Translations under genes and position numbers: made by a program | NCBI RefSeq assembly: GCF_033473495.1 | Contig: NC_088936.1 | Location: 186,001-250,000 of the forward strand | Source of the DNA: Cercospora beticola | Lineage: Eukaryota > Ascomycota > Dothideomycetes > Mycosphaerellales > Mycosphaerellaceae | Direction of reading: 5' to 3' | DNA: 64,000 nt | The notes under the pieces: generated by a model | The model's input: only the letters and a program-made list of their open reading frames with translations | What the model was told of the DNA's origin: nothing | Databases searched by the model: none | Shown: one piece after another, positions 1-64,000 of the stretch | How positions within the stretch are numbered: position 1 is the first letter of the stretch | How the letters are laid out: each line of letters starts with the position of its first letter

Positions 1-572
1 TAGTAGAACGCAGCAGTAAGCGCATGGTTACCAGGTAGTCTTCCCACCGGGTCGAGCAGGAAATAGTATTCGTCAGAACTGAGAACAATGACATCGACGA
101 GCAACAGCACTCCCGCTAAGATGAAGCCGCCGATGGTGATGGGCTGAGCAGTAGAGAATTCCAATCGCTGCGCCATGTTGAGGAGTAATGCCGCATTGCC
201 GATAAGTGCAGAGACCAGAGATGCGGTGTTTATCGCCAGCAGCCATTTTGGATCCGGTATTTGGTTACCAAAGCCTTCCTGTGATCTGCATTAGCTGCAG
301 CGCCTCCTCCGTGTTGGTCCGGAAGAGCTTACAGGAATCTTCGGCGGCAAAATCTCCCTCCAAGGACAAACGAGAGAACAAATGCTGAAGCCATTGGCGA
401 TGGGACCAAAAGTCGCGGCGAGGAGAGGGCAAGCGGTCGAGGCGAACCACCATCGGGTCCGTGCTGGTGACTCCTCCTCTTGCCCGGACAGGGGTCGCCT
501 GCTTGGATAGGCCTCGGCATCCCGAGCAGCTTCTTCGATGGATTCTCGGACAGCAGGTTCAACGGCACTCAT
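1..572 (-). CDS. TOK1-type outward-rectifier potassium channel, N-terminal part (cut by window edge)
   Basis: This is the 5' part of a gene that runs off the left edge. The ATG is at 570-572. Exon 1 is 333..572, an intron with GTAAGC donor and CACAG acceptor is 279..332, and exon 2 continues 278..1. The spliced reading gives an acidic cytoplasmic head, then a hydrophobic segment containing WWFASTACPLLAATFGPIAN, a short loop, DPKWLLAIN, and two more hydrophobic stretches. This order matches the start of fungal TOK1 channels (eight membrane segments, two pore domains, plasma membrane K+ efflux). The pore domains lie outside the window, so selectivity motifs cannot be checked. The gene is divergent from the secreted metallo-beta-lactamase gene. 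Identity rests on remembered family sequence. Confidence 0.8.
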
Positions 573-1051
573 CGCGTCTGCCCGGTGGTATCAAATGCTT
601 GTGGGCGGTGATTTTGTGTTGCGATGGCATCGCGATTGCAGTTGCGGTCTGATCTGGTCGCGGTAATGACGGAGCGGCCGAACCGAGCGCCACGAAGGAA
701 GGAACTTTTGGTCGGTCGGCGACAACACGAACCGCTGTTGACAAGTGACTGAATGCACTTTCCATGACTAGAAGTGGTGTTTCCATAGCTCATGTCAGCG
801 GCTCGGCGCTAAGAGTTCTTTTGCCTTGGGCCTTAGCTTGCATCGGCGTTGGTATAGCCGGATTGTTCAGCTTATACGAGCAGCAGCGGAAAGCCGCCGT
901 AGGTTGGTCATCTACGGAAAGATACCACAATTACCAAACTCATCGACCTCATGATGAAGAAATATAAGTTTGAAGGATTTATGGACTCTCAAGACACAAA
1001 TCAGACCAACCACAAGATTTCACCTTGCACTCGGTGCAACCTTCACACACC
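573..1051. promoter_or_regulatory. Shared divergent spacer between TOK1-like and MBL-fold genes
   Basis: These 479 bp separate two divergent start codons and must contain both promoters. Open frames here are short, begin at non-ATG codons or resemble nothing. I see no clear TATA box or repeat. Confidence 0.5.
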
Positions 1052-2107
1052 ATGCATCTAACGACCCCTGTCTCTATACTCGTTTCCATTCTTTCTCTTG
1101 CATCGTCATGCCAAGCACACCCTACTCACAAGGAACCATTGCGAGTCGAGACCTTCATCAACTCAGGACCTTCTCTCGATGTGGTGTCCTCTCTGATTAT
1201 CGGCTCGGAAGCAGCAGTTCTGGTGGATATGCCCTTGGCGATCCCTCAGGCAGAGAGCCTTGCAGCATGGGTAAATCAAACAACAGACAAGCCTCTTGTC
1301 GCTGTCTTCTCGACCCACTCTCATCCGGACCACTACCTCAGCGGTGCTGCATTTCTGCAGTATTTCCCAAACACCAAGTACTACGCCCACCCAGATGCTG
1401 CAGCTCTCATTCAAAACGAGAGTAATCAACAAGTAAGTCTCAACCCCTTGACTCACGAAATCAAAGTTCGTGCTAACATTTCCAAGATCCAAGCCTGGGG
1501 CTCCATCCTCGGAAACCAAATCGTCGTCTCCGAAGCCACCATCCCAACTCCCTACAACTTCACATTCTTCACCCTTCCTGGTAACGAGCACTCACCGATC
1601 CAGCTCCTCAGTCCACTAGGCGGCGACACAATCGACGAGACACTCTTCTACATCCCTTCAATCCAAACCTTAATCGCCGGAGACACCGTCTACTCGCACG
1701 ACATGCACCTCTGGCTAGCCGACTTGCTCACCCCAGCATTGACATCCTCCTGGCTATCGACTCTGGGGTACATCAAGTCTCTTGGACTCAGACGCGTGAT
1801 TCCAGGACATGCATTATCGATTGACAACTTTGGCCCGACGACTGATGTCGCTCATACCGAGGCATATGTCAAGTTCTTCCAGCAGAAGATCGAAGCTCGT
1901 GGCGTTGATTACTTCACTCCACGGCAAATTTTCGATCAGTTCGATGCGGAATTCCCGGGTCTGCTCAACAAGGCGAACTCCACGACGTCTGCGACACTGT
2001 TGAATATTACATCTGAAGAGTTTGGGAAGAATGGAACGCGTCGAACTCACTACGTTGACCTGGCATCGTTCAACGACACTCGCGCTCTCACAGATTGGCA
2101 GCTTTAG
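1052..2107 (+). CDS. Secreted metallo-beta-lactamase-fold hydrolase
   Basis: CDS is join(1052..1432,1487..2107), 333 aa. The intron 1433..1486 has GTAAGT, a TGCTAAC branch site and an AG end. It is 54 bp and in frame, so an unspliced reading also stays open. The frame extends upstream only to a TTG, so the ATG at 1052 is the start. It is followed at once by a signal peptide (hydrophobic residues about 7-17, Cys-Gln-Ala near 20-22). The zinc-binding motif HSHPDH lies at residues 89-94, with further metal-ligand candidates in GNEHS, AGDT and GHA downstream. The fold hydrolyses many substrates (lactones, thioesters, cyclic nucleotides, lactams), so the substrate is unknown. Secretion is inferred from the leader. 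Confidence 0.85.
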   Translation: MHLTTPVSILVSILSLASSCQAHPTHKEPLRVETFINSGPSLDVVSSLIIGSEAAVLVDMPLAIPQAESLAAWVNQTTDKPLVAVFSTHSHPDHYLSGAAFLQYFPNTKYYAHPDAAALIQNESNQQVSLNPLTHEIKVRANISKIQAWGSILGNQIVVSEATIPTPYNFTFFTLPGNEHSPIQLLSPLGGDTIDETLFYIPSIQTLIAGDTVYSHDMHLWLADLLTPALTSSWLSTLGYIKSLGLRRVIPGHALSIDNFGPTTDVAHTEAYVKFFQQKIEARGVDYFTPRQIFDQFDAEFPGLLNKANSTTSATLLNITSEEFGKNGTRRTHYVDLASFNDTRALTDWQL

Positions 2108-2450
2108 AGACGTGTGAATAGTCCCATGAGATTGTATCGGATCCAAATCCATATCTTTGAGTCGGGCTTCCCACTTGCCTAGCAGCTCGACGAATGCATA
2201 CAGCATACAGATTGGGAGAGGAGAAATTATAGTCTAACTTTATCTTTGTAAATGACTGTCTGCTACCAGCTATCTGCTTCCGTAGAGTACGGGGAGACCG
2301 CTGCGCTCAACTGTCTCTCTGCATACTGTCACAGAGCCACCTCAAGCCAAGGAATATCAAGAACCACCGTGTCTCATCTCGCAATGTCAATAAATCGCCA
2401 AGAACCACCTCACTCACTCCTCACCGCATCTCGTCTCATTATTCAGCACC
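2108..2450. other. Convergent intergenic spacer
   Basis: The spacer lies between the 3' ends of the MBL-fold gene and the Argonaute gene. It should hold both 3' untranslated regions. No coding potential or repeat is seen. Confidence 0.5.
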
Positions 2451-5368
2451 TCAGATGTAGTACATTGTGCCACCAATCTCCTTCTTGAACGGATTCGGCC
2501 CATCAGTGACCCAATGTGGATGGTTCGGGTCTCCGGATCCTCCCTTGATTTTCGCCAGAACATGCAAATCCTTTTGCTCAATAGTCGCGGTTCTAGCATT
2601 TGCCAGACTCTGGAACAGCTGATCTTCGGATGGTCTCGCAGGATGGATTGGGGAGAGGAAAGGTGCAAGATAGCAGCGTCCACGTTCGGCCAAGCGATCG
2701 GCGTAGTATGCCGGAGAAGCATAGCTGATTGGAGTCAGAGCGCGGGCGAAGATCCAGCAGAGGTTGTTCGTGATGCGTTGGAGCTTGTCAGCGGTAAGGT
2801 TCATACCATTGTGGATTGCGAAGTAGTGGCACGGGCGTGCAGTGCCTTTGAGAGCCGCATGAGATTGGAGAAAGAAGTCGAAGTGGTAGGCGTTGCGAAT
2901 CGATGGGCTGTCGACCACAAGACCGGGAAGGAAATTGGAGTTTCGATCAATGGCCTGGAGCAATGTTAGTCTTGTTGCGCCATACAGAGTGAAAGTCAGA
3001 CATACCCATTTGACACTGCTGTTGACCTGAGCTGGCGGATAGAAGCGGGTATGGTGGCGCTTCCCGCAGACGACCAGCGTGACCCTGGGCTTCCAATCCT
3101 TGAATCGGACGTGCTTCAGTGCAAAGTTCTCGCAAGCCTTCATGACTTTGGGCAGCTCCGTATTCTTCACCATGGCGAACTGAGATTCGGAGACTCCGTC
3201 GCGGTAGAACAGGACGTTGGTGGGCACAGAGTTGTTCTTGGCATGCCACGTTTCCAGACGATCCATCATCATCGATTCCATGTCTTCGATGCTCTCCTGC
3301 CTGCAGCGCTGTAGACGGAGCGAACCAGGATAGTTGACTGGAGAGCGACCGTCACTGGCAACAACTGCGGCAACCGAAGGGCAGTGTGCAATACTGCCAG
3401 GCCCCGGGTGCGTCACATCTGCGCCTACATACATTGTCACACCGCCCGGGTGCATGTGCTCAAGCTCTCCATCAAGAAGCGTGTGGTTGTTCCCGCCAGC
3501 TTTGACGTTGAATTTGAGGGCAAGATTGGCCTGGAACTGTGGTTTGCCCAATTGCGTTGTGTTGGCTGGAGCGATACAGACAGTATGTACACCTGCAACG
3601 GCATCGGCCCACCATTTGACGGATTCGTATGCTGCAGCGGTCTTATTCGGAAGGACGATGAGTAGGCATCTTGCCGGTCTGTCTCTTTGAGGTAAGTCCT
3701 CATTGCTGAATTCCTTAAATTTTTCGATTTCGGCCAGAGCCGCCGAGAGATCCTCTTGAGACACACTTGGAGATTCGGCGACCTTCACTTTCTGCACATT
3801 CCTCAGCCCGTTCTTCGTCAGCACTTTGGTGAGAGAAATGTAGTCATTAAAGGGTGCGCTCGCGCCACCGATCTGGATGACTCCAAGCGCGCCCAGTCTG
3901 CCAGATGTTCTGAACGTTTTGTTTCGTAAGTCCCATCTGCCATTGCGCAACGTGCCCTCCTTGGAGCATCCCTGCTGCTGAACATTGCCACCATAGGCCA
4001 GACCGGGGATGCTAATCACGCGAGCGTTCGTTTCTCTCATGTTCAGCTCGATTGAGACGCCATTCTTCTGAGACTTTTGGATCGCCTGGCTGTCAAACAT
4101 TTTGTTGACTTTGAGGCAATCTTCGATCATGTCCACGTTCGGCAAAGGAAGACGTTGAGACACTTTGATCATATCCTTCATCGCGCTTTCAGGCAATTTC
4201 CCGAAGAATGGTTGGTGTGGTGCAATGTATAGGAGCTCCGCTGGCACAAAGCAAGGCTTGTCGCGTGTACCGAGATCGCAGGTCAGCAGCAGCGGAAACC
4301 GCAAATGAGAACTAGGCTCCAGAACATGCTCGTTGAAGTACTTCTCGACAGTGATCACGCCGTGGACGTTGTGTCGGAATGTCTGTTCCTTCGCAATGCG
4401 TCCGAAACCATTGATCCGTTTGATCTTGCTGTTGTTGACTGGACTCGTAAGGCTCTTGGACCGGGCCGCGTTCGTAGCCGTAGGCGGAGTGTAGAGGAGA
4501 CGGACTCGCAGTCCTTTGACGAGAGACTGTGAATTGTATTAGGTTCCGTTATCGGAAGGATATGTTGATGTGATCGAGCACTCACCTTGAAGTATTGATC
4601 CAGGTTTCTCAAGTCTCTCGCTGCCAAGTTCGGGCGGAACTTCGTATTGAACGCAGAGGCGTAGAGATGCACCGGTTGCTCAACCACGAAGGCACAAGCG
4701 ACTCCATGAATGTTGAGAATCACTCGACCATTTACCGGGCGCATAGATGTGAAGAAGCCGTTCCTGAAGTTCAGAGATCTTGACCAGGTTGCAGAACTCA
4801 ATGCCGCAGGGAAAAACTTGTCGCGACCAACTTTGACTGTCGACGCTGCAGCGAGACTGCGCGAAAGAATGTTCAGAGCTGTCATGTAAGGCAGCACATC
4901 AAACTTCCTGCGACCATGCAAAAATTCGTTGAGATCGCTCATGGCCAGAGTGTGAGTGCAACTAAGCGTGACATTGAATGTCTGTTGCTGTGAACCCGCC
5001 GCAGGAGCGAACACCACTGTTTTGGTGAGAGTCCGACCCTGTGGGGTCAGGAAGACTACGTTGGAATGGTAGTCTGTAGCAAACTCGCTCCGCATGTTGC
5101 TGAGTGGCGGAAGCGTGATAAGGTGCCGAATCAAATCCTTTTTGAAGCCTGCAAGCTTGACCTCGCCGCCAGTGTCGCTGCGTGTAATGTTCACGCTGTA
5201 GAGGTAGAGCTTTTCAACCTTTGGCAGCTTCACGTCGAAATAGTTGACACGTGCTTTGACCGACGTCCCGTCGGTGCCCGCATTGACATTCGTTGCAAAG
5301 TTCTCTGCAAACACCGAAGGAGTGGCACCCGCTGCAGGTGCCATGATCGGTACAGTGCGGTTCGCCAT
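2451..5368 (-). CDS. Argonaute (QDE-2-like) with catalytic DEDD residues
   Basis: CDS is complement(join(2451..2954,3006..4526,4586..5368)), 935 aa. Introns are 4527..4585 (GTGAGT...CACAG) and 2955..3005 (GTATGT...CTAAC...CCAG). Domain order is N, linker 1, PAZ, linker 2, MID and PIWI. The slicer residues are all present: Asp in GADVTHPGPG (about 631), the glutamate finger in RQESIED (about 672), Asp in FYRDGVS (about 704) and Asp in SPAYYADRL (about 854, the position that is His in human AGO2). The protein ends in MYYI, a hydrophobic Argonaute-type C terminus. It should bind small RNAs and cut complementary transcripts (quelling, milRNA). The open frame extends upstream into a tandem repeat, but the first in-frame ATG with Argonaute-like sequence after it is at 5368. 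Confidence 0.93.
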
Positions 5369-5386
5369 GCTGCGACCGAGACTGAA

Positions 5387-5449
5387 GTATGTGGAAAGCT
5401 GTCGTATGTGGAAAGCTGTCGTATGTGGAAAGCTGTCGTATGTGGAAAG
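5387..5449. repeat. 17-bp tandem repeat, 3.7 copies, upstream of the Argonaute start
   Basis: The unit GTATGTGGAAAGCTGTC (plus strand) occurs at 5387-5403, 5404-5420 and 5421-5437 without mismatch, followed by 12 bases of a fourth copy at 5438-5449. The array begins 19 bp upstream of the Argonaute ATG, so it lies in the leader or core promoter. The unit is not a multiple of three. Confidence 0.95.
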
Positions 5450-5994
5450 AAAGAGGAGAAGTCTAGAGAGGGAGTGCCTCTTATGGTGGGCAGGAGATTG
5501 CTGTGGCAGAAGTGAACCAATCAGCTGGTGCGTCACGAGCGTGTTTGCGCAGAAAGCTGCCTAAGTGAGAAACAGTTTGGGCCGTTGTGACTGGTCACTT
5601 CACAACGGAACTTGCTTTGAGTGAGTTGTTGAGACTTCTTGTCAGTTCACTTCCTTGTGAGACGAGACAGACCGTGTGCAGTGAAGACATACGCAGCACA
5701 TCTGAATTTGGTCAGAAAGGCTTAGTGCCGTTTCGCAGAGCACAACATCGCATTATTCTCGCTCGGTGCTTCCGGGATTATCTGGTAGCACGTCTTGCAC
5801 GAGAAAGACCGAGGCGATAGCGGCGCTGGAACTTATCGCTTCTCGGTATGAGCACGGCTACCGTAGGCGTGACCGGAACTAAAGCCAAGGCGTGAGCAGA
5901 CTTCAAGATGGCGACCTGCGACTTTAAGCAGAACATTCCTTGGGTCGAACCATTGTTGCAAGATGTTCTCCAGGGCCATTCTGTGGAGCTCCCA
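5450..5994. other. Intergenic region upstream of Argonaute and downstream of COQ4
   Basis: This presumably carries the Argonaute promoter. Short plus-strand frames (for example 5587-5820) have no recognisable protein character. No RNA gene is seen. Confidence 0.4.
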
Positions 5995-6840
5995 TCAGCT
6001 TCGTGACTGCTGTGCTTCCCTCTCCAGCTTCTCTCTCTTCTTCTGCTCCCTGAGAGCTTTCCTCATCTCCCTCAAGTCCGGTGGCACCTCAATTCCCAGT
6101 CGACTCCTCAGAACATCAACATCGGTCTCCAGCTCCTCCTCCCAGTATACGTTCACCACTTCCTCCGCCTTCAATCCATTTCTCAGCGCCCAAGGCAAAT
6201 AGATTTCAAAGAACCTTTTCCTTTCCACAGGCTTCAGCCTCACAATCGCCGCCAAGGAAAGACCCGTCATTGGCAAGAGGGTATTCATGAACTCAAAGGC
6301 CTTGACTGCAAGTTCTCCCTCAATGATGACCGGAAGACCAGTAATCGCATGTGTGAAGTCATGCGTCTCACGATATCGCTGCATGACATAGGCTTCTTCC
6401 GGATCATCAATATACCGAACAGGATCTCGAGTGTCTGGCGTGACACCTTCCTTGTCTAGCCAGTTCGCATACGCTCGCCCTACCGTATTTTCAGGGTATG
6501 TCCGTAGCTTTTCTAAGCTGATGGTCTGGCTTGTGATGCAGGGCCGATCCCGGAGAATCCGACGCCCGTCTGGATGATCGAGCATTGCTGTACGAAGACG
6601 CGATATGAAGTAGGGCTTTGCAGTTGCTTCGCCCAAGGAAGCGATCAGATCGTGACGATATGGATTGCGGAGAGAGCCGAATGCACTGCCAATGGCCAGA
6701 GCGGAGCGTTCGATGAAAGTGAGAGGAACATGGCCTGGATAGTTCGGTGCTGGGCGGTTGAGCACGCTGAAGGCTCGAGCGCGAATCGCTGGCGGAAGTG
6801 CCAATATTCGACGCATTAGAAGAGGCGAAGACATTGTCAT
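5995..6840 (-). CDS. COQ4: Ubiquinone biosynthesis protein COQ4
   Basis: Single-exon gene, 281 aa. The start at 6840 (MTM) opens an arginine-rich, acid-free leader (residues 1-30) that looks like a mitochondrial presequence. The frame stays open upstream, but nothing there resembles the family. The diagnostic HDxxHx11E motif is exact: H160, D161, H164 and E176, in [16 protein letters not shown]4 sits on the matrix side of the inner mitochondrial membrane in the coenzyme Q synthome. Recent work assigns the family a role in C1 modification of the CoQ ring. Length and the conserved core [14 protein letters not shown] fit the family. The start is divergent from the ketopantoate-reductase-like gene, 377 bp away. 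Confidence 0.95.
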
Positions 6841-7217
6841 TGGATCTGCATTCGCATGTGACAGACAGAAGACGGAGGAGGTGATGTTGGAAGGAGCTGC
6901 GGAGTTCGGCGAAGCCAAAAAGTCCGATGACGAAAGGACTCTGGCATCCCAGCACCATTTCCATCGCCATTCACGACCACAACGTCGACTTGACAAGCTC
7001 AGAGCTTCGATCGAGACAGATAATGAGCTGAAGAGCACCTCGCTGTCCTGTCTCCACCCTGTCTTCACACCTCCACCACCTCGCCCGCCGGATACCTCGG
7101 CTACACACAATATGCTGCAGCGGTAGCATTGACGTGGGCCGGGTGGCCGTATACATTCCTATCTCCTCTCCCACTCAGACGCAGCGGCGATACAGCTCGT
7201 GGTGGGGCAGACGAACC
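6841..7217. promoter_or_regulatory. Divergent promoter region, COQ4 and ketopantoate-reductase-like gene
   Basis: The 377 bp lie between two divergent ATGs. The last 84 bp are open in the frame of the right-hand gene and are preceded by a pyrimidine-rich CTCTCCCACTCAG. A small 5' exon with a mitochondrial leader is therefore possible, but I found no donor that keeps the frame. Confidence 0.4.
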
Positions 7218-8741
7218 ATGGCGACCGAAGCGAATGCGCAGCACCAGCAGAATGCGAGCGGGAAGAACGAAGCAGACGAGGAGCCTATCGACCCGAAAGT
7301 CATGGAGCAATTGAAAGCCGCCATGTCTCCTGCCGATAAGCAGTACGCCGCGCTGAAAGATGTGCCGAGGAGAATACATATCATAGGGACAGGAAGCATA
7401 GGGAAATTGGTCGCGCATGCATTGCGAGGCATTCCGGACCCGCCACCAGTGACTCTGATCTTCCACCGGTATCAGCTGTTGCAAGCATGGGAGAAGAGCA
7501 AGAAAGTCATTACAGTCCAGGACGGAGAATTCACTGTTACCAAAGATGGCTTCGATGTCGAGCTCATGCCCATGACCCGGAGACAGCACGGCAAGACGTT
7601 GGAGGAGGGTAGTCCGAATTTCTATGATGTCTCCAGCGAGGCTGGGACGAAACCGCATGAGGTGGCGAAACTCATGGAAGAGCAACAGCAACAGGGCAGC
7701 GGAGGGACGACTGCATTCAAGCCGGTCGAGGTTTCTGACGACGACACTGTTGCTGCGGCTGCTGAGCGTAAATCACTACCCGGCGACTACGCGGTGTCAA
7801 ATGAGCCTATACACAACCTCATAATATGCACGAAGACCATCCGCACGCTCAATGCTTTGTCTGCTGTGAAATCGAGGATTTCCAAGGACAGCACCATCTG
7901 CTTTCTGCAAAATGGCATGGGCGTGATTGACAAAGTCAACGAGGCGATCTTCACAGATGAGGCCACAAGACCGCAATATCTGCAGGGCGTCGTCTCGCAC
8001 GGCTCATACGTACCACCCTCAAAGGCTGTCGAAGACCCGTTCTTCGTGGTACACGCTGGACATGGAACAATCGCACTCGGCGCTGTACCGCCCCGACCCA
8101 CCAAAACAAGTGGTCGTCCACCAACACCCACAGGCCACGGCACCGACAAAACCGGCGAAATGGATGAGACCCAAGTCAACGAACTTCAACCCACAGCCCG
8201 CTACATCACTCGAACCCTAACGCGAACCCCCGTACTCGCCTGCGTGGCCTTCACTCCGCTCGAATTGCTTCAGCTCCAGCTCGAAAAGCTGGCCGTCAAC
8301 AGCGTCCTGAACCCCCTCACAGCCTTGATAGACAATCGAAACGGTTCCATCCTTTACAACTTCGCCTTCACCCGCACGATGCGACTCATGCTCGCCGAAA
8401 CCTCTCTCATCATTCGGTCATTGCCCGAGCTCCGCGGAATTCCCAATGTGCCGAATCGCTTCAGCTCCGAACGTCTGGAAACATTGGTCGTGTCTGTTGC
8501 GCACAAGACAAGAAACAATATCAGCTCAATGCTCGCGGATGTCAGAAGAGGTGCACAAACTGAGGTCGAGTTCATCAACGGGTACATTGTCAAGAGAGGT
8601 GAAGAGATGGGGATCAAGGCTGTGGTGAATTATAGTATGATGCAGGTTGTAGTCGGAAAGGCAATGATGTCGCAGAGGGAGTATGAAGATGAAGTGCCGG
8701 TTGCTGGAACGGGGCGAAGAGCGAATGTGAATCGGGAGTAA
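7218..8741 (+). CDS. 2-dehydropantoate 2-reductase family protein (PanE/ApbA)
   Basis: Single exon, 507 aa. The dinucleotide-binding motif IIGTGSIGKL lies near residues 55-64 at the start of a Rossmann fold. The C-terminal half has the helical ketopantoate reductase domain, with conserved-looking KLAVNSVLNPLTAL and NRNGS. The family reduces 2-dehydropantoate to pantoate with NADPH, a step toward pantothenate and CoA. It is long for the family (bacterial PanE is about 300 aa), with insertions of low-complexity sequence around residues 130-190 and 295-325. Filamentous fungi have several such long paralogues, some mitochondrial, so the exact role is open. The ATG at 7218 has good context (ACCATGG). 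The frame is open upstream to a GTG at 7134. Confidence 0.85.
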   Translation: MATEANAQHQQNASGKNEADEEPIDPKVMEQLKAAMSPADKQYAALKDVPRRIHIIGTGSIGKLVAHALRGIPDPPPVTLIFHRYQLLQAWEKSKKVITVQDGEFTVTKDGFDVELMPMTRRQHGKTLEEGSPNFYDVSSEAGTKPHEVAKLMEEQQQQGSGGTTAFKPVEVSDDDTVAAAAERKSLPGDYAVSNEPIHNLIICTKTIRTLNALSAVKSRISKDSTICFLQNGMGVIDKVNEAIFTDEATRPQYLQGVVSHGSYVPPSKAVEDPFFVVHAGHGTIALGAVPPRPTKTSGRPPTPTGHGTDKTGEMDETQVNELQPTARYITRTLTRTPVLACVAFTPLELLQLQLEKLAVNSVLNPLTALIDNRNGSILYNFAFTRTMRLMLAETSLIIRSLPELRGIPNVPNRFSSERLETLVVSVAHKTRNNISSMLADVRRGAQTEVEFINGYIVKRGEEMGIKAVVNYSMMQVVVGKAMMSQREYEDEVPVAGTGRRANVNRE

Positions 8742-9235
8742 GATATGAGCACGATGTGTGTAGATTATGCACTCTGAGCATACTTTTGTAAATTTGTCAA
8801 GGGATGTACAAAGCTACATTTTCTGCAGCCCGCTCCCAGCGGTTTCAGCTTCGCAGGCTTTGAAGAGGACAGCCGCCTGCACGATGGCCTCCCTGCCACT
8901 AAACAAGATCCCTCCGGCAACAGGCTTCTTATATTGAAGATAGCCAACAGTCCGTGAAATAGTTGAAAGAGCCTAGATGGTGTCTTCTATGGGACCCTTC
9001 GTAGCTTCGGCTAAGTAACCAAGCGAGCGCGTGCCAGTCAGGCTGCAGGACGTTACACGACAGCATGGGCCATGCATGTCAGATCGGGCACATCTCGTTC
9101 ACCAGCGCATCGCTCGCGCGAGGGCGCAGCCTTGCTGTGACCTGTGTTCCTCAGTAATTGATATTGCGGATGGAGTCCTTCAGACGTCGAAGCCAATTCC
9201 ATTTCTTAGCAATAAAAATAAAAGCCTCAGGAATC
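8742..9235. other. Intergenic spacer
   Basis: No supported gene. It contains the 3' end of the reductase gene and the presumed promoter of the HET-like gene. Short frames only. Confidence 0.4.
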
Positions 9236-11064
9236 ATGGAACCGACACCCACATCGACATATCAGCAACTTCCGAATGGGCGATGGATCAGAGTACTGCT
9301 TCTCGAGCCTGCCAAGTATCTAGACGATCCTTTAATCGCAACGCTTCAATTGCAAGATCTTGGAGAGCATCTACCAGCGTGGCCATTGCGGGATCCAGCG
9401 GATGGTCGATGGAAAGACAACGAGCACTACGAAAGAGCTTCATACGAGTACTGGCAAAAAATTAAAGCAGGTCGATCATCCTTTACCGCCCTCTCATACA
9501 GCTGGGCAACCGAAGACGGGGACGACTGTCGCACTCACTACATAGAGGTCGATCATTCACCTCATAAAATCACGAAAAGTCTGGCCGACGGACTCCGCCG
9601 CCTGAGATCAGCTACAACTACTGAAGTCCTGTGGATTGATGCCATATGCATCAACAAGAATGATTCATGCGAGCGCAACTCGCAGGTCTCCATGATGTTC
9701 GATATCTATCGATTGGCACGTCGCGTTATTGTGTGGCTGGGAAATGGCAATGCTGACTGTGATAACCACACATGTGCCCTAACACAGTGCGTCGGCGATA
9801 TTCTAAATTATGCGCACGAGAATGGAACTGGACCCGGGTTTCCATAGACAATAGAAAGCCATGTTCATGCCTTCGCTCAGACGGAGTTCGACATGTCTTC
9901 CACACTTCCAGGGTGTGACGGATGCCGCAGTCAATTTCTCGACGGAAGGTGTTTAAGCTTTGAACAACTCAACGTCGACAGAATGGTCATCGACATCGCA
10001 ATCGCTTTTAGAGCCCGTATCAAGGAGGATGACAAAGGTGCTTATCTCTTACGGGCAAAGATTTGAAGGCTGCGCACATCATCAGCCGCAGATATTGGAC
10101 AAGGCGTTGGATCATCCAAGAGAATCAAGCTCTGGTCGGCAAGGAGGATGGACGTATCGTGAGATGGGCTAATCATAGTTCTGATTCCACCACATTTCTC
10201 GTGACGGTCCTTGTTTGCATAGAGATCTGTGCGGATGGCCTCGAGACGTACGTTACGCAAGATTATGAACTATACTGGCACATCCGAAAGTTACACGACG
10301 CCGGTCGCGACCTTTGTCGCGTTATGACGGCAGACAGATCACAGCATGATCTTATTGATATGCTACGGATCTTCAAGAGCCACGAGTGCTCGACTCTGCA
10401 TGATCGATTATATTCTCTGGTCTCTCTAGACCCCACATACAGCTTCAGAGTCGACTACTCACTTTCGTTCCCACAATTATGCTTGGACTTCGCGAGAAAG
10501 GCAGTTGCGAAAGGAGACTTCCGTGTCCTGAACTACGCCTTCACCTGCAGTCTTTCGAAGGATCATCCTTTCAACAAATGCAGTCGGCTGGGTATTCCCT
10601 CATGGATGCCTGATTTTCGGATGGCTCCTGGTACATGGGGAACCGAAGATATCAGACTCATTTGCCAAACCCTTTCTTCAAGCATAATCGATGCCAGCTC
10701 TCAGCTGTCCTTGGAGCTCTTCTGGTTATGAGATGTGCGCGAAGTGGACAAAGTGCCGGGTATGGCGTTCAACCACTGGACGGCGGTGATGATAAACACG
10801 ACGTCCGAACCGCAGCCCTCGCACCTACTACAGATTCGTCTCCCATTTCAGGATCGTATTGAGCCAGAGATGATACAACCTGGCGACGCCATCTTTACGT
10901 TGGATTACACTCGATGGAATAGAAGCATTGTTGGTCTTCGACCTCTGGCTCACCATTTCACGCTGGTATTCGCCGTGAACGAGCTGTATCTGGTTGATGG
11001 TGACCATGACTGCACGAACTTTGATACGTTGCGGGGAAAAAAGAGGACTGTAACCATTGTGTGA
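9236..11064 (+). pseudogene. Decayed heterokaryon-incompatibility (HET) domain gene
   Basis: From the ATG at 9236 the frame reads a typical HET domain: FTALSYSW, then LWIDAICINKND, then VWLGNGNAD. It meets TAG at 9845-9847. The same frame continues to about 10066 with sensible sequence. A one-base frame shift just before 10063 then leads into WTRRWIIQE and SSTLHDRLYSLVSLDP-like sequence, which are late HET motifs. An in-frame TGA at 10729-10731 interrupts again before a tail to 11064. I tested an intron 9787-9847 (GTGCGT...TAG) and it breaks the frame. HET proteins trigger non-self recognition cell death. This copy looks inactive unless unusual splicing rescues it. Confidence 0.7.
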
Positions 11065-11156
11065 GGCGCAAAAGTTTCGTTCTTACACAACACCTTCGTG
11101 CCGCACTCACCCCAACTGGCTGTTCAACTAGCGGAAACATTCGCTATCGCGGTTGC

Positions 11157-13226
11157 TCAATTTGCTCTCGTAGGAGAATCCTGCCTCTCCTCAATGCCCA
11201 GCTCTTTGATGAACAAATCAGCAGCCCGCTCACCAATCACGAACGCCGTGCCACCAGTATTCGCTCCCACATTCTCTGGCGGGATCGACAAATCAGCCAA
11301 CTTAAGATTTTCCAGGCCGTGAACACTCAGCTTCTCGTCAACAACGCCATTTTTCTCCTTCGGAGCCATCTTGCACGTTCCGAGCGAATGCCAAGTCGTC
11401 GACAAAATCTCTCGGACCCTCTGTTCAATCGCCTTGTTATCTTCCTCGGAGTACTCAATCCTCTCATCACCCTTCGCAATCGGTCCATCGGCCTTCTCAA
11501 CGACGGCAGCTTTCGAGCCTTCTGGGAAGCGTGGATGCGTCATGGCGAGCTCGCCGCGGAAAATTGGCATGCGGCGCCACATCTCCCGTGAGAGTTTGTA
11601 GGCCCAGATGTGTTTCTTCACATCGTTATCGCCTTGGTCTTTGAGCCAGCCGGTCTCGAAATCGGGACGATCAGCCATCGTCTTGCCGGTGATGTGGATG
11701 TGGCCGCGGCTGAAGGGGTAGCCCGTCCAGTTGGCTTGAGAGACGTACTCTGCATCATCGGGCAGCATGCTGTGGTCGCCGTAAAAGCTGGAGAATGTTA
11801 GCCATGTCAATGTTTGAGAGCGACAGTGTCGTACCAGTTGTAGAGAGCGAGGATCATCAAAGGACGGTCTGGGACGTCCTTGAAATCTCGATCCCAAGCC
11901 TTTCGAAACTCTGGTCCCAGCGCGTCGACCTCTTCTTCAGTAGGACGGAACTTTCCCTCTACGAATCATCAGCTGCCAATCGACCTCGAGACAAGAGAAG
12001 GTACTCACGTCCGTCCATTGCGTTGGTACCAAGCAACTCATCGTTCATCCTAATGGCTTCTTCAATGTTGAACCTTCCGTCCTGGAAGCCGTTGATGCAC
12101 TCTCTCGGCGCGAGGTTCGTTCGGTATGACCACAATGAGAGATGATGATCTTGGTAGTCCGATCCAACACCTGGAAGATCTTCGACAACTTCCACGCCAG
12201 CCTTCTTTAAGACCTCAGCGCCGCCGACTCCGGATCTCTCCAAGATACCTGGCGTAGCATTCGCACCGGCAGAGACGATGACCATCTTTCGTGCCTTCAC
12301 GACCCTAGGAGATACGTATCCGATATCGAGGTACTCTGGATTCGCCATAAACTTCGGGTTGGTCTGGTACTCCACGCCAGTTGCTTTTTTGCCATCGAAC
12401 ATAACACGCAACACCTGCTTCTCGGTCAAAACGTGCAAGTTCGGGTACTCGTTTCCTTGCAACTTTGGATGCAAGTACCGATGTGCAGCGTCTTGGCGTC
12501 TGCCATTCGGTCCAACATATCTGTAGTATCGCTCTACAGCATTATTATTGTCCAGATTCTGAAGATCTTGAACTTCTGGATATCCAAGCGCTGCTGCAGA
12601 TTCGACGAAGGCGTTTTCGGAGCGAGAGCAGGTGTAAGTGCCCTTGGATACATTGATGGGTCCGCTGTCGCCGTGACGGTCTTTGTCGCCTTTGCCATGG
12701 TAGGTTTCGAGCTTGAGAGCCAAATGTCAGAATATGGAAGACGTGAGGATAACACGACGTACCTTCTTCAAGAATGGCAGCATCTCATCTGCGCTCCAAC
12801 CGGGACACTTCCAGCTGTCGAAGTCGCTTCGCTGGGCTCGAGTGTATACCATCCAGTTCATTGCACTTCCGCCACCGAGTGTTCCACCCGAAGGCACGAT
12901 GGGCTTCCGGCCTGCCAGTTGCTCCGACTCATTGCCATGCCAGAATAGAGTGATCTTGCTCGTTGGAAAGAGGTTGCGTGGGTACAGAGCTGGATGAACG
13001 ACCTCGGGCATGCCATAATTGTTTGGTCCTTGTTCGATCACGAGGATTTTAAGGTTCTTGTCTGCTTCGGCGAGACGTCCTGCTACGACACAGCCCGCGA
13101 GACCGCCTGAAAGGATTGTTAGCCCTCGTGCATGGGAACATGGAGGAGATTCGAGAACGACTTACCTCCTGCGATGATCACGTCCACGTCATTGAGGTCG
13201 CTAGGTAGTTTCGTGTGGTACGGCAT
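11157..13226 (-). CDS. GMC oxidoreductase, alcohol (methanol) oxidase type
   Basis: CDS is complement(join(11157..11787,11835..11958,12009..12711,12763..13106,13166..13226)), 620 aa. All four introns (47-59 bp) have GT/AG ends, and joining them restores continuous homology. The FAD-binding GGGLAGC lies at residues 20-26, following IIA. The GMC signature GGTLGGGSAMNWMVYTR comes next. The C-terminal domain has STTWHSLGTCKMAP (catalytic His) and NVGANTGGTAF (second active-site residue). Motif order and the YPFSRGHIHIT block resemble methylotrophic-yeast AOX/MOX. Reaction: short or aromatic primary alcohol plus O2 to aldehyde plus H2O2. Methanol oxidases end in a peroxisomal signal, but this one ends in Thr-Arg-Ala-Asn, which is not a PTS1. 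No signal peptide is seen either, so it may be cytosolic. Confidence 0.88.
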
Positions 13227-15300
13227 TTTGATCGATGCAACTCCAATGCTCTGTGAGATTTCTCGATGGTTTCACAACACAATAGCAAAAGCTTGATCAA
13301 CTCATCAAACATGCATACGTGCAGACACAACACAATTAATACCGACTGCACGACCATAACCGACCATCGCGAGGCAGAACGTCATGTTCCTGAACGGCAA
13401 AATGGAAAGACAACAACCCCTCATGCTTTGCAATGCTTGATCATCCTGCTGCTCACTGTTGTAGACAGATCTGTGGGATGAACACACAGATCGCGATGTT
13501 GGTACGACAGGAGGCTGTCTCGAGTGGTGTTCTCAAAGCGGGCAGAGCTCCATGCTTTGCATATGCATATGCACCCCGCAGAGCCGCGTGTGCGAGGGAG
13601 CTTTGTAGCTTGCCACATGCGAAAGCTACGTGCAGGAGTTAAAAGCGAATGTGATATGACGCAGCGTGGGATGCTGGTGAGGGCGGATGTAACCGAGATC
13701 TTGGGCAGATGGCCATCGAGGTGGTAAATGATATCCGGGAATTGGCATCGAATTGATCAATGGTTGATCGGCACTACCCTTACTGCATGCACGATTGTTA
13801 GCACACGTGTGAGAAAACGTATATCTATAGGCTGACGGTGTAGATATCGATCAGACTTATTGCTGGAGCATAGTCTTCGTCCACTAAAGCATGCGATACA
13901 ATGTCTCATGGCTCCTCGGCTCAGTGATCAACTCCAACTCATACGTTCAGCCCGACATGCAAACGGTGCAAGCCAGAATGCACTGGAAAGCCGCAAACAA
14001 GTCATAGAAGCGTTATCTTTGCAGGTGACTATCGTTAAGAGTCCCGGCTATACGTACGCCTCGGTGATACGAGCAAGCATGACATGCCCCACTGGAAGAC
14101 AAAATGCATATCGCCCCGCATGGCAAAACAGATCCGCCATGGTCTTCAAGCAACGCGCAATCGCCACCACTCACAAGTTCTTGTCTCTAACTCAATCGTT
14201 GACGGGACTGCCGCTGATGTTCTCAACACATGTGAACCACGCAATTTACGAGCATACCGTTAGGCCATGAGAGATTGCTAAAGGACCGCTTATCAACAGG
14301 GGTATATCAATTCTGACATCTATTGCTGATAATGGGAAAGAGACTCGATTGCCTTTGCCTTGTAATTGTGGTCTCCAAAGTGTCCAGCAAAAAGCAAATA
14401 TTCAACAGCATAAGGTTGCATCCACATCCAGGTCAAAGATCTGCATACACAGGCCTTAAGCTCAACTGAATCTGCCGACTTGCCCTCGACGCCTGGCCAA
14501 CAAACGACTTACAAGGATACCGTTACGCAATGGAATGTCATTGAAGCGGACAGCGCCAGGACCGTATATAAAGGTTGACCTTTGGCTCTGATGGTGACCT
14601 TGGTTGTTTCGTTCGATCATGCAGAAAGTTGATGTCGAGAATATGTCGGACAAGAAGCAAAACAGGCGTCCGTGGCGCTCGGTCATCATCTTGCTCCAGC
14701 GCCACAGATGGAAGTAAGCTTAGTTCGCTATCAACCAGCGGCTGAGCCAGGGTTGTAAGATCCTTGACACCTGATCAACAGGCGATTTGTAAGGCTACCG
14801 CTGCACCACGGAAGATCGTTGTGTATTGAACTGAATTCTTTGTAAATATTTCCTGACTGGTGTGCTGATGCAGAGAGGTAAGTGGACTATGAGGGCACTC
14901 ACGACTGCTGGTGGCCCACAGTGATTTGGTTGGAAAGGCCAAGCAAGGCGTTCGGTTGTGCAGCTCGGTTTGAGGCGACGCATCTGATCAAATTCAACAC
15001 GAGGAAGTGGCAGCTTGCAGTCCGCTGCGAGCTACCGATGGACAGCAAAGTAGAGTACCATGAGACATAGTGTGCTGTGTCCCTGGTCGAGAGCACGTCC
15101 CTTCGGTTGAATGTATCTCGACCCCATGCAGCTTACTCAAAGCATTCTGCCTCGCGAAGGGACATAGGCGCGCAATCAAGGTTGCGGCAAGAGAGTTCTC
15201 ACTGATCTGGCGCTGTGCGCGACTTTCTGTTCTGCTGTCCGCAAATGGGCGGGTTATCTTCGTCCGTAAATGTACAACCTGTCTGGTATCTGAAAGGAGT
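13227..15300. other. 2.1-kb intergenic region without a supported gene
   Basis: It contains many short open frames (for example 13860-14270 plus, 14462-14689 minus) with no recognisable motif, no splice-joinable series and no repeats. A TATATAAAGG-like string lies near 14566-14575, with no convincing gene attached. Confidence 0.4.
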
Positions 15301-16320
15301 CTACCCATTTCTCCTCACTGCCCTCCCAGCAGCTCTCGCACCACCTCCCGGCGGCTTCTTTACCACCATCCACATCATGATCGTCGTCGCCAAACTCAAC
15401 GAGAACCATGTGAAGATGTATTGTGTATGATTGTTCCTCAAGTTAACCTCAGGCGGCCTCCCAATCGGTATACCCTTCTCCGTTCTCCTGTACGTCTCCA
15501 ACAAATCATTTTTCATCGTCTCTTCAATCCATACTGGCTGACTGCCACTATGCTCCGCCATTTGCTTCACATCTGGGAAATGCCACACGCCCTCCTGTGG
15601 TACATTGTCCGGGGTAAACATATTCTTCTTCCAAGGCTCCCTCAGTAGACCTTGCACCACGACTTCACCAGTCGGCAGTCCCTCCGGCCTCTTCGCCTGC
15701 GAAGCTTTGTCCTTGGGAATCCAACCTCTGCATACCAGGATCGTGCTTCCTTCACCCTGGTCTTCTCGAACCAATGGCGTAATGACCAAGTACCCGTCTT
15801 CTCCATCTAATAGTCTCGGCCCGATCAACATCTCCCTCGAATGATCAAACTTTCCCCTCGCGTACACCCTTCGGTAGTCGAATTCTTGAATCGCATCGGG
15901 ATCTATCCTCGGAGGAAGAGGAAGCGGATCTCGAATCAACCGATCCTCAAACTTCGCGATGAGGTCGGTCTTCCATGTCAGACGCTGGACTTGCCAACAG
16001 CCGAGGATGAAAGCTGTGATTGGAATTGTCGCGAGGAAAGCAAGGCCGTAGAAGTTATGTTTCTTCCCGGCGCGAATGAGAACTGGTGGTGTATCTGCGA
16101 GGCCAACAAAGTTTGGGTCATCGCCAGGTTGATCGTATTTTGTGCTATTGTGTCGGCGTGATTGTCGTTGGTGCTGTTGGCTTCGCTGGCGCGCGGAGCG
16201 GAGGAGCTGAGATGGGGAGGGCGGAGTTTCGCGGCGGTGGAGGCAACGTCTGCAGATCCATTGCGGTGTCAAGGGCTTGGCGTTGGCGAAGGACCGCCAA
16301 AGCAAACGCGAGCGATCCAT
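15301..16320 (-). CDS. SHY1: SURF1/SHY1-like cytochrome c oxidase assembly protein
   Basis: Single exon, 339 aa. The ATG at 16320 begins a long Arg/Ser/Gln-rich leader (residues 1-60) typical of mitochondrial import. The frame is open upstream only to a GTG. Two membrane segments frame the protein: residues about 92-108 (YGLAFLATIPITAFILG) and a C-terminal one near residues 300-322 (TQYIFTWFSLSLATTIMMW). Between them is the intermembrane-space SURF1 domain, with GCWQVQRL, FDHSREMLIGPR and GEVVVQGLLREP. SURF1 proteins help insert heme a into Cox1 during complex IV assembly. Topology and length match the family. The gene stands alone, minus strand. Confidence 0.93.
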   Translation of the reverse strand: MDRSRLLWRSFANAKPLTPQWICRRCLHRRETPPSPSQLLRSARQRSQQHQRQSRRHNSTKYDQPGDDPNFVGLADTPPVLIRAGKKHNFYGLAFLATIPITAFILGCWQVQRLTWKTDLIAKFEDRLIRDPLPLPPRIDPDAIQEFDYRRVYARGKFDHSREMLIGPRLLDGEDGYLVITPLVREDQGEGSTILVCRGWIPKDKASQAKRPEGLPTGEVVVQGLLREPWKKNMFTPDNVPQEGVWHFPDVKQMAEHSGSQPVWIEETMKNDLLETYRRTEKGIPIGRPPEVNLRNNHTQYIFTWFSLSLATTIMMWMVVKKPPGGGARAAGRAVRRNG

Positions 16321-16734
16321 CTTATGTTGGCGATGGAGGAGGACACAATGACATGCTGCACTTCCTGATTCATGAAGTTGATGACGGGCTTGGCTCCGCT
16401 TGCCAAGCCGCGTCAAGTCACTTTCAGTGCCTTGACTTCGTTTGAACAACAACACTTTGAGCAACAACCGATACAAATTTCTATCCACAATCCATGTCTA
16501 CCTCGCATTCTTTCTCTCTCCTGGCTCATAATGACCAACAAGTGCCAGCCTCGCGTCATACAATCAGCTTTCACCCACAAGTACATTCCTGATCCAGCAA
16601 CTCATGCAATCCGTGCAGCCCGTAGCATAACAGCGGTCTCCACCTCCTCATTGAAGTCAAGAGGAGTCCCAAGACTGCTACGCAAATTGCGCTTCTCCAC
16701 GCTCAGATCAACCAGGAACGAACTCTGAGTCAGC
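16321..16734. other. Intergenic spacer between SHY1 and the peptide precursor
   Basis: The 414 bp contain the SHY1 promoter (SHY1 reads left) and the 3' side of the precursor gene. No supported gene. Confidence 0.4.
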
Positions 16735-16737
16735 CTA

Positions 16738-17124
16738 CTCCTCGCCACCCAGCGCCTGCCAGATCATAGGCCACGACTGAATCAGTGCTCCAAGGACAGG
16801 TTCCGGGTCTCGTGCTACCAAGTTGGCAAGATCTCGCTTCTCCTCTCCACCCAGTGCCTGCCACATCATTGGGAAGGAGTTGATGAAGGCTGCAAGAATT
16901 GGGTCCGCTTCGCGCGCGGCAAGTGCATTCAAATCACGCTTCTCTTCGCCACCGAGCGCTTGCCACATCATGGGGAAAGAATTGATGAAGGCCCCAAGGA
17001 TAGGATCGGCGTCCCGCGCGGCCAAGTTGGCGAGATCTCGCTTCTCCTCTCCACCAAGTGCCTGCCACATCATAGGCAACGAGTTGATAAATGCTCCGAG
17101 AATGGGATCCGCTTCGCGTGCTGC
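16738..17124 (-). repeat. Class B peptide repeats, four copies, 102-bp period
   Basis: Copies run 17124-17044 (partial unit), 17043-16942, 16941-16840 and 16839-16738. Each full unit encodes 34 residues: KR, an eight-residue spacer ending in AR or VAR-like sequence, an acidic Pro dipeptide pair, then the 20-residue core. The last copy diverges most (Trp for Phe before PM, Ile for Met). Confidence 0.9.
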
Positions 17125-17127
17125 CTA

Positions 17128-17310
17128 CGCGTCCAGATCGCGCTTCTTGAAACCCATGAACCACTTGCGGGCGGTGTTGCTGATCCAATCACCTAGACCA
17201 GCCTCCGCCTCGCGTCTGAGCATGTCCACGTCCATGTCGCGCTTCTCGAAGCCCATGAACCATTTGCGAGCGGTGCTGCTTATCCAATCGCCCAGTCCGG
17301 CTTCGGCTTC
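17128..17310 (-). repeat. Class A peptide repeats, two copies, 99-bp period
   Basis: Residues 36-68 (17310-17212) and 69-96 (17211-17128) are tandem copies. The cores differ at one position (Ser versus Asn in ISSTAR/ISNTAR) and at the residue before the KR site (Glu versus Lys). The core is amphipathic, with Trp, Phe, Arg and Lys. Confidence 0.9.
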
Positions 17311-17415
17311 ACGTCTGAAGATCTCGAGACTCGCATCGCGACGCGCGATGTCGAATGCAGGAGCCGCGTAGGCAGAGCCAGCAAGGGCAATGGTGGTGAT
17401 CGTGGAGAAACGCAT

Positions 17416-18764
17416 CTTGACAGCGGGCTTGAATGGGTGGTGGTGTTAGGTTGGTTGATTTCGTGATTTTTCTTTGTTGCAGAGCTACCAGAGCTTCTGT
17501 CGCAAACCAGTTGCTGAGGAATGTAAGTGAAGAAAGGAGATGTTGTTGCTGCTTGTGATAAATGGTGAAGCAGACTCTATTTATTTGCCACCTGTATGTA
17601 TACTTCCTCATTTCAAGTTGTGGCTATGGCCATCATGGTCGGTATCTTCGGTATGTTCTCTTTCATTGCCTCCTCTTCGATGTGGTCAGAACTTCGTTTG
17701 GTAGTTGCGGTAACTTCCATCACCGTTGCGACTATCTGGCGCCGAAGAACTGCCTGGGTGGTGTTGGTCCTTGGCATCTAAGTCGGAATGTTCCTGACTG
17801 ACTGTAAGAGGCAGGCACGTGCCGAACCTGTCAATCCAGTTGTCACGAACAAGTATTCGCATCAGTTCGACATTGCAGACAGACTTGATGCTTCCACGAT
17901 TGCGACCGTTCTGAGCATTGGAATCTCATACCTGTGCAGTGGTCCATACTTATACGCATGATCCAACGGCGTCTCCGTGGAGTACCTATAAGACTACATT
18001 AATTTGCAGCCACACTTGGTCCGAAGAGTGTGCTGCGGAGAATCAATTCTTCCAGGTGAAGTACAAGCGCTTGGCAGCAAGCTTGGTCATTCTTCGGGGA
18101 GATCAGCTTACCTTTTGTTGATGCTTAGCATTCTTCCTCGGGCTTTGGCACATGCGGCTACCAGCCCTCCGTGCTACTTGACATAGCAATTTCAATGATG
18201 GTGGTGCCCATGGTCTCGACCATCTTGCCAGACTTGTATCTAGGAAATCTCTCGATTCGCCGCTCTTGGGTGGTACGATGCTAAACACAACAAGCAAGCA
18301 CGACGGCGATTTGAGTTCACGCATGTGAGTTCACCGCGGGACTTGTAATGCCAATAAGTGCCGGATGCAATCAACACAGGTCGTGCTGGCACGTGCGGTG
18401 AGGAATTCGCAGAGATGGGCAGTGCTGTGGTTTCTCCCTTGAGATTTCGGTTAGTGCCGATGGCATCAATCAAACTGTGTCGCGGAGATCAAAGGTACGG
18501 TTTCATGTCCTGAGAACAATGTCTCGTGCTCAGCGGCAATTGCATGGCGCTGATGACACACTAGGTGCTCTTTCTCCAGCTTATTCCTGTCAAATGTGGG
18601 ATTGAGCACACATTTGATGGGAGCACGGACTCAGGTGAAACATGAGATCTTAAAGTGATTCAATGCCAGAGCAGCATCGTGGTCCTTCTGCCCTCTACGC
18701 CGGTCGAATTCGCCGGGCAGAGCTGCTTCAGCAAGGCCAGAAATGGGGGGCGCGACTCACGCCT
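17416..18764. other. 1.35-kb spacer holding the precursor promoter
   Basis: The sequence AAATAAATAG on the minus strand, around 17577-17586, is a plausible TATA element about 165 bp upstream of the precursor ATG. The rest has only short unrecognised frames. Confidence 0.4.
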
Positions 18765-19757
18765 TCACTCGAGGAAGTTGCCACCACTTTCCTTGAGCAT
18801 CATCTGATACTCGGGCACGAACTGCATATACATCACCTCCGGGTTGCCAGTACCCGTCTTCGTGTACGCGGCTTCCTCGTCTCCAACGATTGTCTTCTGC
18901 AGTCCAGAAGATGCTCCCGCCGATCCTGGAGCAATCGCAGCTTCGGTTAGCAGTTGCGTCTAACAAACTCGCTCAAGTGCGATGAAGAATGCAGCTGCCT
19001 CTGCCACGGTGCCGCCGCACGTCAGGAGACCGTGGTTCTTCAGAATAACATTCTTGTGCTTAGGTCCTAGAGCATTTGCAATCCTGGTGCCTTCCTCTTT
19101 TGCAAACACTACGCCGCCAAAACATTCGTACACCGCCAAGTCGTCGTAGAACATGCAGGAATCGGCATAAGAGATCAGCTTCTACCATGGCCCACCTTGA
19201 AAATGCAGGATACTCACCTTGGTTAAGCATGTCAATCGGTTGTCCAAAGTTACTCCAGGCTCTTCCATACGGACTGTGTACGTGACAAGCAGCATTGATG
19301 TCCGGTCGTGCTTTATGTATGGCAGCATGTATGATGAAACCAGCAGCGTTCACTGGTAGATCTGCTCCGCCAATACGGACTCCTTCTTCATTGACATGGA
19401 CCATGTCGGATACTTTGAGAAGGCCGAAGTGTACGGCATATGGATTGATCCAGAAGGTGTTCGTTACGACTGGGTCTAGACACAAGTCAGCGGGATTATG
19501 TATCGTGCACAGGAGACATACATACCTCTCACGCTAATATGTCCGCTGCCGCCATCTGCGAAGCCAAGTTTCGCAAAGATGCGGAATGCTGCTGCCATTT
19601 GCTCGAGTTGCCATTTCCGTTCTTCTGCTTTATCTTCGAATTGGGGTATTCGAGCACGAGATTGTGCTTCGGTTTGCCGCTTGCTATAATTAAGCCCAGT
19701 TTGCACTGTAACTTGGGCGTCAAAGGAAGCCTCTGTGATTGTGGTAGTGGTTGACAT
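18765..19757 (-). pseudogene. Class II aldolase/adducin-domain gene with two lesions
   Basis: The ATG at 19757 opens a clear class II aldolase head: WQLEQMAAAFRIFAKLGFAD, then GGSGHISVR. A good intron 19476..19525 gives DPVVTNTFWINP, followed by ACHVHSPYGRAWS (zinc-ligand His-x-His) and later KNHGLLTCGG (third His). A second intron starts with GTGAGT at 19213. The expected acceptor, which would give NQDSCMFYDDL, reads ATGCCG where ATGCAG is required (about 19164-19169). No other AG keeps the frame. Further on, TAG at 18960-18962 interrupts ALERVC before TQLLTEAA, where CAG is the likely ancestor. The frame then continues to a natural stop at 18765-18767. Family members are metal-dependent sugar-phosphate aldolases or epimerases. 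This copy appears non-functional. Confidence 0.8.
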
Positions 19758-19975
19758 GTCTGTACGACTGGCGTAACCGCAACAGAGAACTTGTTGATCA
19801 ATTTGGTGGAGTAGCAAATGGGTCAGTCGGAGCTGATGGCGACGTGCATGACTCGGTGCATCAATGACCGAGATCGAGATCCTTCACGTACAAGTCGTCC
19901 GCTTGAAGTGCATCGAGAATTGCATGCACATCTTGAAGGTCTTGCGAGGGTATCATTTGTGCCAACTAGCAATGC

Positions 19976-21049
19976 TTATTTCATCAGAAGCGTTCTTCGT
20001 CGCGACCGGCGTCGATACAGTCCTAGCGACACACAAGCAAGCAGCGCAAGAGCTGCCAGTCCGACAACGAGCAAGGGCCGATCGACGAGCCAAAGCACAA
20101 CTGCGACATCGTCTTCGTGCCACGTGCCACCAGGGCTGTGACCGAAGAAAGTGTACTCTTCCGAGTAGAACTCCAATGGCAGGACGCGAACAATGTCTAG
20201 CGACATGACATCAGTATCCGTATCGTGGACGTGAAGATTGAGCTTTATGCAAGCATGAGACTCACCAGCATCAGTTCCCTTCGCCCCTCCTGCAGACCAC
20301 CACTCCTTCACCATGTCACTCGCAAACTGTGGCCCAGTACTCCAAAAGATAGTCACATACGGAAACACCAACCACCTATTCCTCGGCATCAATCTCTTCA
20401 CCATTCTTTCCATCAACGGATGTTTCGCTCGACTGGCCATCAAGTCATTGTTAAGCCCCAAGGGTGTAGCCTTCGGCAGCCATGCAGGCCACCTCAGCAA
20501 AGGCGTCAGGGGTCGCCGACAGGCGATGTCCAAATCCATATAGATACCTCCGAAGTGGTAGAGGATGAAGTATTTGATAGCATCGACGCGTTGGATGGGG
20601 TAGCGGTAGGAGTCGTACGTCGGGAGGAACCAGGGGTAATGCGTTTCGAGCAGGGCGCGGGAGGCGGAGGCGTTCCAGGTTGTGATGGTGAAGTTTGGGT
20701 TGTGAAATTGGCAGAGCTCAGGAGCTTTTGAGCCCATGGAGGGAATGAGGGTGCGGTCAGTATGGGTTTCGTAGAGGTTCTCGAAGAATATGAAGTGGAT
20801 CGCAGGCGGAATGTCGTAGTCGGGGGATGGGGATGGAGGGTAGGAAGTATAGTCGTATTGCAACTTTTGCCGGTCGGCAGTCGATTGCTGCAGTGCTGTG
20901 GTGTACTCAAAGGGGAAGTCGTTGAATGAGATGGATGAAGAGCCAAGGAAGTGGTCGAAAGATATCTGTTTGACGGCCAGATGGAGGAGATACACCAGAT
21001 AGAGAATCGGTACGGCTTTGAAAATGAGTGACAAACGTCGGGACTCCAT
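19976..21049 (-). CDS. Inositol-phosphoceramide mannosyltransferase-like glycosyltransferase (DXD family)
   Basis: CDS is complement(join(19976..20196,20266..21049)), 334 aa. The intron 20197..20265 (GTGAGT...GCTAG) is 69 bp and in frame. An N-terminal membrane anchor spans residues about 11-27. The catalytic core has PPAIHFIFFE, YPIQRVDAIKYFILYHFGG and the DXD motif at YMDLDIACRRPL (Asp172, Asp174), which binds Mn-GDP-mannose in this family. GHSPGGTWH is also typical. A second membrane segment near the C terminus ends in an Arg-rich tail. The closest known types are yeast SUR1/CSH1, which add mannose to inositol phosphoceramide in the Golgi. The acceptor is inferred. The only ATG that fits is 21049; the frame upstream begins with TTG. 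Confidence 0.85.
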   Translation of the reverse strand: MESRRLSLIFKAVPILYLVYLLHLAVKQISFDHFLGSSSISFNDFPFEYTTALQQSTADRQKLQYDYTSYPPSPSPDYDIPPAIHFIFFENLYETHTDRTLIPSMGSKAPELCQFHNPNFTITTWNASASRALLETHYPWFLPTYDSYRYPIQRVDAIKYFILYHFGGIYMDLDIACRRPLTPLLRWPAWLPKATPLGLNNDLMASRAKHPLMERMVKRLMPRNRWLVFPYVTIFWSTGPQFASDMVKEWWSAGGAKGTDAGESHACIKLNLHVHDTDTDVMSLDIVRVLPLEFYSEEYTFFGHSPGGTWHEDDVAVVLWLVDRPLLVVGLAALALLACVSLGLYRRRSRRRTLLMK

Positions 21050-23117
21050 GATGCGAGAGTGCAATTCACCTTCAACAGGCGAAGATCTGGTCAGTGAGAG
21101 AACATTGCAATAGAAGCCTGCGAGACATTGTGCTCATAACCATACATCGTATTGCGCCTTTGCGGGAGAACAGCCCGTGGTTGCCCCATGAATAGACTTC
21201 TGCTTCGCGTAAGGGGCGCGCAGAGATCGTTTGATCACCGTTGTTACAACCATCCAAGCTCAAGTACCGCGTCAGGTGCAAAGCTCTCATTGGGGTTGGT
21301 GTCTACAAAGATCCAAGGATATGATCAGAGCTTTACGATCGAAAGTGTGCCGCACCATCCAAAGTCAACGTCGCCGTTTCCAAGCCGGCGCTCGAGCCAC
21401 GACATGACTGCGTTAATGGCAAATGTGTATGAGCCTTAGTAACCATCGAAGCCATGAAGGTCTGGACGACGACGCGTGTACATCTGGTAGTATACTTTTA
21501 GCGATGCTGGCACGAATCTCCCGCAAAGAGCCTGTGCGTACAGCATTGCCAGCCATAATGGATGCTTCTGACGGGAGATGAGGCAGACATTGGTGGGAAA
21601 CAGCCGCATTGACTCCGTCGTATGTGTTGGTTATTCCAGGCACAGACCACGAAGCCTGAGGTTCGAAGCCGTTTAGCTAAGATGTCTGCCAAGAAGACTG
21701 TAATCTATTCCGGGGTCTTGTATTGATGTCCTCTAGTCTCGGCACCGCGTGAAACTATGTAGGGTAGTTGACAGAAGCATTGCACGGCAGATGAAGAAAA
21801 GTCGGGTGAACCGGTCCGTGCTGAGAGACAGATCTTGTACATTCGAGGCTTGCTTTTGATTGACCAACACATTGTCTCAAGAAGCGCCTGGGGCGGCGAT
21901 GACGACTGATATTCTGGTGTTCTGATGCTATGCTCGATTGTGGCGTCGAACCATTTGGAGTCTCAGTGTGGGAGGCTGCACCCTAGGGCAAGGGTTGCCA
22001 AGACGATCTTTGTGGAGACCGCGTGGCATGGCGCAGTCTAGCGTTACTCGTGTTGCGAAACAAGCGATCGGCCTCATCACGTCGTCTTCGGCATAGAATG
22101 TCACCTCGTCTGCCATGTGGTGCAGACGTCGTTGACTGCGGATGCGATTGGGTGTATGGATCAGGCCACGCTTTCATGGGTTTGAAGCTTGGCGTGCTTG
22201 CGTCTCCAGACTCGCTAGACACTGCTTCGACTCCTATCTGAGGCTGAGTGTTCTTTTTTTAGCTATGCACTCCGTCGTGTTGTATCTGTGGTCGCGTGCT
22301 GTCCAGGTGCAGAGTTCGGCGCTGAGCCTCATTGTGGTGCGCTCTCGCCGACTTCGAGAGAACGATCTGTGGGGCTTGGAATTATCCAGCTTAAGCACGG
22401 TTGGTCTGTGGAGATTTCGGGGTTGGGCACTGTCGTTCCAAGATCCCACCGATATACAGACACACACGCTACTACCATGGAGTCGGGGTTAGAGAGGAGC
22501 ACTTTCCTCAGAACACTTTCCAAGACCCCGATTGACTCCGCATGCTACCCGTGACATCCGCATTCATTAGCGCGAGATCCGCCGATTGCGAATGCGAGCA
22601 CAGTCGGCATTGCACAATCCTAGGAAAGAGATTGCTTGTTATTTGTCTAAACCTAACACGCTGATTTCTTCGTCTATATCGAGCAGGCTGCGTTGCGGGC
22701 CGTGTTTCTTTTCCAATTCTATAAATATATTCTGGTCGCCGCTTCTTCGGCGCAGTGGTTCTCCTCTCAGTAAGCAGGAAACCTGGCTGTCTGGCGTCTG
22801 GAAGTCTTCAAGCGTACCTGGTTGCTGTCGACTTTGGACAGTGCGTTGGGCGGGCCAGGCGTGCATTGTGGATGGCGTGCAGTCGCTGCTCCGATCTCCT
22901 GTGACGTCGACTTTCGCAATGGTCGGCGCCGCAAAACGAGCCTTGGCGTGCGGCCTGAGGCAGCAAGCTGGTACATATCGATCTTCAAAATCGCGCCTCC
23001 TTCATCCAACACATCCATCAGACCGATGCGAGCCGCAACGCCAAATCTTCCAGCATTACACCCGCTGACTTTGGCGTTTGACGGCACAGAAGTCCTTGGC
23101 CCGACGTACCATGACAC
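21050..23117. other. 2.1-kb intergenic region without a supported gene
   Basis: Only short frames on both strands (for example 21152-21439 and 22142-22492 plus). None has recognisable motifs or joins by plausible splicing. No repeats seen. Confidence 0.4.
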
Positions 23118-23977
23118 TCATGCTTTCACCAGAGTACCAATGGAGTGTGGTATAGTGCTGTAAGGTCCCTCACCTTCACCCATATGCAGGTCAACCGACG
23201 ACCACTCTCCTGCTCTCAAAAGCCATTCTTCAGTAGGCCGAGTGAGATCACATCCTCCGAACAGATGCGGCCAGAAAATGTTGATGAACCCTGGCAGAAC
23301 GTCAGACAAAACGAAGTTCTTCAAGCTGCGGATCTAGAAGCAAACTCACTCTGCCAGAACCCAACAAGATATCCACGTTGAAACGGCGTCTTAACATGTT
23401 CATAGACAATCCACTTGCCTCCAGGCTTCAAGTAAGGATACAAACTCCGAATAACATGTTCCGGCTCCGGAATGCTGCAGATACATTGCACCGTAATAAT
23501 CGTATCGATACTCTCCTTCTGCAGATCCCCTTTGTCGCCCAACTCCTCCGCTCCGCACGACAAGATCTCGTACACAGAATCCAATCCATTTCGAACTGCA
23601 TTCTGCTTCAACTCGGCATGCATACCAGGATTCGGCTCGACTCCGTAGATCTTCGTAATACTGGGGTTTGACGCTTTAGCGAACATATAAAGCCATTGAC
23701 CAGATCCGGGACCAATGTCGAGACAGACTCCAGATGCGGCTTGCCGAAGGAGAGGCAGGACATGAGCTTCGGCATCTTGGCGTGAGCGAGGGCCGAACCA
23801 GCGCCAGAAGGTGGCGAAATGATGGGTCTCGAAACTGGAGAGGCTGAAGAAGGGTTTGAGATTGCCTGACTTGAGGAGCTCGGTGATCGTCCGTGGGAGG
23901 AAGGAGATGGAGTAGGACAGGAGCAGAAGCGGGCGAAGCAAGAGGAATGGGCTTGTTTGTTGTTGAGGGGTCGACAT
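23118..23977 (-). CDS. METTL7-like SAM-dependent methyltransferase
   Basis: CDS is complement(join(23118..23290,23350..23977)), 266 aa. The intron 23291..23349 has GTGAGT, CTGAC and CCAG. The N terminus (residues about 10-28) is hydrophobic, suggesting membrane association. The SAM-binding motif I is CLDIGPGSGQW (residues 85-95). It is followed by an acidic residue ending the second strand in YGVEPNPGMH, then TVQCICSIPEP and LKPGGKWIVYEH. These are methyltransferase domain 11 features, and the leader plus layout resemble the METTL7/AAM-B group. The substrate is unknown. The gene lies among other tailoring-type enzymes (dioxygenase, tyrosinase) on the same or opposite strand, but a joint pathway is not shown. 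Confidence 0.85.
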
Positions 23978-24256
23978 CTTGATCTAAGGAGATTTCGCAA
24001 CGATGATTCGTCTCAAAAAGGTAACCCTTGATTTGATGACTTGCCGTTCGCCATGGTATTTATCTAATATGCAGGTGCGGCGTAGTGAACAGGCCGAGAT
24101 CGGCGTAACTCACTACGCCGAACATGGGATCTACACTCAGGCGCAGAAACGCAGCTTGATAGCTTGCTACACTGGCAGCATACGAGTCCGCCCAGCAATC
24201 TTTCGTTCCACTTGATTCAACAATTGCTGTTACGACGTTGCGCCACTACCTCACTC

Positions 24257-25562
24257 TCAAGCCACAGCCACCTGCGCTTGCTCCTCACGAATAGCCTTCA
24301 ACATCTCTGGATACCATTTCTCCCCAACATCAGGATGACTCTTGACCCTGTTCGCCAACGTTGCCTCTCCCAAATGCTTCCACTTTCCCTTCAAAAACGT
24401 CATCTCAATATTCTGATCTACCACTTGCCCCTCCTTCTCCAAAATTTCCTTCTTGAGATTCTTCACACTTTCCGGAACCGACATTGATTCGAATTGTGCA
24501 TCATAGCTCACGCCCTGGAAGAAAGGTATCGAGAACCGAGCGCCGGAGCCTTCTTCTGGGGAGAGTACTCGGTGTGTGGTGCTTGTACAGACGCCGTCTG
24601 TCATTGCTTCGAGGCCTTGACCGATAGCTACGACGAGGGTGCCGCGGATTGGAGGAACGTCTGTTGACATGTTAGTGAAGGGTCACTTAGACCAACATGC
24701 GAGGCACGTAATACCGATCCATTGTCCTTTGCTATTCTGTGCTTGCAGACCTTTATGATCCGAAGCTTGGAGCAGGTATGACGATAGCATGGAATCTTTG
24801 TGAGCTATTCAATCCAGTTAGCATTCGTCGTTGTTTCCTCCTTCGAACAAAAGCCAAGAACATACGTCCTACACCCTGCCCTCTTCCTGTTCCATGATCA
24901 GGATACTTGACGATCTTCAATTTATGCTGCCTATCACACCAGTCAGCGCAATCACATCCGCATGCTAGATCATCGCAGACATACTGATTCTCATCGAAGA
25001 ATTGATCGAATGCAGTAGCATGCAGCCCAAGGCACTCCGCAATCAGCCGCGTGAAGACCATGCTGATCTCGCTCAGTCTCTCCATATACGTCTCAAAGAC
25101 CTCACGAAAGTCCGGGAGCATGTCTGGATCCGGCCACTGGTTTGGCCCAAACAAATTGTAGTACAATGGTTCGGTGTCTTTTCTCAGCTCGTGTGGCGTA
25201 CTAAGATCCAGCTGTTCTCGCCAGTCCGCAGCTTTGGCAGTCGTTTCCATTCCGAGCTATAGCCAGTCAGATATCACCGGCGATGTGAACATTTACTACG
25301 TGCATACTCTTGAATATCCCAAGAAACTTGGCTGGTTCTTCATCTCGATGCGGAGTTTCTCTTGCTCCGACAAGTCGAAGAATTGGATTCCCTCCTTACA
25401 CACGCGGTCGAAGAATGCCTGATCTATCCCAGTGTTGTTGATGTACAAGAACCCCACACTTAGGACTGCCTCGCGAAGCTTTGCGAGAAATGCTGGCTTT
25501 GTCTTGGCGTCTCTTGCCTCGCCGAGGTCAAGGATTGGGATATTTGTGAAACCTGCTGCCAT
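24257..25562 (-). CDS. 2-oxoglutarate/Fe(II) dioxygenase, isopenicillin-N-synthase-like
   Basis: CDS is complement(join(24257..24660,24715..24804,24866..24931,24986..25256,25308..25562)), 361 aa. The four introns (51-61 bp) have GT/AG ends, and their removal gives one continuous frame. The DIOX_N part begins TNIPILDLGEARD and includes GFLYINNTGI. The catalytic part has the iron ligands H199, D201 (PHKDS) and H257 (THRVLSP), and the co-substrate Arg-x-Ser at 269-271 (ARFS). The complete set indicates an active enzyme. The family hydroxylates, desaturates or cyclises small molecules. The substrate here is unknown. It lies 229 bp downstream of the Zn2Cys6 gene on the same strand, so co-regulation is possible. 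Confidence 0.9.
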
Positions 25563-25791
25563 GTTGAAATATTTGATCGGAGATAACAGTGATTCTTTCA
25601 CAGGCTCGATCGTGTTCAGGTATCTGGGCAAGCTCGGATGCTTTGAGCGATTTATAAGCGTAAGTCCGATCGGAGAGAGGCCAGGGTTCGGTGCGGCGTA
25701 AGCACGCCCTGTCCGATACTACATTGGGCAGAAAGCCAAGTCATTCTTACTTCTGAAGCTCGGCTGATATCGAACATGGAGGTCTGTAGAC

Positions 25792-27890
25792 TCAGACAGG
25801 CTGCTCGTCTAACCATTGCCAGAACCCAAACTCGGTCTCCCACGTATCAAGTGGAAGCATTGTGTCCAGGAGTGGCAATCTGTCTTGAGCTGGGACAGGC
25901 TGCTCTGAATCAATGGCGCGCGCAGGAGAGCTGAGGTCGGGAATGATCTGGTTCAGTAATCGTTGGATACTTGACGCAGCACGGAACAACAGGTCGTAGT
26001 TTGGCTCTCCTTGAGCTACAAACCCGCCACCTTGTATTTCTCGAATGATGACGCAGAGATCTGGGACGGCACGTTTACCCAAGGGTCTTACCAAGGTACC
26101 ACGTCTGACGCGCAGAAGCGACAGCGCGATCAGTCCCGCTGCTCTGAGGCCGAAGTTGGACACCTTCCAGATCAGACTCGTTCCCGAGTTGACAACACGA
26201 TCCCGCAAGATGACAGCATCTACAACGAGAGACAGTATCTCTTCCGACACTCCCTGGATTTCCGGTCCATCGCGTCGCGCACCACCGTATAAAAGAAAAA
26301 GGATCTGTAGGTACTGGAGGCGGCAATCGAGCACCAAGTCCAACTCGTAGGGCGTATGTCGATCATGCAGTGGCAGAGTATCAGTAATCTTGAAATGCCC
26401 AGGAAGACGGCTCCAGAGGCTGATGGCTTGAGTTATCAAAGTGCTGGAGCGCGGTTAGTACTTGCTTGAGAGAGAGGGGTATCTCGTTGCACTTACTCAA
26501 TAGCTTGACTTCTATTGGGGCAATTCGGACGTCTCAGAAGCTCCAGAGCCTCCTCTTTCAGCAGCGCGCAGATGGCCATCCATCTTATGGCGCTGGAATT
26601 GTCCAGTGCGGCATCCTGGGCTAGAGGCAAGTCAGATAACGTGTAGCGACCAGATTCCACGAATTCTTCAGGCACACTGCGCGTGCTGCCAACAGGACCG
26701 CAGGGTAATTGGAAGCAGCAGAAATTCCTGTTGAGGCGTGGCGGTCGCCCGGTGAACACTGCATTGTGTTTGTCTGCTCCGTATGTCACTGCGAAAATGG
26801 CTCGCCTGAGATCTGCTAGCCAGCCAGGAACCTTTAGACCAGCAAGAACTTCCTCGTTCAAGCCCAGGAATAACAGTGAACTAATGACATCACCTAATTT
26901 TCGCCATGAGTCGAAATCTAAAAGAATCAGTGAGTCGACACAGTTGCTTTCCACGCGGAAGAACCTACTTTGATCACCTCTGACCATAGTATATAAGATC
27001 CAGGTCTCGAACTGACATATCAGTAGTAGATCGTTCGCACAATCACGTGAGAGCGCTGCTTCCAGGCAGCGCTCAGCGCACGAAAGAAAGTCTTGCTGCA
27101 GTTTTCGACGAGCCTTGCGGTCGTTGTAAAGAATAGGAAAATGATGGATGTCGATCACAGCACGGCCAGCTGCGATCAGCAGTAACAGAATGCCTTCCCA
27201 GCGGAGAATCGCAAAGACTTCATGCGTAAAGCAGCCAAAATCAAGCGGGAATTCATTGGTCAAAGGGGCTGAAGACAATTTGTGCAAATGTGCACACAGA
27301 TCAGATGCGGATTCCTGCCAAGTTGAGATTGCCTGCAGTGTAAGATCTATGGCAGTAGGAAGTAATGGGGCCGCAAGAGTCATGCTGGTGCCTTTTGCCA
27401 ACCAGAAATGGATGAGACCAGAGACAGCCTTGTGATCAATGTCATGAAGCAGGTGCTCGATAACTGTCACGCATTCAGCAGCGGGAGGCGCATTGATAGG
27501 AGAAGGAACTGCTACTTGTTGCTGGCTCAATGTGCTGACTGGGTCCTCTCCAGATTCGCGGCCCAACTCGTCAAAGATGGTCGCATGGCTCGAAGCGCCA
27601 ATGAAGCCAGCATACCGTTGCTGCTGCTCCTCCGGCTCTGGATCGTCTGCGACTGGCAAGGAGACGCTGGGTAGTGTGTCTGATTCGGCAGTCGTTCGGA
27701 CTTGGCCGCTATCTGACGCCTCGGGTTGGCGCTTCCTCTTGAATGGCCGATCTCGATAATGACAATCGGCTTGTTTTCCTCTGCGTACACAGCGAGCGCA
27801 AGGAGGTCTGCCATGGTCACATGATTGTTTCGAGAGTCGGCAAGGCTCGCAGGCTGCGTATCGGTGCGGACGCTGAGCTGGCTGGCGCAT
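25792..27890 (-). CDS. Zn2Cys6 transcription factor
   Basis: CDS is complement(join(25792..26443,26497..26917,26969..27890)), 664 aa. The intron 26444..26496 (GTAAGT, TACTAAC, CCAG) is clear. The intron 26918..26968 (GTAGGT...TGATTCTTTTAG) is likely; it is in frame, so it could also be retained. The binuclear zinc cluster is complete: C14, C17, C24, C31, C34 and C43 (CX2CX6CX6CX2CX8C), followed by a basic linker PFKRKRQ. The rest is helical with a fungal middle-homology-like region. It should bind CGG-type half sites in the nucleus. Position directly upstream of the dioxygenase suggests a pathway-specific regulator, which is inference. Confidence 0.88.
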
Positions 27891-30096
27891 CGAGAGGGCG
27901 ATACCTGCATTGATGTATTCTACCGTGCAGCTTGGGTCGTAGTAGATGCCAGCACAAGCTCTGGTAGGTATTCAGTCTGGGAGTGTTGAGCCCTTTGCTG
28001 ATGAGAAGAACGGCGAGAAGAGGGCTCTCTCCGAGCGCTTGCGGAGAAAGAACAGAAGGTTTCACTTCGCCGCGGGCGCTCGGCAGCTGCCGCCGGGAGT
28101 AACGACTTGTGGCCACTACCACTACTGCTGGTCACTCGACAGCTTCAAGACTTCATCCGATGTTTTCTCATCTCTCTTTACTTCACATCCCCACGTTCTG
28201 ATGGCGGAGTGCCGAACAACGATCTCTACAGACCAGCTTCCCTCAGAGCACCAATCTGGTAGGCGTACCATCTTCAAGCTCTCGACGCGGAACACTCGAC
28301 CGCCGGACTGCATTGGGAATCTTCAACGTGTGCCTGAAGCGAGCTGATGAAGCGAGGGGATGCAAGAAGCTATTTTTATCGACCCAACAGTCATATCTAA
28401 TGCTTGATTCTCAACATGCAGCTCTCCGCGGGAACCAAGCTTTTTGGAATTTCGCTTCGACATCTTCACACGTAACGAGACGCGGTGGATGAAGTGTTGC
28501 ATTGAAGGGCTTCCCCACTCCTCTCAGCCTTCCGCTTCGCAGTGACTTGGTGCATCGATACAGAAGGAAGCGCTTAGCAAAGGCAGAGGTGCCCGGCTCC
28601 AGCGGCAAGCATGAAATCCTGCCAATTGGGCAGAGCAGGAGGATCGAAAATATTGATTTCGCAGCCGTGCACCCCGGCACGCACGCATGAGATGCCAGTC
28701 AAGCCAGCTCGTGGTATGGTGAGCTCATGCCTAGATCTTAAAGACATGCGCAATGCACGTAACTGATCAGCAGGCGTGTCCCATGTGCAGATGCAGTGCG
28801 AACCACCGCATTGGTACAGGGCCCTTGGATCCAAGAGTCTACAGTACCTTGATCACAGCACCCCACGTAGCCGTACTCCCGTCAGATATTGCACGGTGCT
28901 ACCCACGACCGGCATGCGGCACTATCGAGCAGCTTGATATGCGGCTGAGGCAATATGACCTGCAACCTGCACCAAGGAATTTCGCAAACCAACGATGTGT
29001 CGACCTCGACCGGAAAAACCTATTGACTTTCTGTAAGAATTGGCGACCTTGATCCGACATCTCAGTCGGGTCCGGCTCTGCAACGCCCTTCAAAATTTTT
29101 AAACGGGTTTCTCTGCATGCGCTCTCATGTGTGCTACAGGATTGATCCTTTGCTTCGCCTCAAGCCCCACTGCCGGCCAAGAAAAGCTAAGAGCTCATCC
29201 TAAGCTACGAGCGCACCTTTGGCTAACATTTCTTCGCCATGCCCCACTGTGTCCACAATCAGCACCCTTCTACAGCTGATCAGTCTCAGCCTTGACAATG
29301 AAAGCTCAGCTCCGGCTTGACCGCCTTGATGTTCGCAACGCGCAAGGTGCTGCACCTGCAAGTTCGGAGAATTAGAGCTAGAAAAGGAAGGACGTCGGGA
29401 CTCATGTCCCACCGCATGATGACCTGACCGAATGCCCATGCGAAATCCTTCCTCTCTATGCGGGCGATGTGCACGAGAAGTCCAGAACTGCCGCTCATGT
29501 GCTCCTAGGCCGCAATCGCGCCCCCAATTGCCTAATCATGGATGCTGACAGGAACAAATCCAAAGCGGTGGCAGGTGCCTGTCCCAAGCAGTATCCCAGA
29601 ATGCCTCAAGCCTTTTCCCACTCGACCAGCTCCCTCTAGACCTCGCGCCGTCTGTCGTGATCGCAGCGACATCCTGCCGCGTTCACTGCTTGCTGATAAC
29701 AATTTTCGGCTTCCCCATACTCCGCGAACTTGAGGCCGATCTACATCTCGCTTTGCATGTGGCTCACTTTAGCTCCGGACTACGCTTAATGCAGTATAAT
29801 GTACTGCCATGGTCTGAGCTGATCATCGTCGCCAAGCAGCCGCGCTCTCGTTGTGCGCCACTCCACTGGATCCGTCTGTCGAAAAGATGCGCTTTTACCA
29901 GCGAGCCGTGCTCGCTGCCGCCATTGCCGTTCCTAGGACCGGTCTGCACCTCGCATACCTACATCTCATACGCTTCCTTCGCAGAGGGCTTAGAATCCTG
30001 CGGCGCGACGTTTTGTACAAGTAGCAGCAGATAGGAACGTGGATGCCACGTTGTTTGTAGATCACGGCTCTCCCTTTCCCATCTACTGTCGCTGTA
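27891..30096. other. 2.2-kb spacer between regulator and tyrosinase
   Basis: This contains divergent promoters for the Zn2Cys6 gene (reading left) and the tyrosinase (reading right). The frames present are short or begin at non-ATG codons, and none is recognisable. Confidence 0.4.
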
Positions 30097-31390
30097 ATGT
30101 ATACACTAATTCTTACCTGCTGGCTCCTGCTCTCGACAGCAATCGCCGCGCCACCACCTTCATACAGACCACCATCAACCTATCCGCCCCAGAAATGGAT
30201 TCCTGGGCCAACCAACGGAACTGATGCACTCGCACGCAAAGGCTGGCAAAATCTGCAGAGATATGTGAAGCACAACGTCACAAACAACACATGCTCTCTC
30301 AAGACCGCCTACCGACGCAAGGAGTGGGACACGCTCCGACCACACGAAAAGCGAGCATATATCCAGGCTGTCAAATGTCTCCAGAGCAAGCCTGCACTCA
30401 GTGGCGATCTTGCTCCAGGTGCCAAGAGCCGATATGATGACTTCACTGCCACTCACGTCAATCAGACCTTGAGGATTCATAGCACAGTTTGTCTCGACTC
30501 TTGCATAAGCTACTAGCCTTGACACTGATCAGCAATGGTAGGGCAACTTCTTGACTTGGCATCGATATTTCGTCTGGACATATGAGAAAGCCTTGCGTGA
30601 GGAGTGTGGATACCGCGGCTATCAACCTTATATAAACTGGGCACGCCTGTCGAATTCTGTCATCAACGCTCCAATCTTCGATGGCTCTGATACATCTCTT
30701 GGCGGAAATGGTGTTTTCGAACCCGCCAAGATCCCAATTGTATTCTCGAACGAAACCACTCCCGTCACTGGTATCAACCCAGCTGGAGGCGGTGGCTGCG
30801 TCACCAAAGGCCCCTTCAAAGACATGAGCGTCACCCTCGGTCCTGTCGGTCTTGCCGGCTACGACCCCACATTCATCACACCCAATCCTCAGACAAATGG
30901 CCTAGGCTACAATCCTCGTTGCCTGCGCCGCGACCTGTCTGTGGAAGCCGTCTCTGGCGCCTCTGATCACAATGTCACGACGCTTTTGGCCAACTCTCCT
31001 GATATTGCGACTTTCCAAAACGTCCTTCAAGGACCGTTTGCGCTCTCTCCTCCTCGGCCATTCTATGGCGCACATGCTGCAGGGCACTATACCGTCGGCG
31101 GCGATCCTGGTGGAGATTTCTACACCTCGCCTGGAGACCCGTGGTTCTATTTACATCATGCACAAGTTGATCGAGTGTACTGGATCTGGCAGAACCTGCA
31201 TCTGTTCGATGAGGGCGAGAAGTGGAAGGAGATTGCGGGGACTTTGACATTCTTGAATTTCCCACCTAGTCGTGAGGCCAGACTAGATGATCGTTTTGAC
31301 CTGGGTGTCAATGATGGTTTTCAAGGGATGACGATTGAAGAGGGTCTGTTTACGTTGGATGGAGAGAGATATTGTTATGTTTATGAGTAA
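30097..31390 (+). CDS. Secreted tyrosinase
   Basis: CDS is join(30097..30486,30542..31390), 412 aa. The intron 30487..30541 has an unusual GTTTGT donor, but its removal rebuilds the CuA site exactly. A signal peptide occupies residues 1-18 (ending AIA-Ala). CuA histidines are H120, H128 and H137 (in FLTWHRYF). CuB histidines are H308, H312 (GAHAAGH) and the pair H335-H336 in DPWFYLHHAQVDRVYW. Several N-x-S/T sites fit secretion. There is no long C-terminal cap domain, as in the short secreted fungal tyrosinase class. It oxidises phenols to quinones (melanin or secondary metabolite steps). The gene is isolated by about 2 kb on each side. Confidence 0.93.
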
Positions 31391-33286
31391 CGTTGTTCTT
31401 CTTGCAGTCCAATGGAGGATTCTGGCACTTCTTTGCTAGGATCTTAGACCTGATGACCAAAGTCATGTAGAAGGAACAGTACATGATGACTTATGAGCAG
31501 CTGGGCAGTAATGAAGGTCTTGAGACGCTCAATGATCCACATCTGGCATTAGATAGTGTTTGAAGCTCGAATAATCTCGAATAGTCCAATCTCGGAATCG
31601 ATCTTATCCTCATCCCGCGTCTTGCTCAAAAAGTCTTGCGCTGTATCATCTCTGCTACGAAGTATGAATTGGGCTTGGACGTGTAAACAAGCTTCTCTGC
31701 CCAGCTGTGTCTTGTTCGATCAGCTACGATCGAGCTTCTGACTACAGTATGTGCTTCGATCGTCGTGCAGGCTAACGGAGGTAGAGCCGGCCTTTCAGGT
31801 CACCTTGGGGGGCCCCAAGCAGTCTCAACACGTCTTTCGAAGCTCTGATACTAGTTTAGGCTATTGGCACTAATGCCGACGCACTTTCATACTTTGCCGC
31901 ACAATGACATTCACCGTTCAAGATCTACATGTCACGCTCTGTAAACGGAAATTCCACACCACACGCTACTTCAGTTTCCTCAATCACTTTTGACGTTGAT
32001 GAAAGCTTTACATGCTATGACACCTTTTTTTTCGGTCACTCCATAAAAGCGGTTGACAGGTCAACATGTATACGACCGGAGTCTCCGATTCACTTGGCAA
32101 TGTTGGCATGCGGGTTACTCAGCTTGTGGCACACTAGGTCACACGTAAGGAGTATACTATCGAGGCCCATCCTACACAATGCATCGTCGACAGAACTAGC
32201 AAGACAGATGAAGCTCACCGATTAGCCTTCCCTGATGGCTTTGCTTCTGGCTGGACTGAGACCGCGTGAGTAGGCAAATGCAGCCGACGCAATCCTACGA
32301 TGATGAAGAGGCGTTGTGGTTGCGATGTGGTCGAAGCCCATACAGCCACCGACCCGCACAGCAGTGATGATGAGGGCGTCCTTTCGCTGGATTTCTATGT
32401 CATATATGCTTGTTCTGCAGTAGGCCGGCCATAAGACATGGAAATTGCTGTGAATAAACAGATGCTTCGTTGCGATCCTTTGCAGTAGCGCAGCTAAGTT
32501 AGGCCGCGCTTTCTGGGCATTAATTCCCTCACCTTGTCAACAGGCTCAGAGTATACCACATGGTGATACCTTGACCTTTTCCGTTGTGTCAACGAGTCTG
32601 CCATCGCGACGTCTGAACGTTCGGGCATTCCGAACATGAGATTATCGGTAGCATGTTGGTATGCAATCAGATGCGATGGCAGCTGTGTGGCACAAAGCCC
32701 GCAGGAAGCCACCATACAACGATTGGCTCCTGCTACATCGTGGTCTTGCAGCTGCATATATGCTAATAGAGTTTTGACGAACCATCTGAATTTCTGGTAG
32801 CCACTACTGCAATCGTTCCATCCTTGCCAGCACATAGACAATCCTATCGGACCTTCCGTATGTTCTCTGTTGCTCTTACCAGTTACCACACGCTTCCAAA
32901 GAGCCGCTTCGATTTCCTGCAGGACAATGAAACTTTCACGCTGAGAACACGAAGCTCTTCTCCAGGCACTAACCATATTTGGGTGCTGCGCAGTCTTCAT
33001 CCAGTAGAGATCTGCGGTTTCCAGAAGCCACTCGCTAGGAGACATGTCAACGCACTTCCGCACGAGCTATCCTGAGCGCCTGCATATTCTCCTTCGAGCA
33101 GTGATCTACCCCTCTGAGGCGGTTTTTGCCAGGACGTACGCCAAGTCCTACCACCAGCGCAACACTCAGCATTGGTGCATAATGGTGAGGAAGTGGTATA
33201 TAAGCGCAGTCGACTTGCAGTGATCATGGCATCAAATAGCGACAGCAAAACACTTCCGCTTTGAAATCAGCGTCTCTTCGATCAAC
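31391..33286. other. 1.9-kb intergenic region
   Basis: Apart from the doubtful minus-strand frame at 32494-33045, it has only short frames. TATATAAG near 33200 lies about 85 bp before the start of the small secreted protein gene and is a plausible TATA box. Confidence 0.4.
32494..33045 (-). CDS. Doubtful ORF, 183 aa, unknown
   Basis: An uninterrupted frame from the ATG at 33045 to 32494. The product has many Trp, Cys and Met residues and no motif I recognise. Its length is unusual for this spacer, but there are no splice partners or supporting features. It could be the relic of a larger gene or chance. Confidence 0.25.
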   Translation of the reverse strand: MSPSEWLLETADLYWMKTAQHPNMVSAWRRASCSQRESFIVLQEIEAALWKRVVTGKSNREHTEGPIGLSMCWQGWNDCSSGYQKFRWFVKTLLAYMQLQDHDVAGANRCMVASCGLCATQLPSHLIAYQHATDNLMFGMPERSDVAMADSLTQRKRSRYHHVVYSEPVDKVRELMPRKRGLT

Positions 33287-33995
33287 ATGAAGTTCTCACA
33301 CGCACTTACAGCTCTTGCGCTCGCATCCGGAGTCGTGGCCGATTGCCCTCCAGAACAACGTATCGATGCACTGAAGTACATTGTCAGAGCATTCAATGCG
33401 GTCGGCCTCGAGTCGGTGCAATTGATCAATGGCATGCCACTTGCACCACAATGCGACGCATTCCTGTAGGCATCATGCGAACGAATCGTCATTCGAGAAA
33501 CCCTGACATCTGACAATTTTCTTTCAGATTTATCAACGGCCTCCCCGGAATCTCCCCAGCCTTTGACTCAACAACAGTCAAAGCCTTTTCTCAAACCGTT
33601 CGACAAGCCTTCGGATACGTGGAAGGCAGATATTCCGCCGCAGACAACGGCACAGCGACTCTTGATGCGATTGTGGTAAGTCGATCTCACAAACACCACT
33701 CCCATATTCCTCAAAACACGCGATACTGACTTGATTTGAACAGACCCTCGGAGTCCTCCAAGTCCTACAAGCCCCAGTCCGAACACGAATCGTCGTCCCT
33801 GCAGAATTCGACCCAGAGACTTGCCTCATCACATCTCTGCCGACGTATATCATGCTTCCGACAGATATTGCAGGAAACACGATCAATCCTCCGAGAATTC
33901 CTAAGATTTTGGGGATTGATAGATTGCCTGGTTTCAAGCCGATTTTGCAGTTGCTGGTTCCTGCTATTGGCGATATCTTTAATGTGTTGAATTAG
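33287..33995 (+). CDS. Small secreted protein, candidate effector or surface protein
   Basis: CDS is join(33287..33465,33528..33675,33744..33995), 192 aa. Introns 33466..33527 (GTAGGC...TTTCAG) and 33676..33743 (GTAAGT...AACAG) are needed to keep the frame. Residues 1-18 are a clean signal peptide (MKFSHALTALALASGVVA), followed by Asp-Cys. The mature protein is neutral and rich in Pro, Ile and Leu, with three or so cysteines (near the N terminus, in PQCDAF and in ETCLITS). No family is recognised. A TATA-like element lies about 85 bp upstream. Secretion is well supported; function is unknown. Confidence 0.8.
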
Positions 33996-34382
33996 GATTG
34001 CACGTAAGATTATGGATGGGAGGTAACCTGCAGAACCATTGCATGTTGCGAAGCATGTTTGTTGGCGGTGTGATGCTAGATGTTGATCAGCGGCTTGGGC
34101 AGCGCGCGCCTATTTCAGACAGCATATGTAGATAATCATGATCATTTATCTCAACAAATCAAAGATCTTCCTAAGCCATTGGCACTGCGTGAGTTTCCGT
34201 GCAAACTCTTAAGACAATGCCAGTAGGCTGTATCTGGAAAGTCCTTTCCAGATATGGTTAACGCTATAACATGTAGGACGACGTCACGTTTCTGGCCCAA
34301 GCATGCGCGGCACACCGTCTTCGACTTTGCTCAGCAGACTCAAAGTCGCCTTAAACACACTCTTGTACGAAATCATCGCACA
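33996..34382. other. Intergenic spacer
   Basis: 387 bp between two plus-strand genes. The frame of the next gene is open from an upstream ATG at 34254, which could extend its N terminus by 43 residues. Confidence 0.4.
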
Positions 34383-36091
34383 ATGTCTTCGCAAAATGCT
34401 TTCGAGCCTGTCCAGGAGTGGATTTTCGTCGAAACCGAACCAAAGAGTGCACCCTCGCAAGGTGACAAGAAGCTAGCTCATCGGAAGAGGATTCGCGCCC
34501 AGGCGGCCAAAGTCAGCTCCAATGCCCGGCTCGAAACGATTCGCAAACGCGTCCCAAAACGTACAACGCAGCCGGTCGAGCACGTTTTTCAAGTTGCGTT
34601 GTCGGGAGGATCAGGCCAGAGGAGACAACTCCGACCTCTCGCATCAGCATGCGAGGAACGCGAAAGCGAGGTACTCGCTGCACAATATCGAGGTGGGTGT
34701 GGTTGCGTCAGTACCCAAAGAAATGCCGAAGGAGGATCGGGACTAATGCAATCCTGATTGTGAACCGGTTCAGATCGAGAGACCTCAATGGCTGTGCATG
34801 CTCATACTCTTTTGAGAGGCCCGATTCCTGTTGCACAAGCAAATGCTGCCATTCTGTCGCAATTCCTCAGTCGTTTCAAGTCCGGCGGGCCGGCTGAACG
34901 TCCTTGGATTGAGCTCGTCATGGCCAGAGCAGTGTCTTCGTCAACTCCCTCGCTCATAAGTACAGCTCTGCAAGCGAATGCTAGCGCACTTTGCGCGAAC
35001 GATCTGCAGCATCCTGAAATATCCCAACATGCCACCAAGCTTTACTTGTTCGTTATCGAGCGGTTGCAAGCGTTACTGAGAGGCCCCAGCTGGAGCGACA
35101 CTTTATTTGCACACTTGCATGATCATATCCTTTTACGATGTACGTTCACTTGCAGTGATGAGTACTGGCTTCTTCGTCTGACTATCCCAAAGCGCATTGC
35201 TGGCCGGGATCCTGCTGCTAGTCATGCCCACGTTCGAGGCGTTGCACGCCTCATACAAGCGAAAGGACCCCAAAGTTTCATTTCTGGTATCGAGCACCAG
35301 ACATTTCGGTATTACAGGATCAACATTGTAAGTCTTCCGGGATGTCCGCCAATCAAGTCAACGCGCTGAGACCGCCGTAGTTCATGATCGGTGTCGCTGA
35401 TCGTACGCCTTGCTTTCTAGCGGAGGCAGACTGGAGAAATATTCCGTTCTCAGGAGATGGTCCGCCCAAGACAATACTGGACATGCTCCTCGACTCGCTG
35501 ACTGAAATTCCGGGGGTGCTGGCTGCAGCAGAAAATCTGTCGAAAGGCGGACTGAGTCGATATGTTCTCGTTCAAAAAGCCTTTGAACTGGCATATAGGG
35601 TCAGATGCTTGATCTGGGACCTGGAGAAATGGAAAAACCTCCATATTTGGACCTATCCCGCAATCGCCCAAGAACCCGACCTGAGGAAGTTGGATCTCCT
35701 TGCTTTGTGCAAGCTCATCACTGAGTTGCATCCTTACGACGCCAGACTAGGAGAAGCTCTCAGCTGCTATACTGGCGCACAGCTGATCCTTGCTCGTGTA
35801 GCCCAGCGATTAGGCGAGAGGAGTTTCCTCATGAGGACTGCCCTTCGTCCGCCCCACACACTTCATGAACTGGTTTCTGCAATTGTCCTGGTTTCCAAAG
35901 CGCAGATAACCGCGGAAGACTCAAACCTGATCAGTTTGATCGTCACGACTTTCCCATTGAAAGTCGCCCAAGGCACGACCGAGTTGCAGGATCCGGAACT
36001 CCACAAGGCAATTCGAGATTTGCTGGATCAGGTTGCTGCTGAGTTTTCTCGCAGATATAATTTGAAGTACACCACGTCGAGCCAGGCATAG
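34383..36091 (+). CDS. Fungal transcription-factor-like protein without a zinc cluster
   Basis: CDS is join(34383..34692,34774..35327,35381..36091), 524 aa. The intron 34693..34773 (GTGGGT, GACTAAT, TTCAG) removes an in-frame TGA. The intron 35328..35380 (GTAAGT...GTAG) joins YYRIN-Ile to FMIGVADRTPCFLAEADW. The N terminus (WIFVETEP, then a basic HRKRIRAQAAK stretch) and the later HAHVRGVARLIQAKGP followed by FLAEADWRNIPF resemble the many Pezizomycotina proteins that carry a fungal-specific transcription factor domain after a basic head. No cysteine cluster is present. A regulatory role is family-based inference. The first intron is the least certain part. Confidence 0.65.
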
Positions 36092-36219
36092 AGCACACTA
36101 GTGCCGTAAACCAAGTCTGAGACACTGCGATATTTCGTAAAAGCGGACGAATGCTGAGTCATGGTCCCGTTACAGGTAGCCATCGGATGGAGATTTCATG
36201 GCATTCCAGGCACGTGTTA

Positions 36220-37323
36220 TCAATGGGAACATGCGAATCGTTCGCTTTCGATTTCATTGCCTGCTCCAGTGTCGTGAATGGGCGTGGAGACAGTGGAGTG
36301 TTCAAGTCGACAATCATAGCGCCTCCTCATTGCGTCCACAGTGCGAGACCCAATGAGGCCGCCAAATAAAGACCACTTCCTTCCATGCTGTTTGACGAGT
36401 TCAAGCAATTTCTCGTCCTCGGCTTTCGTCCAGGGATTGCGGCTACAACGAACGGAGCCACTAACACGTGGACGAACATGGTCGTATTGACTTTCCACCG
36501 ACTTGTATGAGCGGTTCATCGCATTTGCAATTTCAGACCAGGACTTGGAATCCTTTTCGCGCAGCCGGATCAACGTGGCGGTCTCTGTATCGGTCCAGCG
36601 CTTAAGTATAGTACTGGGGGCGTTCTCTGCCAGTGACCTGTAATAGACCATGTTTTGGAGGCCTCCGACTTTCCGTTGCACGTGGCTCGCAATCTCGCGC
36701 CATTTGAGGCCTTTCTGTTTGAGTGCCAGAATTTGTTTGTATTGGCCATCAGTCAAGGGTCGAGGGCGCTCTTTCAAGGGCGAAGTGCCACGTGCTTTGC
36801 CGGATGCGAATAGGTCGCGCCATCTAGTGTTCACCTTGTGCCGTGAGTAAGAGCCTAACTCGCTGGCGATTGTAGTGAATGTTGCTGCTTCTGCCCTCCT
36901 TCGAATGATGTGAGCATCCTCTTCAGCCGTAAATTTACTTGGCCGTGGGAATTTTTTTCTCTTCACCTCGCCTTCGTGGCCATGCAATAGGACCAATCTT
37001 CTATACCTAGCATTAACGGCATACTCAGACCTTCCAAGCTCAGCGCCTATGGCTCTGTAGAACGCGCCTTCTTTGCGACGCCGCAGTATCTGTTGATCTT
37101 CAGCGGGAGAGTAAAACCGGTAGATCTGAGCTGATTGAGACTCTTCATCAGGTCCCGATCGTTGCTTTTCCGTTCCGAGTATGTTGACGGAGGGGACTTT
37201 TCTTGCCTCCAAAGTCGCGAAGCGGCGGCAAAGTGGCAACGGACCGGGATGCCAGACGGGACGGGCATGACCGATGCCGAGATTTCGGAATAGCGGGAAC
37301 CATCTCACGCAGGCGTGCAGCAT
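36220..37323 (-). CDS. Five-repeat SANT/Myb-like protein with mitochondrial-type leader (left member of divergent pair)
   Basis: Single exon, 367 aa from the ATG at 37323 (the frame also has an ATG at 37455, giving 411 aa). I prefer 37323 because the product then matches its neighbour in length (365 aa) and begins with an acid-free, Arg-rich leader with a cleavage-like RRF-Ala near residue 36. Five SANT/Myb-like helical repeats follow at about 71-110, 131-171, 189-231, 243-283 and 298-340. Each starts with a (Y/F/W)(S/T)xxE/D-type element and contains an xxIAxxxxRS-type second helix. Such repeats usually bind DNA. Together with the leader this suggests a mitochondrial DNA-associated protein; that is inference. 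The pair looks like an old inverted duplication. Confidence 0.75.
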   Translation of the reverse strand: MLHACVRWFPLFRNLGIGHARPVWHPGPLPLCRRFATLEARKVPSVNILGTEKQRSGPDEESQSAQIYRFYSPAEDQQILRRRKEGAFYRAIGAELGRSEYAVNARYRRLVLLHGHEGEVKRKKFPRPSKFTAEEDAHIIRRRAEAATFTTIASELGSYSRHKVNTRWRDLFASGKARGTSPLKERPRPLTDGQYKQILALKQKGLKWREIASHVQRKVGGLQNMVYYRSLAENAPSTILKRWTDTETATLIRLREKDSKSWSEIANAMNRSYKSVESQYDHVRPRVSGSVRCSRNPWTKAEDEKLLELVKQHGRKWSLFGGLIGSRTVDAMRRRYDCRLEHSTVSTPIHDTGAGNEIESERFACSH

Positions 37324-37590
37324 TCTCTGTTGCAGCAGCAATGCTGAGCCCAAGACATCGGGCAATGCGGTATGTGATGTGAGTTGCGAAGGTCGGAAGG
37401 AGGTGGAGGCGCGAGAAGAACTGCAAATGCACGTCCAGAACTCCCGAAATGACATCCTTGCTTAGCGCGGGTCTCGCCGCGTCGGACTTCACGCGACTTC
37501 CAACGTGAGTTCCATCTCCTCCATTTCACATGGCAGACGGGCCAATACAGCAGTCTGGATACGGTGTTGCGGACTTGAGAGGGCATCCCC
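37324..37590. promoter_or_regulatory. Shared 267-bp divergent promoter of the SANT-repeat pair
   Basis: The two start codons face away from each other across this stretch, so both promoters are in or near it. No obvious TATA box. If the left gene uses its upstream ATG (37455), the spacer shrinks to 135 bp. Confidence 0.6.
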
Positions 37591-38688
37591 ATGTACAGCT
37601 CCTTGCGACTAGTGGGAAGTGGCGCAGTAGGGTGCCGTAATGCTTGGGTGCAATGCCTCCTGGTCTTTCACCCGCTTGCCAAGTCGAGAAGTATCCGGTG
37701 TCCGTCTATAGCACGCTGGTACGGCCACGCTCAAGAAGAGGCTATGGAAGCCGAGACTGTGAAGTCAGTATCTCGAGGGCCCAGAAGGTGGTTCACTCAA
37801 GAAGAGGATGACTACATCTTACACGAGCGAAAGCGTGGCACTCTTTTTGCCAGCATCGCGCATCGCCTGGGCCGTGACAGACACTCAGTGGCTAAACGCT
37901 TTCGTTGGACATCTCGCCTGCGCGGATCGCATAGCCCTCCCAGCAAAGGTCGAGTGTTTTCTTCCTCAGAAGATGAGGTTATCATTCGCATGATGAACCA
38001 CGGCCGAAGCGTGAGCGACATCGCCGCGAAGCTTTCAGCGACCTCGAAGAAGACAATCGAGCAGGTACACGCTCGTCTGCATCGACTCCGAGAAGCTGGT
38101 CTGGTTAAACTTGCTCGCCAGCGCGAGTTCCATCCGCCACTCACTAAGTCTGACATCGACCGAATCTGCGCTGACAGGGAAGCTGGCCTGACTTGGCGAG
38201 AGATTGGTGTCAAGGAGGGTCGCAACGGCGTGGCCCTGTCGAATGATAGAGCGCTGAGATCGCATCTCAGTCGTCAGTCCGCAGGCTCTGCTTCCGCGCC
38301 TTGGAGTGCTGCCGAGATTCAGCAGATGAAGCACTTGCGAGATGAACAAGGTCTCAAGTGGAAACAGATCGCATCGATCTTGGGTCGCACTGTACGCGAG
38401 CTATGGTATCGCTATGGTAAACATTGTTCCAAAGCCCAAATCACAAAGCCTCACTCGCATAAATCAGGGCTACGACGTGCATGGAGTGCAGAAGATGACG
38501 CGACGCTTTTGAGTCTCGTCAAGAAATATGGCATACGCTGGAGGACCATCCAGGCGTTTATGAGCGATCGATCCACAAGCAGTCTCAAATGGCGCTATGC
38601 GCGTTATCTTGTTCGGAAGATCGAGTCTAGCAATGATAGTGCAGAACACAGTGGCAGCCCGCCACGCGACGTGAAGCGTGAAGACTGA
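37591..38688 (+). CDS. Five-repeat SANT/Myb-like protein with mitochondrial-type leader (right member of divergent pair)
   Basis: Single exon, 365 aa. Residues 1-48 lack acidic residues and are rich in Arg, Ser, Leu and Val, ending in ARWY-Gly, an R-3-type mitochondrial processing motif. Five SANT/Myb-like repeats lie at about 67-107, 122-166, 183-225, 237-278 and 298-340, nearly the same positions as in the divergent neighbour. Examples are WFTQEEDDYILHERKRG, WSAAEIQQMKHLRDEQGLKW and WSAEDDATLLSLVKKYGIRW. The C terminus is Ser/acid-rich. Overall identity to the neighbour looks low, but architecture and length match. DNA binding is likely from the fold class, and the target is unknown. Confidence 0.75.
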   Translation: MYSSLRLVGSGAVGCRNAWVQCLLVFHPLAKSRSIRCPSIARWYGHAQEEAMEAETVKSVSRGPRRWFTQEEDDYILHERKRGTLFASIAHRLGRDRHSVAKRFRWTSRLRGSHSPPSKGRVFSSSEDEVIIRMMNHGRSVSDIAAKLSATSKKTIEQVHARLHRLREAGLVKLARQREFHPPLTKSDIDRICADREAGLTWREIGVKEGRNGVALSNDRALRSHLSRQSAGSASAPWSAAEIQQMKHLRDEQGLKWKQIASILGRTVRELWYRYGKHCSKAQITKPHSHKSGLRRAWSAEDDATLLSLVKKYGIRWRTIQAFMSDRSTSSLKWRYARYLVRKIESSNDSAEHSGSPPRDVKRED

Positions 38689-39151
38689 GTTCGGCCAGCC
38701 GAAATGCAACTCACGTCGGCTGCTCGTCTTCGCGCGGCTTCCCGTCACGTCTGCGCCGTTCGAGCGTCGGCAAGCCTCCTCTCGTGGAGTGCACTTGCGG
38801 CAACGCGACTTTCTGCTCCAGTTGCGCCTTCCGACTCGAACGTTGATGCGACTTCGATCACTAGCGCCTGCAACGGCTTTGCGCTGCAACTTTGCAAGCA
38901 CGCACTTCAACAACACCCCACCACTAATACACATTTGCATCTCCCAATCGTTTCTCGCAAGTGGTCCGCCGATGCCAGCAAGACAGCGCGCACCGCAGGC
39001 AAGACATCTGCCGACGAGGAGACTGCCAGTCGGAACGCCCGAAGTCACAACAGAGCGACCCCTGTCTCGTAGCAGTGGGCGCTCCTCGAAGAACACCGCG
39101 GAAACATCCAACCTGCACGAGTCGACTCGGACACGATCCTCCTACACGACA

Positions 39152-41319
39152 ATGTCTACGTCCGACATGGCCCTTGCCCAGGCAAAGCTTCGTCGCCAGC
39201 AGGAGCGCATCCAACAAGCCGAAGCTGCCTTGTACAATCCACCGCCAGCAGAAAAGGTCGAGAAGCCTCGATACGACCCATCACGCAGCAAGGCAAAGCT
39301 CGTCTGGAAGCCGGTCGACCTCAGCGATCGCGTAGAGCAGCGCACGCGCGGCAGCGAGAGCAGCGTGGAAGTTCGCATCAACAAGTACAGCGCGCCTTCC
39401 CGGGAGACCTCGCTCTCGCGTTCCATGTCAAGTGCATCTCAGCAAACGACAAATACCAGCCATGTGGACTTGCGCGAGACTTCAGCGCTCGATGACGGGT
39501 CTGGATTTCAGCTCATGACTCGACATGGCCCTCGAGCGATGAAGGCCACTACTGAGGTCAACACGTATGGTGACAGACCCGAAATCGAAAAGCAGAAGAC
39601 AGTTGAGGCGGCCTACGACAAGAAAGAAATTCTCGATGTCTTCCGGCAGGAGCTGCCTCCTCCCGATTTCCTTGCTACCACCCCCGGCATGAGCAATGGC
39701 TACGTCCAGTTTGTACAGCACCCAAACGGTGATGTGGCTGCGCATATGTGGTCTTTGTCCAACTACGCGTGGGACAACATCGGTCATTTCAGCAACATCC
39801 GCAAGCGAACAGAAGGTCAGCTGGGTGGTGACCGTCTGAAGGGGGAGACAGCGTACCAGAAACTTCAACAGCACACTCTTGCATACTTTAGAGTCCTCGC
39901 CAAGCAACGCGAAGCTTCGGTGACGGGCGCGCCTTTTGGTCAGGACAATATCAAATCGGCACTTCATGAACCTCTGCAGCCGGCGTCTCCTGAGCGAGAA
40001 AGCGACAGCATTGCATCAAGATATGCACCTCAACCGTCTCTCGAGCATGCCGAATCAGAGTTCGCTCATGCGAACCCGCGCGTCTACCCGGTTTCTGAAC
40101 AACCAAAAGTGCATCCCATGGCTCTTGCCTCGAGGCAAGAAGATCCGTTCAGCAACAGCACAGCCGATACCTTCACCACTTTCGGTCGGCAGTCGAGCTA
40201 TGGCAATCTGAGACCGACTGCTTCGAGCATTCATCAAGTATGCTACAGCGGAATACAAGCATTACGCACGTAAAGCTGACTTGTCGCAGATACCAACGGG
40301 TCAAGAACGACGCCATGACACAGGTCCAGGTCAGCCTTTTGTCCCATTGCAGCACCTTACTGCATACTGACAAGTTCACAGAATCCACACCGACTCGCGA
40401 AGCTCTACGCGACCAATTGCACAAGACTGTCGACATCGCGGTGAAACGCAGTCTCAGCCAAGCCAACCTCGCGCGAACTGTTCTTCACGATCCTATGCGA
40501 AAAGCCGAGCGGGACGATCAATCCCATAGCTCCAGCCCGCCGGCTTTCCCTATCAATAACGTGAGTGCCATGTCCTTCATTACGGAACGAACATATACTA
40601 TAGCTGATCTGAATCAGTTGTGCTGGAACTGGCAAGATTCTCAGATGCGTTCTGGTGGTGATGTCCACATTCCCACCGATCGCAAGACCAGCGTTCTTAC
40701 CATTGGGAGTGTTCCCGACGTGGATGTCGAGCCCTTTATGACGCCAAAGCCGCAAGAGGTCCACCGTCCGCAACCCGTCGTGCCGCTAAAGCCGATCGCA
40801 AAGCCTGCAAAGAAGAGCTACGACGACGAGCTTCGCGACTGGTGGACGGGTGGTACCAAGTTTGCCCGTCAAGAGGAACTTTTCCATACTGTGATGAACA
40901 GCACGCCCAAGTCATCACGCGCCAGCTTCTCTGCCGGCGCAACAAGCAGTCGACGTAACACATCTGCTTCCAACACTTCTTCGGATATCAGCGAGACCAA
41001 CACGCGCATCCTCATTCCGGTGTACGAGAACCTCGCTTCGTACGTTCAAGGACCTATCGAGCAGCGCCGCGACTACTGGTGTCAGTGGTCACAGCCACCG
41101 GAGTGGTGCATCGATCGCGGACCAAATGGCAACAAGTCCTTCTTTGATGACAGCTGGGGCCAGCCGCCAGCTCGGGTTGGTCGTGATCCGAGGTACCGTC
41201 GTGATCGTGGTGATCTTCAGTTCGGAGGTCTTTCGCCAATGTCTCAGAAGACGATCGGCAGTCCTGGCATGCACTCGATGGGAATGGGAATGAGTCGCTT
41301 CGCTTATGGAAGATACTAG
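39152..41319 (+). CDS. Conserved fungal protein of unknown function
   Basis: CDS is join(39152..40237,40290..40329,40382..40560,40618..41319), 668 aa. Introns are 40238..40289 (GTATGC...GCAG), 40330..40381 (GTCAGC, CTGAC, ACAG) and 40561..40617 (GTGAGT, GCTGAT, TCAG). The start at 39152 has good context (ACAATGT). The frame is open upstream, with ATGs at 38972 and earlier, so a longer basic N terminus is possible. It begins with a coiled-coil-like stretch (AQAKLRRQQERIQQAEAAL). The centre has NGYVQFVQHPNGDVAAHMWSL, and the C terminus has PPEWCIDRGPNGNKSFFDDSWG followed by RVGRDPRYRR. The C-terminal block resembles widely conserved, uncharacterised Pezizomycotina proteins. It is not secreted and has no membrane segment. 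Function is unknown. Confidence 0.75.
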
Positions 41320-41663
41320 GAGATCGGTGGTCGAAGGGATAGTAAGTCTGAGGCGGTGGCCTTGACGCATCGGCAAGGAAACTGCACGAGTGACGCGGAG
41401 CAATGAGATCTGCATCAACACTTTGATGGCGAGCGACATGGCGGTCTTGCTGCGATGCGAGCACATTTTACAGAAGCACAACATGAAGGAGTGAGCATGC
41501 AGTCGATAATGCAATCAGCATGGGACAAGATATCCAGCCCGAATTGACTTTTCTGTGCTATGCACCATCTGCCACTTCTCACAGGCATACTTTCTAATTC
41601 CACCAGCGCCTTTCACTGCCAGCTCTAGGTCCAGACATCCCATCCTCAACCCATATCAGAGCT

Positions 41664-42269
41664 CTAATACGCACAAACATTATCCCTCGACGGCACCGAA
41701 TACGTCGCAGTCAAATCCGAAGTCGTTCCCTCTGCGAATCCGCAAGTCGTACTCTGTCCCTCTCCTCTTGAGCATCCGTATTCGTTTTCTCCTTCAGAAA
41801 TGTAGATCGTGGCATTGTTCCTTGCAGAGTTCCGATAGACGTAGTATTCTTCGACTTCGAGCGTGAAGGCTTCGGGAGAGAATTTGTTGTTGCTAGTGGA
41901 AGATGGGAGTACGCGGGCATAGTAGGCTGGACTCAAGCCGTCATCGTCGCAGGATGTCCAGCAGGTGGGTGGGGTGCAGCCGGTCCTGTTGACAAGAAGC
42001 GAAGGGTTAGGTTGGGATGAGGCTAGACGAGGAATTGGGTGGGGGTTTGAGGTGGAGGATACGCACCAAGTTATGTTACAAGTTCGTGGGTAGGAACCGC
42101 CTTGTTCGAAGACTGCGTCTGGGTTGTTGATTGTGAAGGTCACGGTGTGGCACTCGGTGGGAGAGTAGGTGGAGGTTGTGGTGAAGGGGATGAGGCGGAA
42201 GTAGAGGGCTTGGGTGGAGGTTGCGAGGAGGGTGGTGAGGAGGGCGGTGGTGGGTTTGAGAGAGAGCAT
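41664..42269 (-). CDS. Eight-cysteine small secreted protein, candidate effector
   Basis: CDS is complement(join(41664..41985,42067..42269)), 174 aa. The intron 41986..42066 has a GTGCGT donor, CTAAC and ACAG, and splicing rebuilds Trp at the junction. Signal peptide is residues 1-21 (ending TQA-Leu). The mature part has eight cysteines at 40, 64, 71, 76, 80, 139, 149 and 172, an even number suggesting four disulphides. It has several N-x-S/T sites and a Thr/Ser-rich composition. No family recognised. Size, leader and cysteine count fit secreted effectors or cell-surface proteins of plant-associated fungi, but host association is not shown by the sequence. Confidence 0.8.
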   Translation of the reverse strand: MLSLKPTTALLTTLLATSTQALYFRLIPFTTTSTYSPTECHTVTFTINNPDAVFEQGGSYPRTCNITWCVSSTSNPHPIPRLASSQPNPSLLVNRTGCTPPTCWTSCDDDGLSPAYYARVLPSSTSNNKFSPEAFTLEVEEYYVYRNSARNNATIYISEGENEYGCSRGEGQSTTCGFAEGTTSDLTATYSVPSRDNVCAY

Positions 42270-43212
42270 TTTTGGTTGTGGTGAGTTGGTAAAGTGGATG
42301 AGAAGTGTATGTAGTGACTCGTGCTTGATGTTCTGTAACGGCAGAATTGAAATAGTATCAGAGTACTTATAATATGAGCTGTACAGACTCTTGTTGGGAT
42401 GTGAACCGACTGCTCACATTCGCGCCTTCCTTGCTGCAGCATGCTGTTCCCTTTTCGGCCTTGCCAAGGGAGAAGGCGTAGCACTTGTTCCCTTTTCAGT
42501 GTCTGTCAGTGATGGCCAAGGAACTGATCTTCCTCAATGTGGCGAGAAGAAGAGACTTTCACGAACATCGTTGCACGAGCGCTTGCTTCGAGTCGTACAG
42601 ATGAGGTCGACAAGTGGGTCTAATTCCTTGTAGCCGCAAAAGTGCCGATGTACGAATCTATCTTTGGAAGTTCGTTATAGCCGATTTTGGCTCTGTTCGC
42701 ACGATGCCGATGTGTTGCATTGGTGCATACACAGATGCAGTCCACCCCAAGCGGCAGCCAGTGGCTGCTCTCAACAGCGGCGAAGACAATCTGGCATTTA
42801 CGGCTGCCGTCGCAGATGTGACAGTGTGGAAATACGGATATGTTCAAGCCAGCCTTTTTGGAATGCTACTGTGCGCTCGACAAGGGCGTGGTCGCGACTG
42901 CCACTTTTGGCTCTTGTTATGTGCTTGAGCAAGAGATTCAAATCTGATTGCATATTTAGGTGTATTCCTCACGAAAAGTCGCGAGAACAAGTCACGCAAT
43001 GGACGCCGATGCTCCCAGTCACACTTCGAAAGGCACTTGTACTTGCAGTGACTGCGTTCCGTTTCGCCATCTAAGACTGGATCTGAGAAAGGCTTGCTGG
43101 TTACAGACTCATTGTCCTCACGTTCCAGCAATAAGTCACCCCTCGAAACCCTCATCGACCTCGATGCACATCTCTCAACCCTGTACGGCTTGCAGATCGT
43201 ATGACGGCCAGG
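42270..43212. other. 0.9-kb intergenic region
   Basis: Holds the promoter of the eight-cysteine secreted protein (reading left). Short plus-strand frames near 42614-43074 have no motifs. Nothing else supported. Confidence 0.4.
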
Positions 43213-44125
43213 CTACTGCTCATCCCATCCAGGGCCTTGAGGATCGATATTGGTATACGCTGCGTCAAAGAGTTCGCTATCGGAAGCGTAGTTCTCCTCA
43301 TCATATGGGTCTTGATCGGTGATCAAAGCTTTGAGCGTATAATGTGGGTATACTTGCGGTTCTTCACCTTGTAACATGAGCATAAGATGTCCACCGTGGT
43401 TGATGAGCTCTTCATCATCACCTTCAACTGCGGCGGGTATGAGAAAGTCTCGCCAGACCATCTGGATCAGCGTATAATGCGAGTATGGAGCCAGGTAGTC
43501 TGCAATATTTTCCAGCAATGCTGCCGTGTCGGACTCATACCCAGCAGTCTCCATAATTGCCAGCGGCTCTATGACATTCGGGAGGGTCCTAGGCTTGCCG
43601 GAATGTCGGTAAAAATTTCAAGCCAGTGTCGGAATTGGAGAAGACTAATGGAAGACTCTTGAGCTGGTTCGAGAATTGGAGTGAAGTGTTCGTCCCATCC
43701 ATCTCGATCGAGGCCTTTTGGGCGCCGAATTTCGGCTCTACAGGCTGCTGCGGCAATTGGACTTGCTTCTGCGAGTGCTCTGAGCCTGTCGCGGATTCTG
43801 ACAACATTGCATCCGAGACCGTTCGCGTCACGATGCCGCTCGAAGACGTCTTTCACCCCACTAAGGGACTTACAAACGTTGCCCAGCGGAAGGTTGTGGA
43901 TGGTCTGGCGATACTTGGCAGGCCCGTGAGTGCGCCACATGAAGTTGTGCATACGCAGCAAGAATATGTCGAGGAACTTGCTGTCGCTGAGCAGCCACTG
44001 GTACCCTCCACGATCTGCATGATCCCACATATTATCCAGGTACCTGGCCGCGATGACGACGGTCTCAATGCATGGAAAGAGCGTGGTGCCATAGCATTGC
44101 TGCATTTCGGCGAAGATTTCTTTTC

Positions 44126-44160
<35 letters not shown>

Positions 44161-44930
44161 GCAAGTTCGGGCCACTCGTCAACGCCTGGTAGTATCTTCT
44201 TATGCTTCAGTAGCTTCACACCCGCCTTGTAGCAGACTTCTAAGTCAATTATCAGCTGCGCTTCATGTCGAGTGATGTGGCCCGCCTCTTCTGCCAACTG
44301 GAAGCATCTTGCCGTTTCGTGCAGCCGGTGGCACTTTTCGAAGATATCGAGGCGTTCGCTGAGATCGAGTTCAATCAGCTTGGTGGAAGACGTCCGTATT
44401 GGCTCCTTATAGTGTTCCGGCCAGTCCTGAAAAAGTACGTTCCCGTTGGAGTCAAGGCCAACCCACACGACGCCAGGGCCGCTCCACGCCCTGCGCCGAT
44501 GCGGATTGTCATTGATGTCGTGCCAATTCAACTCAGAGACTTCGATATGGTTCTTCCTCGCATACGCGTAGCCTCTGATACTCCAATGCGAGAAGCGATC
44601 TTTCTGAAGAAGGTCAGCACCGACGATGGACCTTAGCGTCTTCTGATGAAATACCTTGAGGGCTTCTTGCGCTCTTTGTTCCTCCTCGATACGTCTCAAT
44701 ACATCATTGTCGTCGCCGAATGCCATTTGCCCGCCTAGGGAATTCTGCTCCTCTTCCGTGTCTCCTTCGCTCTTGAATCGCTGCAGGGGCTCAATGATTG
44801 GGTCTTGGGTATCTCGTTTGCTGAGCGCGACAAACGTGGTGTAATGAGTGGGGTAGTGATTGAGTTGATGTACTGCGCTGGGTCGGCGAGTTTGAGGAGG
44901 CAGAGAAGATGGCGAAAGTTGAATAAACAT
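43213..44930 (-). CDS. Hypothetical protein with polyglutamine tract
   Basis: From the ATG at 44930 an open frame reads to a TAG at 43569 (453 aa). It starts with a basic, hydroxylated leader, then a helical region (DDNDVLRRIEEEQRAQEALKV), WSGPGVVWVGLDSNGN, a run of about 11 Gln around residue 260, and CIETVVIAARYLDNMWDHADRGG. A further coding-like stretch with an acidic tail lies in another frame at 43588-43213. An intron 43589..43656 would join them (549 aa), but its donor GTCTTC is non-canonical, so a frame shift or a natural end at 43569 are alternatives. No family recognised; possibly intracellular. The 3' structure is unsure. Confidence 0.5.
44128..44160 (-). repeat. CAG microsatellite encoding polyGln
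   Basis: Eleven uninterrupted CTG triplets on the plus strand are CAG codons in the minus-strand gene. Pure triplets of this length tend to vary in copy number among strains. Confidence 0.9.
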
Positions 44931-45375
44931 ATGTGGAAAGCAGCGACCCACTTTAATGCACCTAGTGCACTAGCGTAATGGTATTCATGTGACAGCCGCG
45001 CAGGTTGAAGCGAGTTGCATACCTGCAGCTCTAGCCCAGTGGAACGAATCGCCATCATGGCCGTCACGATCCAGCGACGAAGAGTTCCAGACTGCGAGGA
45101 AGCGCCCAGCAAAAGCTTCTACAGTACCGCCCGATCATGCGTTCAGGGGACATCCAATGCCTCCCAGTTAACTCGAGTCCCAGGATCCCGACCACTCGCC
45201 AGTTCGAGGCATTTTTCGTGAGTATGGGCTTGGTGAAGACATGCTGGCGACTGCCTCTTTCGCTGCTCATGATGGCCTGACCGCGACGCGTCTCCTGACG
45301 CGCGAGCTTCGACGTTCTCGCGAGTACACGCAGACGTAACACGCCGCGCACATACGCAACAGCAAAGTCCAACAA
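44931..45375. other. Intergenic spacer
   Basis: 445 bp between the polyQ gene start and the decayed plus-strand coding region. Short frames only. Confidence 0.4.
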
Positions 45376-48300
45376 CTTGCGATGATCAGGTCACGCCGAA
45401 GGACAAGGTCTGCACCATCGACCTGATCAAGCGCACATCCACGTCTCGGAAATCGCTCATCACGCGAAGCTGCAGCGCCAAAGAGGCCAGCGACACCTAC
45501 CGCAACGAGGCTCGGGTCATCAAGAAGCGGATCAGGACAACCGTCTTGCGCCTACCAACTCACGAGACAACTGATGCTATAGCGTTTGGTGACAAGATGT
45601 TTGAGGCTTTGAAGCGAAGAATGATCCAGCTTCAGACGGAGAGGACGACACTGAGCCTTCATCGATGGCTCCTCCAGCGTGACGACGCTACTGAATCTCA
45701 ACTCAAGATTGTCGAGAGCATGCCATAGCACGCCAGGACAATTCTCAGTTACCAGCTCATACAAGTCTTGAAGATGGAGCTGTCCACAATTGAGTCACCA
45801 CCCACCCGCACGGCTTCCAATTTCCTGCGCGTACTTGGACGTTCAAGACCGAAGTGCTCGAAAAACTGCTCGGGCATTTCAGACAGGACGACTTTTACTT
45901 CACCGAACTCAGAGAACGAGAGCAGGAGGTCCAGATCAGCAAAGCGACTGGAGTGAGGATCTTGACTGTGCGAAAAGGGGGAACATGCAAAGGTCCGGAT
46001 CGATCAATTGTTCGTCGCCTGGAAGATCTCGGCAGCTGGCCAAGTGTCAATTTTGGAGGATTCTTGAATATTCCTGAACAATGGGCACAGGAAGTCGCTG
46101 CAAACGCCAAGATCTTTCCTTTACCTGACGCATTCGTCGCTCCAGCCAAGTCGGCAAATCTGTTCGCAGAGGATACAGAGCGTCTCTTGATACAATTCAG
46201 CCATTCACTGACGCCTCTGAATCGCCAACCAGGAGGGTTCTACAACAGTTTGTTACCGCATGCCGAGAACCCCCAGCTTTTTCGACAATTGGGCACAAAT
46301 GTACTGCACCTTCCAGCCAGCACCGGACCATTCTTTCTCGAGAGTCAAACGATGAACTAATTGCACATTTTGAAGCCGTACAAGTCTATGCCAATGACTT
46401 TTCTGACGAGACCAAAACGGTTTTGTATTCATTCAATGACGGGCTGCGAGAGATGATGCAGCGTCAAGCTACTCCAGCACAATTTTGCGGATCCACGCTG
46501 AGGTTGGTCATTGGCAAGGACATCACTCGAACCGACTATCTGGCTCAAACGTCTTTCATTGCTGGGGCAAGCCGCGTAGGTGTCCTTACCAAAGAGATTC
46601 TCGGCAGAATTGCAACCTCTGAAGCAAAGTCACAAGGACGCGGATAAGCTCACATTGCGTTCCAGGCGGACAATCCCCTCTGGTTGTTCAATGATCTTTG
46701 GCCATGGCTGTGGCATATCGACATCCTGCAGGCGATAATCTTCATATGAGCATATTTGCAGATCTTGAGGCCAATGAATTTCGAAGCCATCAGTCGGCCT
46801 GTCAGCAGCATCAGCTTCGCCAATTCTATGCACAGCAATGGCATCAGTTTGTCGAATCTCACTCCCGACGTTGAAAATGTAACCATCAATCTCTACGACG
46901 ATAGTGCCAGTGATCGGCAAACACGAGAGGACCCTAGACAACAATGAACCACAAGATGCTAGACTCCAATGACATCTCACATGGCTCTATTATCGACAGA
47001 AAAGATCAAGCCGATCGGTCCACGGATGCAGACAACGGGCTTGAGGAAACGAGGCAGAGACACTCGAATGTGTGTCAAATGACCCTCGCTTCAGCTCAAA
47101 TGAGTATCTTGATTGCGCCATTGTTTCTCACTATTGGCGATATCCTACAGAAAGCAGGCAATTGTGCTAGTGGATTCACGTTCATCCACTTGCTGTCGAC
47201 TCACATATCGCTCCGAATCGCTTAGTCGATATCCATTCGTATACATCGAAGCAGCCAAGCATCACTATGGCTCAGCCCATTCGACTTCACGGGTGCAACA
47301 TGAAAGACCGACGCTCTCAACTCTTCCGACAGAGATTAGGACTAGATCTGGAAGCTCACGATCCCACGACTGAGCAGCGAAATTGTGCAACGAGGGTGGA
47401 TCTCTCGGCCGTCAGTATACGACATCGTGCCTAACTCTACTGAGGGGTTTCGCTGCATGCCACATGATGTGGAAACGATCGCCACTGGGAGCAGCCCTAC
47501 TGCGCGAGAGCGTGTCACGTTCTGCCTGTCTCCGCTGGCAGGATTCACTGCAAGGCAACTGAGATGGGAATGAGAGCCAGCGAGAAGCATCCGTGTGGTT
47601 TGAGAGGGCGCCAGAAAGTCTTTGTCTCTGCCTCAGAGCATCCACTGGATGGCTCTCCGACCAGCAATGCCGGCTTACCGGAGGGAATTCGTTACCTGAG
47701 AGTGTGTCAAAGGGTGCTCTGTCTCTGCTGCAAGGATCCATGGGTGCCACCCTATATGACAACGCTGGCCAGCGAGAGCAACCATGTCACCTGAACGCCC
47801 GTCAGTCCTCCACACCGCGTCAAGGCTATCAATCATCAATTTAACGACTGGCGCGCCGAGTACAAAGGTCTTTGAAAGATTGTGCGAGAGTCCAAGAAGA
47901 GCATGGACAAGAAGCTCGCGGCGTATGAGAAGGATGTGAGAGCGTACGACCGACAGGGAAAAGAAGCAATCACAACACACTGCAAGGAGCTTCGCGAGTA
48001 CGCGCAAAAGCAATCTGCAAACCTGGTCGCAAACGAAGAGTATCCCATCTTGGACACGCGTGACTGCCATGTGCCGACGCCTCCTTCATCTGACGTCTCC
48101 GATGTCGAGTTCTCTTCCGTGGCTGAGATCACCGATGATACCGACGACGAGAGCTGCGATAGCTCTGAGTCGATTATCAGCTCTGATGAAGAAGAGGAGG
48201 TCGAATTTGTCGATGGCGCATACCAGTTTCCCCATGGGTTCAAAGTGTTCGCTGGGCATCCTACCTACGAGCAGGTGGTCGAAGAGCTCGAACTCGTCAA

Positions 48301-49775
48301 GGACGGCAAGACCCCAATCTCAATCTTGGCAGTTCCCGACAACGTGCCTCTTGTTCAGATGCACAATCCAAAGCGCGCCTCATCTGCGTACAAGAACAGC
48401 CGCAAGGCGTTCATGACGCCTTGTCAGCTGAAGGGGCCTGATGACACTTTCATGCCGGACCTCGATCTGGCCAAGCAGGCGCGTCGCACTTGGGACGGCG
48501 CCAACCTCCGGTTGTCATTGAACAGCAAAGCGCTCTCACCGTCACTGCGCCTCACTATCAGCTGTTATCGCAACAAGGAGGATCCGGCCGCAACTGCATT
48601 CGTCGACTTCTATTTTGCAGAGATCCATCGTCGAGATCCTAGTGCTGTGGGTGGCAAATACAACAATGTCCGTGGCGTGACCGATGTCACCTACGCCTTC
48701 TCCGACGATGGCAAATCTTGCGACATCGCGTGGACATCGTATGCCGGTGTGCCTACGAATCCGCCTTTTGTTTCGACGCGCAACAACTTCAAGGTGCGAC
48801 CTTCAGAGACTAAGCTGATCGACGAGCTTCTGGGCCTGGCGAACCCTGACGACAGCGGTGCACTCATCCAGCTGCGTGTACCACTATCGGATGAGGAGCA
48901 GACGGCACGCAACACAGGCACCATAGACGATTTCAAGCCTGGCTCATTTTTGCTGTCACTTCCTGGTGCGCGCAATGTCGGCAAGACCCAGCTTCGGCCT
49001 ATATAACATCCACGCGGAAGTTTAGCCATCGGCGAAGCCATCAGATGCTATGTCTTCCGATCTACTTCACCCGTGTAAGAGATCTTCTGGCCATCCTCGT
49101 GTTCAGGCCAGCAATAAGATTCCTCCCAAGCTCCTTATCAAGCAGGGGCATCCGTTCTAACCGCTGCGAGCAACCTCGGTGTGGGTCGATGAGCGTCAGG
49201 CAGAGTACCTTGGCTATGGATCACACATCCAGCAACTCGAAACAGATAACATACTGAAAGCGTTGCATCGAAACGCCCACCATGGCCGGATCATCGCCAA
49301 CCAGGACCAAGTCTTTGTTGCGGTGAAGTGGTCGACTCGGCCCCAACTCGGGTTCTCGAGCGAAGTCTTTCGCGTCGGCGAGGACACAGATGTGTCCCTC
49401 ACCATCTTTTCTGAGATCTCGGAGTTCCCTTTCAATGCCGAGTGCCTTGTGATTGCCAACACCTGCGGTCTCGATCTGGGCCAATGCAATGTGCTTTTGC
49501 TAGTGCAGAACCGGGACAGAGCGTATTTCAAAGCTCTGCCAGCTGTGTGGTCCGCATTTTCCCCCTTAGCACATGCTGGCCATCCAGTGCTGTGCCAGCT
49601 GGAGCCTTTACGAGCGATTGACTATCAAGGCACTCTCTTACCAGCAGCGTCATCTCTTCCTGCGGACCACAAATTGCAGATCTGCTGCATAAGACCTCAG
49701 CGTGCAGTCGATGCGATCGAATCGCTACCAATTGCAGAGCGCCACGCTGGTGTTGCTGCACACCACCAGGGGTAG
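45376..49775 (+). pseudogene. Large decayed plus-strand gene (or gene series), unknown family
   Basis: Coding-like sequence runs through several frames with stops between. 45376-45728 ends at TAG. A shift near 45820-45860 leads to a 150-residue stretch to 46360 (TAA). More follows at 46423-46647 (LREMMQRQ...). A weak part to 47.88 kb comes next, then the long frame to 49006. In 49100-49775 the reading PPKLLIKQGHPF meets TAA and then continues as WVDERQAEYLGYGSH. Each piece has protein-like composition, but no catalytic motif is visible. It lies in line with the decayed helicase at 52.4-55.2 kb, so both may derive from one family of very large helicase proteins; that link is inference. The stop codons are consistent with C-to-T changes (CAA or CAG to TAA or TAG). 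Confidence 0.55.
47903..49006 (+). other. Longest open frame within the decayed region, 367 codons
   Basis: The first ATG of this frame is at 47903. The product begins with a lysine-rich helical stretch, then a very acidic serine segment (about residues 75-100, DDTDDESCDSSES and following), then a globular-looking region with WDGANLRLSLNS, DPAATAFVDFYFAEIHRRDP and FKPGSFLLSLPGARNVGK. It could be a surviving independent gene. I lean to a fragment, because sensible sequence continues on both sides in other frames. Confidence 0.45.
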
Positions 49776-50244
49776 CAAGCTCCGTGGCCGAGGAAAGAGG
49801 ACGATTTTGCACACTCGTGCACGATGAGCATATCGGCCTGCATCTTCGACTGGAAATAGCATTGAGGTGTGCATCAAAACAGAGACAAGGCCAAGTGGAT
49901 GGGCCAGTGGGATCAACGAGCAGTCTCTTATTTCAAGATCTATCAGCCATGGCGTGTGCTGATTGCATCCCTCTAATATCTGAGCACTGCGTCGCTGCTT
50001 ATATTTATAGATGGCTGAATGTTAGCCCGGTTTGAATTGTAGATAAAGACATTCAGCTGAGTAGGGTGAATGGTACCTAACAGTCGCTGCTTGAAGGAAG
50101 GCCCTAAGACTTGACGTTCTGTAATGGCTCCTACTGTGCACAGGAATAAGCTATTGAGACATGCCGGAAAAGGCAAGAAGTGAAATTACTTGGAATACAA
50201 CACGGCGTTACATTTTCTTGCTGAGCATCTAGCTCCCCAATAAA
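49776..50244. other. Intergenic spacer
   Basis: 469 bp between the decayed region and the 3' end of the metallophosphoesterase gene. No gene recognised. Confidence 0.4.
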
Positions 50245-51330
50245 TCATTTTCCCGATCTCCCATTCTCCTCAGCAGTGCCGTCCATTATGCGCTGGTACT
50301 TGCTGGTCTCCTCACCCGCTTCGCTGCCGCTGGGCCTTCTGCGTTTCTTGCTCTCCACGTTTTTGATCTCCTTCGGCAGATTAAGTTCTACCAGCCATGG
50401 TAAATGCTGATCGCCCTCCTCCGACCCCTCAAACGCAGCGTTCACGAACAAAGTTTGCTCTCCTTTCCGGATCTCCGTCGATACACCACAGCTACCTCGT
50501 GCTTCGTACTCCGACCTCTTGGCTGTTTTTCGCGCGATGTCGTCTTCAGAGTCAAATTTACCCTTGCGAAGTGTTGCTAGACTCTCGATCAACTCAGACT
50601 CATCTTGATCGATGTCTGTAAAATGTGAAGGCTCCTCGGATAATTCGCTTCGCCATGTCACTTTCTTCGCACCCCAGGCTTCGTGTATGTGGCCGAAGCA
50701 GTGCACTCTGGGCTTTGCTCGTGCTATGGCGGCGAATAAGCTCGCGCTTCCAGCCCGTGTGCGAGAGTCGGTATAATCTAGGACGCCTTTTGCTGGTCCG
50801 TGCGTTACAGCGATGTCAACTGTCTCCGGAATATCCCACTTGTGTTCCTGTGCCGGGTCGCGGGGATTGTAGGTGGAACCCCAACCAGTGCTCACTGATG
50901 CTGTATATGGGCTCGCATACACTGTCAGTCTGGCGCCGTTCTTGAGTGTGAGAGAATGAGTACCTTCCGTCAGGTAGACGATGCCAGCTTCTCGAACATC
51001 TGCTGCCTCAAAAAGGCGACGAGCGGCTCCCAGCTCGCCGTAGGTCCTGCTCATCAGATCAGAGTCGATCGAGGGATCGGCCTCAGCAAGGTGGCGCTCG
51101 TACGCTCTGTCGTCCAGGGTGAAGTCGTGGTTGCCTGCGATCACGAGCTTGAGTGGCGCGTCTATGCCTTTCAGTAGCTGTATGGCCGCCACGAATTCGT
51201 CCAACTTCGATTCTTCTGTGAGGTCGCCGCAGTGTATGGCTACATCTGCGCTGGTGGTGACAATTCGCTTGAGCGCATCTCCGTGCGTGTCGGACAGGAT
51301 CAGGATGCGAGTGTTGACAAGAGATGCCAT
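50245..51330 (-). CDS. Calcineurin-like metallophosphoesterase
   Basis: Single exon, 361 aa. The ATG at 51330 is the first in frame; upstream the frame begins with TTG. The five metal-binding blocks are present in order: SDTHG (residues 13-17), CGDLTEE (34-40), GNHD (66-69), VTHGPAKG and FGHIHEAWG. The fold is that of class III metallophosphoesterases near the MPPED/UPF0046 group, which act as phosphodiesterases in the cytosol. An acidic Ser/Glu insertion and a basic, probably disordered C-terminal tail (SKKRRRPSG, a possible nuclear signal) extend it. The physiological substrate is unknown. It is intact although both neighbours are decayed. Confidence 0.9.
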   Translation of the reverse strand: MASLVNTRILILSDTHGDALKRIVTTSADVAIHCGDLTEESKLDEFVAAIQLLKGIDAPLKLVIAGNHDFTLDDRAYERHLAEADPSIDSDLMSRTYGELGAARRLFEAADVREAGIVYLTEGTHSLTLKNGARLTVYASPYTASVSTGWGSTYNPRDPAQEHKWDIPETVDIAVTHGPAKGVLDYTDSRTRAGSASLFAAIARAKPRVHCFGHIHEAWGAKKVTWRSELSEEPSHFTDIDQDESELIESLATLRKGKFDSEDDIARKTAKRSEYEARGSCGVSTEIRKGEQTLFVNAAFEGSEEGDQHLPWLVELNLPKEIKNVESKKRRRPSGSEAGEETSKYQRIMDGTAEENGRSGK

Positions 51331-52389
51331 GGTCGTCGGTCGGTGTCGAGAGAGTATGTGTCGAAAGTGTTGTAAGTGAAGCAATCTCAGATCTTGTGAT
51401 GTGCGCGAGTGGGTGTGAGTGATGGGAACGGACTTGTAGAGGGAGAGTAGTAGTATATGTAGTTCATGCCCCTCACAGGAATTTTCATTACCTTTACGTG
51501 GAATGAGGAGGGTCCTGGTGAATAAGGTTCAAGGTGTCCTCGAGAACCATTCGTAAGGTCTGAGGCCGTGCAGCTCGCTGCTCGAACTGCGCATGGGCAT
51601 ACCTGGGCTAGGATATCCACGATCGACATGATGTGAGTGGTCTCGTTACTAGAGGTCGGAGGTAGACCGTGAGCAAAGCAAAGTGGAAGTGAAGAGTGAC
51701 ATGAGAACCGGTGTCCGACATGCTGTGCTTCACATTTGTCCTCACGAAGTCCACCGGGCAGCTGTGCGAACAGATGGTCTTCGGAGGATCACTGCGGCCT
51801 CACTTTTTCGTCCGAATATTGAGACACTGTCATGTCTGCATGTCTTGATGCTCGAGCGATTCCAATGAAGATGACAGCTTGCTCTCGGCAGCATGTGAGT
51901 GGATCACTCCTGTAGTGGGCCTTCATATCGTAGTCGCCATTGCTGCGTCTGTCATGTTCCAAGCTTCGAGCCTTCTCTGATGCAGCGGTTGCCAGGTGAC
52001 ACGTATATGCTGCTGCTGCTGTGCAGCTTAGCTGCATGAATTGATTTGAGTCTTCATCTTTCCTGTGCAGCTGCCCTTGTCTCTGCTCACATACATCCAG
52101 GAAAGCTATTCTGAGTATTAAAAGCAAGTTCAAGGGAGCCGTCCTCTTGCTTGAGAGTGTGCCAAGTTGTCTCCTCTTCCGGAGAGATACTTGTCCTGGA
52201 TGCCGCCAAGGGTGGGGATGCGGACCATTGCAACGAGGCCTTTCGCCGGAGAAGAGGTCAAACGACCTTGTCTCTGCCTAACGGACTCACCAGCTGCCAT
52301 CCAGAGCGAGGATCACCGGCAACAAGAGCAGTCTTCTCACCCGAGAGGATGTTAATTAGTGACTGTCTCTGTTAAAAAAGATGTACTGA
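51331..52389. other. 1.06-kb intergenic region
   Basis: Promoter of the metallophosphoesterase gene (reading left) and the unclear 5' side of the decayed helicase. No supported gene, and no repeat beyond short CTG runs near 52006-52020. Confidence 0.4.
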
Positions 52390-55210
52390 ATGTCACTCTG
52401 CGTGGAAATGGTGGCCTGCTGTTCCATCACTGTCATCGAAACCACGACAGATAACTTCTTGGACTTCATTAGACCCCCGCAAGATGCTCCAACAGAGCAT
52501 GTACCGATACTGGCGGCCGCACCGGGCGAGATTACGGACGAAATGGAGCTGGTGGCATTGTGGAAGCCGCAGTCCAAGGATGATCCAACAGAGAGGCTTC
52601 TCAACAGTCTTGCAACGTCGATATGTTACCGCAGATGCTACATCGAGACCGAAGATGGGCTACTTCCCTACGCACCAGACTTCGCTTTTGGTGGCAACAA
52701 GACCAACGTCTTTGTCCAGTTTGTAAAAGTGCTGTACGCACCTGTCGTTCGCCTGCACGCGCAATGCCGCAACGACGCAACGAGACCACGCGACCAACCA
52801 TCGTCTTGGAACTTCACTTCGCGAACGACTCCAAGCATCCCGGCCGTGGAGTAAAAGACCTTTCGATCGCAGATATCCCAGACCCAGAAACTGGCTTAAC
52901 AGCAATGTCCTGGACATCTGCATACGCCACCATCGTGTCAGACTTGCAAAAGACAGGCAGGTATGCTCCGAATATGATCGAAGAAGAGACAAGATCTTGA
53001 AGATGTTCTGGAGATTTCTCGAGCCCAAGAAAGACCACAGAATCACTCTCCATATGTGCAACTTCTCGCCTCCGACAAAAGCAGAGAAGGCATCAGTCGG
53101 TGTCTTTGGCAAGCTTCTACGCGGCAAAAAGAAGAACGGCGATGACCACGAGGCGGAGTTCAAAGTTGAGCACAAGGTGGACCCCCATTGGCAGGCTGTC
53201 CGAGCACTCCTGCCTGGAGGTTCAGGTCACCTGCTCAGCTCTTTGTACACGCTCGAGTATCCATTTCTCCGTACGCAGCAAGGCGACATGATGATCTCGC
53301 CGAATGCCATGCCGGGTAGAGGGTTACTGATGGAGAAGTGCTATCCGCTGATGGAGATGCTCACGGAGGACACTTTCGCATCCATTGAGGAAGCTGAGGG
53401 GCAATTTGGCTGGCGTGCCGAGATGTAGTTTACTGAGCTGCTCCAGGCCTCCAAGAAACTTTGCGCAGTCCCGCACTTTATCGTGCTCTTCGGTACTGGC
53501 GAGCTCGTCGTAGCCGCGATCAGGTTCGAAAATTTCAGCAAGCTCGAAGCTCACAACAACGAAGCGGTCCTTCGTCTAGGCAACTTGACCAATGTGACCA
53601 TGACGTACACTGTCAAGACGACGTCTGGTGCAAAGGGAAACTTCACGAGAGAGTTGCGAGGCTTCGTTACGGACAGGCTGATGGGCCACCTGCCCGCTGC
53701 AGATGCGTACGCTATCGTCACTTCCCATTCCGTAGACGACTTGAGACGAGACACCATCAAAGTCGAGGATATTGGGACGCGGTTTCGCAAGACACCTCTT
53801 CGCGTCGATTGTAACGTTGAGGTCATGGACAGCACGTACAAAAGCCAGACTCTTACGGCGAAGGCTTTACTTGCAGATCTCGCATCGAAGTGGATGGGCA
53901 CCATCCTGAGTCAGAAGCCTTGGGTGGAAGACCTGCACAACAGAGTCGACATAGCCACTGCGTGGATCTCAAAGCTGGACGAGACCTGCGATCACGATCC
54001 CTAGAAGGCAGCCGTCGAGTCGGCTTGAGGGAAGATCTGTTGACCTGGAGAGCATGGAATGCCGAGCAGCTGCAGGCACTGCGACTCTTTCGAAAGGAAC
54101 CCGGCGGACTGGTGTGTATCCTCGGCATCGCAGGAATCGGCAAGACGTTGCTACAGTAAGAACTTGCTAGGTTCTTCGACCGACTGCGTCTCCACGTGCT
54201 GTGTCTGACACCCACCAACGCAAATACCGGCGATTTTGCTCTCAAGCTCTCAGCAGCGGCGCCCAATATTGAACACGGCCGCCTCTACCCAGTACGAGCT
54301 GATCGCCCTGCGAAAGGCATGGCCACCGGTGGTGAGAAGGTTGGTCCGCAGCCGCAGAGAGAAAGGCTTCTTGAGTACGGTATTGCATTGACTAAGTACC
54401 AGGCAGCGAACGAGCATCATGCTAGTGCCGTGTCCGTGCCCTTGGATTTCAGGCGAAAGTCATTGAGCAAGCAGTTTCTGGTGTCAACATTGGCAAGCTG
54501 GTCATTCCATTCTCGGACAAGACCAAGCCCGAGACAGGTCGAAGCCAGAGTGACTCGAGCAGAGCCATCCCAGAGTCCAGACCTGTGGATATGTTGGCTG
54601 AATTGTGGCGCTATCTCCAGAACGATGAGAGTGGCATCTTTGATTGGGACGACGCCGACCATCGACGAATGTACCGATTCTCCACAAGGCGTGTTACTCT
54701 TGGATCATTGCGCAGACTCGCGTCGTTGTGACCACAACCAACAACAGCCGCGCGGCCTCTTTCCGTAAGGTGTGAACAGATGGACCCGAACCATGAAGGG
54801 GCGTTAACATCATCATTGATGAAGCAGCCAGAGACCTTGAGATCAACCTCTACATTGCGCTGGTCGAACAGGAGCGAGCAGTAGAGGCCGCGGATGTGAT
54901 CCTCGTGGGCGATGACAGGCGGTTGGCCCTGGCCAACTTGAATGGCTCTTGATACTGTATTCATTGGCATATATCCGCCTCGCTCCAATTGTCGGAGACT
55001 TTCAATGGCACCCTGCTGAGCTCCGGTCCAGATGGTGCCGCTGAGATCGTTCTGAGACGTGAGCGCATCTCGCAGTAGAGCCTGCTTCTCTCCAGAAAAT
55101 GTGGGATGTCTCTGCTCTCTAGTTTGACGAAGTGGCACGGCAGTGCGACGGTTGAAACGCGAACACGTGTTCCTTCTGCCTGAGCCGGCATTGTCTCTGA
55201 TAAATTTGGA
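52390..55210 (+). pseudogene. Decayed SF1 (UPF1-like) helicase gene
   Basis: One long protein can be followed through at least five breaks: 52390-52854, a shift into 52800-53000 (LELHFANDSKHPGRG), another into 52997-53428 ending TAG, 53440-54004 ending TAG, then the helicase core. Core motifs are recognisable in order. Walker A is GIAGIGKT near 54125-54150 (the family usually has GTGKT), followed by a stop. Motif Ia-like LCLTPTNANTG is near 54200-54240. Walker B is IIIDEAA near 54811-54830, and motif III-like VILVGDDRRL near 54895-54925. After that a TGA and further shifts occur. The family unwinds nucleic acid with ATP. This copy cannot make a full protein. Confidence 0.75.
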
Positions 55211-55330
55211 GCGTGAGAGCTAACTCGCAGGCAAAGAGGCCTCACGAAGGGCAGGTGGGAGGTTAGAGATCGATGCGTGACCTGGTTTCATGGCCGTTTG
55301 ATCGGCATTTTCACACATATCTGCATGCAT

Positions 55331-57007
55331 CTATGGGTCCGCATTCGCTAAATCGGATTTGTATCTCTCCTGCAAGAACGTTAGCGAAGCGCCTCATCGC
55401 GCTTCAAGTCTTCACATGTCATCACTTACCTTCGCCCTCTGCTGACTCTCCTTGAAATCCACATGCGGAGCTGGATACCCCAACTTCTCAAACTCCTCTT
55501 TACTCAACCGATTATAAGGATCAAAGATATCCTTCCCTTTCAATTCTTTCAACTCCGGCACCCACTTCCGAATGTAATCTCCCTCCTTATCACATTTCTC
55601 CGCCTGCACAACCGGATTGAAAATCGTATAACTCGGCTCCCAACCTTGGGTATTATTCGACAGATCCCAATCAATCAAGGTCTCGGCAAAATACCTCTCA
55701 CCTCGGCGATAGTCAATCAGCATATTCGCGCGAAGATACGAACTCGTGTTCATACGCAACCGGTTATGCATATACTTTTCATGCTTGAGCTGACGCATTC
55801 CAGCGTCAACAAAAGGCATTCCTGTAGTCCCTTCTTCCCATTTCTTGTACCCTTCGTCATCATCTTCCCATTGCACGAAATCGAATTTCAGATTTTGAGG
55901 CAAATTCATGTTTCCGTGAGGTGTGATGACTGTGATGTGGCGATAGAATTCTCGGAAGACAAGTTCGCGAACCCAGGAATCGATGCCTCGATCGCCTTCG
56001 TCGAAGTGTGCGCCATCGTTGGCTTTCTTGGCGTGGTCTAGGATTTCACGGATGCTGATAACGCCTGCGGCGATGTAGGGTGAAAGGCGGGATGAGGGGT
56101 CGAGTGCTGGTTCGGAGCGGTGGGCAGCGTAGGTTTTCACTTTTTTGTCGAGGAAGTGTTGTAGTCTTTCGATTCCGGCTTGGTGGCCGGCGGGCCAGAG
56201 TTTTCGTACTCGTTTCTTTTCTTCATCGTTTTCGAATTGCTTGTTTGGTTGTGGAGCGGGGATTTTGTTGTCGAATAGCTTGGAAAGATGTTTCTTCGCG
56301 GAAGCATCGTTACCCTCGACTTCGCCAGCTAGATCAAGAAGGCTTGGGTCGCTCTTCGTTTCGCTCAGCCACGCTTTGTGGTAGGGTGTGAACACTTTCA
56401 TAGGACCACCCCCGCTACCAGTCAACTCCCCTGGGACTACAACAGTCTGGTCATGGAAGAGTTCGAAGCCAATGCTCTCGTCTTTCAACTTCTCGGCCAG
56501 GTCAATATCGCGGCGGAGCTCGTCCACTTCGTATTCAAAATTGGCGTATACATGCGATATATCGTTCTCTTTCACAAATTCGAACACAGTATCTGTTTTC
56601 TGACTTCGCTCGTCTGCAGTCAAGATTGCCAGAGGAACATTCTTCTCAGCAAGCTCTTTCTGTAGCAAAGACAAGGACTCAAGGATGAAGTCTGTCCTCG
56701 CCGGCGATGTGCCATGCCATTCCAGATCTTTCGGACTGTGCAGATAGGCTGTGATGAGACTGCCGCCGTCTTTCGCTTTCTCCGACGCTGCATACAATGC
56801 CTTGTTGTCTTGCACGCGCAGATCTTTGCTTCGGAACCAGTGGAGCACATTCTTGGGCTTTGAGTCGGACGATGTGTCTTCGAGAATGGAGGCGAGCTTC
56901 TCGAAAGGAGGATGAGCGTCGACTTTCTTCGCGACTTTCGTGGAAGGATGTTTGAGGCCGTCCATGTTGTCGCTCGATTCGGAGCGCGCATGCTTTTTGG
57001 ACGCCAT
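55331..57007 (-). CDS. PHR1: DNA photolyase (CPD photolyase, PHR1-like)
   Basis: CDS is complement(join(55331..55369,55430..57007)), 538 aa. The intron 55370..55429 (GTAAGT, CTAAC, GCAG) replaces a short unspliced tail with ERYKSDLANADP. The N-terminal alpha/beta domain has NVLHWFRSKDLRVQDNKALY (antenna-binding fold). The C-terminal FAD domain has WVRELVFREFYRHI, HNRLRMNTSSYLRANMLIDY and DWDLSNNTQGWEPSYTIFNP, typical of ascomycete PHR enzymes that repair cyclobutane pyrimidine dimers with blue light. In-frame upstream ATGs at 57121 and 57157 would add a Ser/Arg/Leu-rich, acid-free leader of the mitochondrial type. The 57007 ATG has the best context (AAAATGG), so dual nuclear and mitochondrial forms are possible. 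Confidence 0.95.
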
Positions 57008-57157
57008 TTTGGAGTACTGTAGTGAGTAGCAATAGTGCGATGGTCGAAATGAAGAGACTCTAGGTGTTCTGAGGGATGCTATTGCTGCCACGAGTGGTCG
57101 CTGGTATAGGAGAAGAGGCATGAGAGAGGGACAAAAGATACTTGACCTGCCAGCCAT

Positions 57158-58246
57158 TGGCAATCCAGCCAACTAAGACCGATGTCATCGCGCCTGAGAG
57201 CTGCAGAGCAGCAGCTTCAGAGCTGAGGAGTGGGTTCAACGATCGTAGATGATGCAGATGGTTCCTGCACACGCGATCGCGCTAAGATCTGGTCGATGTT
57301 TGGAAGTGAAGACGTCACAACTGGTCGGAGCTTTTTGGGGCTTGGCAGAGATGTGGACATCACCGTCGAAGTTGTTCCTGTCTCCGTCTACACTTTTTGC
57401 TTCGAGGCTGTACTATGGCGGATACGACCCTGGGGCTGCAGTCAGAAAGGTACTCATGCTTATGGTCAACGACCAATCGGCCATGCCTCCAGATCCACCA
57501 GAAAATCGCAAGCTTTTCTGGAACCCGAAATGCCTGGGCTGCCCGATACCTTCTTTACAGCCAATACATGAATTTTCTCCCCAGCCTGGGATCTCTGCAG
57601 AGTTGGACTAAATGACAGAGGAGCATTAGAAGCGTCTAAAGCACCCCGGGATTTCGAGAGACTCCGCCTACGAAAGCTCTTCGAGAAATGGTCTTCAAAC
57701 TGGACTCTGCTATCATATTCCAGTCGGACAGGAACAGTTGTATATTAACGAGAAGCTCCTGGCGTCCGTTCGAGCATTTTGTTCGGGGCTCCTCATCCGA
57801 AGTCGTTACCAGAGGTCACAAATTTGCAGTACGGATGGTAAGTTCAGGCAGAGTCAGGCAGAACTGCTTGCGTGCCCTGCCATGCTCTGGGGTCACTGCT
57901 ATCTTGCAAATCAGAAGTCATTAAATCGGAGGTTGCAGAGAGAGGGAAGCGAGAATTTCGCGCTCCAGCGTGGCTTGTTGTGTACGACGGCTGTCAGTCT
58001 GGACTAATCCCGTGAACATATCTCATTGATGGCGCCAAGTAGCTCTCAGAAGGCCGGATGAGCCAGACCGATATGTGGTAGTCTCCTTGGCACTACCGAG
58101 CACTTACTGCAAAATAGCTGAAGAGCTGCAACGTGTCACCCATGAATTCGGGCTCATGCGGTGTGTTCACAAAAAATCCCGTTCATCTCTCATTTCCCAT
58201 CTTTCCACCCGGACACACAAATTTCAGCCTCAATAACGACAGTACA
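57158..58246. other. 1.1-kb divergent spacer
   Basis: Lies between photolyase and the F-box/2EXR-like gene. Frames at 57230-57611 and 57640-58000 look faintly coding but are broken and unidentified. No light-response element could be assigned with confidence. Confidence 0.35.
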
Positions 58247-59074
58247 ATGGCACCTCCCCAGCAGATTTGTCTATTGAGCCTACCAACAGAGATTCGATGT
58301 CTGATCTACCAACAAATCCTCGTGCTCGACATGAACTGCAATCTGTTCCAATACAGGCGCGGGGACCAGAGTTGGAGGAAAGATGGACACGTTCAACGCA
58401 TCAAGCGACGGTCATACGTCAAGTTGTCAATCCCTTGGACTAACATGCGACTGGCCTGCAAGACCATCTACTACGAACTCACGGATTTCATGCGCACTGG
58501 GTCCGCGCTGAATAAGCTCGAAAACAGCACGTGGAAGCTGGACATGCCTCTTCTCCGATTTCCTACAAGGCTCCGCTGGACTCGTGATGATCACTTCGCA
58601 CAGCTGGTATGGCAGCGTCTACCATGCGCCGCTGACACTGTGCGTTCGCTCCATCTCACAATTCGCATACCAAAAGAGCGCCAGACCGGTCGACCCAACC
58701 TATGGCGCGAAAATTACACCGCACCTCGATTACAATTCGAGCTTTACCAGACCATCAATCACATACTCCACTATGGCCCTCTGATGGGCGTCGGTTCGCG
58801 ACTTGCCGAGCCAATCCATGTCGAGACAGTAAGAATCGAAGTCGACTTCGAAGCGGATAATTCCTCTTCGGAAGTAAACGATATTGCGTACTGGTCCGAG
58901 CAAGATCGAAAAGATAGCATAGACGATCTGTACGCCCAGGTCGTACAATGGTGTTTCAGGGGCGCGGGATACTGGCTTATCGACAAATTTGAGATCGTAA
59001 CTGAATTTGGAACATCGGACGTGCGGGTCTCTAGGGTCCAGCTCGAGCAGTCTCAGCGTCGGCCTGGATCGTAG
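58247..59074 (+). CDS. F-box/2EXR-like protein
   Basis: Single exon, 275 aa. The ATG at 58247 (context ACAATGG) is followed immediately by LLSLPTEIRCLIYQQILVLD, the hallmark helix of the F-box-like/2EXR proteins that are expanded in Dothideomycetes. The middle has NMRLACKTIYYELTDF, the second usual element, then a variable beta-rich half with Trp and Arg. If it is a true F-box it would link a substrate to the SCF ubiquitin ligase. Many of these fungal proteins are uncharacterised and the Skp1 contact is unproven. The frame extends upstream to an ATG at 58133, but that part is not family-like. Confidence 0.75.
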   Translation: MAPPQQICLLSLPTEIRCLIYQQILVLDMNCNLFQYRRGDQSWRKDGHVQRIKRRSYVKLSIPWTNMRLACKTIYYELTDFMRTGSALNKLENSTWKLDMPLLRFPTRLRWTRDDHFAQLVWQRLPCAADTVRSLHLTIRIPKERQTGRPNLWRENYTAPRLQFELYQTINHILHYGPLMGVGSRLAEPIHVETVRIEVDFEADNSSSEVNDIAYWSEQDRKDSIDDLYAQVVQWCFRGAGYWLIDKFEIVTEFGTSDVRVSRVQLEQSQRRPGS

Positions 59075-59415
59075 GAACGGGATCCGCGTTGGAGCTGGGG
59101 TATGTCGGTCGTCAGTGACAGGAACGCACGAGATCGTCAAAAGGCAGAAGGCGATCTGTCTACTATCAGGATGCTGGAGCTGACAACAAGCATGACCCCC
59201 GGTTCGTCCAGGAGGACAGAGCAAAGTGTATCGCGGAATTCGCCATCACGGCTTGGGTCGTGATTGAGATGTGGGTGAGGGCATCATATTGGCAGTTCCC
59301 ATTTGCTACATATTCTGCTTGCTGTGGACGGAGCAACGTACAGCTCTCAAATTGATGTGTATCACCATACGAAATGTGCATTCGGCCACAGGATGAAACT
59401 TTCAAAACTGGTCCA

Positions 59416-60410
59416 CTAGCAGGCGCCGGCATCCGACTGTGTCAACATCTCCACATTATTGCCTTCGTTGTCTTTGCCTTCATTCTGCGCCTTCCTCATC
59501 GCATCGGCAACATACCACCTGGTGCAGATGGCCAGCACAATAGCCATCAAGAAAGCGTCGAAAACGTAAATAGGCCATTCGTTCATGAGAAGGTATGCGT
59601 CGGCTACAATTTGTCAGTCACCTTCTCACAGAGATCTTTTGGGCACAACTTACGACCCATGGCATACTCGATGACCCTGAACAGGTTTCTGACTGTGATG
59701 AGGACGCTGACCACGTACAACATCTGCAGGTAGATCAACCAGTTGAACGATGTCATCTCATCTTCCTCGGAGCCTCTCATTTGTTTCTGCCATATCGCAG
59801 CAACAACCATAAAGAATGCAAAGATCACCACCTGCAAGCACAAGCCTGTAAGAATGACTCCTTTTCCAAGATCCAAAGAGGTCTGGGTATCGGCCCCAGC
59901 AAGGATGCCTCCCCCGGCACCTTGAATGACGAAGCAAAGTACGTCTCCGCCGACGAAGATTTTCGTGACCCAGTTGATGCGGATGATCGAATGGTGGGTG
60001 GCGTTCGTTGCTCGCATGATGCGAGCGAGAAACATGTAGACCGAGGCGGCGAATAGAATTGGTGCGAGCAGGATGAACAGTGTCTGGATGATGTAGAGGA
60101 TAAGGACATCCGGTTTGGAGTTCCCGAGGCCACGACATAGGTAGCCGATGACTTCCACTGGGAGTTGTTAGCATTATGGCACTAAGGCACGGCGTGGTTG
60201 GACGAAGTGAGAAACGATGACTAGATTTGTGAACATGGTTCCGAGGTTATACTTACGGAGAGCTCCCAGGCCAAAGGGGATGCAGAACCATGTGCGAGTT
60301 CTGAAGGTTTGAAAGAAATGCATCACACCCAAGATCGCGAATATGGCAACGAAGATACCCGCTGCAGCCACAGAGGGCTCATAATCGTAGTAGGACTCTT
60401 TCTCGGCCAT
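59416..60410 (-). CDS. RTA1-family seven-transmembrane protein
   Basis: CDS is complement(join(59416..59603,59654..60157,60257..60410)), 281 aa. Introns are 59604..59653 (GTAAGT, CTGAC, GTAG) and 60158..60256 (GTAAGT, GCTAAC, CCAG, 99 bp). Hydrophobic segments are spaced as in RTA1/RSB1 proteins, starting with AGIFVAIFAILGVMHFFQTF. Family blocks include YIIQTLFILLAPILFAASVYM, GDVLCFVIQGAGGG and the NEWPIYVFD element before the last helix. Members are plasma-membrane proteins linked to lipid translocation and resistance to toxic sterol or sphingolipid compounds. The transported molecule here is unknown. It is first of three minus-strand genes, followed upstream by a UPC2-like factor. Confidence 0.9.
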
Positions 60411-60871
60411 TTCGATGTAGTGCGGTATCGAGGAGGGCAATCCGTAATTCGTGTATCGTTTCAACAGACGACGAGAGAGATGCAAGAGACAAAGCTAGGA
60501 ATGGGAGGCGGTAGAGGTTTGGAGTGTTGTACATCTTGAGGTTGCAGATACTTGTGCTGGATGAAATACCAATGGTTGTCGGCTGTGCAGACAATCAATA
60601 AGGCTATGCATATTATGAACGAGTACGCTGTCTTGCCAAGGACTAATGAAACCCGTCGTGTTCCTTAAGTCATCCCTGCACAACCAGAATATTGCCAAGA
60701 CATTAAACGGCGAAGAACGAGAACGGGAACGGGCATGCTAATATTACAAGAATGAGTGCGTAGCTATATTTTCTGAACGAGGCGAAGCTATACTATGTCT
60801 CATCTAGCCACATATACGAAATATGCGAACGGCGCCATCAATCCGAACAAAGAACATCGACTTTGATAGGC
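60411..60871. promoter_or_regulatory. Spacer containing the RTA1 promoter
   Basis: 461 bp upstream of the RTA1 gene and downstream of the Zn2Cys6 gene. No gene seen. A sterol-response element could be sought here because of the UPC2-like neighbour, but I did not find a convincing TCGTATA core. Confidence 0.35.
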
Positions 60872-62077
60872 TCACCCAGTCAGGCTGGCCTGCTCATTTG
60901 CTTGAAACTCCTGCGAACACAAACCAACACGAGATCGACTCCAATCTGCCACATACGCCCACTTGTCGTTGTGGACAAGTATCAGTTTCGAGACCTGCTC
61001 TACCAGACCGCGTGCAGAGAACTCAGCCCACCACATACCACGCATCCGATCTAGCAGCACACCCCATTGCATGAAAATCACAAGTGCGAGATCATCTCCT
61101 TCTCTCAAGAGCTGGAAGAATTTGGGTCGAATTCTGATGACCCACGGAATGATGAACCTGATTCCTTGCACAGAAGTCTCAAGCATATCCATCGCATGTG
61201 CGAGAACAGCGCGTGTTTCCCCATCCTTCTCCGTATTCGCATGCCGCAAGTCCTCCATGAAGGGAAGCTGGAATGGCTTTGAAGCAATTGGACAATCTGC
61301 ATCAAGCGTGCTGGCCATCGGACCCTGTATGATCCAATCTCGACTTACAGCGAGAACAGACGTGAGCCCGTGGAGAAAGCTGCTTAGTTCCAGCATCGCG
61401 TCCATTGTGGCTTGGAAACTCTGATGGTGGTCATCCCCAAGGAAAGGCGACACGATGGTACAGATCAAAAGGATTGTGGACGAGATGAAGATGGCGTCGC
61501 ATGTCGCCGGAGACAGTGTATCGATCGCTCTTCTCAGGCCACCGACAGCCCTGTGTTGATAGTCCCGCGCGACGTCGGTATACTCATGGACTATGTCGGA
61601 ACGCTCGGGTGAGCTGGCGATTTGTGCTGCCGTGAGAGCAAAAACCGCTTCCAGGAGATATTCGTGCTGTAATGCGATTTCGATGATGTGATCTTTCACA
61701 GGGTTGCTAATCTCGCGAGAAAAGCTGTCGCACGTGCTTCGAGACCAATGATGCATGAGACGCAGTTCGCGGCGTCTTATTATCGCCGCTGGAGATCCCA
61801 CCGAGGTGGGGATTGAGCGATTCTTGTTGACAGCTGCTGCCATGCAAGGGACTGTGGTGATACTGTCCTCCATATTGGCCGATGCGGAGGGCACGATCAT
61901 CTGCATAGAATGCTCCTCCAGTCGCTTAAGCATCGCAAGTCGCTTCCCATATGAGCATGGTAGCCCGCGCCCGATACATCGTGAACATCGAGGGACCGCC
62001 TCATCGCATTTCATCCGCCCTTGTCTGCATTGATCGCATCCGTAGCGTGACTTCTTGTGCGACCGCCTGACTGGCAT
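60872..62077 (-). CDS. Zn2Cys6 transcription factor, UPC2 (sterol uptake control)-like
   Basis: Single exon, 401 aa. RRSHKKSRYGCDQCRQGRMKC opens a zinc cluster with C14, C17, C24, C31, C34 and C41 (CX2CX6CX6CX2CX6C). The RRSHKKSRxGC head and a roughly 400-aa length are typical of the UPC2/ECM22-type group in filamentous fungi. The C-terminal two thirds is helical (LMHHWSRSTCDSFS, ALQHEYLLEAVFALTAAQIA) as in the DUF3468-like region of that group. It would act in the nucleus. Control of sterol or of a local gene set is inferred from family only. It lies between RTA1 and a heme-thiolate peroxidase, all on the minus strand. Confidence 0.88.
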   Translation of the reverse strand: MPVRRSHKKSRYGCDQCRQGRMKCDEAVPRCSRCIGRGLPCSYGKRLAMLKRLEEHSMQMIVPSASANMEDSITTVPCMAAAVNKNRSIPTSVGSPAAIIRRRELRLMHHWSRSTCDSFSREISNPVKDHIIEIALQHEYLLEAVFALTAAQIASSPERSDIVHEYTDVARDYQHRAVGGLRRAIDTLSPATCDAIFISSTILLICTIVSPFLGDDHHQSFQATMDAMLELSSFLHGLTSVLAVSRDWIIQGPMASTLDADCPIASKPFQLPFMEDLRHANTEKDGETRAVLAHAMDMLETSVQGIRFIIPWVIRIRPKFFQLLREGDDLALVIFMQWGVLLDRMRGMWWAEFSARGLVEQVSKLILVHNDKWAYVADWSRSRVGLCSQEFQANEQASLTG

Positions 62078-62330
62078 TGCGTCTGGGAGGGGCGACGAAT
62101 CGTTAACGGCCGGGATAGATGAGCGACTGCGTTTACGTGAGAAGTATACCGAAGGTGAGATTGGGCACGAAGAACAAGCAAGTTAGAGAGAGTTGAAAAG
62201 AGACCAGCATGAACAAGAGGTGCGCCACCACGACCATGGTGGTCTAAGCCTCGAACTACACAACTGCCAAGTGCAGAGACCAGGGTTTTGGCTGAACCCG
62301 GAAACTGAAAGTACGCACACGTGTGATTGA

Positions 62331-63371
62331 CTAATCTTCAGACTGCACAGCCAGTCGAGGATTGAAAGCCAATGGAACGCCCGCTGGGCTCATCTTTTGC
62401 AACTTTGCAACAATTTTTCCTGCTGCTTCTTCAGTGATTTCAGTGTCAACTGGCGACCATCCAAGCTCGACTGGTAGTCTTTGATTCCCTAACGCCATTC
62501 GTAAGAGTGGAGCTCGATGGCAAGGTTGGAACTCATGTGCAAAACATCGACGTGTAGACTTACTGAAAAAGTACTCGTAGTACGCCCTATTTGCGACAGG
62601 ATCTTCCGGCGTTCCCGCGGTGTCTTTGTTCCACACCAGCAGCATCATAGCATTCTCACCCAAGATGACAGGAACCTGACTCCATGTGATCGCGAACAGA
62701 TCATTGTCTTTGCTCATTTCGAGAGCATGCCGGGCTCTTGCGTTCGCCATCGACTCAATCGTTATCTGGGTGTCGTTTCCAAAATAGGACAGCAAGTTGT
62801 TGAAAGTACCGTTGTCAAAAGAATTAGTCCGATCGAAAACAGCATCCTTCCGCGAAAGAGAACCATCGTGTTCAATAAAATTGTGTACGTGGAGCATGTC
62901 GAGGTCGAGAAACTGGTAAGATGTTAGCTCGGAGAAAGAGAAAACGTTGGAAAGATAGGTTTACGCTGGCATTGAACATAGGATTGACGGGTACGGCGCG
63001 CGAGAACGCTCCCTGCGTGAGTGAAGGGGCAATGTTCAAGGCATCTTTGAAGGCTTTTGTCAAGGCATCGAGAGTTATGTTGCGCCCGTCGTGCGGAATG
63101 AAGCCATGGTTCGCCAGAGTGTTCAGAGTTGGGCAAGGAGAGCGTACTGCGCTTCGTCAGCCGGGCCTTGAAAGAAGGTATGTTCCTTTGTATGCATACC
63201 ATCGCATTCACCGGGCGGCTGCCAGGTGAAGTGATTTGGGTGTAGAGCGGGTCTATGCGCCTCCATGTCCGGATGGTAGACTTCTCTCGGGCCCTCACGA
63301 GAAAACAAAAGATCCGGATAGCCCACAATGAGCAATGGGAAGGATGCTAAAGCGATGAGAAGGGGGTGCAT
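62331..63371 (-). CDS. Secreted heme-thiolate peroxidase (chloroperoxidase/UPO family)
   Basis: CDS is complement(join(62331..62488,62564..62912,62965..63146,63200..63371)), 286 aa. Introns 62489..62563, 62913..62964 and 63147..63199 all have GT/AG ends, and their removal rebuilds known motifs. The signal peptide is residues about 1-17. The proximal heme ligand is C62 in RSPCPTLNTLANHGF. The catalytic acid is E132 in HNFIEHDGSLSR. RNQRLPVELGW near the C terminus is also typical. These enzymes use H2O2 to halogenate or oxygenate organic compounds. The 286-aa length fits the short ascomycete class. It is third in a minus-strand run with an RTA1 gene and a regulator. Confidence 0.9.
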
Positions 63372-64000
63372 GGCGAACGTGTTCGGCCAGTGTTTCCAGA
63401 CGAGATAGCAGTAGAGAATGGCAATTCCAGAGATGGCCACTATCGTGGAAGAGATATATGGAGTGCCTGCGCCATGTAGCAGCTGGTGTATAATCCTTCA
63501 GCGGCGATTTGGAATCCGCCTCTGTCCAGTAGCGCATTCTCGATTACGCGGTTTGTTCTCCGTATCCGTTCCCGTATCCGTTCTGCCATTCGCTGAGGCT
63601 CATTTCGTTCCCTGTTCAAAACTAGCCTCAAGCGTGCATGACGTCGAACAGTACACCAGGAAGTCGTGAGCGCAGTGATTATGCATGGATGCTGCAAAAG
63701 CACAATTATACGATGGCACTCAACCGTGGAGATTCAGTTAGTAGGTCGCATGTAGGCTGGGCTGGGCCTGGTTGTTCTCTGCACCGTTACAACGGCACCC
63801 AGATGCGAAGGGGCAGATCTGCCGAGGCGGCTTGAAGAAACCGGCTTCCGCGTGAGATCGCGCACAATTTTCAATATGCTTGCATTGACCACTGCCTCTG
63901 TGCCTTTTGGTCGCCTTCTCCAGTGACAGAGCCTACGACCTTGCCACGCTCAAAATGCGAACAGCCACGATGAGCCTCGAGGACACGTGTAGACCAGGAG
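63372..64000. other. Right-edge intergenic region
   Basis: Promoter side of the peroxidase gene. It holds a perfect 12-bp direct repeat (CCGTATCCGTTC twice in tandem, near 63560-63583). No supported gene up to the window end. Confidence 0.4.

What the first reader, a model, noticed from the sequence alone, without database searches (positions are those of the whole stretch)
16735..17415. Secreted precursor encoding two unrelated repeated peptides in one reading frame
Seen: signal peptide, two tandem copies of an amphipathic Trp/Phe/Arg peptide (99-bp period), then in the same frame four copies of a hydrophobic PMMWQALGG-type peptide (102-bp period), separated by Lys-Arg or Ala-Arg sites. Known: fungal Kex2-processed repeat proteins, alpha-factor, Rep1-like repellents and RiPP precursors use this design, but normally with one peptide class. 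Neither core matches a pheromone or RiPP I know, and there is no cysteine. This is a candidate for an undescribed secreted peptide system (signalling, surface activity or antimicrobial).
Basis: partly seen in the sequence, partly recalled or inferred. Interest (0 to 1): 0.88.

Follow-up and report, generated by a model that had tools for sequence, protein, structure and literature searches.

The report
Fungal two-peptide precursor, interrupted by stop
A fungal gene for a secreted protein that is cut into small repeated peptides of two kinds, a known style of fungal precursor, but in this genome a stop codon separates the first kind from the second, so probably only the first is made.

Summary
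The repeats are real (minus strand), but "one reading frame" is wrong here. The frame with signal peptide and two class-A units (17415-17125, 96 aa) ends in an in-frame TAG; four class-B units (17124-16735) follow in the same frame behind it, and I found no intron with consensus signals that removes it. The two-class design is genuine: a paralogue on another contig (439 aa, one genomic ORF) and the Cercospora zeae-maydis protein model CERZMDRAFT_95517 (250 aa) carry both blocks in one frame. Both blocks show strong purifying selection. Units share a scaffold of X-A/X-P dipeptides, core, EKR and spacer; the single-Arg starts fit the published Kex2 motif LxxR (10 of 19) or a looser form of it (17 of 19). 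This is a KEX2-processed repeat protein (KEP), a known class in which more than one repeat type per protein is common (PMC7329392). Best reading: a linear-peptide KEP of the Cercospora lineage whose B block was recently disconnected in this genome. Peptide function is inferred only: perhaps membrane- or surface-active.

The parts
17125..17415 (-). ORF of 96 aa (P0001): signal peptide, short pro-region, two class-A units, ends at TAG
   Evidence: an identical 96-aa database entry is given with a contig of 4,891,443 bases, whereas the window's contig has 5,229,751
17365..17415 (-). signal-peptide-like N-terminus (residues 1-17), followed by AP; no predictor was run
   Evidence: by inspection; 18 of 20 identical to C. 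zeae-maydis, 19 of 20 to C. zeina, 14 of 19 to the paralogue
17248..17310 (-). class-A core 1, EAEA + 17 residues, preceded by RR, followed by EKR
17149..17211 (-). class-A core 2, EAEA + 17 residues, preceded by RR, followed by KKR
17125..17127 (-). in-frame TAG between the A block and the B block
   Evidence: no stop inside the paralogue ORF or the C. zeae-maydis protein model
16735..17124 (-). same-frame continuation (P0002, 129 aa) with four class-B units, ending in its own TAG; no signal peptide of its own
17044..17115 (-). class-B core 1
16942..17013 (-). class-B core 2
16840..16911 (-). class-B core 3
16738..16809 (-). class-B core 4, terminal and most diverged

Best explanation
The gene is a Kex2-processed repeat protein (KEP) of a fungus related to Cercospora. 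Shown by sequence: signal-like N-terminus, repeated cores, basic sites, two core classes on a shared scaffold, and relatives with both blocks in one frame. Inferred from known enzymes: in the secretory pathway Kex2 cuts after KR/RR and after single Arg in an LxxR-like context, Kex1 removes the trailing KR, and Ste13 removes the X-Ala/X-Pro dipeptides (EAEA, EADP, DPEA), freeing linear peptides of about 17 (A) and 18-20 (B) residues. In this genome the TAG limits the product to the A peptides; the B block is a recent relic (inferred), still without frameshift or further stop. The peptides most likely act outside the cell at membranes or surfaces, as amphipathic helices; this last step is a guess from composition.
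For: Repeats and sites. Uninterrupted paralogue C8:1073083-1074399, 439 aa. C. zeae-maydis CERZMDRAFT_95517, 250 aa, E 7e-69 against a four-row family profile, both blocks contiguous; C. zeina BST61_g2580, 82 aa, E 2e-18 against P0001, two A-type units. Synonymous excess in both blocks. Of 27 unit starts examined, 8 are dibasic and 19 single-Arg; of the 19, 10 are LxxR and 17 have L, I, V or M at P4; 26 of 27 are followed by two X-A/X-P dipeptides (the starts were located with a motif of that kind, so the last count is partly circular). One kexin-type P-domain match (PF01483) and, among five DPPIV-type matches (PF00930), two over nearly the whole profile. Helical hydrophobic moment exceeds shuffles for 14 of 14 units of the window gene, C. 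zeina and C. zeae-maydis (p 0.004-0.027; several of these cores are identical or nearly so, thus not independent).
Against: No expression or peptide data. Amphipathicity is not seen in the paralogue (0 of 13 units at p < 0.05), so it is not a property of the whole family. Net charge of the window's A peptides is only 0 to +1 and of B -2, unlike typical cationic antimicrobial peptides. Fold prediction of P0005 was uninformative (mean pLDDT 39.4). The C. zeina model also ends after its two A units, so loss or separation of the B block may not be unique to this genome; its DNA, and that of the C. zeae-maydis model, could not be seen, so an annotated intron in either is not excluded. That the database copy with the same stop is an independent assembly or strain is not shown.
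Confidence: 0.62

Rival explanations
1. The B block is still expressed through stop-codon readthrough or a minor splice form, so the gene makes A alone most of the time and A plus B sometimes.
For: B1-B3 differ by only 2 non-synonymous changes per pair against 8-15 synonymous; 129 codons stay open to a terminal stop. 34 in-frame GT..AG pairs of 35-250 bases span the TAG.
Against: 0 of the 34 have consensus donor, YAG acceptor and branch site together. The stop context (GCG TAG GCA) is not one of the efficient readthrough motifs that I recall. The two relatives with both blocks have no stop there. A recent stop explains the open frame equally well.
Confidence: 0.1
2. The TAG is an assembly or base-calling error and the gene is intact.
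For: It is a single codon in an otherwise open, selected frame; the paralogue and the C. zeae-maydis model are uninterrupted.
Against: A database entry of identical 96-aa sequence is given with a contig of another size than the window's, which suggests a second assembly with the same stop, though possibly of the same strain or another version of the same assembly.
Confidence: 0.12
3. The gene is a mating-pheromone-type precursor and the peptides are signals.
For: Kex2 plus X-A/X-P motif is the alpha-factor layout (PMC6339444 text; PMC9769878 passages).
Against: No cysteine in the five proteins, hence no W-C...C core (motif recalled); two core classes and a paralogue with different cores; X-A/X-P motifs also occur in KEPs of basidiomycetes, whose mating pheromones are of another type. 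A degenerate pattern scan for a W-C-type pheromone gene found 13 scattered matches against 6 for the reversed control, with no tandem array; the true pheromone gene was not identified.
Confidence: 0.12
4. Ribosomal cyclic peptide (dikaritin/ustiloxin type) precursor.
For: Same precursor architecture; the genome has many UstYa matches and one Tyr-rich KEP beside five of them. The C. zeae-maydis B unit resembles a unit of that Tyr-rich KEP (L040) better than shuffles (p 0.0002, 7 of 13 aligned residues identical, mostly the scaffold around EKRD), and P0005 found it with E 0.003. The C. zeae-maydis A2 and B cores contain Tyr.
Against: Nearest UstYa match on the same contig is 527 kb from the window gene and 65.5 kb from the paralogue; no tyrosine in the A or B cores of the window.
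Confidence: 0.04

Closest known systems
KEX2-processed repeat proteins (KEPs; Le Marquer 2019 PMC6339444, Umemura 2020 PMC7329392)
   Same: Signal peptide, internal repeats, Kex2 sites between repeats; more than one repeat type per protein is reported as common; most types limited to one genus.
   Different: Core sequences not matched to any described type (the type tables in the supplements were not readable here); in this genome the two repeat types are split by a stop codon.
CERZMDRAFT_95517, Cercospora zeae-maydis (hypothetical protein)
   Same: Same signal peptide (18 of 20), class-A cores 15 of 17 identical, two A and four B units, same scaffold.
   Different: Uninterrupted protein model (DNA not seen); class-B core only 6-8 of 20 identical; an extra non-repeated Tyr-containing peptide between its two A units.
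BST61_g2580, Cercospora zeina (hypothetical protein)
   Same: Signal peptide 19 of 20; two A-type units.
   Different: 82-aa model ends after the second A core; no B block in the model.
Paralogue at C8:1073083-1074399 of the same genome (P0004)
   Same: Same N-terminus type, X-A/X-P motifs, KRD...R spacers, two blocks of different cores, both in one frame.
   Different: Cores not demonstrably related to A or B (p 0.1-0.7); 13 units; no excess helical moment.
Ascomycete alpha-factor precursors
   Same: Kex2 plus Ste13-type dipeptides and repeats (works like).
   Different: No cysteine core; two classes.
Candidalysin precursor Ece1 and Ustilago Rep1
   Same: Linear Kex2-released peptides, cytolytic or fibril-forming (as described in PMC9769878 passages).
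   Different: No sequence comparison made; resemblance is of design only.

Membership tests
KEP (KEX2-processed repeat protein) | Signal peptide | tested here: met
   By inspection and by conservation across P0001, P0003, P0004, P0005; no signal predictor run
KEP (KEX2-processed repeat protein) | Internal repeats | tested here: met
   Tandem Repeats Finder; two A units before the stop
KEP (KEX2-processed repeat protein) | KEX2 sites between repeats | tested here: met
   RR before and KR/KKR after both A units; KR ends 3 of 4 B units, all 4 B starts are single Arg
KEP (KEX2-processed repeat protein) | All repeats in one protein | tested here: not met
   Met for the two A units; not for the B block in this genome. 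Met in the paralogue ORF and the C. zeae-maydis model
KEP (KEX2-processed repeat protein) | Peptides released in vivo | not testable with these tools
   needs peptidomics
Dikaritin / ustiloxin-type RiPP | UstYa (PF11807, DUF3328) gene nearby | tested here: not met
   of 63 genome matches the nearest on C2 is 527 kb away
Dikaritin / ustiloxin-type RiPP | Tyr in the core peptide | tested here: not met
   no Tyr in the window's A or B cores; the C. zeae-maydis A2 and B cores do contain Tyr
Ascomycete alpha-pheromone precursor | X-A/X-P dipeptides after the Kex2 site | tested here: met
   EAEA twice in P0001; EADP, DADP, EADP, DPEP in P0002
Ascomycete alpha-pheromone precursor | Cys-paired Trp-Cys core of filamentous ascomycetes (recalled) | tested here: not met
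   no Cys in five proteins
Ece1 / Rep1-like surface or membrane peptides | Membrane lysis or surface activity | not testable with these tools
   only helical moments computed

The most novel reading that the evidence does not exclude
A and B form a matched two-component peptide pair, delivered in a fixed 1:2 copy ratio from one precursor (2:4 in the window gene if both blocks are counted, 2:4 in C. zeae-maydis, 4:8 in the paralogue, leaving out one odd unit in each of the latter two; the C. zeina model, 2:0, does not fit), with cores swapped in and out of a shared Kex2/Ste13 scaffold; and the TAG between the blocks is a switch, leaky or polymorphic between strains, that lets the fungus make A alone or A with B.
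Probability: 0.06. Interest if true: 0.75.

Novelty: new member of a known kind. Interest (0 to 1): 0.4.

Why it matters
Most KEP-derived peptides have no known function (PMC9769878 passage). Here is a small, so far lineage-limited family with an uninterrupted paralogue, a named relative in C. zeae-maydis, and a natural separation of the two peptide classes. Comparing species and strains with and without an accessible B block offers a direct way to ask whether such precursors deliver peptides that work in pairs or independently. It also points to single-Arg, LxxR-like sites as a regular boundary inside KEPs, which mining for dibasic sites alone could miss.

Tried and rejected
Splicing around the TAG: 34 in-frame GT..AG pairs of 35-250 bases, none with all consensus signals; a first, stricter list of 40-150 bases gave one candidate, out of frame and without branch site. 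Homology of A and B cores: suggestive only (p 0.02-0.04; 0.17 in C. zeae-maydis); profile comparison found nothing and the unit tree has weak deep support. One-to-one relation of A with the paralogue's a block or B with its b block: not shown (p 0.1 and 0.7). Pfam on the four proteins: P0001 and P0002 gave only hits below cut-off, P0003 none; P0004 gave one hit above it, Metallothionein family 11 (30.8 bits, cut-off 27), rejected because P0004 has no cysteine. PDB by sequence, P0004 only: one hit at E 0.51, not used. AlphaFold2 of P0005 without alignment: mean pLDDT 39.4, not used. Pheromone pattern scan: inconclusive; 2 of its 13 places were read. The L003 and L008 matches (E 0.08 and 0.18) lie in open frames of 1177 and 1454 aa, and L007 (E 0.02) is the opposite strand of the paralogue; all three were dropped, only L003 having been looked at. 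Database search with the B piece alone: 5382 candidates, none at E <= 10. Paper searches for the named proteins or for Cercospora with Kex2: no paper for two of them, and one review, seen in the listing only, for the third.

Full report
What is there. On the minus strand, an ORF runs from 17415 to 17125 (96 aa). It begins with a signal-like stretch and holds two copies of EAEA + GLGDWIS(S/N)TARKWFMGF, with RR before and EKR or KKR after. It ends at a TAG. The same frame then stays open for 129 codons, 17124 to 16738, with four copies of a (E/D)-(A/P)-(D/E)-P + ILGAFINSFPMMWQALGGEE-type unit, and closes with a second TAG at 16735-16737.

Is the stop bypassed? Of 34 in-frame GT..AG pairs of 35-250 bases spanning the stop, none combines a consensus donor, a YAG acceptor and a branch site. 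The protein database holds a 96-aa entry identical to the truncated ORF, given with a contig of 4,891,443 bases, while the window's contig has 5,229,751. This suggests that a second assembly has the same stop, but its independence is not shown.

Were the repeats selected? Yes, both blocks. A1 against A2: 12 synonymous and 2 non-synonymous differences, over 14.7 and 60.3 sites. B1 against B2: 15 and 2, over 15.2 and 56.8. B1 to B3 differ by 2 non-synonymous changes in each of the three pairs; B4, the terminal unit, is looser (9 to 11 non-synonymous). In the paralogue the a block (4 of 4 units) has pooled pS 0.53 and pN/pS 0.05; the b block (6 of 8 units, those that my pattern caught) has pS 0.22 and pN/pS 0.24. 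So the window repeats are old, not fresh copies, and the B block was under constraint until recently or still is. No frameshift or further stop has accumulated in it.

Relatives. In the same genome (36.07 Mb, 10 contigs, unnamed) one paralogue was found at C8:1073083-1074399: 439 aa, uninterrupted, four a units, one odd unit, eight b units. With P0001, P0004, P0002 and P0005 as queries no other convincing paralogue appeared; P0005 also touched the Tyr-rich KEP L040 at E 0.003. Three searches of the protein database (all that were allowed; E limits 10, 10 and 1; the third scored only the 7996 candidates sharing most words) gave two named proteins: Cercospora zeina BST61_g2580 (82 aa, two A-type units) and C. 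zeae-maydis CERZMDRAFT_95517 (250 aa; A, odd peptide, A, then four B units with identical cores). The search takes only proteins of certain lengths, so relatives may have been missed. The C. zeae-maydis model shows A and B in one precursor; its DNA was not seen. Class A is conserved between the two species (15 of 17), class B much less (6 to 8 of 20). The host of the window is therefore probably Cercospora or a close relative; this is inference.

Processing. Across the five sequences I examined 27 unit starts: 8 dibasic, 19 single Arg. Of the 19, 10 are LxxR and 17 have L, I, V or M four residues before the cut; of the other two, one has the stop at that place and one has Asn. LxxR is given as an expanded Kex2 motif for fungal effectors in PMC8528282 (passages), and products ending at single Arg were seen when KEPs were expressed in Pichia (PMC9769878 passages). 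The Arg inside the A cores (STAR, NTAR, NAAR) lacks that context; MIYR inside the C. zeae-maydis B core has Met there, so the looser form of the rule would also cut that core, which counts against using it. X-A/X-P dipeptides follow 26 of 27 starts, but the starts were located partly by that motif. Kexin-type and DPPIV-type matches are present.

Are A and B unrelated? Whole units align better than shuffles (p 0.0004), and in C. zeae-maydis the scaffold around A2 and B1 is the same letter for letter (DPEA ... EKRDVDGLEAR; whole-unit p 0.0002). Cores alone: p 0.02-0.04 within the window gene, 0.17 within C. zeae-maydis, nothing by profile. The most economical view is one scaffold carrying different cores.

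Function. After removal of X-A/X-P the window's A peptides are 17-18 residues with net charge 0 to +1; its B peptides are 20 with net -2. Helical moments exceed shuffles in 14 of 14 units of the window gene, C. zeina and C. zeae-maydis (p 0.004-0.027; many of these cores are alike, so the tests are not independent), but in 0 of 13 paralogue units at 0.05. I therefore lean to membrane- or surface-active linear peptides, with low confidence; signalling is the main rival. No UstYa match is near (527 kb on the same contig; 65.5 kb for the paralogue), so a cyclic dikaritin is unlikely, although the scaffold of the C. zeae-maydis B unit resembles that of the genome's Tyr-rich, UstYa-associated KEP (p 0.0002), which may mean a shared origin of the precursors.

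What is known. KEPs were defined by signal peptide, internal repeats and Kex2 sites between repeats (PMC6339444: abstract, opening part and passages). [quoted passage not shown] In Coprinopsis, deletion of kep genes gave no detectable phenotype and the synthetic peptides tested showed no antibacterial activity (PMC9769878 passages), which warns against assuming an antimicrobial function. I found no paper naming these proteins, but supplements could not be searched, so they may be listed there.

Verdict. A real, selected, two-class KEP, new in sequence as far as I could see but of a known kind, and interrupted by a stop in this genome.

Noticed in passing
L040 (C8:1146927-1147163 +): Another KEP with three Tyr-rich cores (QYIG(T/V)PYAYYNNYKDA..., read by eye from the DNA) lies 2-7 kb from five UstYa matches at C8:1139942-1145101: looks like a dikaritin-type RiPP cluster.
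   Followed up: partly
P0005 residues 59-84 (C. zeae-maydis): A third, non-repeated Tyr-containing peptide is inserted between the two A units; similarity to the Tyr-rich core of L040 is not significant (p 0.18).
   Followed up: partly
genome G000: 63 UstYa (PF11807) matches over the cut-off in one 36-Mb genome, several close together (exon pieces count apart, so fewer genes).
   Followed up: no
window 9170-9847, 11157-11768, 15301-16320, 19976-21049: HET-domain ORF, GMC oxidoreductase C-terminal piece, SURF1 gene, DXD glycosyltransferase.
   Followed up: no
window 5387-5449: Perfect 17-bp tandem repeat, 3.7 copies.
   Followed up: no
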